In this document: piece after piece, positions 1 to 29,073 of the stretch
How the letters are laid out: each line of letters starts with the position of its first letter
Position numbering within the stretch: the first letter of the stretch is position 1
Virus record (IMG/VR): IMGVR_UViG_3300027969_000334
Span: 1 to 29,073 of that record
DNA length: 29,073 bases
Strand: one strand, 5' to 3'
Source of the DNA: a virus
Position numbers and translations under genes: made by a program
The notes under the pieces: generated by a model
What the model was told of the DNA's origin: nothing
Databases searched by the model: none
What the model saw: only the letters and a program-made list of their open reading frames with translations

Positions 1-2
1 AT

Positions 3-140
3 TTATTTACTCTCTAGTCGTTTCTTTTCTTCTTCTAAGTATTCTTTTAACATAAAGACATAGACCTCTCGCTCGAACGGTAACATGTTATCAATATCTG
101 ATAAAGCATATTTGTGGTACTGCATCAAGGCAAAATTCAT
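3..140 (-). CDS. 51: gp51-like baseplate hub assembly ORF, probably expressed as a -1 frameshift extension of gp26
   Basis: This is a 45-codon frame directly downstream of the gp26-like gene. From its ATG it encodes MNFALMQYHKYALSDIDNML followed by PFEREVYVFMLKEYLEEE, a short, charged, helix-rich protein of the type annotated as gp51 (baseplate hub assembly catalyst) beside gp26 in marine T4-like phages. T4 gp51 is thought to act in hub assembly and is not a major virion part. The ATG has no Shine-Dalgarno-like sequence; the bases before it read ATCATTATAAAATG. The frame is open upstream of the ATG and joins the gp26 frame by a -1 shift at a T run (182-188). The shift would give a 298-residue gp26-gp51 fusion with linker LINLCHDSLVNHYK. 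Independent initiation remains possible. The family call rests on position and a remembered motif. Confidence 0.6.
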   Translation of the reverse strand: MNFALMQYHKYALSDIDNMLPFEREVYVFMLKEYLEEEKKRLESK

Positions 141-178
141 TTTATAATGATTTACCAAGCTGTCATGACAAAGGTTTA

Positions 179-898
179 TTAAAAAAAACTTTGCATTCCC
201 TCCAGATGGATGGTATGCGCTTTGTTACAGACAGGACAATTATAATCAATAGTGTGGGATAGTTTTGGCATAGTATCAAAGAAACTTTGTATTTTACCAA
301 ACTGTTCCGATGTTAAATTGTTAATAAATTCCATTAGCTCTTCTTCAGTCTGTTCTTTTGCATGATATACTGAATCTGCATCGTAAATGTAATCAATTGA
401 AGAAGCCACCAATTTAAAGGTATCCTCAGCAGTTACATCACCACCTTGGAGTTTCTTAACATCATCAATATTAGGATACTTCATAACAACACCGACTGTA
501 CCAAACAATTCAATTTTGTTAGTATGTCCTTCTTTTTCTTGTACAGTTATCTGTGATAGATCAACTGTGTGCTGAATTTTAGCCTTAGCGTTATCTTCAC
601 CATGATCGACATCGCAAGATAAAACGATATCAACAGTTTCACCGACAGACTTAGATCTTAACTGCGTGAAGATATATTCAATATCAAACATCGCCAGTTT
701 ACTAATATCAATAGTTTCTGTGATACAAGATTTGATAACTTCTTTTAAAGTATCAATCATAACTCTTTGGTCGTCACTTTGTTGAGCAACCAAAAGTGCT
801 TTTTGATCTTTAACTAAAAATGGTCTGTATGTAACAGACTTCTTAGTTGAAGGAATCACCAAGTTATAAATTGGTGTGTTATTCATAGGTAAAGCCAT
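179..898 (-). CDS. 26: Baseplate hub subunit gp26-like (T4_baseplate family)
   Basis: A 239-residue protein of the T4 gp26 family. The N-terminus (IYNLVIPSTKKSVTYRPFLV) leads into the helical segment KDQKALLVAQQSDD, then a hydrophobic stretch with DIEYIFTQLRSKSVGE, all typical of the family. The C-terminus has a CPVC knuckle followed by two histidines (residues about 222-231), which could bind zinc. In T4, gp26 acts in assembly of the central baseplate hub. The start is well supported: AAAGGAG lies 7 bases before the ATG. The gene follows gp16 with only 2 bases between them. It ends in a T8 run and TAA that looks like a -1 frameshift site joining it to the gp51-like frame. The N-terminal part also resembles the short form of tail assembly chaperones. 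Confidence 0.85.
   Translation of the reverse strand: MALPMNNTPIYNLVIPSTKKSVTYRPFLVKDQKALLVAQQSDDQRVMIDTLKEVIKSCITETIDISKLAMFDIEYIFTQLRSKSVGETVDIVLSCDVDHGEDNAKAKIQHTVDLSQITVQEKEGHTNKIELFGTVGVVMKYPNIDDVKKLQGGDVTAEDTFKLVASSIDYIYDADSVYHAKEQTEEELMEFINNLTSEQFGKIQSFFDTMPKLSHTIDYNCPVCNKAHTIHLEGMQSFF
182..188 (-). other. Candidate programmed -1 ribosomal frameshift site (T TTT TTT) before the gp26 stop
   Basis: On the minus strand the end of gp26 reads AGT TTT TTT TAA. The seven T's at 188-182 form a perfect X XXY YYZ slippery heptamer in the gp26 frame, immediately before the stop. After a -1 slip the next codons are TTA ATA AAC CTT, and the frame stays open through the gp51-like ORF to its stop at 5-3. 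A weak imperfect hairpin (ACC/GGT outer arm, TGT/ACA inner arm, 175-154) could begin 6 bases after the heptamer. Tail assembly chaperones of many tailed phages use such shifts. Applying that to gp26/gp51 is inference. Confidence 0.6.
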
Positions 899-900
899 AA

Positions 901-1314
901 TTATTCTCCTTTAGACATATTGTTAATTAACTTATTCAACTCAGCAGTGCTACCTGTAAAGATAACATTGTTATTCGTCACTTCTTTTCTAGATCCCTCT
1001 TTAGGTGTATCTAGTTTTTGCTTCTGTTGATGTAGATCCAATAACTGTTGGTTTATATCAGCCAACTGCTTCATTAGATTTCCAACAACTTCAAATGCTC
1101 TTGGATGCTCAGACTGCATAGCCACATCGAGTGACTTCTGCAGTGCTTCCTGCCCTTGCTGGAGTAAAATACGAAGATTACTTCGAGTCACATCGAAGTC
1201 GTCTTGAATTTTATTTGTAGAGTTGTTAATAACTTCTCCAGTCTTCGTTATCACTTCAGTCTGCCCCCTTGGTTGTATACCAAACTCGGCAGATAATGTT
1301 TCATCAATCTTCAT
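901..1314 (-). CDS. 16: Terminase small subunit gp16
   Basis: A protein of 137 residues from the ATG at 1314-1312. A start at the TTG at 1320 would add two residues, but the AAGGA Shine-Dalgarno sits 6 bases before the ATG and directly abuts the TTG, so the ATG is chosen. It matches T4 gp16 along most of its length: DFDVTRSNLRILLQQGQEAL corresponds to T4 DYGVVRRNMHFQQQ..., then HPRAFEVVGNLMKQLADINQ to SPRHMEVFATLMGQM..., and near the C-terminus NNNVIFTGSTAEL to NATVFMGSPTEL. The middle is a long helical pair used for oligomerisation in the family. It works with the gp17 ATPase in DNA packaging. T4 gp16 is 164 residues, so this one is short at the N-terminus. In T4 gene 16 sits next to 17; here it lies in the 4-2-54-16-26 leftward operon. 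Confidence 0.88.
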   Translation of the reverse strand: MKIDETLSAEFGIQPRGQTEVITKTGEVINNSTNKIQDDFDVTRSNLRILLQQGQEALQKSLDVAMQSEHPRAFEVVGNLMKQLADINQQLLDLHQQKQKLDTPKEGSRKEVTNNNVIFTGSTAELNKLINNMSKGE

Positions 1315-1332
1315 TCGCAATCCTTAATGATG

Positions 1333-1340
1333 TATTTATT
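1333..1340 (-). promoter_or_regulatory. Possible late promoter (AATAAATA)
   Basis: The minus strand reads TAATAAATACATC just after the gp54-like gene, overlapping its stop codon. The octamer is one base from the T4 late promoter TATAAATA. It would start a transcript about 10-15 bases before the gp16 ATG and serve gp16-gp26-gp51. AT-rich sequence makes chance matches common. Confidence 0.3.
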
Positions 1341-2088
1341 AGAACTTCAATAATCCTGGAAGTTTAGTTACTCCATAGGATAGAACAGAACCAGTAACGA
1401 AATTACCAGCTGTAGTACCCAATGTTCTATTAAGAGTTTCTTGAAAACCAGTAAAATTGTTAGTCATCTTATCGATCAAACTAGTAGAAATTTTCTGGTC
1501 ATCTGCTAATTGTGATATTTCTTTTTGTTTCCAGTATTTGTACTGCATATTAACAGTTAGTTTCATCACATCTTTAGAAGCATTATCTAATGAAACTGCA
1601 TTAACATTCTTTGGATATGCTTCAAATAATTCAACTTGATATCTTGTTTTATCATTAATGTCTTGGACTTCAATGACAAATTTTGGTGCAATATAATTTT
1701 TGTAATATTCAAATGTTCTTCTATCGGGATTGGAGATTAAACTCATCCAATCATCAAACATTTTCTTTACTATCAAATCATTGTCAACATAGAAAGTTAA
1801 ATTTATTGGCTCGTATAGTTTTTCATATGGAACTTCACGGAACTCGCCGAAGGTTCTATTTTGAACAGTAGAATAGTTAATCCCTGGAAGTTGAACAGAG
1901 TCGCAAAACAATAAAATTCTTCTTAGATTACCTGGATTTATGCCACCTGGAGGTCTCATTTCTACAGCAAATCTATTGGTTCTTGCTAACGCACCAGTTT
2001 TAACTTCAGAAATAAACTGGTTAATTTTATTTGGTTTAGCATCTTTCCTTGCATTATCTTTACTAAGGAATGGTAAATTAAGTGCCAT
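1339..2088 (-). CDS. 54: Tail tube initiator-like baseplate protein (gp54-like; tail-tube fold)
   Basis: A 249-residue protein with the layout of the T4 gp19/gp54 tube-protein group. An N-terminal segment with RTNRFAVEMRPPGG precedes LFCDSVQLPGINYSTVQNRT. Then come YEPINLTFYVDNDLIVKKMF with DDWMSLISNP, and late DVMKLTVNMQYKYW; the pattern of unusual-strand, W-containing helix and closing strands is shared by tube subunits. A Gly-rich C-terminal tail follows. In T4, gp54 sits on gp48 and starts polymerisation of the gp19 tube. The start is supported by AGAAGGG 7 bases upstream. It lies between a probable gp2 gene and gp16. A gp19-like tube protein is the alternative, but a separate main tube gene would be expected near the sheath gene outside this window. 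Confidence 0.62.
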   Translation of the reverse strand: MALNLPFLSKDNARKDAKPNKINQFISEVKTGALARTNRFAVEMRPPGGINPGNLRRILLFCDSVQLPGINYSTVQNRTFGEFREVPYEKLYEPINLTFYVDNDLIVKKMFDDWMSLISNPDRRTFEYYKNYIAPKFVIEVQDINDKTRYQVELFEAYPKNVNAVSLDNASKDVMKLTVNMQYKYWKQKEISQLADDQKISTSLIDKMTNNFTGFQETLNRTLGTTAGNFVTGSVLSYGVTKLPGLLKF

Positions 2089-2089
2089 T

Positions 2090-2692
2090 TTAAACCCTTC
2101 TCATTTTCTTGATCGAGTCCGACCAAATTTCTTGTTTACTTGCACCGACAAATCGTTCAACTGGGAGCAACATAGCAGTTGCCCAATCTGCTGCATCGAT
2201 CTGTCTAAATTGTGTTCTTACATGTCCAGTTAAGTATTGCTTAACGCATGGTTGCGCTGCAGCGAATCTAGAAACTCCATCTATAACCTGCCACGAATAC
2301 TTTAGTCTAGTTGTTTCATCCATACGATTGTTAGATTTAAATACTAACAAAGCATCTAGGAGTCTAATCCTTAGATGATACGGAAGGTAATGCATGTTTA
2401 ATCCCATGAATCCATCTTGAGTTCTGCTAAAAGGAAACACCAAAGGAAATCTATCGTAGTAAGGTAACTCTTTTTTACCTTTAGGATCATAACCATACAT
2501 GTATAGTCGTCCAGGCATAATTCTAGTGACTAATTGATCTGTATTACCATTTAGCACTTTCGCTGGAGTGAGTTGTTGCTTAGTCAGCAGAGTGACTTGT
2601 TGTTCGAACCATCCTTTAGACTTTCTAACGCTGGTAGCTAAGTCATATTTGTTTCGTTCGAATACATCGAGCATTGGTGATTTTTGAGCCAT
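2090..2692 (-). CDS. 2: Probable DNA end protector gp2-like protein
   Basis: A 200-residue basic protein. Conspicuous blocks are PYYDRFPLVFPFSRTQDGFM followed by GLNMHYLPYHLRIRLLDALL (about residues 78-116), and near the C-terminus QIDAADWATAMLLPVERFVG followed by ASKQEIW. I associate these blocks with T4-like phage proteins annotated as DNA end protectors, but from memory only. Position supports the call: in T4 the genes 4, 2 and 3 are adjacent and read away from gene 53, and here this gene directly follows gp4 on the minus strand. In T4, gp2 is thought to protect packaged DNA ends from host RecBCD. T4 gp2 is larger (274 residues). A tail completion or another neck-associated protein is the alternative. 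Confidence 0.5.
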   Translation of the reverse strand: MAQKSPMLDVFERNKYDLATSVRKSKGWFEQQVTLLTKQQLTPAKVLNGNTDQLVTRIMPGRLYMYGYDPKGKKELPYYDRFPLVFPFSRTQDGFMGLNMHYLPYHLRIRLLDALLVFKSNNRMDETTRLKYSWQVIDGVSRFAAAQPCVKQYLTGHVRTQFRQIDAADWATAMLLPVERFVGASKQEIWSDSIKKMRRV

Positions 2693-2696
2693 ACTC

Positions 2697-3128
2697 TTAT
2701 TTAGGTGCTAGACCCAACTCGTGTTCGGTTATAATCTTGAACTCCCATCCTCTATCTTTGGCGAATTCACTTGCTGCTTCCCATTTTGCTTGGTTTTTCA
2801 TAAACGCTAAAGACTCTTGTAAGTATCTTTGTGTTCTCTTTCCAGGATAAATAGGTGGTTGGGTTTGTGTTTTTGGTTTAACTTCAACCAGATAGGTTTT
2901 GCCTGTAGTTACGGTAATCTTAAAATCCACAAAATAACGATGAATACGATTATCTGTTGGACATTTGTAGGGTATAATAGTTTCCTCAGAACTCCACTTT
3001 AATACACTAGGATTCTTATCACACCAAGAAGCGAATCGTGTCTCCCAGCTGGATCTCATAATAATGTTTGAGGGATCCCCTGTGTATTTTTCTGGGAATA
3101 TAGGAATATACTTTCTCTTGTGGAACAT
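2697..3128 (-). CDS. 4: Head completion protein gp4 (nuclease-fold)
   Basis: A 143-residue protein matching T4 gp4, which is about 150 residues. The family pattern is clear: IIMRSSWETRFASWCDKNPS, then VLKWSSEETIIPYKCPTDNR, then HRYFVDFKI, LVEVKPKTQTQPP and a late KWEAASEFAKDRGWEFKIIT. The W-E, the D in YFVDF and the E-x-K in VEVKPK are arranged like the catalytic residues of TnsA/restriction-endonuclease-type folds, which is why phage annotations often call it a head completion nuclease. In T4, gp4 is needed to make filled heads competent for tail joining. It is the first gene of the leftward operon, and its ATG overlaps a rightward late-promoter-like octamer. Confidence 0.88.
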   Translation of the reverse strand: MFHKRKYIPIFPEKYTGDPSNIIMRSSWETRFASWCDKNPSVLKWSSEETIIPYKCPTDNRIHRYFVDFKITVTTGKTYLVEVKPKTQTQPPIYPGKRTQRYLQESLAFMKNQAKWEAASEFAKDRGWEFKIITEHELGLAPK

Positions 3129-3133
3129 AAATA
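3126..3133 (+). promoter_or_regulatory. Candidate T4-type late promoter (CATAAATA) for the rightward baseplate operon
   Basis: CATAAATA differs by one base from the T4 late consensus TATAAATA. A start about 6 bases beyond it (near 3140) would leave a leader of some 37 bases before the gp48 ATG at 3177, with AGGG as Shine-Dalgarno. The same octamer occurs again before the 2124-residue gene at 17008. It overlaps the start codon of the divergent gp4 gene. Confidence 0.45.
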
Positions 3134-3155
3134 ACTAATTAGGATAATAACAACC

Positions 3156-3163
3156 ATATTTAG
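3156..3163 (-). promoter_or_regulatory. Candidate late promoter (CTAAATAT) for the leftward gp4 operon
   Basis: The minus strand reads ACCTAAATATGG in the short gap between the divergent gp4 and gp48 genes. A TAAATA core here would place a start near 3150, about 20 bases before the gp4 ATG. T4 late transcription also diverges between genes 4 and 53, so a promoter is expected here. The exact motif is inferred. Confidence 0.35.
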
Positions 3164-3176
3164 GTTAGGGACAAAA

Positions 3177-4316
3177 ATGGTAGCACCTCTTGCTGGAATA
3201 GCAAATCAATTCAAATCATCTCCCTCAGTGACTCAGTCTGGACCACCTACAATGGGTAGTACACGAGGAGATGCTTTACATCAAGGAAATGCTGAAACCT
3301 CCCCATATGAAGTTAAACAACATATGTATCCAAACGATTTGCTATCAAGAAATAAAGATGGTCAAAGCGAATATGGTGGAAACTATGTTGTGTTTTATAT
3401 CAATATTGCAGTTGATTCTAAACTAGCAAAATCTCTAACTGCATCTAATTTTGTAGACAATATTACACCAAGAGATCGTGGAGATCTTATCGCTCAAAAT
3501 TTATCAACTGAAAAATTAGGTGTATCGCAAACTGGATTAATTGTTGGTGGTGCTGTTCTTGGTGAAGCACTTGGTGTTGGTAAACTAACTGGAAGTGCAG
3601 CTTTATTAGCTGAAGTTGGCGCACTAACTACTACAACGATGGCTGCATCAGCATCTCGTGCTCAGAGAAGATTAAAGACTGCTATTGCCATGCATGTGCC
3701 AAATCAATTACAGATTAGATATGGTATGCAATGGGGCGACGATGATACACTTGCTCTTCAGATGGCAACTACTGCTTCTGAACAATTGACTCAGGCAGTA
3801 AAGGCTGGATCTGTAAAAGGTGCTGCAGAACAACTGGGTGGACCAGCACAAGCTATTATTACTAATCTAGCATTATCAAAAGGACCAAATGCATCAGCAT
3901 TATCTGCAGCTACTGGTATGGCTGCAAATCCTAAAAAGGAACAGATATTCAAAGGAGTTGATTTTAGATCGTTTAGTTTTGATTATCAATTCTTTCCTAG
4001 AAGTCCAGAAGAAGCGCAGAATGTCTTAAACATTATTAAAACATTTAAGTTTCATATGCATCCAGAATTTAAAGATGATAATAATTTCATCTACATTTAT
4101 CCATCTGAATTTGATATATTCTATTATAACAATGGTGTTGAAAACCCAAATATTCATCGTCATACATCTTGCGTGTTAAAAGAGTTATCAGTTAATTATA
4201 CACCAAATGGTGCATTCAATACATTTGATAATGGTATGCCAACGCAGATTAATTTAACAATGAACTTTCAAGAATTGGGTCTTCTTACTAAAGACAAAAT
4301 TTCGCAGGGACTATAA
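3177..4316 (+). CDS. 48: Baseplate tail tube cap gp48
   Basis: A 379-residue protein (T4 gp48 is 364). The C-terminal third is the diagnostic part: FKGVDFRSFSFDYQFFPRSP, then NIIKTFKFHMHPEF, IYPSEFDIFYY, the HRHTSCVLKELSVNYTPNG segment, and a closing MPTQINLTMNFQELGLLTKD. The middle carries a hydrophobic Gly/Ala-rich stretch (residues about 119-160), also seen in cyanophage-type gp48. In T4, gp48 caps the gp27-gp5 hub and, with gp54, seeds the tail tube. AGGG lies 6 bases before the ATG. Its TAATG end overlaps the gp53 start, so it heads the rightward baseplate operon. Confidence 0.88.
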   Translation: MVAPLAGIANQFKSSPSVTQSGPPTMGSTRGDALHQGNAETSPYEVKQHMYPNDLLSRNKDGQSEYGGNYVVFYINIAVDSKLAKSLTASNFVDNITPRDRGDLIAQNLSTEKLGVSQTGLIVGGAVLGEALGVGKLTGSAALLAEVGALTTTTMAASASRAQRRLKTAIAMHVPNQLQIRYGMQWGDDDTLALQMATTASEQLTQAVKAGSVKGAAEQLGGPAQAIITNLALSKGPNASALSAATGMAANPKKEQIFKGVDFRSFSFDYQFFPRSPEEAQNVLNIIKTFKFHMHPEFKDDNNFIYIYPSEFDIFYYNNGVENPNIHRHTSCVLKELSVNYTPNGAFNTFDNGMPTQINLTMNFQELGLLTKDKISQGL

Positions 4317-4810
4317 TGTACTTCGATCAATTTCCAAAATTTGTATACGACTTCAAGATTGGTGGCACAGGCACAAAAACTGTAGTTACTACTGACATAA
4401 CTAGAAATATTCGTTTTAGAAAAGAACTATTAGAGAATATTGCTCTTTATGATGAGTATGATATAGTGGATGGAGAAACACCAGAGATTATCGCCGAAAA
4501 GATATATGGTAATGCGGAATATCATTGGATTATTATGCTTGCGAATCAGAAACATGACTATATTTCTGACTTTCCTTTGTCTGAGTATGCACTAGAAAGA
4601 CATATAGTAGATACCTATGGTGCTCAACGATATGCAACAAGATACTATGTTAATGCTGCAGGATTTGTTGTGAACTCAAACGCAACTGGTGCTGTGTCAG
4701 TATCGAATGATGACTACGAAAGATCTTTAAATGAATCCAAACGAAGAATTAAAATAATTTCACCTAGTATTATTACAACTGTACTGACACAATTTAAAGA
4801 ATTAATCTAA
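4316..4810 (+). CDS. 53: Baseplate wedge protein gp53
   Basis: A 164-residue protein (T4 gp53 is 196). The N-terminus MYFDQFPKFVYDF is followed by a central block, ETPEIIAEKIYGNAEYHWII then MLANQKHDYISDFPLS. It corresponds to the T4 segment PEELANAIYGNPQLYWVLLM and its continuation, which is diagnostic of the LysM-like gp53 family. A C-terminal NESKRRIKIISPSII precedes a short helix. In T4, gp53 is the last wedge component added and joins wedges to the hub. Start and stop both overlap neighbours by TAATG. Confidence 0.88.
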   Translation: MYFDQFPKFVYDFKIGGTGTKTVVTTDITRNIRFRKELLENIALYDEYDIVDGETPEIIAEKIYGNAEYHWIIMLANQKHDYISDFPLSEYALERHIVDTYGAQRYATRYYVNAAGFVVNSNATGAVSVSNDDYERSLNESKRRIKIISPSIITTVLTQFKELI

Positions 4811-6093
4811 TGGCTTCTAGTCAACAATTGAGATATGCTGGCGATGTCAGCATTAATAAAGTTAAGATAACAACTCAAAAAGGTTTTGGGCAGGATATCA
4901 CTGGACAGGTTTTAAATGTACAGTTTTATGAAGATTTGTTCTCACCATTTATAACTGGTAGTATAATCGTTAAAGAATCATTAGACTTAATTAATCTATT
5001 CCCATTTATTGGTGAGGAGTATCTTGAGTTAGATATTACAACTCCAGGTTTAGCAGGTAAAATTAATGGTCTCAAAGGGACATATTACATTTACAAGTTA
5101 ACAGATAGAGAATTACTAGGCGATCGTTCAGTAATCTATCAATTACATTTCGTTTCAGTTGAAGCCATAACTGATCTTAATAAAAAGATTAGTCGTGTAT
5201 TCGGTGATAAAGTTTCAGATTTAGTTAAACCATTTTTTACAGATAAAGTTATCGGTTTAGAAACTAAAAAGAAAGTATATGTTGAACCAACATTAAGCAA
5301 TGTAAAATACATTTCTAATTACTGGTCTCCAGTTAAAAATATTCAGCACTTATGTGAACATGCAGTGAACATGAATAAGACCCCCAACTATGTTTTCTTT
5401 GAGAACAGAGATGGCTTTTATTTTATTAGTTTAGAAATGTTATATCAAGGTAAGATGTATCAAGAGTTTACCTATGACAAATACAGTCGTGATAAACTAC
5501 CAAATGGAAAAGATGTTCGAAATGTAAACGAAGACTTTAGAAGAATTACAGATATTAGCATTCCAGTAGCATATGATTACATGGATAGAATTCGTAATGG
5601 TATGTTATCTTCTAGACAAATAATGTATGATGTCACTAAGAAAACATATGCTGTTAAAAACTATAATATGTTTGATAGATTCCCAGAACAAAAACATTTA
5701 AACAAGTTTCCAATAAATTCTGACAAAGCAATCTTTAGAGCAAACTCTACTCTTATAAATTTAACAAAAGATTATGGCAACTTTAATGGATTTGAAGATG
5801 TCACTAATTCTAAATCATTTCAAGAACGAATTTCAACAATGAAGTTGGCAGAAGCCAATAAACTTCAAATTACAGTTCCAGGAAGAACTGATTATACTGT
5901 TGGGCAAAAGGTTGGTGTGGTTTTAAATAGAATAGAACCATTTTCCGCAAAGGACACAAATACAACAGACAAAATGTTTTCTGGTTACTATCTAATTGCA
6001 GCTATCAATCATCATGTTGATAGAGAAAAACATGAATGTCATATGGAACTAATTAAAGAATCATCTCAGATGGATATGAATAGGAACAAATAA
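4810..6093 (+). CDS. 27: Baseplate hub subunit gp27-like
   Basis: A 427-residue protein (T4 gp27 is 391). The N-terminal tube-like barrel is recognisable in VLNVQFYEDLFSPFITGSII and VKESLDLINLFPFIGEEYLE. A hinge follows with VSVEAITDLNKKISRVFGDK, then NYWSPVKNIQHLCEHAVNMN and a second domain with NYVFFENRDGFYFISLEML. Towards the end TVPGRTDYTVGQKVGVVLNR and GYYLIAAINHHVDREKHECH fit the hub proteins of contractile systems. A trimer of gp27 forms the torus that links the hexagonal baseplate to the trimeric gp5 spike, which is encoded immediately downstream with a TAATG overlap. Confidence 0.85.
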   Translation: MASSQQLRYAGDVSINKVKITTQKGFGQDITGQVLNVQFYEDLFSPFITGSIIVKESLDLINLFPFIGEEYLELDITTPGLAGKINGLKGTYYIYKLTDRELLGDRSVIYQLHFVSVEAITDLNKKISRVFGDKVSDLVKPFFTDKVIGLETKKKVYVEPTLSNVKYISNYWSPVKNIQHLCEHAVNMNKTPNYVFFENRDGFYFISLEMLYQGKMYQEFTYDKYSRDKLPNGKDVRNVNEDFRRITDISIPVAYDYMDRIRNGMLSSRQIMYDVTKKTYAVKNYNMFDRFPEQKHLNKFPINSDKAIFRANSTLINLTKDYGNFNGFEDVTNSKSFQERISTMKLAEANKLQITVPGRTDYTVGQKVGVVLNRIEPFSAKDTNTTDKMFSGYYLIAAINHHVDREKHECHMELIKESSQMDMNRNK

Positions 6094-9000
6094 TGAATTT
6101 TTACTATGGTGTTGTAGAGAATAGAATTGATCCGTTAAAACTTGGTCGTTGTCAAGTCCGAGTAGTTGGGCTACACACGCATGATAAATCTCAGCTACCA
6201 ACAGCAGATTTACCATGGGCACATCCGATGCAGCCAGTTACTTCTGCCGCAATGAATGGTATTGGTAGTTCTCCTATTGGTCCAGTTGAAGGTACATCAG
6301 TAATTGTTATCTTTGCTGATGATGATAAACAACAACCAATTATGATTGGTACAGTTGGAGGAATTCCATCATCACCAGCACCTATTGATGCAGATGATAA
6401 CACACCAATTACTTCTGCCGTAAAAGTAGAAAAGATAGAACTAAGAACTGTTCCTGGACCAACCAGTGGAGTGCAATTAACATTTTATGATCCAGAATAT
6501 GGTTCTACTAACTTAACAAAAGATTTAAAGCCAAACATGAAAGTTGTGGCTTTTGGCATTCCAACAGAAACTACTATTGTTTCTATTGACAGTGGTACTA
6601 AAATTACAATTAGTAAACCAGTTATAAAATATCAAGAGAACATTGTAAATTTTGAGGCTGCACCATCTAACCTAGATGCGATTCAGAAAACTAAAGTAAA
6701 TGATTTTATCGATAGTATAAATCCATTTAAGGCTAAAGATCCAGTAGCCAAGACTCCTGTAAATTCATCTATACCCACTGTACCACCACCAAAAGAATCT
6801 CCAAACGCTGCTCTTTCTACGCAAGGTATTAAAGCACTTCTTGCTGCAGCAGATAAAGTTGGTTTAACAACTAAAGAACAAAAGTGCGCATTGTTAGGTA
6901 TTTGTGGTGGTGAGAGTCGTTGGATTACACCAAATGATGAAAAATATCAATATAATAAACCTGCATATTTAAAACAAATTTTTTCATTTGCAACAGATGC
7001 AGAAGCAGAGAAATATTCTAATGCCGTTAAAAAGGGTATGACTCGTTATGAGTTTTTCTCATGGGCATATGGACCAAATGGTAATGGAAAGGCTCTTGGA
7101 AATAAAACCAATGATGAAGGTGGTAAATATTATGGAAGAGGATATATTCAGCTAACTGGTAAACCTAATTATGAACTATACCAGAAAGAAGCTGCAAAAT
7201 ATGGATATAATCTTAATATTGTCAATGATCCAGAATCCATAAACACTGACATTAATGCAGCTGCTGTTATTGCTGCATTATTCATTAAATTAAGAACTCC
7301 AGCTGGAGTTAGTCCTAATGCTCATCCTGGATATTTTTATGCAGCGAAAGCGAGGGTAGGTAATAATACTGCAGAAATTGCAGCACTTAAAAAATCTTAC
7401 TATGAATACTTTTATGGATATACATCTGATGTAGGTGCAGAAAAAGATGCTGGACCAGCAAAAATAGAATCTCCACCAGTAGGTGTCGTTACCTTACCAC
7501 AACCATCTGCAGAGTCAGTTAAAACTGGATCTGATACGATTGGATTTAGAGACCCAAACAATAAGTATCCGCTAAAAGATTATGTTGGTGAACCTGATAC
7601 CAATCGTTTAGCAAGAGGAATTATAGAGGGCACTGTTCTTAAGAAAAAAGATGTATTAAGAAAACGAACAGTACCAAAAGCCAATAATGGAGGATTTTGG
7701 GATCAACCAGAAGCAGCGTATGGTGCAGAGTATCCATTCAATAAAGTATTCGAAACAGAATCTGGGCATGTACAAGAATTTGATGATACTCCAGGCTATG
7801 AAAGAATTCATACATACCATCGCACAGGAACATTTAGTGAAATAGATCCTTCAGGTTCTCAGATTAATTATATTATTGGTGATAATTATATTATCATGGA
7901 TAAAAATGGTTGTGTATCTGTTGCTGGAGAGTTGAACATTACAGTAGATGGCAATACAAATATTTACGCTCGCAATGATGCTAATGTGCAGGTGGCAGGT
8001 AGTGCAACAGTTAATGTTGGTAATACATTAACTGTTGGAGTATACAGTGATGTTAATATGGCTGTTGGTGGTAACTTTAATCTTAAAGTTGCTGGTGACT
8101 ATAATGTACAAGCTGCAAATATAAATCATCTAGCCGATAACTACCTTAGTCTTAGTGCAAAAGAGTATAGTCTCGTTTCATCTGGATCTATCAACATGCT
8201 CGGCTCCAGTAAATTTAATCTCCAGTCTAGCGGTAGTATGGATATTAAAGTTGGTGGAATACTTTCTGCAGATTACACTCAAGGACAATTTGGTAATGGT
8301 GCAGCTGGAACTGAAACTGTTGTTGTACAACCAGTTACTCTCACTCCACCTGAAATTGGATTGCCTACATTTAAAACTATACCATTTGAAGTGCCAAAGG
8401 AAAGATCGTTTGAAGAAAAAACTGCTGCAGAAACTCCAGATGATTACGATACTGCCGAAGGTCGCAGATTATTAAACAAACAACAAATAAAAGAAGGACA
8501 AGAGACACCTGCTCCAGTCGTTGCCGTAGAAGCAGCACCTCCAACTAAAGGTACAAAAACAAATATCCCTGTTGATTGTCAGATTATCTACAATACTAAA
8601 AACTTTACCAATGATTTTAGAATGTCAACTAATTTTATTTTAGGTAAGTTAATGGAGGGTGGTGTCGGTGGTAAACATAAGTTAGTTGATCAGATGTTAA
8701 AAGATACTAAAAATGGTCCAGATAAGTTGTATACTGTTTCAGAAATTGTATGTAATCTTGCTCAGACTTGTCAAAATATTTTAGAGCCAGCATTAAAAGT
8801 TTTACCTAGAGGCATAGATGGTTTAGGTAAAACATGGACAATTAACTCAGGATATCGTTTAAAAGGATTAACTGGTGGTGAATCTCCGACATCTGATCAT
8901 CCTAAAGGAAGAGCATTTGATATTGGAACTATGCCAAAAACTGGAGATTTTGAACAATTCAAAAGAAATTATGATCTTATTGTACAGTTAGAAAAAATTC

Positions 9001-9185
9001 TTCCATATGATCAACTAATTTTAGAATATCAGTATCCAGGTACATGCTGGATACATGTATCTTATAACGCAAATTCTAGAAGAAAACAAGCATTTACTAT
9101 GGTAAACCATCAACCATATAAGGGTAGTATAACTGGTGGATTTGTTCTGCTTGAAAACATCCCAGCACCACCTAAGAAACACTAA
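6093..9185 (+). CDS. 5: gp5-like central spike with GH19-like lysozyme and M15-like peptidase domains
   Basis: A 1030-residue spike protein, much longer than T4 gp5 (575). Residues 1-95 are the OB fold (FYYGVVENRIDPLKLGRCQV, then GTSVIVIFADDDKQQPIMIG and TVGG). Residues about 237-445 are GH19-like: acidic E274 in CGGESRW and YYGRGYIQLTGKPNYE around Q353. Residues about 597-723 are a beta-helix with alternating short strands, such as NVQVAGSATVNVGNTLTVGV. The C-terminal domain (about 815-1015) has an M15-type peptidase pattern: SGYR at 919, H936-x6-D943 in SDHPKGRAFD, and H988 in WIHVS, plausible zinc ligands. Pro-rich linkers separate the parts. The T4 GH24-type lysozyme is replaced by GH19, and the peptidase is extra. 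The spike would pierce and digest the cell envelope. Catalytic activity is inferred. Confidence 0.85.
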   Translation: MNFYYGVVENRIDPLKLGRCQVRVVGLHTHDKSQLPTADLPWAHPMQPVTSAAMNGIGSSPIGPVEGTSVIVIFADDDKQQPIMIGTVGGIPSSPAPIDADDNTPITSAVKVEKIELRTVPGPTSGVQLTFYDPEYGSTNLTKDLKPNMKVVAFGIPTETTIVSIDSGTKITISKPVIKYQENIVNFEAAPSNLDAIQKTKVNDFIDSINPFKAKDPVAKTPVNSSIPTVPPPKESPNAALSTQGIKALLAAADKVGLTTKEQKCALLGICGGESRWITPNDEKYQYNKPAYLKQIFSFATDAEAEKYSNAVKKGMTRYEFFSWAYGPNGNGKALGNKTNDEGGKYYGRGYIQLTGKPNYELYQKEAAKYGYNLNIVNDPESINTDINAAAVIAALFIKLRTPAGVSPNAHPGYFYAAKARVGNNTAEIAALKKSYYEYFYGYTSDVGAEKDAGPAKIESPPVGVVTLPQPSAESVKTGSDTIGFRDPNNKYPLKDYVGEPDTNRLARGIIEGTVLKKKDVLRKRTVPKANNGGFWDQPEAAYGAEYPFNKVFETESGHVQEFDDTPGYERIHTYHRTGTFSEIDPSGSQINYIIGDNYIIMDKNGCVSVAGELNITVDGNTNIYARNDANVQVAGSATVNVGNTLTVGVYSDVNMAVGGNFNLKVAGDYNVQAANINHLADNYLSLSAKEYSLVSSGSINMLGSSKFNLQSSGSMDIKVGGILSADYTQGQFGNGAAGTETVVVQPVTLTPPEIGLPTFKTIPFEVPKERSFEEKTAAETPDDYDTAEGRRLLNKQQIKEGQETPAPVVAVEAAPPTKGTKTNIPVDCQIIYNTKNFTNDFRMSTNFILGKLMEGGVGGKHKLVDQMLKDTKNGPDKLYTVSEIVCNLAQTCQNILEPALKVLPRGIDGLGKTWTINSGYRLKGLTGGESPTSDHPKGRAFDIGTMPKTGDFEQFKRNYDLIVQLEKILPYDQLILEYQYPGTCWIHVSYNANSRRKQAFTMVNHQPYKGSITGGFVLLENIPAPPKKH

Positions 9186-9194
9186 GGAAACATA

Positions 9195-9491
9195 ATGGGT
9201 GGCTTTGCTAAAGAAGGTGATTTGTCTCAAGGTATAGATGGACCAGCTACTGCTCTAACCTATAAGAACCAAGCAGTTAAGACTTTTGTTCAAGGAATGA
9301 GAATAGCACTTGTCGGAGACCAATACCAGCCTCATCAGGTAGGGGTGGTTACTCATAGTGCTGCACAACGAGAAATTACAACTGGATCTTCAAAAACATT
9401 CTTTGAAGGTAAGGCAGTAGCCAGATATGGTGATTCGATCGCCGATGGCGATAAAGTTGGTGGCGAAGGTTTTAACACTTTCATAGAATAA
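9195..9491 (+). CDS. PAAR-repeat spike tip protein (gp5.4-like)
   Basis: A 98-residue protein starting MGGFAKEGDLSQGIDGPATA. Its Gly-rich turns, the H47/H54 pair in QPHQVGVVTHS, TTGSSKTFFEGKAVARYGDS and the IADGDKVGGEGF end fit PAAR proteins. These fold into a small cone that sharpens the tip of the VgrG/gp5 spike, usually around a metal ion. It lies 9 bases after gp5, with AAGGAA as Shine-Dalgarno at the end of the gp5 gene. No cysteine is present, so the usual three-His/one-Cys metal site is not fully visible. Confidence 0.82.
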   Translation: MGGFAKEGDLSQGIDGPATALTYKNQAVKTFVQGMRIALVGDQYQPHQVGVVTHSAAQREITTGSSKTFFEGKAVARYGDSIADGDKVGGEGFNTFIE

Positions 9492-9492
9492 C

Positions 9493-9499
9493 CTAAATA
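9493..9499 (+). promoter_or_regulatory. Weak late-promoter-like element (CTAAATA) before gp25
   Basis: ACCTAAATAAACG fills the 14-base gap between the PAAR and gp25 genes and resembles the ACCTAAATATG element before gp4. A start six bases downstream would leave almost no leader before the gp25 ATG. It may therefore serve later genes or be a chance match in AT-rich sequence. Confidence 0.2.
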
Positions 9500-9505
9500 A
9501 ACGAT

Positions 9506-9898
9506 ATGGCAAGAATAACTAGACTCTTTTCAGATTTGGACCTTAACTTCACAGTTCATCCTGTGACTAAAGATATAACACGCAGATTTGATGAAGATGC
9601 TATCAAACAATCTGTTAAAAATCTTCTATTAACTAGAAACTTTGAACGACCATTCCATAGTGAGATTGGTTCTCCTATTAGACAGTTATTATTCGATCTA
9701 CCTGGACCGATGTTCAATATTATGCTTCAACGAGCAGTCATTGATGTGATTAACAATTTTGAGCCAAGAGTTGATATTATAGATGTTAGAGTGGATGATT
9801 ATTCCGATGCAAATGAAGTTTATATAACTTTAGAATTTAAAATAGTCAATACCGAGAGACCACTTACTCTCGAATTAGCCTTAGAGAGAACACGATAA
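9506..9898 (+). CDS. 25: Baseplate wedge subunit gp25
   Basis: A 130-residue protein (T4 gp25 is 132) of the GPW/gp25 family. It shows the family layout: FSDLDLNFTVHPVTKDITRR at the N-terminus, then DEDAIKQSVKNLLLTRNFER with PFHSEIGSPIRQLLFD, and NNFEPRVDIIDVRVD carrying the EPR motif of gp25 proteins. In T4-like tails gp25 forms part of the inner wedge core with gp6 and gp53 and resembles a sheath subunit domain that primes sheath assembly. The next gene (gp6) starts on the base after its stop. Confidence 0.92.
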   Translation: MARITRLFSDLDLNFTVHPVTKDITRRFDEDAIKQSVKNLLLTRNFERPFHSEIGSPIRQLLFDLPGPMFNIMLQRAVIDVINNFEPRVDIIDVRVDDYSDANEVYITLEFKIVNTERPLTLELALERTR

Positions 9899-11743
9899 AT
9901 GGCAGTCACAACTACTAGTAAAAGAATGAGTGTATCAGAGTTAGACTTTGATACGATTAAAACTAATCTTAAAACATTCCTTAAAGGGCAGTCAGAATTT
10001 CAAGACTACGACTTTGAGGGATCTTCTATGGCAGTTCTTATAGATCTGCTGGCATACAATACTCACTATAATGGTATCTACACCAACCTTGCTGTCAACG
10101 AAATGTTTCTTGACTCTGCAAGTAAAAGAGCATCAGTTGTATCTCTTTCAAAGATGTTGGGTTATACTCCGAGATCTGCAGTATGCGCTAAGGCAGTTGT
10201 TAATGCTACTATTGCTTCCCCAACCTCAACACCAGAGGTAGCAACTCTTCCTGCCAATCAACCATTCTTAACTTCTATTGATGGTAAATCTTATATTTTC
10301 TATAATACAGAAGATGTAACAGTTGCAAGAAATACTGCAGGAAGATATGTGTTCTCCAATTTAACTATTGTAGAGGGCACACCACTATCATACAAATATA
10401 CTGTAGCGTCTGGTGTGCGTTATATTATCCCCAATGCTAATGTAGATGTTTCCACATTATCGGTTTCAGTTCAAGAAAGTTCTACATCTGACATGTATGA
10501 GACTTTCACTAGAGCAGAAGATTTAACATCAGTAACAAGTATCACTAAAGTATATTTCTTAAAAGAAATTGATGATGGACTATATGAATTAACTTTTGGT
10601 GATGGAGTTCTTGGTGTTGCTCTTCAAACTGGTAATGTCGTAACCATAAATTATTTTGTTTCTAGTTTAGATGCCCCAAACTCCGCATCTGTATTCACAT
10701 ATAATGGTTCTGCATTACTGGGTAGTAATTTATCAGTTGTTACTGTAGATTCAGCATCAAATGGTGTTGCCTCAGAAGATATTAATTCTATTAAGTTTAA
10801 TGCACCAAGACTGTTTGCTGCACAGAATCGTGCAGTCACCCCCGATGATTACACAGCATTAATTTATAGTAAATTTCCTGCAGCACAAACTGTTTCTGTT
10901 TGGGGTGGTGAGGATAACAATCCTCCAGTTTATGGTAAAACATATATTTGTATCAAACCAAAGGATGCTAGTAAGTTAACCAATCAACAAAAAGAACTAA
11001 TCTCAACTGAGATTCTTAATCCAAGAAGTGTAGTTTCTATTACACCAGAAATTGTTGACCCAGAATATTTTAATATTAAGGTAACTTCTTTTGTTCATTA
11101 TAATCCAAAGGAAACTTCTAAGACTCCTGCTCAAATTGAAACTATTGTAAAGAATGCAATTCTTGATTATGACGAAAACGAGTTGCAGAGATTTGATGGA
11201 GTTCTTCGTTATACAAAACTAACAGGTATCATCGACCAAGCAGATGCATCTATTGTTAATAACATCACTCGTTTGATGGTTCGCCATCCTCATAGCCCAC
11301 AGTATGGCGTTAATGCTCAGTATGTTTTAAATCTAATTAATCCTATTTCTCAGGATGGTGGTAAACAAGGTGAGGTATTCGCATCAACTGGATTTTTTAT
11401 TCCAGGAAGCACTGAGATTCATTATCTTGATGATGATTCTTTTGGTAATATTCGTTTGTATTATTTAAATACAAATTTAGATAAAGTTATTGTGAATGCA
11501 TCTCAAGGAACTATTAATTACGATATTGGATTGGTTCAAGTTAACGGACTGAATATTTCATCTTTAGATGGACCAACATTTGAATGGCAAATTAAACCTG
11601 AGTCTTATGATATCGTTTCTGCGCTAAATCAAATTGTACAAATTGATCCAACTTTATTAACTGTGACTGCTATTGCTGATAATACTGCAAATGGCGATCT
11701 AGGTGCAGGCTATAACTATCAGTTCAATTCTATTAGATCATAA
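9899..11743 (+). CDS. 6: Baseplate wedge subunit gp6 (baseplate J-like)
   Basis: A 614-residue protein (T4 gp6 is 660). The N-terminal block is typical of gp6: MSVSELDFDTIKTNLKTFLK, DFEGSSMAVLIDLLAYNTHY, and NLAVNEMFLDSASKRASVVS with LSKMLGYTPRSA. The middle has LYELTFGDGVLGVALQTGNV, the FGDG-x-x-G signature of baseplate J proteins. The region after VTPDDYTALIYSKFPAAQTV is also characteristic. gp6 dimers form the inner ring that joins six wedges and governs the sheath-contraction switch. It ends in a TAATG overlap with the next gene. Confidence 0.9.
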   Translation: MAVTTTSKRMSVSELDFDTIKTNLKTFLKGQSEFQDYDFEGSSMAVLIDLLAYNTHYNGIYTNLAVNEMFLDSASKRASVVSLSKMLGYTPRSAVCAKAVVNATIASPTSTPEVATLPANQPFLTSIDGKSYIFYNTEDVTVARNTAGRYVFSNLTIVEGTPLSYKYTVASGVRYIIPNANVDVSTLSVSVQESSTSDMYETFTRAEDLTSVTSITKVYFLKEIDDGLYELTFGDGVLGVALQTGNVVTINYFVSSLDAPNSASVFTYNGSALLGSNLSVVTVDSASNGVASEDINSIKFNAPRLFAAQNRAVTPDDYTALIYSKFPAAQTVSVWGGEDNNPPVYGKTYICIKPKDASKLTNQQKELISTEILNPRSVVSITPEIVDPEYFNIKVTSFVHYNPKETSKTPAQIETIVKNAILDYDENELQRFDGVLRYTKLTGIIDQADASIVNNITRLMVRHPHSPQYGVNAQYVLNLINPISQDGGKQGEVFASTGFFIPGSTEIHYLDDDSFGNIRLYYLNTNLDKVIVNASQGTINYDIGLVQVNGLNISSLDGPTFEWQIKPESYDIVSALNQIVQIDPTLLTVTAIADNTANGDLGAGYNYQFNSIRS

Positions 11744-13533
11744 TGTCAAGAACTCAATTATCATCTGTTGTTTCTACACAGATACCTGAATTCATCAGGG
11801 AAGATTATCCTACATTTGTTGCTTTCGTAGAAGCATACTATGAATATCTACAAACACAAGGTGTAGATCTTTCTGCTACTAGAGACTTAGATAAAACTCT
11901 TGATAAATTTGTTATAGAATTTAAGAAAGAATTAGCACACAATCTTCCTGGAATTGTTGAAGATGAAAGATTTATACTATCTCATATCAAAGATCAATAC
12001 CTAGCAAAAGGTTCTGAAGCATCTTACAAACTTTTATTTAAATTACTGTTTGGTAAAAATGTAGAGTTAAAATATCCAGGAACTCAGATGCTTCGTGCTT
12101 CTGATGGAAAATGGAATCAAGAAATTTCAGTATTTGCCCAAGTCGATTTTGGCGACCCAACCACTATTGTTGGTAAACTAGTAGACATCCAAACTGCATC
12201 TAGGCTAATCAGAGTTCTTGTTGATAGAAAAGAAGACCTTGTTGGTGAAGTTGATCGTATTGTAGCACTTGGTGGTAATGTTTATGAATTTTTCTTAGAT
12301 AAAAAATTCTTTGGTGTATTAAAGCCAACGGACAAAATTAAATATAAAGATATATTTCAAGCAACAATTTTACCAGCTACACAAACTCCAACAATAGTAC
12401 AACCTGGAAGAAATTTTAGAGTTGGACAAGTTTTTGAAGTTCGATCTGGAGCTGGAACTGGTGCTCTATTAAAAGTTACAGCAGTTGATGACGATAACGG
12501 TATCAAATATGCAGAATTTATTAAATTTGGTATTGGATATAATGCTAACTTTGCAGTTAATATCTTAGCAAGTAATACCATAAATTCATCTTTTAATAAT
12601 ACACCTATTGCTTCTATTAATAGAATTGGTAATGATTTAGAAATTGGTGATATTACTCTTGGTTTTGATGAACAGGGTTATATTAACTATGGTGATGTTT
12701 TCGCTGCAGATTATGTTAATGGTACATATGCTGGTACTGTAGTTCGTGAATTCTCATTAAATTTCCGTAATGCTCAAACAGATTCTACGGAACCAGCTAT
12801 TATTGAAGTAAATCTTGGAGCATTAGTAAAATATCCTGGATACTACACTTCGAATAATGGTTTCTTAGATGATGCTATCTTTATTCAAGACAGTAAATAT
12901 TACCAAGCATTTTCATATGTTTTAAAGATCGATGAGAGATTATCATCTTATAAATCTGCTGTAAAAACAATGTTGCACCCTGCTGGTATGGCATTGTTTG
13001 GTGAGTATAATATTACTAATAATATTGATTTAAGTATCAGTCTCGAATCTTTGGTCAAATCTCTTGGTATTGGTTTAAGAGATAGTTTTAGTTTAACAGA
13101 TTCTGCAACCAGAAACTTTGGTAAAGCACTATCAGATTCTGTTGATACACCAATAGAATCTTTAATATATTCATTCGGTAAAGTATTAGCTGACTCTATA
13201 AATACACCAACAGATGCAGCTACTCTTTCTACAGGTAAAGCACTCTCAGATAGTATTTCAACACCAACTGATTCTTCTTGGGTTCATTCATTTGGTAAAG
13301 CACTAGCAGACTCTATTTCAACACCGACAGACTCAATAACTGCTAAAGAAATTGGTAAAGCATTAGCAGATACACCTATTATTTCTGAGACACTTGCACT
13401 TAATACAACTAAATATATAACAGATACAACAGCTGGGTTTACAGAAAGCGGTATAGTTGGATTAAACCCATACGCTGGACAGGATTATTTTGCACAAACA
13501 TATAATGTAATCACAGGATCTACAATTAGCTAA
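11743..13533 (+). CDS. Baseplate/virion structural protein at the gp7 position, with C-terminal repeats
   Basis: A 596-residue protein between gp6 and gp8, where T4 encodes gp7. I do not recognise gp7 in it. The N-terminus (IPEFIREDYPTFVAFVEAYY, then ILSHIKDQYLAKGSEASYKL with LFKLLFGKNVELKYPG) is of a type common in marine T4-like phages. The middle is beta-rich (IVQPGRNFRVGQVFEVRSGA, then GTGALLKV), like phage carbohydrate-binding or fibre-attachment modules. A conserved KTMLHPAGMALFGEY ends the folded part. After it, residues about 455-560 hold five copies of a 19-20-residue repeat centred on FGKALADSISTPTDS. The protein probably links the wedge to peripheral appendages. This is inferred from position only. 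Confidence 0.6.
   Translation: MSRTQLSSVVSTQIPEFIREDYPTFVAFVEAYYEYLQTQGVDLSATRDLDKTLDKFVIEFKKELAHNLPGIVEDERFILSHIKDQYLAKGSEASYKLLFKLLFGKNVELKYPGTQMLRASDGKWNQEISVFAQVDFGDPTTIVGKLVDIQTASRLIRVLVDRKEDLVGEVDRIVALGGNVYEFFLDKKFFGVLKPTDKIKYKDIFQATILPATQTPTIVQPGRNFRVGQVFEVRSGAGTGALLKVTAVDDDNGIKYAEFIKFGIGYNANFAVNILASNTINSSFNNTPIASINRIGNDLEIGDITLGFDEQGYINYGDVFAADYVNGTYAGTVVREFSLNFRNAQTDSTEPAIIEVNLGALVKYPGYYTSNNGFLDDAIFIQDSKYYQAFSYVLKIDERLSSYKSAVKTMLHPAGMALFGEYNITNNIDLSISLESLVKSLGIGLRDSFSLTDSATRNFGKALSDSVDTPIESLIYSFGKVLADSINTPTDAATLSTGKALSDSISTPTDSSWVHSFGKALADSISTPTDSITAKEIGKALADTPIISETLALNTTKYITDTTAGFTESGIVGLNPYAGQDYFAQTYNVITGSTIS
13114..13377 (+). repeat. Five tandem 19-20-codon repeats (GKALADSISTPTDS)
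   Basis: GKA/VL units begin at 13120, 13177, 13234, 13294 and 13354, so the periods are 57, 57, 60 and 60 bases, all in frame. The peptide consensus is (S)FGKALADSISTPTDS with a variable spacer. Copies 3 and 4 are nearly identical and copy 5 is truncated after ADTP. The pattern suggests an extended fibrous or adhesive tail that grows by in-frame duplication. Confidence 0.9.
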
Positions 13534-13559
13534 AATAGCTATAATTTAAGGAGAATTTT

Positions 13560-14009
13560 ATGGAATTAGAAAATACACTAAAAGCGACTGGTATGGTTCG
13601 CATTGTAAAAACAAACGCAGCTGGCGAAGTTACTCAAGATTTTGAAGTACCTAATCTAGTTGTAACAACAGGTAAAAACTTCATTGCATCGTCAATGATT
13701 AAAACTACCACAAATAGCCCTGCAGCTATGACTCATATGGGTATCGGTACTAGCGGAACAACTCCAGGTGCTTCTGATACCGCTTTGTTGGCACAAACTG
13801 CTCGTGTTTCATTATCAGCATCTGTTACTAATAACGCTGTTACATACACTGCTACATTCCCAGCTGGTACTGGTGATGGTGCTCTTCAAGAAGCAGGTAT
13901 TTTTAATGCTTCAACTTCAGGTACTATGTTGTGCCGTACAACATTCTCAACAGTAACTAAAGGTTCTGGCGACACTGTTGCTATCACTTGGGTTGTGACA
14001 GTAAGTTAA
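13560..14009 (+). CDS. Small beta-rich structural protein, unrecognised
   Basis: A 149-residue protein between the gp7-position and gp8-like genes. It is rich in Thr, Ala, Ser and Gly with one Cys. It has segments like VRIVKTNAAGEVTQDFEVPN, VVTTGKNFIASSM, MTHMGIGTSGTTPGASDTAL, then alternating strands and FPAGTGDGALQEAGIFNAST. This layout (a capped N-terminus, an 'IGTSGT' turn, and a G-x-L-x-E-A-G-I-F motif) is seen in small tail-fibre or appendage-associated phage proteins. I cannot name the family. It has one of the strongest ribosome binding sites in the window, AAGGAG 6 bases before the ATG, suggesting high expression. The gap before it has no T4-like late promoter. Confidence 0.6.
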   Translation: MELENTLKATGMVRIVKTNAAGEVTQDFEVPNLVVTTGKNFIASSMIKTTTNSPAAMTHMGIGTSGTTPGASDTALLAQTARVSLSASVTNNAVTYTATFPAGTGDGALQEAGIFNASTSGTMLCRTTFSTVTKGSGDTVAITWVVTVS

Positions 14010-14028
14010 TTTTTTAAGGTTCCGATAA

Positions 14029-17007
14029 ATGGCTACATCGTCTTCTCTAATTAAAACTATTCTCCATAAGAGTCTTGCGGAGGGTATTTACAGGGATGTA
14101 ACAACCAAAAGTTCTAACTACTACTATTTTCTTGGTAGAACATTAGAGTGGACTGATGCAAGCAACCCTCCATATCCTATTGATAGCTATGCTTACGAAC
14201 GAGCAGTGCGAGATGATATTATAACATTAAAATCTATCGCACCATCTGATGTAGCATTTGTTATACCAAGAACTAATTGGACATCAGGTACTGTTTATGA
14301 CATGTATGATGATGAATATTCAACTGAAGTTCTTGGTATTAATATTGTGAATGGCGGAACTGGATTTACCTCACTTCCTGTTATTACAATCACAGGTGGT
14401 GGTGGCGGAACAGGTGCAAAATTTTATCCGATAGTATATGATGGTTCTATTATTGGCATTGAAGATGTTGGTATTGCAGATACATCAAAAGGATCTGGAT
14501 ATACATCTATACCAACAGTAACTGTTACTGGTGGTACTGGTACTGGTGCTGTTCTTCAAGCCATAGTAAATATTGCACCATCTGGAAAGCAGAAACTTGA
14601 AGAATGTAATTTTTATGTTCTAACAGAAGATTATAATGTCTATAAATGTTTAGACAATAATAACAATGCAATGTCAACATCTAAACCCTTAGGTACATCA
14701 GTTTCTCCAATATCTACTGCAGATGGATATGTATGGAAGTTTATGTATAATGTTCCGATCAATTTAAGAAATAAATTTTTATCTGAAACACAGATGCCAG
14801 TTGTTTCTGCATTGACAAATCAATTTTATTCTAATGGTGGTATGGATAGTATTATCATTAATAATAAAGGAACAGGTTATACTACAGCAACAATAGCTAT
14901 TAGTTCTAGTGATGGGTATCGTGCAGAAGATCCAACATTTTTAAATTCTATCTCACTTAATAATTCTGGTGGTAATGGATATATTAATCCAACAGTAACT
15001 TTCGGTAATCCTATTCCTAGTGCCACTATTTTTATTTCTAGTGCTACTTTGTTTTTAGGACAAAAGATTTATAATAGTGTATATGATTTTTATGAGGTAG
15101 TTACTCCAGGAACTGTTTCTTCCGTAGAACCAACTCACAGATATGGAACAGTACAGAATGGCTCTGCAGCATTAAAATATGTTGGAACAAGAGTAAAAGG
15201 AACTGTATCTACAACTGGAACAACTGTTAGTGCTGGCAATTTTATTGTTGGAGTTAAGTATACAGTTGCAACTTTAGGAACTACTACAAACACTCAGTGG
15301 AATACTATCGGTGGAACTAGTGGAGTCACTTATAGCGTAGGAACTACATTTACTGCTGCAGTAGCTGGAACTAGTCTTGGTAATGGAACAGCAACTACCA
15401 AAGCTATTAGTGGTGTAACACTAAATGGTGCAGTTAGAGAAATTAATATGATCACTGCTGGATCAGGATATCTTTCTGCTCCTACAATCGCATTTTCTGG
15501 TGGCAGTGGTTCTGGTGCAGTAGCGTCTGCCAAAATGAATGGTGGATCTGTAATGTATTCTATTATTACCAATCAAGGTGATGATTATACGAGCGCACCA
15601 ACAGTAACATTTGGATCAGCGTGGACAGCATTGTCTTCTGTTCTAGTTAATGAACAGTACTCTGCAAGTAATGGTAAATTATACACAGTAACTTCTGCTG
15701 GTTATCTTGGTTCTACTACACCAACTCATACTTCTGGAGCAGTTATTAACTCTCCAGCATTTGCATTTTCTACAGCACTAACTTTAAATAGTACTGTATA
15801 TGTTTCTGGTAGATTATATAAAGTTACAACTGCTGGAACGACTTCTGTTGGAACAACTCCGACTCATACTTCTGGAACAGTAACAAATGGAACTGCAGCG
15901 TTATTATATTTGGGTGCTCCAGCAACATTAACATACGCTGGTATTGCAGCAACAGGAACTTCTGTTTTAAGATATGGATATGGTTACTCTGCTTCACCTT
16001 CTATCACAATCACAGATGCAAATAGAGTTGGAACTATTACTGCTCAATTAGCTTGGAACACTTCAAAATCAGAAGCCAAACTACTTCCAATTATTGACAA
16101 TGGACAAATATCTGGTGTTATTGTTGAAAATCCTGGAATTGGATACTCAACAGCCACTATAACTGTTACTGGTGATGGTACTGGTGCTTTGTTAAGTCCA
16201 GATCTTAATATTGGTACAATTCAATCACTACAAGCCAACAATGAAATTTTAACTACACCTGGAACTATTAATGCAATTAAAATTATTTCTGGTGGTTATG
16301 GTTATGGTGTAGCTACTATTGAAATTCAAGGTGATGGCACAGGTGCCACAGCAACAGCAGATATTGATACTGCCAGTGGTAAAATTAGAAAGATTACTAT
16401 TACTAATCCAGGACAAAATTATACTTTTGCTAATGTGGTGGTAACTGGTAATGGTGATGGTGCTAAATTAAGAGCAATTATGTCTCCATATGGTGGACAT
16501 GGTAAAAATGCACCAAATGAATTATTTGCAACAACACTTATGTTTTATAGTAATGTATCAACAGACTTAAATCAGGGTGTATCTGTAAATAATGACTATC
16601 GTCAAATAGGAATTGTTAAAAATCCTAATCAGTATAACTCCGATCAAAAATTCCAGGGAACTATTGGATCAGCATGTTTTATTGTTGCTGGCACAATTAA
16701 TACTACACAATTCGCAAGAGATACTAATATAACTATTACCAGAACAGTAGATGGCGATCAATTTGAAAGATTGTATAGAGTTGTAGCATCATCTTCTACT
16801 AGTGCTTTAATACAATCATTAGATAATGACACACCATTAATTAATGATACTTTTGCAAACTTAGATGGATATACCTTTACCGTGACATCAGTTGGTGCTC
16901 CAACAGTAGATAAATATTCTGGTCAACTTATGTTTATTGATAATAAAGCAGGGTTCACTCCTTCCGATCAAGAAACTGTTACACTAAGAACAGTTATTGG
17001 TTTTTAA
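14029..17007 (+). CDS. 8: Baseplate wedge subunit gp8 with large repeat insertions
   Basis: A 992-residue protein, about three times T4 gp8 (334). The gp8 core is visible in pieces. YYYFLGRTLEWTDASNPPYP (residues about 31-50) matches T4 FITFGRSEPW...PPYP. AFVIPRTNW matches VIPRRDW. STADGYVWKFMYNVP matches PGDGYVWEYLFEIP. Near the end YRQIGIVKNPNQY and SGQLMFIDNKAGF match RQISIITNPL and SGEMIYMENRPP. Between them lie Gly-rich beta repeats of the type G-x-GY-(S/T)-x-P-T-V-T-x-x-G-x-G-(T/S)-GA, plus PTHTSG modules. gp8 dimers form part of the baseplate rim in T4. The insertions probably add surface decorations or binding modules; that role is inferred. Confidence 0.82.
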   Translation: MATSSSLIKTILHKSLAEGIYRDVTTKSSNYYYFLGRTLEWTDASNPPYPIDSYAYERAVRDDIITLKSIAPSDVAFVIPRTNWTSGTVYDMYDDEYSTEVLGINIVNGGTGFTSLPVITITGGGGGTGAKFYPIVYDGSIIGIEDVGIADTSKGSGYTSIPTVTVTGGTGTGAVLQAIVNIAPSGKQKLEECNFYVLTEDYNVYKCLDNNNNAMSTSKPLGTSVSPISTADGYVWKFMYNVPINLRNKFLSETQMPVVSALTNQFYSNGGMDSIIINNKGTGYTTATIAISSSDGYRAEDPTFLNSISLNNSGGNGYINPTVTFGNPIPSATIFISSATLFLGQKIYNSVYDFYEVVTPGTVSSVEPTHRYGTVQNGSAALKYVGTRVKGTVSTTGTTVSAGNFIVGVKYTVATLGTTTNTQWNTIGGTSGVTYSVGTTFTAAVAGTSLGNGTATTKAISGVTLNGAVREINMITAGSGYLSAPTIAFSGGSGSGAVASAKMNGGSVMYSIITNQGDDYTSAPTVTFGSAWTALSSVLVNEQYSASNGKLYTVTSAGYLGSTTPTHTSGAVINSPAFAFSTALTLNSTVYVSGRLYKVTTAGTTSVGTTPTHTSGTVTNGTAALLYLGAPATLTYAGIAATGTSVLRYGYGYSASPSITITDANRVGTITAQLAWNTSKSEAKLLPIIDNGQISGVIVENPGIGYSTATITVTGDGTGALLSPDLNIGTIQSLQANNEILTTPGTINAIKIISGGYGYGVATIEIQGDGTGATATADIDTASGKIRKITITNPGQNYTFANVVVTGNGDGAKLRAIMSPYGGHGKNAPNELFATTLMFYSNVSTDLNQGVSVNNDYRQIGIVKNPNQYNSDQKFQGTIGSACFIVAGTINTTQFARDTNITITRTVDGDQFERLYRVVASSSTSALIQSLDNDTPLINDTFANLDGYTFTVTSVGAPTVDKYSGQLMFIDNKAGFTPSDQETVTLRTVIGF
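14341..16490 (+). repeat. Degenerate Gly-rich beta repeats inserted in gp8
   Basis: Repeated peptides of the form (N)xGxGYtsaPTVTvtGgtGtGAxaxA occur at least eight times between about 14345 and 16480. Examples are KGSGYTSIPTVTVTGGTGTG, TAGSGYLSAPTIAFSGGSGS and NPGIGYSTATITVTGDGTGA. Interspersed are three copies of a PTH(T)SG module (around 15115-15170, 15695-15740 and 15830-15900). The same repeats are widespread in phage and bacterial surface proteins. Boundaries are approximate. Confidence 0.7.
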
Positions 17008-17015
17008 CATAAATA
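17008..17015 (+). promoter_or_regulatory. Candidate T4-type late promoter (CATAAATA)
   Basis: CATAAATA directly follows the gp8 stop in one of the few real gaps on the plus strand (38 bases). It is identical to the octamer before gp48. A start near 17021 would leave a leader of about 25 bases with AAAGAGAA as Shine-Dalgarno before the ATG at 17046. Confidence 0.45.
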
Positions 17016-17045
17016 GATTAGAAACAACTAAAGAGAACATTACGA

Positions 17046-20000
17046 ATGGCTATCGATTTTAACACCGAACCGTATTACGACGACTATAACGAATCTAAAA
17101 GATTCTTGCGTATTCTGTATCGTCCAGGATATGCTGTTCAAGCACGAGAACTCACACAAATGCAGACTATTCTGCAGAATCAAATTTCTCGTTTCGGTAA
17201 CCATGTATTTAAAGAAGGCTCTTTGGTAATCCCAGGTGCTATTGGTTTAGATACTAAAATCGGATATGTTAAATTAGCATCCACATATGGTAATGTTTTA
17301 GCAGATTCTGTAGTTGCAGAATTTAATGGATTAACTATCGAAAATGCCTCTGGAGTTCAGGCACAAGTTATTCATTATAGTTCATCTTCAGGCGCAGATC
17401 CTGCCACATTCTTTATTCGTTATTTAAATTCTGGTGACAATAATGCCACAAAAACATTTTCTAATGACGATGTTTTAACTAATTTGGCTGGAACAAATTC
17501 TGCTGGTGACGCTGTAGCTGCAGGTACATATACGGTTCAAGCAGCATCATCCTCTTCTACTGGAGTAGGATCTATTGCCACTATACAACAAGGTGTTTAT
17601 TATATCAAAGGGCACTTTGTTTTAGTTCCAGAACAAAAAATTATTCTGGACAAATACACAAATACTCCATCTTATAGAATTGGTTTAGCTACAACAGAGT
17701 CTGTTGTTACAGCTGAAGAAGATACTACTCTATTTGATAATGCACAGAACTCATTTAACTATGCTGCTCCAGGTGCTCATCGTTATTACATTGATGCTGT
17801 ACTAACTAAACTTTCTACTGACAGCACTTCAGATACTGATTTTATTGAGTTGATTCGTGTCAACGCTGGACAAACTCAAAAGATTGTTGACAAATCAGAG
17901 TACTCATATCTAGAAAAAGAATTTGCTCATAGAACATATGATGAATCTGGTAATTACACAGTTAAGAATTTTGAGATTGATGTTCGTGAATATAGAAATA
18001 ATAATCGTGGTGCTTGGGTAACAGGACAAGTTTATTTAACTGGTGATGTTGTAACCAATTCTGGTAAAACATATGTTGCTAAAAATTCTGGAACATCACT
18101 AAACAATACACCTCCAACTCATACATCTGGACTTGTTTATGATGGTTCATCTAGCGGTTCAGGTACAACAGGTATTCAGTGGGAATACAATGAAACTCCT
18201 TACTACAACAGAGGAGTTTACACACCAGCAGTTGGCTCTAATCTTTCAACTAACCAAGCAAATGAGGCAAAATTAGCTATTGGTTTGGAGCCAGGAAAAG
18301 CATATGTGCAAGGTTATGAAATTGAGAAACCAGCAACTGAATATGTCACAGTACAAAAAGCAAGAGATTATGTTTCTGTAGAGAATTCAGTTATTCCAGC
18401 GACTGTTGGTAACTATGTTTTAGTAACTAATTTAAATGGTGCTCCTGGAGTTAATAGTTTAACTCAAGTGACTCTTTACAATAGAGTAACATCAGCTGTT
18501 GGAACTATTCCATCTGGTGCTACTGCAGTTGGTACTGCTCGTGTTCGTTTTATGGAATACCATAATGGAACCATCGGTGCACAAACTGCTATCTACAAAC
18601 TAGGTTTATTTGATGTTCAAATGACATCTGGATATGACTTTAATAGAGATGTTAAATCTGTTTACCATGTTGGTTCTTCTGATGATGTAAACTTAAATTT
18701 CACTGCAGATATTGAAGGTACTGCTACAGTAGGATCTGGAACATTAGTTCGTTTAATTGGTTCTGCTACTGCATCAAATTCTCAAACAATTACTGGTACT
18801 GGAACTTCTTTCCAGACAGATCTTAAAGTTGGTGATTATGTTTTCTTAGGCACTGCTCTAAGAAGAGTCACCGCAGTTGGATCACAAATTCAAATAACTG
18901 TTGATTCTAATATAACTATTACTGGTGTGACAATTGATAGAGTTGAAACTCAAATTTATGAGCCAGAAAACGCTTCTTTATTGTTTCCGTTTCCATACTA
19001 TGCAATTAAATCTATAAGTGATACAAATTATACTGTATATGAAACTTTTACAGGTACAGTATCTTCTGGATCATTTAGTATAACAACTTCTTCTGGTACT
19101 ATGGCTTCTGCTGCAGATCAAGATAATTATACTATTATTGATACTAGCGCAGCATCAGGTGGTGCAGTAATTACACCAGTGACCATCACTCCATCAGGTT
19201 CCACTACCACTATTACTGTTAATACTTCTTATAATGGTCGTAGTGTTTTTGTTATCGCTGCAGTAAATAAGAGCGGTGCATCATTAACTAAGAAAACGAA
19301 AACATTAGTTCCTAATGCAACTAAGACATTTACCACTCAAGCGACTGGTCAGGTAACTCAACTGTTGCTTGGTAAGGCAGATGGATATCGTTTGATTTCT
19401 GTTAAAATGAAATCTGGCACATTTGCATCTTCTAGTGGAAGTTACGCTATCGATATTTCAGATCGTTTTATCTGGGATGATGGACAAAGATCTACTCACT
19501 ATGATCAAGCAAGATTAATTCTTAAAAATTCATATGCTCCACCAGAAGCACCATTTGAGGTAACATTTGATTACTTCACTCATGGCGCAGGGGATTACTT
19601 CACTAAAGACTCATATGTAGACATTAGTGATTATGGTGCACTTCCTTATTTCCAAGGTATTGCATTAAGAGATGCTATAGATTTTAGACCAAGAATTGAC
19701 GATGCTGGAACATCATATACTGGAAGTAACGCATCTATAACATTACTACCAAAGCGTGGTATTGATATTACAACTGACTTCTCATACTACCTAGCAAGAA
19801 AAACTAAAATTGCTATAGATTTTGGTGGTACATTCTTTGCAATTAATGGTGTGTCATCTTTAAATCCTGGAGAGCCACTAGACCCAACACTTGGTTTGGT
19901 TCTTTATAATCTAACATTAGAGCCATACACATTCGGAACATTAAATAATAATGTTCAGGTTAATCGAATCGATAACAAACGATACACTATGCGTGATATC

Positions 20001-23000
20001 GGTAAATTAGAAAAACGAATTGATAATCTAGAATACTATACTTCATTATCATTGCTAGAACAGCAAACAGAATCTCTAAACATTACAGACGCATCTGGTT
20101 TAGACAGATTTAAAAATGGATTTATTGTAGATAATTTTGCAGGACATAATACAGGAGATACTTCTTCTCCAGACTACTTGTGTTCTATTGATATGGAAAG
20201 AGCAGAACTGCGTCCATTCTATACAATGCAGAATGTAAACTTAATTGAATCTGTTTCTTCTGATAGTGCTCGTACTTCTGCAAAATATAAATTATATGGT
20301 GATGTTATTACATTACCTGTAGTTGATCATCTTCCTATTGTTAAACAAGCATACGCTTCTCGTTTAGAAAACATTAACCCATTTGCTGTGTTTACTTTCC
20401 TTGGTGATGTTAAAATTAATCCATCATCTGATGATTGGTTTGAAACTGATCGTCGCCCAGATATCGTTGTTGATATAGAAGGTAATTTCTCAACAGTTAA
20501 AAACTTAGCTGAAAAGGCTGGTGTTCTTGGAACTGTTTGGAATGCATGGCAAACTCAATGGACTGGTGCTCCAATTAGCACTGGCAGTATTAAATACACG
20601 ACTGGTGGTAACTGGGCTTCTCGTCAAGGTGATGTATACTTAACACAAGCTGAATTACAAGCCAAGTTTGGTATTACTTCTTGGGGTAATGCTCGTCAAA
20701 TTACAGTTGAAACTACTGCAACTCAAGTTGGTCAAAACAGAACTGGTGTAAAAACTAGCCTTGTTGAAAAGATTGATAGACAAGTTGTTGGAGATCGTGT
20801 TCTATCGACTGCAGCTATTCCATACATTCGTTCAAGAAATATTCTTGTTCAAATTCAAAAGTTAAAACCTAATACTCGATTCTATCCATTCTTCGATGGT
20901 ATCGATATTTCTGCATATTGCACACCAGCCACTAAAATTGCTTATACTCCAGCTGGTGCTGACGATGCTGCAAAATTGGTTACACATAATAAATTTAATA
21001 CTGAGACTAATGTTGGTTCTAATGCAACTGCAACTACTCGACAAATTAATGGCGACAGCCAAGTTTGTTTAAATCGTGGTGATGTTATTACTGGTGGCAC
21101 ATCTGGTGCAACTGCAGTTGTTGTTGGTAAAGAATATAACATCGATGATAATACATACGCTTTGTTTGTATCTAATGTTATAGGAACATTTTCTACCACA
21201 GAAACTATCACAGCATCTAACATATTAGGTTATGCATCTGCTGCTACTGGAACTGTTGGAACAGTTACTACTAAAGCATCGGGTAGTTCATTAATCTCCA
21301 ACTTTAATGGAGATTTAAATTTACTCTTTAATATTCCAAACAACGATTCATTAAGATTCCGTTGTGGTAGTCGTGAATTAAAATTAGTTGATGCTACAAC
21401 TGCGACAGGAGCGTTCACTTCTCGTGCACGAGCAAATTATCGTGCAGAAGGTATTATTGAAACTAAACAAAGAACAGTTCATGCAGTTCGTAATGCAGAG
21501 TTAGCACAAGAACCACTCGAAGATAATCAAGTTATTACACAAACTTCTGAACGAGTTGTTGCTGATACTGGTTGGTGGGATCCACTTGCCCAAACATTCT
21601 TAATTGAACAAAAGGGTGGATGTTTCTTATCTAAAGTTGATGTATTCTTTGCTACTAAAGATACAGCAGTTCCAGTCACTATCGAAATTCGTGAAGTGGT
21701 TAATGGTTATCCTGGAAAACGAGTTCTTCCATTCTCTCGTGTTACACTAAAACCAGAGTATGTTAATATTTCTGAAAACACAGTATTGCTGGATGGTGTA
21801 GATGTTGCTTCTTATGATACAGCTACTACATTCACATTCCCTAGCCCAGTTTATGTTCAAGAAAATACTGAGTATGCAATCGTTTTAGCGTCAGATTCAA
21901 ACAATTATAAAGTTTGGATTTCTCAAGTTGGTGATCAGATGCCTGGAACTTCTCGTACTATTTCTGAGCAACCATATCTTGGTTCATTGTTTAAATCTCA
22001 AAATGCTTCTACTTGGACAGCAGATCAAACGCAAGATTTAAAGTTTACAATTTATCGTTGCCAATTCCAAACTAATCAAGATTCTAATGTAGTGTTTGAG
22101 AATGATACTTTGCCAAATGTAACTTTAGTATCAGATCCATTTGAGACTAGATTACCTGCTAGTGGAACAAACTATAAAGTTCGTGTATGGCACGCAAATC
22201 ATGGAATTCCATCAGGTTCTAAAGTTACTATTAGTGGTGTTTCTGCTAATGTCAATGGAATTCCATATGCACAATTTAATACAACACATACAATCAGTGA
22301 TGTCGATTTAGACAGCTATTGTATCACTTTGGCTGGTGCTGCAACTTCTTCTGGATATGGTGGTGGTTCTGCTGTTAGAGCAACTCGACATGTTCAATAT
22401 GATGCAGTACAACCATTAGTTCAAGTTCAGTCTTTCTCTGAAACTCCGCTTAATTTCCGTCTAAAGGGTATTAGTGGTAAATCTGTAGATTCTACTACTC
22501 AATCTGCTTATACTCGAGATGCATCTTACGCTGGTGTGCTAGTTAACGAAACTAATTATTTTAGTTCTCCAAAGATGATTGCGTCTTCACAAAATGAGGC
22601 TGACACATCATATGGTTTAAGTGGTGATAAATCAGTGCAATTCAATATTGTTATGAGCACAACTAATGATGCGCTATCTCCAATTATTGATACTCATAGA
22701 ACCAGTTTAGTTGCTGTTCAAAATAAGGTTAACAATCCTTCAGAAACTAATATGAATGTGGCAAATTTAGATTATAACACAATCTTATCTGCAAACACAA
22801 ATATTGCATTTACTGCAGCGACACAAAGAATTAGTTCTTCTAACTCTACTGCTAAAGCTGCATTGGCTACTTTAACTGTTGGCAAATATCTAGTTGTTAC
22901 TGGTGACACTCCAACAGCAAATAACCAAACATACCTTATCACTGAAGTTGCTTCCGATGGCTCTTATGTAACATTGAGTGGACCAAATGCAATCCAAGAC

Positions 23001-23420
23001 GATACTGCTGGTGATGCCATTACCTTGGTTCAAAGAGAAAGATTTGCTTCTGAAATTGCTCCAACAGAAAGTTCTACATATAGCAAATATGTGACCAAGA
23101 AAATCAATCTGGCAAACCACTCTAACTATCTAAGAGTTAAATTTGCAGCTAATATCCCTGCTGATGCTAGCGTTGAAGTATGGTATAAAACTAATATCGT
23201 TGGTTCAAACACTGCATTTGAAAATGCAAAATACACTCAGATGACAGTAGATTCTATTGTTCCTAATTCTTCAAATCAAGAAGGTAAGTTCTATGATGCT
23301 TCTTATTCTTTAGATGACTTAGTGTCATTTGATGCTATTCAAATTAAACTTGTTATGAAGTCTACTAATAGTTCTGAAGTTCCAAGAATTAAAGATCTTC
23401 GTGTTATTGCTTGCGTATAA
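17046..23420 (+). CDS. Giant DUF4815-type baseplate/tail structural protein
   Basis: A 2124-residue protein, the largest in the window. The N-terminus is typical of DUF4815 proteins of marine T4-like phages: IDFNTEPYYDDYNESKRFLR, ILYRPGYAVQARELTQMQTI and LQNQISRFGNHVFKEGSLVI. Later conserved stretches include AIDFGGTFFAINGVSSLNPG, DIGKLEKRIDNLEYYTSLSL and WWDPLAQTFLIEQKGGCFLS with VTIEIREVVNGYPGKRVLPF. These are separated by Thr/Ser/Gly-rich beta regions, and a PTHTSG module lies near residues 355-385. Its place after gp8 suggests a functional replacement for the T4 gp9/gp10/gp11 peripheral baseplate proteins, probably anchoring fibres. That role is inferred. It ends in a TAATG overlap with the next gene and has its own late-promoter-like octamer upstream. 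Confidence 0.8.
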   Translation: MAIDFNTEPYYDDYNESKRFLRILYRPGYAVQARELTQMQTILQNQISRFGNHVFKEGSLVIPGAIGLDTKIGYVKLASTYGNVLADSVVAEFNGLTIENASGVQAQVIHYSSSSGADPATFFIRYLNSGDNNATKTFSNDDVLTNLAGTNSAGDAVAAGTYTVQAASSSSTGVGSIATIQQGVYYIKGHFVLVPEQKIILDKYTNTPSYRIGLATTESVVTAEEDTTLFDNAQNSFNYAAPGAHRYYIDAVLTKLSTDSTSDTDFIELIRVNAGQTQKIVDKSEYSYLEKEFAHRTYDESGNYTVKNFEIDVREYRNNNRGAWVTGQVYLTGDVVTNSGKTYVAKNSGTSLNNTPPTHTSGLVYDGSSSGSGTTGIQWEYNETPYYNRGVYTPAVGSNLSTNQANEAKLAIGLEPGKAYVQGYEIEKPATEYVTVQKARDYVSVENSVIPATVGNYVLVTNLNGAPGVNSLTQVTLYNRVTSAVGTIPSGATAVGTARVRFMEYHNGTIGAQTAIYKLGLFDVQMTSGYDFNRDVKSVYHVGSSDDVNLNFTADIEGTATVGSGTLVRLIGSATASNSQTITGTGTSFQTDLKVGDYVFLGTALRRVTAVGSQIQITVDSNITITGVTIDRVETQIYEPENASLLFPFPYYAIKSISDTNYTVYETFTGTVSSGSFSITTSSGTMASAADQDNYTIIDTSAASGGAVITPVTITPSGSTTTITVNTSYNGRSVFVIAAVNKSGASLTKKTKTLVPNATKTFTTQATGQVTQLLLGKADGYRLISVKMKSGTFASSSGSYAIDISDRFIWDDGQRSTHYDQARLILKNSYAPPEAPFEVTFDYFTHGAGDYFTKDSYVDISDYGALPYFQGIALRDAIDFRPRIDDAGTSYTGSNASITLLPKRGIDITTDFSYYLARKTKIAIDFGGTFFAINGVSSLNPGEPLDPTLGLVLYNLTLEPYTFGTLNNNVQVNRIDNKRYTMRDIGKLEKRIDNLEYYTSLSLLEQQTESLNITDASGLDRFKNGFIVDNFAGHNTGDTSSPDYLCSIDMERAELRPFYTMQNVNLIESVSSDSARTSAKYKLYGDVITLPVVDHLPIVKQAYASRLENINPFAVFTFLGDVKINPSSDDWFETDRRPDIVVDIEGNFSTVKNLAEKAGVLGTVWNAWQTQWTGAPISTGSIKYTTGGNWASRQGDVYLTQAELQAKFGITSWGNARQITVETTATQVGQNRTGVKTSLVEKIDRQVVGDRVLSTAAIPYIRSRNILVQIQKLKPNTRFYPFFDGIDISAYCTPATKIAYTPAGADDAAKLVTHNKFNTETNVGSNATATTRQINGDSQVCLNRGDVITGGTSGATAVVVGKEYNIDDNTYALFVSNVIGTFSTTETITASNILGYASAATGTVGTVTTKASGSSLISNFNGDLNLLFNIPNNDSLRFRCGSRELKLVDATTATGAFTSRARANYRAEGIIETKQRTVHAVRNAELAQEPLEDNQVITQTSERVVADTGWWDPLAQTFLIEQKGGCFLSKVDVFFATKDTAVPVTIEIREVVNGYPGKRVLPFSRVTLKPEYVNISENTVLLDGVDVASYDTATTFTFPSPVYVQENTEYAIVLASDSNNYKVWISQVGDQMPGTSRTISEQPYLGSLFKSQNASTWTADQTQDLKFTIYRCQFQTNQDSNVVFENDTLPNVTLVSDPFETRLPASGTNYKVRVWHANHGIPSGSKVTISGVSANVNGIPYAQFNTTHTISDVDLDSYCITLAGAATSSGYGGGSAVRATRHVQYDAVQPLVQVQSFSETPLNFRLKGISGKSVDSTTQSAYTRDASYAGVLVNETNYFSSPKMIASSQNEADTSYGLSGDKSVQFNIVMSTTNDALSPIIDTHRTSLVAVQNKVNNPSETNMNVANLDYNTILSANTNIAFTAATQRISSSNSTAKAALATLTVGKYLVVTGDTPTANNQTYLITEVASDGSYVTLSGPNAIQDDTAGDAITLVQRERFASEIAPTESSTYSKYVTKKINLANHSNYLRVKFAANIPADASVEVWYKTNIVGSNTAFENAKYTQMTVDSIVPNSSNQEGKFYDASYSLDDLVSFDAIQIKLVMKSTNSSEVPRIKDLRVIACV

Positions 23421-23650
23421 TGGAAGGTTTTGTTAATATACAGAATAAGGAAGGTCTCGTGAGAGACCTATCCACTGGCGCAGTCATAAATACAAATAGA
23501 ACTGATTATGAGAATTATTTGCAAAGAAAAAATGCAGTTAAACAATTAAATAACCAAATTAAACAAAACTCTGATAAGATCGAAAAAATTGAATCAGATG
23601 TAACAGAGATAAAAGAAATGCTCGCAATGCTTATTAAGGGTAAACAATAA
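23420..23650 (+). CDS. Small coiled-coil structural/assembly protein
   Basis: A 76-residue protein. The ATG at 23420 overlaps the stop of the giant gene (TAATG), which fits the coupling used throughout the operon; an in-frame TTG at 23411 is less likely. The first half (VNIQNKEGLVRDLSTGAVIN) has the 'x-LVRD-x-x-T-GA-(V/I)-N' pattern found in small proteins of marine T4-like phages. The second half, from LNNQIKQNSDKIEKIESDVT to IKEMLAMLI, shows heptad spacing of Ile/Leu/Val, so a short coiled coil is likely. The gene ends in TAATG with the tail fibre, so it may act as a fibre-attachment or assembly factor. Function is not known. Confidence 0.65.
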   Translation: MEGFVNIQNKEGLVRDLSTGAVINTNRTDYENYLQRKNAVKQLNNQIKQNSDKIEKIESDVTEIKEMLAMLIKGKQ

Positions 23651-24867
23651 TGGCAACAATCGTACTTCGCAGTGTAAAGGGCAGTCCGCTAACGATTGCA
23701 GAGGCAGACGCTAACTTTGATAACCTGAATACTGAAGTTGGTTCCAAATTAACAGCATCTGAATATACAGCTGCAGATGTTCTAACTAAAATTAAAACTG
23801 TTGATGGCGCATCTTCTGGTTTAGATGCAGACTTGCTAGATGGATTAAATACTAGCAGCAGCGATACTACTGGAAACTCAGTTGTTACTCGATCTTCTGG
23901 TAATTTCTCTGCTGGAACTATCACTGCTGCCCTAGTTGGTAATGTAACAGGCAATGTAACAGGTAATCTTACAGGAACTGTTACTGGTAATGCAACCAAT
24001 GTATCTGGCATTGTTTCTATTAATAATGGTGGAACTGGAGCAACTACAGAATCTACAGCAAGAACTGCGTTAGGTCTTGGAACTATTTCTACACAAGCAG
24101 CATCTGCTGTTTCTATCACTGGTGGTTCTATTACTGGCATTACTGATCTTGCGATTGCTGATGGTGGTACTGGTTCTTCAACTGCAATTCAAGCCAGAAC
24201 AAACTTGGGATTAACCATTGGTGCTGATATTCAACCATTCTCAAATGAATTAACTAATATTGCAGCACAAACTGGTACTGGACTATTCATTAAAGGTAGT
24301 AGTGGTTCGTACTACCAGAGAACTATTACAGCTGGTAATAATATTTCTATCACTAATGGTGATGGTATTTCTGGCAATCCTACTATTACTGGCTCATCAA
24401 ATCCATCTGTAAATTATATTGTTAAAACAGGTACAAATGGTGAAGGTGATATCGGACAATCTGCAAATAGATTTAATGTAATTTATGGTACTTCCACTTC
24501 TGCTCGATACGCTGACTTGGCAGAAAGATACACAACTGATATTGAATATGCTCCAGGAACAGTTGTTGTAGTTTCTTATGACGAAAATGGTGCTGAAGCA
24601 ACTCAAAGTTTTGGTGTGAGTCAAAGAGTATTGGGTGTTGTTTCTACAAACCCTGCATTTTTAATGAACGATGAAGCACCTGGACAGGCAATCGCTCTCC
24701 GTGGTCGTGTTCCTACTCAAGTAGTTGGTCCAATCAGAAAAGGTCAACCATTAGTTTCTATGCCAGATGGACATGCTGCAAGTGGTGACCATCAAAATTC
24801 TTTTGCCATTGCATTAGAAACAAACTTAGACTCAGGTATTAAATTAGTTGAATGTGTAATTTTATAA
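23650..24867 (+). CDS. Tail fibre protein with conserved C-terminal domain
   Basis: A 405-residue tail-fibre-type protein. The N-terminus (ATIVLRSVKGSPLTIAEADA, NFDNL) resembles baseplate-attachment segments of phage fibres. VDGASSGLDADLLDG (residues 51-65), the N-x-TG repeats GNVTGNVTGNLTGTVTGN (97-114) and two NGGTGATT/DGGTGSST...AR-x-x-LGL blocks are hallmark fibre-shaft motifs. The C-terminal 120 residues start at ARYADLAERYTTD (286-298). They contain GTVVVVSYDENGAEATQS, VLGVVSTNPAFLMN and ALRGRVPTQVVGPIRKGQPL, a compact domain seen at the end of marine phage fibres and probably the tip or a trimerisation domain. The radical SAM gene follows 6 bases after its stop. Confidence 0.8.
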   Translation: MATIVLRSVKGSPLTIAEADANFDNLNTEVGSKLTASEYTAADVLTKIKTVDGASSGLDADLLDGLNTSSSDTTGNSVVTRSSGNFSAGTITAALVGNVTGNVTGNLTGTVTGNATNVSGIVSINNGGTGATTESTARTALGLGTISTQAASAVSITGGSITGITDLAIADGGTGSSTAIQARTNLGLTIGADIQPFSNELTNIAAQTGTGLFIKGSSGSYYQRTITAGNNISITNGDGISGNPTITGSSNPSVNYIVKTGTNGEGDIGQSANRFNVIYGTSTSARYADLAERYTTDIEYAPGTVVVVSYDENGAEATQSFGVSQRVLGVVSTNPAFLMNDEAPGQAIALRGRVPTQVVGPIRKGQPLVSMPDGHAASGDHQNSFAIALETNLDSGIKLVECVIL

Positions 24868-24873
24868 TGATTC

Positions 24874-25953
24874 ATGACAACCCATCCAATTGTCTTTCAT
24901 AAGACAAATGTATCTCTTTCAGATATACTAATCCCAAAAGACTTAGTGGTCTATCTTAAGACCACTGAGACTTGCCAACTCAACTGCCAACACTGTTTTA
25001 CAAATGGTGTCAACGGTAAAAAGATATACTTTAATCCCCAAAGAACTGTAGACTGGTTTGAACGACTCCACGAGGAATGCCCATCTTTTAATGGTGGGAA
25101 TATCACATTCCATGGAGGAGAGCCATTCCTCGCTCCATTAGAAGACATGTACTATGTCTGGGATAAAGTATCAAAGATATTCCCCAATCTTAACTGGTCA
25201 TGTTCGACTAACCTATGTTTCAATCTAACTGAAGACCATATGGAGTTTTTCAGAACTGTTCTAAAGAACGGATTCTGTACTTCTTGGGATAAGGGTATTC
25301 GGTTTGAGAATGATAAACAAGAAGCACTTTGGCGAAAGAATCTTCAAACCCTAGTAGATGCAGGACATAATATTACGCTTAACATTAGTCTGAATAAACA
25401 GCTAATGGAAATGGATACTACTGAGTTAGTTCTGTGGTTGAATACTTTAGGTGTGAATTGGGTTCAATTCGAAAGGCTAACCCATGATGGCTCGGCTCTG
25501 GTAAATACTCACATATTTCCTGCAAATAAAGATCAAGATGACTGGTTTGTTAGAATGCACGAAACCTATCAGACAATAAAACCTAAATATAAAGATGTCC
25601 TATTGGAAGGTGTGTATTCCTCTTTAACTAAAGGTATACATGGTGGAGTTCGTTGTAGAGATTGTGAACAGAAAATCTTTACGATTAATGCCGATGGAAC
25701 TGTGGCTGGATGTCCAAATGCTGCAGTTGGTAATGGGTTCGGAGATATATTCCAACCTATTAGAACTTTGCTCTCCGCCAGAGGAAGAATAAATAACATT
25801 ACATGCGAGATAGAAAGAGACCCTCGTTGCTATACCTGTGAAGTATTTGATATCTGTAATAGCGACTGCCACCAACTGAAATGGCAGGGAGATATCTGTG
25901 CAGCACCAAAAACACTAATGCAAAGGTTAAAGAATGACGACAGCTGGCACTAA
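24874..25953 (+). CDS. Radical SAM/SPASM peptide-maturase-like enzyme
   Basis: A 359-residue enzyme. C34-x3-C38-x2-C41 (CQLNCQHC) binds the SAM [4Fe-4S] cluster, and GGEP is at 81-84. The C-terminal half is a complete SPASM domain. C264, G275 and C280 fit CX9-15GX4C; C319-x2-C322-x5-C328-x3-C332, a gap and C342 fit CX2CX5CX3C-gap-C. That would hold two auxiliary clusters. SPASM enzymes usually modify ribosomal peptides or proteins through Cys, Ser, His or other side chains. The next gene overlaps its end by 20 bases and has a Cys/His-rich C-terminus, the obvious candidate substrate. No clear Shine-Dalgarno precedes the ATG; it may be translated by coupling to the fibre gene. Composition is about 40% GC by line sampling, far above the three genes at 26470-29058. 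Chemistry is unknown. Confidence 0.9.
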   Translation: MTTHPIVFHKTNVSLSDILIPKDLVVYLKTTETCQLNCQHCFTNGVNGKKIYFNPQRTVDWFERLHEECPSFNGGNITFHGGEPFLAPLEDMYYVWDKVSKIFPNLNWSCSTNLCFNLTEDHMEFFRTVLKNGFCTSWDKGIRFENDKQEALWRKNLQTLVDAGHNITLNISLNKQLMEMDTTELVLWLNTLGVNWVQFERLTHDGSALVNTHIFPANKDQDDWFVRMHETYQTIKPKYKDVLLEGVYSSLTKGIHGGVRCRDCEQKIFTINADGTVAGCPNAAVGNGFGDIFQPIRTLLSARGRINNITCEIERDPRCYTCEVFDICNSDCHQLKWQGDICAAPKTLMQRLKNDDSWH

Positions 25954-26470
25954 TATAACGAAAGCAAATATTACTGCTTCGATGGAAGCACTTAAATCAT
26001 TCAATAATGATATTGTTTGGCATAGTGGTAATCAACCATTTCAAACAGATATTACTGGTGGTGATGCTACTGGTTATGCAACTCAAACTTACGCAGATGA
26101 AATTTCAGATACTAATGTAACAGCATCTACTATTACATTAAATTTTATAGCATATGCTAGACTGTTATCTAGAATTAGAAGTGTTCAATTAAAGAAGTGG
26201 TATCAAAATCAAGGTGACCCAAGATCATCTCTGCAATTTGATGGGACGGAAATTACCAATTTAAATACTAACTATGATGCTGTTGCAGCTGGAGTTTCAT
26301 TAAATGGAACTACTCCACCTGCGTCAGAAGGAACAATTTCTGCTTCTGAATTAGATGCATTTGTGAATTCTTTATCAGAAGCTATTACTGCCAATAGAAC
26401 TAATACAGTTCTTATTGAAGAGTTTTATTGCCATAGCAATTGTCATGGTTCATGTCACGGTAGTTTATAA
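25934..26470 (+). CDS. Candidate radical SAM substrate with C-terminal (CHxx)3 tail
   Basis: A 178-residue protein of no family I recognise. The first 165 residues are Thr/Asn/Ala/Ser-rich and contain no Cys. They include WHSGNQPFQTDITGG (29-43), a helical ITLNFIAYARLLSRIRSVQL with KKWYQNQGDPRS (67-98) and ELDAFVNSLSEAITANRTN (139-157). The last 14 residues are YCHSNCHGSCHGSL: three CHxx units holding all three cysteines. AAGG lies 7 bases before the ATG, and the gene overlaps the SPASM gene by 20 bases, so co-expression is nearly certain. Two readings fit: a RiPP-like precursor with a long leader, or a structural tail protein with a modified or metal-bound tip. The CH-x-(S/N) repeats recall the His-Xaa-Ser (Hxs) target peptides of radical SAM systems, though no HxsC or HxsD is present. 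Confidence 0.7.
   Translation: MTTAGTNITKANITASMEALKSFNNDIVWHSGNQPFQTDITGGDATGYATQTYADEISDTNVTASTITLNFIAYARLLSRIRSVQLKKWYQNQGDPRSSLQFDGTEITNLNTNYDAVAAGVSLNGTTPPASEGTISASELDAFVNSLSEAITANRTNTVLIEEFYCHSNCHGSCHGSL
26429..26467 (+). other. C-terminal CHSN-CHGS-CHGS putative core/modification region
   Basis: This is the coding part for residues 166-178. Each unit begins Cys-His, and units 2 and 3 are identical at the peptide level (CHGS) with different codon choices (tgtcatggttca versus tgtcacggtagt). Synonymous divergence between the copies suggests selection on the peptide and not a recent DNA duplication. Confidence 0.65.
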
Positions 26471-27228
26471 TGTATATTGTTCCATTTGATTCTGATACAC
26501 TAAAGAAAATTATTGTTGGTGAAATTGATTCACCAGAAGTTAACTATAAAGATTCGAGTATTAAAGGTAAGAATTTTATTACCTATTTTAGCAATTTAAA
26601 ATATAAAACAATTAATATTGAGTTCGCAGATATTTCTATCGATGAGAAGAAAGAACTATTGTGTGAATATATTAAACACAATTCAACTGCTAATATTGAA
26701 CAGCTATTAGTCACTGTTATTAAAATTGTATTCTATCAAAAAGGATATGATTTATCTTTAGTTGATAAATCAAAATCAGATGCTGAATATCTACAAAAGA
26801 GTATTTTAACTAATTCTGAAATTAAAGAATTCGTTCAAGAAAACGAACAATTAGTTAAAACATTATGTAACATTTTAGACGGAACTTTGCTTTATGCAAT
26901 TAAAAATTTAAATGCATATAAACAAGAAATGGGCGACTTTATCACAAACAATATTGTAGTTGATAAACAAGAAGTAGGAAAGACATTTGTTAATCTATTT
27001 CAAAATGAAACATTCAATTCTCATTATTATGCAGCTATCCCAAAATTTGACGATATAAAATACTTTGAGTTTTATTTCGACAGACCAATTTATTCAGGCA
27101 AAACTTTAATGTCACATATAACTGAGGGTTGTATTATTTTTCCTTTGTTAAGAATGATATTAGAAACACCATTGACTGCTGAACAATTTAAATCTATTTA
27201 CGAAGAGACCAATGTTACATCTCTATAA
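26470..27228 (+). CDS. Unrecognised AT-rich protein, first of three after the (CHxx)3 gene
   Basis: A 252-residue protein of no family I recognise. It begins MYIVPFDSDTLKKIIVGEID, has a Lys/Ile/Asn-rich helical body, and carries a motif-poor C-terminus with FYFDRPIYSGKTLMSHITEG. Three cysteines are scattered (LLCEY, TLCNI, EGCII). There are no signal peptide, membrane segments or known motifs. Its ATG overlaps the previous stop (TAATG), and the next gene starts 17 bases inside it, so it is cotranslated with the CHxx protein. Sampled lines run near 25% GC. It could be a partner protein (scaffold, chaperone or recognition element) for the cassette or an unrelated late protein. Confidence 0.55.
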   Translation: MYIVPFDSDTLKKIIVGEIDSPEVNYKDSSIKGKNFITYFSNLKYKTINIEFADISIDEKKELLCEYIKHNSTANIEQLLVTVIKIVFYQKGYDLSLVDKSKSDAEYLQKSILTNSEIKEFVQENEQLVKTLCNILDGTLLYAIKNLNAYKQEMGDFITNNIVVDKQEVGKTFVNLFQNETFNSHYYAAIPKFDDIKYFEFYFDRPIYSGKTLMSHITEGCIIFPLLRMILETPLTAEQFKSIYEETNVTSL

Positions 27229-28096
27229 TTCCTGTTATGTCTATCCAGACGCAATGTTTGATCCGTCAATTTCTGATTATATCGTAATTGGGCAGAAACA
27301 TAACATTTTAGGTGTTGGAGTTGAAAATAGTTTTTACTATAATAATGTTATAGTGAAACAGTGTTCTGCACGATTTGCGACATATGAAGATTTTATTAAT
27401 GGTAACTTAGTTGAACCACTATGCAGTAATAGAGAAAAGTTTATCATCTATTGTGATGATGATACTATGATCAAATTATTTACTGCAAAAATTAAATCTC
27501 ATATTTTTAATTTTGATGAGTGTTTATTTCTTGAACTTGCAAAGTTATTTGGTGTTCGTTTAAAAATTAAATCAAAGTTAATTGACTCTAGTAATAAACA
27601 AATTATTAGCGATCTCGGCGATAAGTTTATCAATTTAACTAAGTCATCTAATGTTAATAAATTTGAAATGTCTCAATACTGGGTTTGGGAAAACGCTGGA
27701 ATTGAATGGAAGATCGCCAATAGAAAATGTGGTGTTCCAAATAGGCATATTGATATAGTAACGGATCTTATTAATCGTTATGTATATTCTTTCTTTGATG
27801 AAGCACAAGCAAGTTACCTTTCAAGAAAAGAAGATGGCTGGGCAACCGATCCAGTTAATCAGCAATTTAAAACAGTAGTTTCCATGAAAGATCTATACAT
27901 GGAAATGAGAAAAGAATTGGCTTTATTTACGGATCCATTAATTTTGCAATTCTTTGAGACTGGTGTCACTGAAGAACTATTAAACGATCCACAATTTCTA
28001 TTATTAGTATCTAATGATAAAGTAGACACTTGGTTGCTTAGATGGCTACTTAAATTACCACAATCAAAAATTACAGATTTGGATTTAATAGCATGA
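27212..28096 (+). CDS. Unrecognised protein with MxxLYNSCY N-terminus
   Basis: A 294-residue protein of unknown function. The N-terminal MLHLYNSCYVYPD and FIIYCDDD (residues 77-84) recur in the next gene as MIYLFDNCYLST and IIYCD (71-75) at a similar distance, so the two probably share an N-terminal alpha/beta domain and arose by tandem duplication. The middle has QYWVWENAGIEWKIANRKCG, a Trp-rich stretch not shared with its neighbour. No catalytic motif is recognised. It overlaps both neighbours (17 bases upstream, 4 downstream), consistent with one transcriptional and translational unit running from the tail fibre. Confidence 0.55.
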   Translation: MLHLYNSCYVYPDAMFDPSISDYIVIGQKHNILGVGVENSFYYNNVIVKQCSARFATYEDFINGNLVEPLCSNREKFIIYCDDDTMIKLFTAKIKSHIFNFDECLFLELAKLFGVRLKIKSKLIDSSNKQIISDLGDKFINLTKSSNVNKFEMSQYWVWENAGIEWKIANRKCGVPNRHIDIVTDLINRYVYSFFDEAQASYLSRKEDGWATDPVNQQFKTVVSMKDLYMEMRKELALFTDPLILQFFETGVTEELLNDPQFLLLVSNDKVDTWLLRWLLKLPQSKITDLDLIA

Positions 28097-29058
28097 TATA
28101 CCTATTCGATAATTGTTACCTATCAACTACAAATAGTATTGTTGAAACCTGCAAACAAGTTTGGATAGGTACGCACCCGAAACTTCAAGATCCAATGATT
28201 GATCTTACATATGATATTTTACATTCTTATGAAGAGATCGATGACGAGCAACTTGACGAACTATTCAATAAGATTCATCAAGATCACTCAGATGTAAAAA
28301 CTATAATTTACTGCGACATTAATAATTTTATGTATGTTTACTCATACTTCTTTAATGGTGTTTTAGAAAAATCTGCTGTTAAAGAGTTATACTCATTTGA
28401 TATGCTTAAAGAAAATTATAGAATTGGTACATTTGCAATTAGAGATGTAGAGTTTGTTGATTTACCAAAGACTCTGAAAGGAACAGATACATCATCTACC
28501 TTTTCATCTTTATTAACTGAAACTAGAATTGAGATCGCTTTTGCTAATTCAGTTAGAGGTAATGAAGATGCATTTAATTTTTGTGTAGATCGTGCCACAA
28601 AAATATATGATGGATCTCCTGGATTTTGGGAAAGGGATGCGGAGCAGAATTTGCCAGCACTACTTTCAGATGAAGAATTTACAATTGCAAATTTAACTAA
28701 TGAAGAGTTTATAGAATCATTTGTTTCTCAGTTTAAAGTTGATACTGTTATTGCAAATAATATATTACCAATACTACAGGAAAAATTTGGGTTTGATTTT
28801 ATGACTCACTATTTTACTGTTATTAATGATTGTGCAGATTATGAAGAGTTTTGGGAAGATCTTTCTAGTTTAAATAAAGAAGACTTTATTAAAAACTATA
28901 TGCTCGATCCAGCTAAGGCGATACATCTTCAGTTAGTATTTCCCAATCTTTCTAATTTTGATTCAATCAATCCAATTTTTTGGAATCAAATTTTAAAAAA
29001 TAAAAACAATACATCATGGCTTAATAAGTACAAAGTGAAAAATGGAACTTATAATTAA
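28093..29058 (+). CDS. Unrecognised protein, likely paralogue of the preceding gene
   Basis: A 321-residue acidic protein of unknown function. It begins MIYLFDNCYLSTTNSIVETC and has KTIIYCDINNFMYVY at 69-83, echoing the preceding protein. The central part, with CVDRATKIYDGSPGFWERDA (EQNLPALLSDEE), and the C-terminal ENLEE-type acidic helices have no recognisable motif. The start overlaps the previous stop (ATGA). The end carries an overlapping frame that runs off the window. It is probably the fifth gene of the cassette that starts with the SPASM enzyme, but could equally belong to an independent set of host-interaction genes. Confidence 0.55.
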   Translation: MIYLFDNCYLSTTNSIVETCKQVWIGTHPKLQDPMIDLTYDILHSYEEIDDEQLDELFNKIHQDHSDVKTIIYCDINNFMYVYSYFFNGVLEKSAVKELYSFDMLKENYRIGTFAIRDVEFVDLPKTLKGTDTSSTFSSLLTETRIEIAFANSVRGNEDAFNFCVDRATKIYDGSPGFWERDAEQNLPALLSDEEFTIANLTNEEFIESFVSQFKVDTVIANNILPILQEKFGFDFMTHYFTVINDCADYEEFWEDLSSLNKEDFIKNYMLDPAKAIHLQLVFPNLSNFDSINPIFWNQILKNKNNTSWLNKYKVKNGTYN

Positions 29059-29073
29059 ACCCACTGAGTTATG
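29042..29073 (+). CDS. Start of a further reading frame, cut by the window edge
   Basis: An ATG at 29042 opens a frame MELIIKPTEL that stays open to the last base and overlaps the preceding gene by 17 bases. The same 17-base overlap separates the genes meeting at 27212-27228. AAAGTGAAAA lies just upstream as a weak ribosome binding site. Ten codons are too few to identify it. Confidence 0.35.
   Translation, partial: MELIIKPTEL

Follow-up and report, generated by a model that had tools for sequence, protein, structure and literature searches.

A T run at the end of gp26 almost certainly lets ribosomes shift −1 into a gp51-like extension in a marine T4-like virus

Most long-tailed phages use a −1 frameshift for a helper protein that builds the tail. 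In phage lambda, gpG binds the tape-measure protein and gpGT brings in the tube protein; both are absent from the virion (PMC5009743). The same source calls the G-T frameshift widely conserved "except T4". One listing counts T4 gp26 and gp51 among the hub assembly chaperones and notes that gp51 is not in the particle (PMC3004832), and the gp51 of cyanophages has been described as lacking its first ~200 residues (PMC3037559). The idea of a chaperone pair in T4-like phages is already published: as represented in citing papers (PMC10885494, PMC12846349), Vladimirov, Gautam & Davidson 2022 (Virology 566:9-15) reported a short TAC-N and a long TAC-NC. By these accounts the short form and the fused long form have separate genes in some T4-like phages (PMC10885494), a two-gene arrangement that the authors of PRFect attribute to that study; poly-T −1 signals in T4-like TAC-N genes are credited to it as well, and a like case is described in the Vandenendeviridae (both PMC12846349). 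Our own literature search on gp51 or gp26 together with frameshifting found no paper on T4-like phages. The dnaX gene provides a further point of comparison, with a Shine-Dalgarno (SD)-like element about 10 nt upstream of its heptamer.

The DNA analyzed here (the window) comprises 29,073 nt of IMG/VR virus record IMGVR_UViG_3300027969_000334. Its gp26 region contains the following features:

1339–2088, minus strand: tail tube protein, upstream of gp26 and on the same strand (phrog_45, E 7e-38)
901–1320, minus strand: small terminase-like gene between the tail tube gene and gp26 (phrog_445, E 3.2e-35)
179–898, minus strand: gp26 (T4_baseplate family, PF12322 / phrog_150), putative short isoform, TAC-N-like, 239 aa
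198–203, minus strand: SD-like GGAGGG (codons CTG GAG GGA), 9 nt 5' of the heptamer, a candidate frameshift stimulator
182–188, minus strand: slippery heptamer T_TTT_TTT, read from the sequence, with the zero-frame stop TAA (181–179) directly 3'
3–182, minus strand: −1 frame extension, gp51-like and TAC-C-like, 59 codons plus the stop TAA at 5–3
138–140, minus strand: first ATG of the −1 frame (codon 15), opening a 45-codon gp51-like frame, without an SD at usable spacing

On the minus strand of the window, gp26 (Pfam PF12322, E 8.5e-66 over residues 9–239; PHROG 150, E 1.8e-73) ends in ...GGA ATG CAA AGT TTT TTT TAA. The run of eight Ts occupies 188–181 and contains the in-frame heptamer at 188–182. 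The original prediction, made from the letters of the window, had placed T_TTT_TTT directly before the gp26 stop and an open −1 frame beyond it, and the sequence bears out both points. After a one-base step back the next codon is TTA at 182–180, and translation in the −1 frame from 182 gives LINLCHDSLVNHYKMNFALMQYHKYALSDIDNMLPFEREVYVFMLKEYLEEEKKRLESK*, starting with LINLCHDSLVNHYKMNFALMQYHKY and ending in ...ESK. This extension counts 59 codons as a whole, 51 from a TTG at 158 (codon 9) and 45 from the ATG at 140; neither of these starts has a Shine-Dalgarno sequence at a usable distance, as had been claimed for the 45-codon frame. The family phrog_634, 'baseplate hub assembly catalyst', matches extension residues 3–57 (E 2.5e-23), including the part ahead of the ATG. 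Joined to gp26 by a frameshift, the extension would yield a protein of about 298 aa, and a fusion peptide is predicted to span SFF-LINLCHDSLVNHYK at the junction.

The original prediction had called for a comparison of this junction across related phages, and we assembled gp26 loci from publicly available phage genomes and from IMG/VR contigs. Automatic screening of 192 loci gave 133 distinct gp26 junctions, 114 of which combine an in-frame T_TTT_TTN 0–8 codons before the stop with an open −1 frame for the same peptide; at 60% gp26 identity these fall into 35 clusters. In all 49 junctions checked by hand, T_TTT_TTN stands in frame within 0–2 codons of the stop, and the −1 extension is 51–66 residues long. 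Heptamer and open frame are present in S-PM2, P-SSM2, pf16, Cr30, phiM9 and phiM12, and also in Aeromonas 65, Stenotrophomonas BUCT608 and Vibrio D479/D486. Within the window's lineage we saw no conserved SD and ATG for gp51, no absence of the slippery run and no stops in the −1 frame, the outcomes that had been named as contrary to a frameshift. From the codon usage of the same genes, 11.3 heptamers would be expected among the 35 clusters, all of which were selected as heptamer-bearing; because of this selection, the internal FF pairs of the same genes are the fairer control, and only 1 of 37 of these is encoded as T_TTT_TTN (Fisher 2e-19). TTT is used at the site even where it is rare elsewhere, as in pf16, BUCT608, phiM9 and Rhizobium Y68 (P(TTT|F) 0.08–0.31). 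The conservation of the heptamer is far beyond chance.

The 19 of 133 junctions without the heptamer come from the Ackermannviridae, from two Vibrio phages whose extension is similar, or from T4-type phages without a downstream gp51. In the Ackermannviridae and their relatives (L096 1489–2440, L097, L118–L135), a gp26 homologue is followed by a conserved −1-frame extension without T_TTT_TTN; in the Ackermannviridae the extension contains LLSYFVMCDELK..GYSIFEI..MPWHLD and gp26 ends GAR ATT TTC ATY TAA; the Vibrio phages (L004, L101) are similar and likewise lack it. Some members of this heptamer-less group show TAATG, and others have no start for about 12 codons. The distance from heptamer to gp26 stop, 0–2 codons elsewhere, is 8 codons throughout L159 and L186 and in some members of L195.

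We next compared the locus with its T4-type counterparts, in which gp26 (about 208 aa) and gp51 (about 250 aa) are divergently transcribed neighbours. The window shows no such arrangement: gp26 and the extension lie on one strand in overlapping frames. In profile comparisons (hhalign), window-type gp26 matches T4-type gp26 with a probability of 99.8, and the gp26-extension fusion matches T4-type gp51 along the full length, uninterrupted at the slip junction (query 13–290, template 7–253, probability 99.5). T4-type gp26 and gp51 match each other at 99.4 and, judged by these profiles, are paralogues. The extension matches the gp51 C-terminus (95.9) and not gp26 (0.1). When T4-type gp51 was split, its N part alone matched gp26 (98.5) and its C part alone matched the extension (96.9); shuffled and reversed controls gave 0.1–0.3. 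On this homology, T4-type gp51 is the in-frame long form. Since the fusion is homologous to T4-type gp51, and gp26 and gp51 are paralogous, T4-type phages encode short and long forms in two divergent genes, whereas phages of the window's kind would make both from one gene and a slip.

Gene order and predicted structure bear on the function of the pair. The order in the window is tail tube, small terminase, gp26, extension. The window ends before the next gene, which in the close relatives L013 and L028 and in L046 matches tape-measure families. The small terminase-like gene (901–1320, minus strand) is oddly placed inside a tail module. An AlphaFold2 model of gp26 (pLDDT 84) and an AlphaFold model of T4-type gp51 (pLDDT 90) show a similar order of helices and strands, with added C-terminal helices in gp51. 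For residues 1–94 of the gp26 model, the top three solved structures are 3fgx (Z 7.7), 2ob9, the HK97 tail assembly chaperone (Z 7.7), and 5ir0 (Z 5.3), all middling scores, with the next row at 4.2. Pfam Phage_TAC_3 matches gp26 at an E value of only 0.41, and sequence-based searches of solved structures, run with profiles of gp26 and T4-type gp51, brought up no credible relative. A Foldseek search of the PDB with the T4-type gp51 model, with re-alignment by VIA, gave nothing meaningful, chaperones included, which is weak evidence either way. The proposal that gp26/gp51 is a chaperone pair like G/GT is supported by the order tail tube, gp26, gp51, tape measure, and further by the middling fold match to the HK97 chaperone and by T4-type gp51 as the in-frame long form.

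Taken together, we consider it very probable that a single tail assembly chaperone gene underlies both gp26 and the gp51-like segment, with a −1 slip giving access to the latter, and a ribosome can almost certainly slip at the end of gp26 to produce a longer tail-building helper. Most ribosomes would stop at TAA and release the 239-aa short form, gp26, while a minority would slip −1 on T_TTT_TTT and continue to a long form of about 298 aa, that is, gp26 with a 59-residue tail. On the model of lambda G/GT, the short form would cover the tape-measure protein and the long form would bring in tube subunits, after which neither would remain in the tail. As in lambda, where the pair acts on the tape measure (PMC5009743), a short protein would be accompanied by a minor −1 extension; the slip site differs, the extension in the window has 59 residues, and the chaperone roles are putative.

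A different reading takes gp51 for a conventional small gene with its own initiation, either by reinitiation once gp26 has terminated or at a weak start, and the T run for nothing but AT-rich FF codons. Several phages do have an annotated gp51 CDS whose start overlaps the gp26 stop (Cr30, phiM9, S-CRM01), and TGATG or TAATG occurs at that stop in some lineages; because of such overlapping ATGs, free gp51 may be made there as well, and the TTG at codon 9 or the ATG at codon 15 of the window could also yield a short free gp51. Against this, the expectation that usable gp51 starts would be missing from many relatives holds in 12 of the 35 clusters, which, judged by their commonest members, have no ATG, GTG or TTG before extension codon 18 even though the peptide ahead of that codon is conserved (for example, RISLGQESISNYYNTNF). 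With no start before the conserved part, a free-standing gp51 is impossible in those clusters. The stretch is left unannotated in several records (ACG-2014j, P-RSM1, Syn30), the window has no SD in place, the heptamer is kept at the codon level against usage, and T4-type gp51 is homologous across the junction. We therefore regard a purely free-standing gp51 as very unlikely.

Slippage of RNA polymerase on the eight Ts, so that the fusion would come from a shifted message and not from the ribosome, is if anything less probable. The window's run is close to the runs of nine reported for transcriptional slippage in bacteria (PMC5009743), but many relatives have just six Ts between other bases (TCTTTTTTCG), shorter than the reported runs, and these six-T relatives retain the exact phase of the ribosomal heptamer and the open −1 frame. 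Sequencing error is another conceivable source of the frame break: homopolymers are prone to it, the window comes from an IMG/VR virus record and is possibly a fragment, and the virus might really have gp26 and gp51 in a single frame as one gene. This is hardly credible and already contradicted: dozens of independent contigs and complete phage genomes show the same frame relation, which is also found with T6-C in place of T8. A −1 slip by the ribosome thus stands as the preferred reading.

What would promote such a slip in the window? U_UUU_UUU slips less well than A_AAA_AAG in E. coli (PMC5009743), and the original prediction had pointed to a possible hairpin starting 6 bases past the heptamer. 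This element did not hold up: GTCATGAC, just 3' of the heptamer, is a palindrome without a loop, and the predicted folding of the 65 nt that follow it is no better than that of shuffled sequences (z −0.77; 42 of 200 shuffles as good), with similar results for longer stretches (z −0.36 for 85 nt and −0.90 for 105 nt). Strong predicted stem-loops a few nt past the heptamer were seen only in some other lineages, at L001 2205–2279, L002, L088 and L094 (S-PM2, P-SSM2, ACG-2014j, Cr30), with z −4.35 in S-PM2, and in these phages the stem-loop is likely a lineage-specific stimulator.

A better candidate in the window is the upstream GGAGGG, which, together with the stop that immediately follows the heptamer, probably promotes the slip. 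Its predicted duplex with the anti-SD (−9.8 kcal/mol, calculated for the close relative L008, which has the same sequence) is the strongest of all 6-codon stretches in the gene. Of the 17 clusters that have E-G here, 13 encode the E as GAG, versus 74 of 381 elsewhere (Fisher 1.3e-6). Compared with synonymous shuffles, the SD-like pairing reaches only p 0.05 in the window's cluster alone and 1e-5 in all clusters combined, the latter uncorrected for residual relatedness. No gp51 start in the window is close enough to be served by GGAGGG, whose spacing fits stimulation of the dnaX type. As in the E. coli dnaX cassette, a homopolymeric heptamer is combined with an upstream SD-like element; the window differs in having U instead of A in the heptamer, no clear 3' stem-loop, and a shifted product that is the longer one. 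We tentatively suggest, at somewhat less than even confidence, that the slip in the window's lineage is driven by the upstream GGAGGG and the immediate stop and not by downstream RNA structure, and that other T4-like lineages swap these for 3' stem-loops, stop-overlapping starts or gene duplication.

The locus in the window is therefore a well-supported new example of an already described frameshift chaperone. It shares with the report by Vladimirov et al. 2022 the short TAC-N and long TAC-NC of T4-like phages; the main point of that report, as cited, is the two genes, whereas the window's lineage shows a frameshift arrangement in which the heptamer runs straight into the stop. In the literature examined, which represents Vladimirov et al. 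2022 through citing papers, we found neither the start-codon test nor the codon-level statistics nor the SD-like element. If the frameshift operates as proposed, the gp51 of cyanophages would be short because its N-terminal part is gp26 itself, joined by the slip. Many marine T4-like genomes have a split or unannotated gene at gp26/gp51, a locus at which one family appears to have solved the same problem by frameshifting, by gene duplication and possibly by reinitiation across lineages.

Follow-up and report, generated by a model that had tools for sequence, protein, structure and literature searches.

A radical SAM/SPASM enzyme gene and a Cys/His-tailed protein gene in the tail-fibre region of a freshwater phage: the likely start of a dedicated maturation cluster

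The locus, the enzyme and the tailed protein

The window analyzed here is an entire IMG/VR fragment record of 29,073 bases. The genes around the enzyme and tailed-protein pair are those of a T4-like tail and baseplate (tail tube cap, wedge subunits, hub/lysozyme, PAAR protein, and tail fibre), and the late baseplate/fibre setting proposed in a first-pass annotation of this DNA therefore holds. The relevant features are as follows.

9195-9491: PAAR-type spike-tip protein of the same operon (phrog_281)
17046-23420, + strand: very large late-operon protein, 2124 aa (phrog_358, E=0)
23411-23650, + strand: small virion structural protein, 79 aa, a conserved neighbour in T4-like members (phrog_473, E=2e-17)
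23650-24867, + strand: tail-fibre-like protein directly upstream of the enzyme, 405 aa (phrog_22593, E=3e-14; phrog_19602 tail fibre, E=2e-13)
24874-25953, + strand: radical SAM/SPASM enzyme rS-A, 359 aa, PHROG 1802 family, the proposed first maturase
25934-26470, + strand: CH-tail protein, 178 aa, a folded domain with a flexible C-terminal tail, the proposed substrate and virion/fibre component
26429-26467, + strand: tail codons CHSNCHGSCHGSL, residues 166-178, the proposed modification site (C/H invariant in 51 relatives)
26470-27228, + strand: T3, conserved third cluster gene, 252 aa, possibly a substrate-binding or carrier protein (phrog_20767)
27212-28096, + strand: Y4, cluster gene, 294 aa, with homologues in 87 cluster loci
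28093-29058, + strand: Y5, cluster gene and relative of Y4, 321 aa, lying shortly before the end of the window

The enzyme carries the SAM-cluster cysteines C34, C38, and C41 (CxxxCxxC), a GGE-type motif (HGGEP, residues 80-84), and the SPASM cysteines C264-x10-G275-x4-C280, C319/C322/C328/C332 (CxxCx5Cx3C), and C342. The cysteine spacing is exactly as first described, and all of these positions are invariant in an alignment of 44 family members with 37-79% identity to the window enzyme. The family profile phrog_1802 matches residues 21-353 (E=6.4e-57), in effect the full enzyme, and the PDB profile matches are of the RiPP maturase/anaerobic sulfatase maturase kind. General models score near their limits: PF04055 (E=1e-4, 22.9 bits) lies below its cut-off of 29.5, PF13353 lies above its own, and the SPASM model TIGR04085 (E=6e-5, 23.5 bits) falls slightly short of 27. 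Judged by these motifs and profiles, the enzyme belongs to the radical SAM superfamily and has a SPASM domain. The profiles of DarE, DarW, and DynA are matched only weakly (DarE best, with 34.7 bits against a cut-off of 650), and no NCBIfam maturase model reaches its cut-off with this enzyme; therefore, its reaction cannot be read from a known family.

The gene of the CH-tail protein runs in the same direction as the enzyme gene and overlaps it by exactly 20 bases. Its product ends in YCHSNCHGSCHGSL and has cysteines only at positions 166, 170, and 174, all within the last 13 residues, with histidines at positions 30, 167, 171, and 175; both the overlap and the restriction of Cys to the tail had been claimed before and are borne out here. 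C166, H167, C170, H171, C174, and H175 are invariant in 51 relatives, in an alignment whose mean column identity is 27%. The C-terminal third is matched by phrog_35144 (E=3e-6), and no known fold or known tail protein was matched when the domain was compared with the PDB. In the AF2 model the domain is folded (pLDDT 81) and the last block, which is the tail, is unfolded (pLDDT 53), a predicted flexibility that is as expected of a peptide needing to enter an active site. Attachment of heme c (CxxCH) is excluded, the spacing of the tail being CxxxCH.

The consensus of the tail is C-H-x-[S/N]-C-H-x-[S/N]-C-H-x-S-R-G-R-R, where the C/H positions were fixed by the search itself for some loci and were not so in the set found through the enzyme. 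Tail length and composition vary: one locus (L127) has five units and ends in SSGGW, and variant tails in L282 (YWCHSSHSSHSSHSSRGRR, in which all Cys but one are lost and H-S-S is kept), L400 (YCHSNHCSHSNHGSRGRR), and L401 (YCHTNVPTPPPCHASRGRR) retain H-x-[S/N/A] units. Because these variants drop Cys and retain H-x-S, we infer from the aligned tails that the unit that matters is His-x-Ser/Asn, often accompanied by Cys. Two further tails are recorded here as separate observations. In a 200-kb phage, a tail with one added residue (CHSSCHSSCHRSGRGRR; L111:2523-3110) occurs with a cluster holding three more radical SAM genes and three 2OG-oxygenase-like genes. At L112:1642-2865 (- strand), a tailed protein continues past its six CHxS units with a PT-rich linker and a C-terminal domain, which by eye resembles a Hint/intein-type self-processing domain and gave no Pfam match to Hint.

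Co-occurrence of enzyme and tail in phages, bacteria and megaplasmids

A search with the enzyme, blind to the tail, returned 6 named-phage and 72 IMG/VR loci at 37-97% identity. A tailed gene, counted only when a complete gene ended in CHxxCHxxCH plus a few residues, followed the enzyme in 61 of these 78 loci; another 15 end less than 650 nt past the enzyme, and 2 (L066 and L067) lack the tailed gene. Hence, 61 of the 63 phage loci with enough downstream sequence carry a gene ending CHxSCHxSCHxS(RGRR), and its start mostly lies -25 to +10 nt from the stop codon of the enzyme. The first-pass annotation had held that enzyme loci without a tailed neighbour would count against the pairing. The pairing withstood this check: of the two such loci, L066 comes from a 9.5-kb fragment, and L067 still has a substrate since its contig bears tandem tailed genes several kb away (L138). 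In the reciprocal direction, scanning IMG/VR with two DNA patterns for CHx[S]CHx[S]CH gave, among the matches listed, at least 73 loci with a complete ORF of at least 90 aa ending in the tail, and the enzyme was found for 68 of these 73 (in the same stretch in 51, elsewhere on the contig in 17). The five without it, again among the matches listed, are fragments of 5.6 to 37 kb. The 17 are made up of 16 of the other 21 loci tested by whole-record searches, plus L227, which is on the same contig as L077. Some of the loci share contigs or close ancestry, and the 73 are therefore not 73 independent events. A tblastn search of named phages with the CH-tail protein gave no match because the protein is too diverged.

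Given that 61 of 63 loci found blindly are tailed and that C and H are invariant in 51 relatives, the pairing is not due to chance. Adjacency, on the other hand, is only the usual arrangement: the idea that the tailed gene is always next to the enzyme fits the 61 loci but is ruled out as a strict rule by tandem tailed proteins of ~127 aa encoded kilobases away, on which the enzyme would have to act in trans. Two tailed proteins in tandem are encoded at L209 (11753-12682 and 12685-13467), L092, L096, L097, L125, L135-L138, L147, L157, and L234. A different origin for such enzymes is conceivable, in that radical SAM genes could be auxiliary metabolic genes serving host metabolism and placed near late genes by chance; 12 of them were counted in one marine T4-like genome, where Fe-S genes were discussed as metabolic (PMC5332604). 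We give this hardly any credence, however, as adjacency to the tailed gene is fixed across 37-97% enzyme identity and, from genome to genome, the presence of the tail goes with that of the enzyme.

The strong relatives of the enzyme in GTDB genomes are mostly from Bdellovibrionota, many of them on long chromosomal contigs (one contig measures 4.15 Mb). Among 369 Bdellovibrionota genomes, 18 carry the enzyme; the tail family occurs in 15 genomes, none of them outside these 18 (Fisher p = 4e-24, kinship ignored), a p-value that overstates the association because the genomes are related. Two of the remaining enzyme-positive genomes encode products with what by eye are variant tails, ending in YCHTNVPTPPPCHASRGRR (G142) and ICHSNCYTPPPKSRSRR (G027), leaving G033 as the only unpaired one among the 18. 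Enzyme-negative Bdellovibrionota genomes gave some tail-like DNA matches, which on inspection are other-frame or low-complexity; none of them ends in RGRR. In a tree of 73 enzymes, phage and cellular rows are mixed, and well-supported branches require 7 or more switches, an argument for repeated exchange, although some of the "cellular" rows are phage contigs in MAGs. One supposed cellular host, Rhodobacteraceae Water_Bin34 (L276), is doubted: its enzyme is identical to that of phage L104, and therefore the MAG contigs are, on this identity, probably phage. No obvious signal peptide was seen by eye in the CH-tail proteins of Bdellovibrionota or phages, and the route by which the bacterial version would be exported to the surface is thus unexplained.

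The enzyme also matches 129 Pseudomonas/Stutzerimonas plasmid records at 26-29% identity, and a CHxA-tailed protein likewise matches 129 plasmid records with the same breakdown by organism and mobility. In all four megaplasmid records opened (L422-L425), the gene next to the enzyme is the tailed gene, encoding a 124-aa protein whose start resembles a signal peptide; this protein is picked up by the phage tail profile (E ~1e-6), apparently via the tail only, and the pQBR103 version ends in GYCHSACHGACHGACHGARGWR. The cluster comes after GspE, GspF, and prepilins. On pQBR103 itself (L422, NC_009444.1, 5642-16025), a multi-rSAM cluster lies behind a type IV pilus/T2SS-like operon and includes a protein ending in CHSACHGACHGACHGARGWR; the enzyme there is PQBR_RS00200 and the tailed gene PQBR_RS00205. 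A radical SAM cluster, chemotaxis genes, and a type IV pilus have been described as a conserved block whose functional association "remains unclear" (PMC7070040). The enzyme/tail pairing first proposed from a single locus is thus supported by reciprocal searches in phages, in Bdellovibrionota chromosomes, and on Pseudomonas megaplasmids.

Could the tail instead be an unmodified metal site, with Cys and His as ligands (for instance in a trimer), while the radical SAM enzyme acts on another product of the operon? Its regular Cys/His spacing would suit such a site. Iron is bound by His-x-His sites at the tips of T4-type fibres, and metal caps are found on fibre and spike tips, including those of the PAAR type; a PAAR protein is encoded in the window too. 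Nevertheless, we consider this quite improbable for the following reasons: (i) the co-occurrence of tail and enzyme, including that in trans on a contig, is near-absolute on three replicon types; (ii) the variants lose most Cys and retain H-x-S; and (iii) an unmodified Cys/His tip would account for the tail but not for the enzymes.

Cluster genes, virion setting and proposed maturation

The description of the locus as a maturase-target pair proved right about the pair and too narrow in its frame, since a whole maturation cluster is present, of which the window covers just the first five genes (rS-A, CH-tail, T3, Y4, and Y5). The usual order is a cupin/JmjC oxygenase (not always present), the enzyme, the tailed gene, T3, Y4, Y5 (again not always present), and then more radical SAM and oxygenase genes. 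T3 has homologues in 118 cluster loci, including 20 from GTDB genomes, and gave no PDB match despite a confident AF2 model (pLDDT 89); Y4 had no match in a Pfam search. In close relatives (L017 and others), a second SPASM radical SAM enzyme and a B12-binding one follow Y5, the latter being nearest to KedN5-type C-methyltransferases (E=3e-36, far below the cut-off of that model). The cluster genes also include more radical SAM enzymes, and in most relatives JmjC_2/cupin proteins and 2OG-Fe(II) oxygenases. In the cluster of Burkholderia jumbo phages (L003:14394-15571), two genes are annotated as dihydrofolate reductase; these may be tailoring reductases rather than folate enzymes.

Of the 82 loci with an R[G/S/A]RR tail end, 73 have the oxygenase upstream of the enzyme (JmjC_2, E=3e-14, in L272; Cupin_2 in L003), as against none of the 25 loci without such an end. 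Because 24 of these 25 form one clade (that of the window and L037), with further cases in L127, L109, and L112, this link rests on about four independent losses. JmjC_2 proteins include arginine and histidine hydroxylases, and hydroxylation of the RGRR end by the upstream oxygenase is a plausible guess. Genes for A-type Fe-S carriers were found on 6 of 37 cluster-bearing phage contigs, as follows, and IscU on 1 of 37.

G414 (contig of L091), 7799-9765: A-type Fe-S carrier; also on G408, G407, G418, G009, and G010

Such carriers could supply clusters to many radical SAM enzymes, but at these frequencies, and with no enzyme-free phage control set, Fe-S assembly genes cannot be regarded as a fixed part of the system.

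The first-pass annotation had left two fates for the product, a modified virion component or a phage-delivered RiPP. The latter would make the CH-tail protein a precursor in which the fold serves as leader and the modified C-terminal peptide is cut off and released, into the host or from it, as a small toxin, signal, or metallophore. RiPP precursors usually carry their core C-terminal to a recognition region, and the nearest SPASM profiles (DarE/DarW/DynA) make antibiotic RiPPs. Several findings point the other way. None of the recurring families among the labelled cluster genes is a protease or exporter, although the unlabelled ones were not all covered, and the CH-tail gene sits among tail genes. 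In one locus (L109), the tail directly precedes a Peptidase_S74 domain, a fibre chaperone, in the same protein; S74 self-cleavage at an SD..K motif has been shown for related fibres (PMC10769870), and by analogy it would leave the L109 tail near the C-terminus. A Peptidase_S74 domain also occurs beside the cluster in Bdellovibrionota, fused to a pilin N-methylation motif:

L272:962-2056, - strand: pilin N-methyl + Peptidase_S74 fusion beside the cluster (relatives in L265, L270, L277-L280, and L283)

A further indication is provided by Atu_ph07, in which CDS 170 (gp170) is the CH-tail protein and CDS 171 the enzyme. According to the published report, virion proteins detected by ESI-MS/MS are concentrated in CDS 31-76, 170-215, and 284-329 (PMC6102473), so that gp170 is the first CDS of the second cluster. 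The gene numbering of that report agrees with RefSeq (gp215 major head protein, gp198 portal, gp204 prohead core). That gp170 was detected in virions is an inference from this cluster boundary only; its C-terminal tryptic peptide would be NMWYQSANVTASIGVDFCHSSCHASCHNSR. Taken together, the S74 fusion, the Atu_ph07 proteomics, and the tail/fibre location favour a virion component over a RiPP, although modification has not been shown experimentally. We are fairly confident that the product is a virion or surface component rather than a released peptide; release as a RiPP is the weaker of the two options and unlikely, but not excluded.

The genes, their invariant catalytic residues, the conserved tail, and the reciprocal co-occurrence are matters of observation. 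From them we consider it very likely, in the absence of direct biochemical evidence, that the target of the enzyme is the tail on the adjacent gene's product, and likely that this freshwater phage carries the start of a dedicated cluster modifying the CHxS tail of a virion/surface protein in a RiPP-like manner, its chemistry and role being inferred. In the proposed mechanism, the radical SAM/SPASM enzyme would recognise the folded CH-tail protein and modify its flexible C-terminal repeat, with (C)-H-x-[S/N] as the unit, most likely introducing into each unit a single cross-link or another bond made by a radical reaction; this would be RiPP-like chemistry carried out at the terminus of an entire protein rather than on a small peptide. 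The second SPASM enzyme, the B12-dependent radical SAM enzyme, and, in most cases, JmjC/cupin and 2OG-Fe(II) oxygenases would decorate the tail further. That His takes part in one radical-made cross-link per unit, and that accessory enzymes add methylation and hydroxylation, is a guess that we hold only tentatively. In phages, the matured tail would be displayed at the tip of a tail fibre or baseplate appendage, and in predatory bacteria and on megaplasmids it would probably be carried on a pilus-linked fibre, acting in attachment. A role of the finished tip in attachment to the target cell is likewise a guess, one that falls just short of an even chance. It is possible, though we rather doubt it, that one widely exchanged and unrecognised system builds the same modified CHxS tip on phage tails, predator pili, and megaplasmid pili, the attachment devices of three very unlike agents that all have to dock onto bacteria; if true, the finished tip would represent a novel type of binding or reactive group derived from protein.

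Relation to known systems

A literature search found no description of the tail or of the enzyme/tail pairing, with most subscription journals outside its reach. A close published counterpart is the radical SAM core cluster of the pBT2436-like megaplasmids, pQBR57, and pQBR103, which has a related enzyme and the same tail on the next product; unlike in phages, the tailed protein there looks exported and is encoded beside a type IV pilus operon. The function of that cluster was published as unclear, and we found no report of a tailed substrate in PMC7070040. The present work names a likely substrate for radical SAM clusters whose role on Pseudomonas megaplasmids had no clear explanation and which, in marine phages, had been taken for genes of Fe-S metabolism. 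Since P. fluorescens SBW25, a tractable strain, can carry the pQBR103 version and other versions occur in cultured jumbo phages, the question is directly testable by mass spectrometry and gene removal. The MAT fibres of Bdellovibrio (PMC10769870) resemble the system in that predators use phage-like S74 fibres and S74 lies beside or within the CH-tail system; the CH-tail family is, however, separate, and the main text of that paper makes no mention of radical SAM or pilin.

The His-Xaa-Ser (Hxs) system (HxsA repeats with the radical SAM enzymes HxsB and HxsC) shares with the clusters His-x-Ser repeats accompanied by at least two radical SAM enzymes; the variant tail CHSSHSSHSSHSS is an HxS repeat, and the second radical SAM enzymes of the clusters weakly match HxsC (31 bits, E ~1e-7, cut-off 268). 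In contrast to Hxs, Cys precedes His in nearly all tails of the present system, B12-dependent radical SAM enzymes and oxygenases are added, and the context is that of a virion or pilus. The cluster enzymes remain below the cut-offs of the Hxs models (HxsC, 31.7 against 267.9 bits; HxsB, 19.5 against 370), and neither HxsB nor HxsC is among the 25 best model matches of the window enzyme. By these models the system is not Hxs, though the HxS repeat unit is common to both.

With the known radical SAM/SPASM RiPP maturases (DarE/DarW, DynA) and the anaerobic sulfatase maturase, the enzyme shares the radical SAM core and the SPASM auxiliary-cluster cysteines; as with RiPP maturases, its gene adjoins that of a peptide or protein substrate with a C-terminal target, and the RiPP-type criterion of a substrate encoded beside the enzyme and co-inherited with it is met. 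It differs from them in forming its own PHROG 1802 family, far below every NCBIfam maturase cut-off, and in that its substrate would be a folded virion/surface protein of ~180 aa without a fixed protease or exporter. We know of no earlier radical SAM maturation of a virus particle protein, and this would, as far as we know, be the first; new radical reactions at the terminus of an intact, folded protein would be of interest in enzymology as well.

Follow-up and report, generated by a model that had tools for sequence, protein, structure and literature searches.

Radical-SAM (rSAM) maturation is known from peptide natural products and from a few enzymes. The described systems closest to the locus analysed here are the CXXX-repeat targets and their maturase (TIGR04117/TIGR04115), the thioether-forming ranthipeptide maturases PapB and CteB, the darobactin maturase DarE (NF038005), whose core is of the Trp/Lys type, and the His-Xaa-Ser (Hxs) system with its enzyme HxsB (TIGR03978). 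SPASM domains carry a seven-Cys pattern, Cx9-15Gx4C...Cx2Cx5Cx3C...C, and the sulfatase motif is CxPxR-like. On the phage side, the fibre tip of T4 gp37 binds iron through an HxH motif (PMC11705849). Pelagimyophage genomes differ by radical-SAM cassettes located in the host recognition cluster, or variable tail-fibre region (PMC7029224); these are probably the same kind of locus as ours, and the accessible text of that source gives no target protein or function for them. We found no description of an rSAM gene paired with a protein of the type reported below in the open-licence PMC literature.

The window, i.e. the whole stretch of 29,073 nucleotides that was analysed, contains a T4-like tail module. 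Beside its tail-fibre genes lies a pair of genes, one for an rSAM enzyme and one for a protein ending in Cys-His units (hereafter CH protein). The relevant features are distributed as follows:

17046-23420, plus strand: giant T4-like structural protein, 2124 aa (DUF4815; phrog_358)
23411-23650, plus strand: small virion structural protein (phrog_473)
23650-24867, plus strand: 405-aa tail-fibre protein preceding the cassette (phrog_19602 tail fiber, E 1.7e-13)
24874-25953, plus strand: radical-SAM/SPASM enzyme, 359 aa (phrog_1802, E 6e-57)
25934-25953, plus strand: 20-nt overlap of the rSAM and CH-protein genes, suggesting translational coupling
25934-26470, plus strand: CH-tail protein, 178 aa, phrog_35144-like (E 2.6e-6)
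26429-26464, plus strand: three CHx[S/N] units (CHSN, CHGS, CHGS), the proposed rSAM substrate, followed by Leu and the stop codon
26470-27228, plus strand: conserved partner protein, 252 aa, phrog_20767, present in 32 of 35 non-redundant cassettes
27212-28096, plus strand: hypothetical protein, 294 aa, starting MLHLYNSCY
28093-29058, plus strand: hypothetical protein, 321 aa, starting MIYLFDNCY

Further upstream, a candidate PAAR-like tip protein (9195-9491) and a large spike-like protein with muramidase-like or chitinase-like segments (6093-9185) were noticed by eye.

The end of the CH-protein gene was examined at the level of bases and codons. Bases 26429-26467 encode CHSNCHGSCHGSL, with the stop codon TAA at 26468-26470, and the C-terminus of the 178-aa open reading frame (25934-26470) is CHSN-CHGS-CHGS-L, in agreement with the three CHxx repeats that the original prediction had placed there. 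That prediction also held that the two CHGS units are written in different codons. This is half right: TGT CAT GGT TCA and TGT CAC GGT AGT differ in the His and Ser codons, whereas the Cys and Gly codons are identical (two of four differ). The window contains a single match to a degenerate pattern of three consecutive CH.[S/N-like] units, and 100 dinucleotide shuffles of it contain none.

Among 37 aligned CH proteins, some of which were retrieved by the motif itself and which share as little as 17% identity with that of the window, the only invariant columns are the six Cys and His residues of the tail (C166, H167, C170, H171, C174 and H175). Codon usage was counted in a set of 98 distinct genes whose tails have exactly three terminal units, part of them found through the motif: the TGT to TGC ratios of the Cys codons are 49:49, 56:42 and 45:53 at units 1 to 3, both His codons are present at each position, and the Ser positions draw on both codon families. 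Codons thus drift freely under fixed Cys and His residues, which argues for selection on the peptide, as had been proposed from the window alone. Ser or Asn occupies the fourth position in all 98 genes for units 1 and 2 and in 97 of them for unit 3. A frameshift artefact, or homologues lacking the tail, had been named beforehand as observations that would speak against the motif. The tail is no frameshift artefact, since it recurs in frame and at the C-terminus on bodies only 17-31% identical to that of the window, and the aligned homologues retain their Cys/His tail.

The tail varies in its ending and in its number of units. It ends in RGRR or RSRR in most distant relatives and in Leu or Ile in the clade of the window. 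The units mostly number three; tails of four or five exist as well, and two contigs of 240 and 250 kb encode much longer ones. The CH proteins of these two contigs (L432:7832-8515 and L433) carry at least a dozen units with VPV or VV spacers (CHSSCHSNVPV...) and keep the RGRR end. Such expanded tails fit what is expected of an enzyme acting unit by unit, and they would form a natural series on which this mode of modification could be followed. A second type of body consists of two tandem small proteins of 126-137 aa, each with a full CH tail and RGRR (L104:2523-3286, L123, L201, L366 and others); BLASTP of the tandem-pair body against the window body gave no match.

The AlphaFold2 model of the CH protein consists of an alpha/beta body (pLDDT 81, pTM 0.75) followed by a C-terminal tail that is disordered in the predicted monomer. 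No clear match to the body was obtained in a PDB fold search (best Foldseek E 0.1; best Z 2.9 with an rmsd of 3.6 over 85 aligned residues), and a sequence search for a solved relative found none. In a viral structure library, only homologues were recovered at E up to 0.001, including a 296-aa protein of phage Atu_ph07, which is the length of gp170 (see below). The partner phrog_20767 is modelled with confidence (pLDDT 86), and fold searches with it returned no PDB match.

The enzyme of the window has the CxxxCxxC motif (C34, C38, C41), HGGEP at residues 80-84, and cysteines arranged as C264-x10-G275-x4-C280 ... C319-x2-C322-x5-C328-x3-C332 ... C342, which is the seven-Cys pattern of SPASM domains. 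The TIGR04085 domain scores just below its cut-off (23.5 bits versus 27), PF13353 is above its own (25.7 versus 22) and PF04055 is below (22.9 versus 29.5). CxxxCxxC is kept in 22 of 22 aligned rSAM proteins, as are HGGEP and the SPASM-type cysteines. The nearest NCBIfam models are mostly peptide or protein maturases (DarE, DarW, DynA, PapB and, lower, the CXXX-repeat maturase), all far under cut-off. With the rSAM profile, 8vpo, 5wgg and anaerobic sulfatase maturases (anSME) come out as the nearest solved structures. Because the closest models are below cut-off and the closest structures are of this kind, the enzyme is, to judge by its sequence, an rSAM/SPASM maturase-like protein of a family in which we found no characterised member. 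Among related records, two have a single in-frame TAA within the rSAM frame and a third gives an rSAM match split in two pieces, which may reflect sequencing error, an intron or recoding (G033:C1:10799-11803, G055:C1:25604-26608, G046:C1:8281-9332).

The locus was then compared to each of the known systems. The CXXX-repeat targets resemble it by a Cys every four residues near the C-terminus (Cys 166, 170 and 174 in the window) and by an adjoining rSAM maturase. Scores are low for both partners: 13.7 bits for TIGR04117 on L217 (cut-off 50) and 18.4 bits for TIGR04115 on the window enzyme (cut-off 350). Our proteins differ by an invariant His after each Cys, a folded and variable phage body, and their place in a virion module. 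The CXXX-repeat targets are the nearest kind of motif, without membership. PapB and CteB share an rSAM domain with SPASM-type auxiliary cysteines; the PapB model NF047865 aligns to residues 28-334 of the window enzyme with 22.2 bits, below its cut-off of 340, and the structure 5wgg, which we take to be CteB, matches the rSAM profile with E 2.7e-8. Their targets are short peptides, whereas here the target would be the tail of a protein of 115-320 aa. DarE is the best NCBIfam match, near full length (34.7 bits, E 8e-9, cut-off 650), but the CH tail has no darobactin-type Trp/Lys core. The Hxs system is alike in its association with an rSAM enzyme and in the repeated His-x-Ser found within CHxS, a likeness to its target peptides raised by the original prediction. 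This comparison did not hold. The window gave no match to HxsB and 10 records gave none above cut-off; matches below cut-off also occur in 14 of 14 control genomes. At E up to 0.1, the CH protein of the window matches no NCBIfam family, HxsA-type targets included. Hxs membership was consequently rejected, for want of both an HxsB above cut-off and a target-family match. A c-type haem reading of CxxxCH was dropped on reasoning alone, because phage fibres are assembled in the cytoplasm.

The profile of the enzyme aligns nearly full length with the anSME structures 4k36 and 4k37 (E 8e-8, positions 12-318), which makes oxidation of Cys or Ser the main chemical rival: an anSME-like enzyme would convert Cys or Ser residues of the tail to formylglycine, and the tip would then bear a reactive aldehyde. 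We hold this chemistry to be unlikely. The NCBIfam model sulfatase_rSAM reaches 14.4 bits against a cut-off of 349, the tail contains no CxPxR-like motif, and the invariant His would not obviously be needed.

The association between tail and enzyme was measured from both sides. In a search that started from the rSAM enzyme and was blind to the tail, 72 loci were obtained, one too short to score. A CH protein lies within 1.6 kb downstream of the enzyme in 55 of the 71 usable loci. Fourteen of the 71 contigs end within 395 nt past the enzyme, and 55 of the 57 loci with enough downstream sequence have a CH protein. The true exceptions are L083 and L084; in the latter case, three CH proteins are encoded at other places in the record. 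Conversely, a first scan that started from the tail and was blind to the enzyme gave at least 95 C-terminal CH reading frames in at least 87 loci, with an rSAM gene within 1.5 kb upstream in 70 of 87 loci among the matches listed. One locus (L171) was excluded as a chance reading frame. Out of 16 other non-adjacent loci, 13 were searched across the whole record and 11 of them contained the rSAM; L108, L158 and L170 are on contigs already in the rSAM-first set. Overall the whole-record search matched 16 of 18 records. A second scan, using the other Ser codon family, gave at least 104 loci; among the matches listed the rSAM is adjacent in 56 of 104, elsewhere in the locus in 5, and elsewhere in the record in 33 of the remaining 43. 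Among the matches listed, the same record therefore holds the rSAM for 84 of 86 loci in the first scan (the misses being fragments of 32.6 and 6.3 kb) and for 94 of 104 in the second (ten misses, fragments of 5.6-42.7 kb), counts which are not independent events since the scans share contigs and IMG/VR contigs are partly redundant.

As a background, matches to the rSAM are present in just 7 of 50,697 phage records. Five of the seven were inspected (Atu_ph07, Phosso, FLC6, SURPRISE13 and pPa_SNUABM_DT01), and in all five the CH protein follows directly; the sixth, FLC8, has a CH-protein match, and the seventh is a second Atu_ph07 record. A tblastn search for further isolates with two other CH proteins returned only three Burkholderia phages, then none. 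In cellular genomes the CH pattern mostly corresponds to out-of-frame repeats; the tail with its RGRR end is nevertheless found in four cellular-genome loci, one in which the rSAM adjoins the CH gene (L258) and three whose assemblies contain the rSAM (L222, L300, L336). Overlaps of 1-26 nt between the two genes are common in the relatives, and the other pairs are a few nt apart. In the tandem-pair type, the rSAM is several kb off in the same record and does not adjoin the tails.

The overlapping rSAM gene and the company kept by the two genes through very divergent phages support well, on genetic grounds, the original suggestion of a modified core, and we infer that the rSAM enzyme acts on the CH tail. 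Two readings would leave the enzyme without this role. In one, the repeats merely cross-link subunits by disulfides, or dock them, and the rSAM linkage reflects shared inheritance of a module. The genes do lie in a virion module, and the distances of body and enzyme correlate (r 0.66), which fits coevolution and shared descent alike and is expected from shared inheritance alone. The tail is nonetheless present on the unrelated-looking tandem-pair body with the rSAM still in the same record, and His is fixed as firmly as Cys; we regard this reading as very unlikely. In the other, the exposed Cys and His residues, perhaps as a trimer, coordinate Fe or Zn unmodified, and the rSAM acts elsewhere. 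Such a metal-bound tip had been put forward in the original prediction together with a comparison to the iron-binding tip of T4. The strict conservation of six Cys/His residues and the existence of iron-binding phage fibre tips such as that of gp37 are in its favour. The T4 analogy shares the idea of a His-rich distal tip, but it was rejected on spacing: the tail His residues at 167, 171 and 175 are placed i, i+4 and do not form HxH, and the CH tail has Cys and an rSAM partner. The fourth-residue Ser/Asn is also nearly fixed, and the tail is predicted to be disordered in the monomer. Unaided metal binding would leave the near-constant company of the enzyme gene, seen in both tail-first scans, unexplained. 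Metal alone seems quite improbable as the explanation.

The organisation of the cassette was compared across 35 non-redundant loci. Its order is kept. A tail-fibre gene (21 loci) and a cupin gene (26) precede the rSAM and CH-protein genes; phrog_20767 (32) and another hypothetical family (23) come after them, often with a second rSAM behind. Judged by eye, the two hypothetical proteins at 27212-28096 and 28093-29058 probably belong with the 'MxHLFxxxY' proteins that distant cassettes encode (cluster 4). Neither phrog_20767 nor cluster 4 could be linked to a described fold or family. Partner proteins across cassettes (these two in the window, and clusters 4 and 14) start with M-[ILFY]-[HYN]-L-[FYL]-x3-Y, and this shared start suggests one fast-diverging partner family. 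Some cassettes (L142:1133-3862, L145, L202) hold a B12-binding rSAM, 2OG-Fe(II) oxygenases and a protein of about 200 aa, and resemble a multi-enzyme peptide-modification cluster. Concerning the hosts of the cassette, FLC6 and SURPRISE13 belong to Chiangmaivirus; the relatives meant in the phiKZ-related comparison of this genus are presumably RSL2 and RSF1. In the available text of the sources, Chiangmaivirus relatives are phiKZ-related (PMC5468394) and Atu_ph07 has T4 core proteins (PMC6102473). The cassette is therefore spread over unrelated backbones.

Several relatives indicate where the CH protein may be located. Peptidase_S74 is a chaperone domain that trims itself off the C-terminus of phage fibres. 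In L128, an S74 domain (PF13884, 44.8 bits, cut-off 22) directly follows four CH units. L370, 48% identical to L128, is without S74 and ends about a dozen residues past its last Cys, near the place where L128 would be cut. A search for other S74-bearing CH proteins with L128 matched itself only, the S74 case being that of one phage. In L193, on one contig, a Hint domain (PF05203, 57.9 bits, cut-off 32) directly follows four CH units. Either of these self-cleaving domains would leave the repeats as the mature C-terminus. The L193 arrangement lies on the minus strand (L193:1-1239) and may include more than one Hint domain: a second begins with CFKSNIEVLLADG and extends beyond the contig end. A Hint domain seen by eye behind the repeats of L132 was discarded as it had no Pfam support. 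Finally, the accessible text of PMC6102473 reports, by ESI-MS/MS, a cluster of Atu_ph07 virion proteins, 'CDS 170-215'. FDI40_gp170 of this phage is a CH protein and the first gene of that cluster, the numbering agreeing at gp181, gp198 and gp204. We infer, from the cluster boundary only, that gp170 is among the detected virion proteins, which would support a place in the particle for the CH protein. It is probably part of the virus particle, and the appendage tip that the original prediction had envisaged appears likely, given the tail-fibre genes around it, the S74 and Hint domains that follow the repeats in two relatives, and the Atu_ph07 virion cluster.

These observations also bear on the possibility of a free peptide, cleaved from a body that serves only as a long leader and acting as a small toxin or signal. 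An rSAM gene beside a Cys-rich C-terminal repeat is the usual layout of RiPPs, and cassettes of relatives add rSAMs, 2OG oxygenases, a cupin and a B12-rSAM. Yet the would-be leader is variable (mean body identity 0.23 in 35 loci) and the would-be core constant, the reverse of typical RiPPs. A protease or an exporter was not seen among the named cassette genes, the genes lie within a tail-fibre module with the Atu_ph07 homologue at the edge of a virion cluster, and an S74 fibre chaperone stands behind the repeats in one relative. A free RiPP is accordingly given a low probability.

Taken together, the invariant repeats and the near-constant presence of the rSAM across divergent phages suggest that a particle protein receives a chemically modified tip from a phage enzyme. 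The explanation that we favour, and consider reasonably probable, is that of a phage-encoded maturation pair, in which the rSAM modifies the CHx[S/N] units of an exposed virion-protein C-terminus, most likely a fibre or tail tip. The rSAM/SPASM enzyme (24874-25953) would recognise the CH-tail protein (25934-26470) and covalently modify each CHx[S/N] unit, repeat by repeat; phrog_20767 would presumably be an accessory factor. The modified tail would be the exposed end of the virion protein. As to the chemistry, our guess is Cys-to-Ser/Asn thioether rings, because Ser or Asn is constant three residues past the Cys and because of the likeness to thioether-forming enzymes. Each unit would carry a single thioether that links the Cys sulfur to a backbone or side-chain carbon of the Ser or Asn. 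The tail would then form a short, ladder-like series of rings in which the His side chains stay available for contacts with a receptor or a metal, metal binding being perhaps added on top of the modification.

In a broader form, a transferable cassette present in many unrelated phages, from T4-like to phiKZ-like jumbo phages, would equip a particle protein with a repeat-wise rSAM modification at its C-terminal tip, for binding or breaching the host surface; we give this proposal about an even chance. To our knowledge, no enzymatically matured virion tip has been described in any virus. If the proposal is true, radical-SAM maturation would also shape virus particles, and the radical-SAM cassettes that marine and jumbo phages carry would find the explanation they have lacked so far. 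Enzyme and tail would form a testable pair in six isolated phages (Atu_ph07, Phosso, FLC6, FLC8, SURPRISE13 and pPa_SNUABM_DT01), and the constant tip on a variable body would constitute a new host-attachment element.
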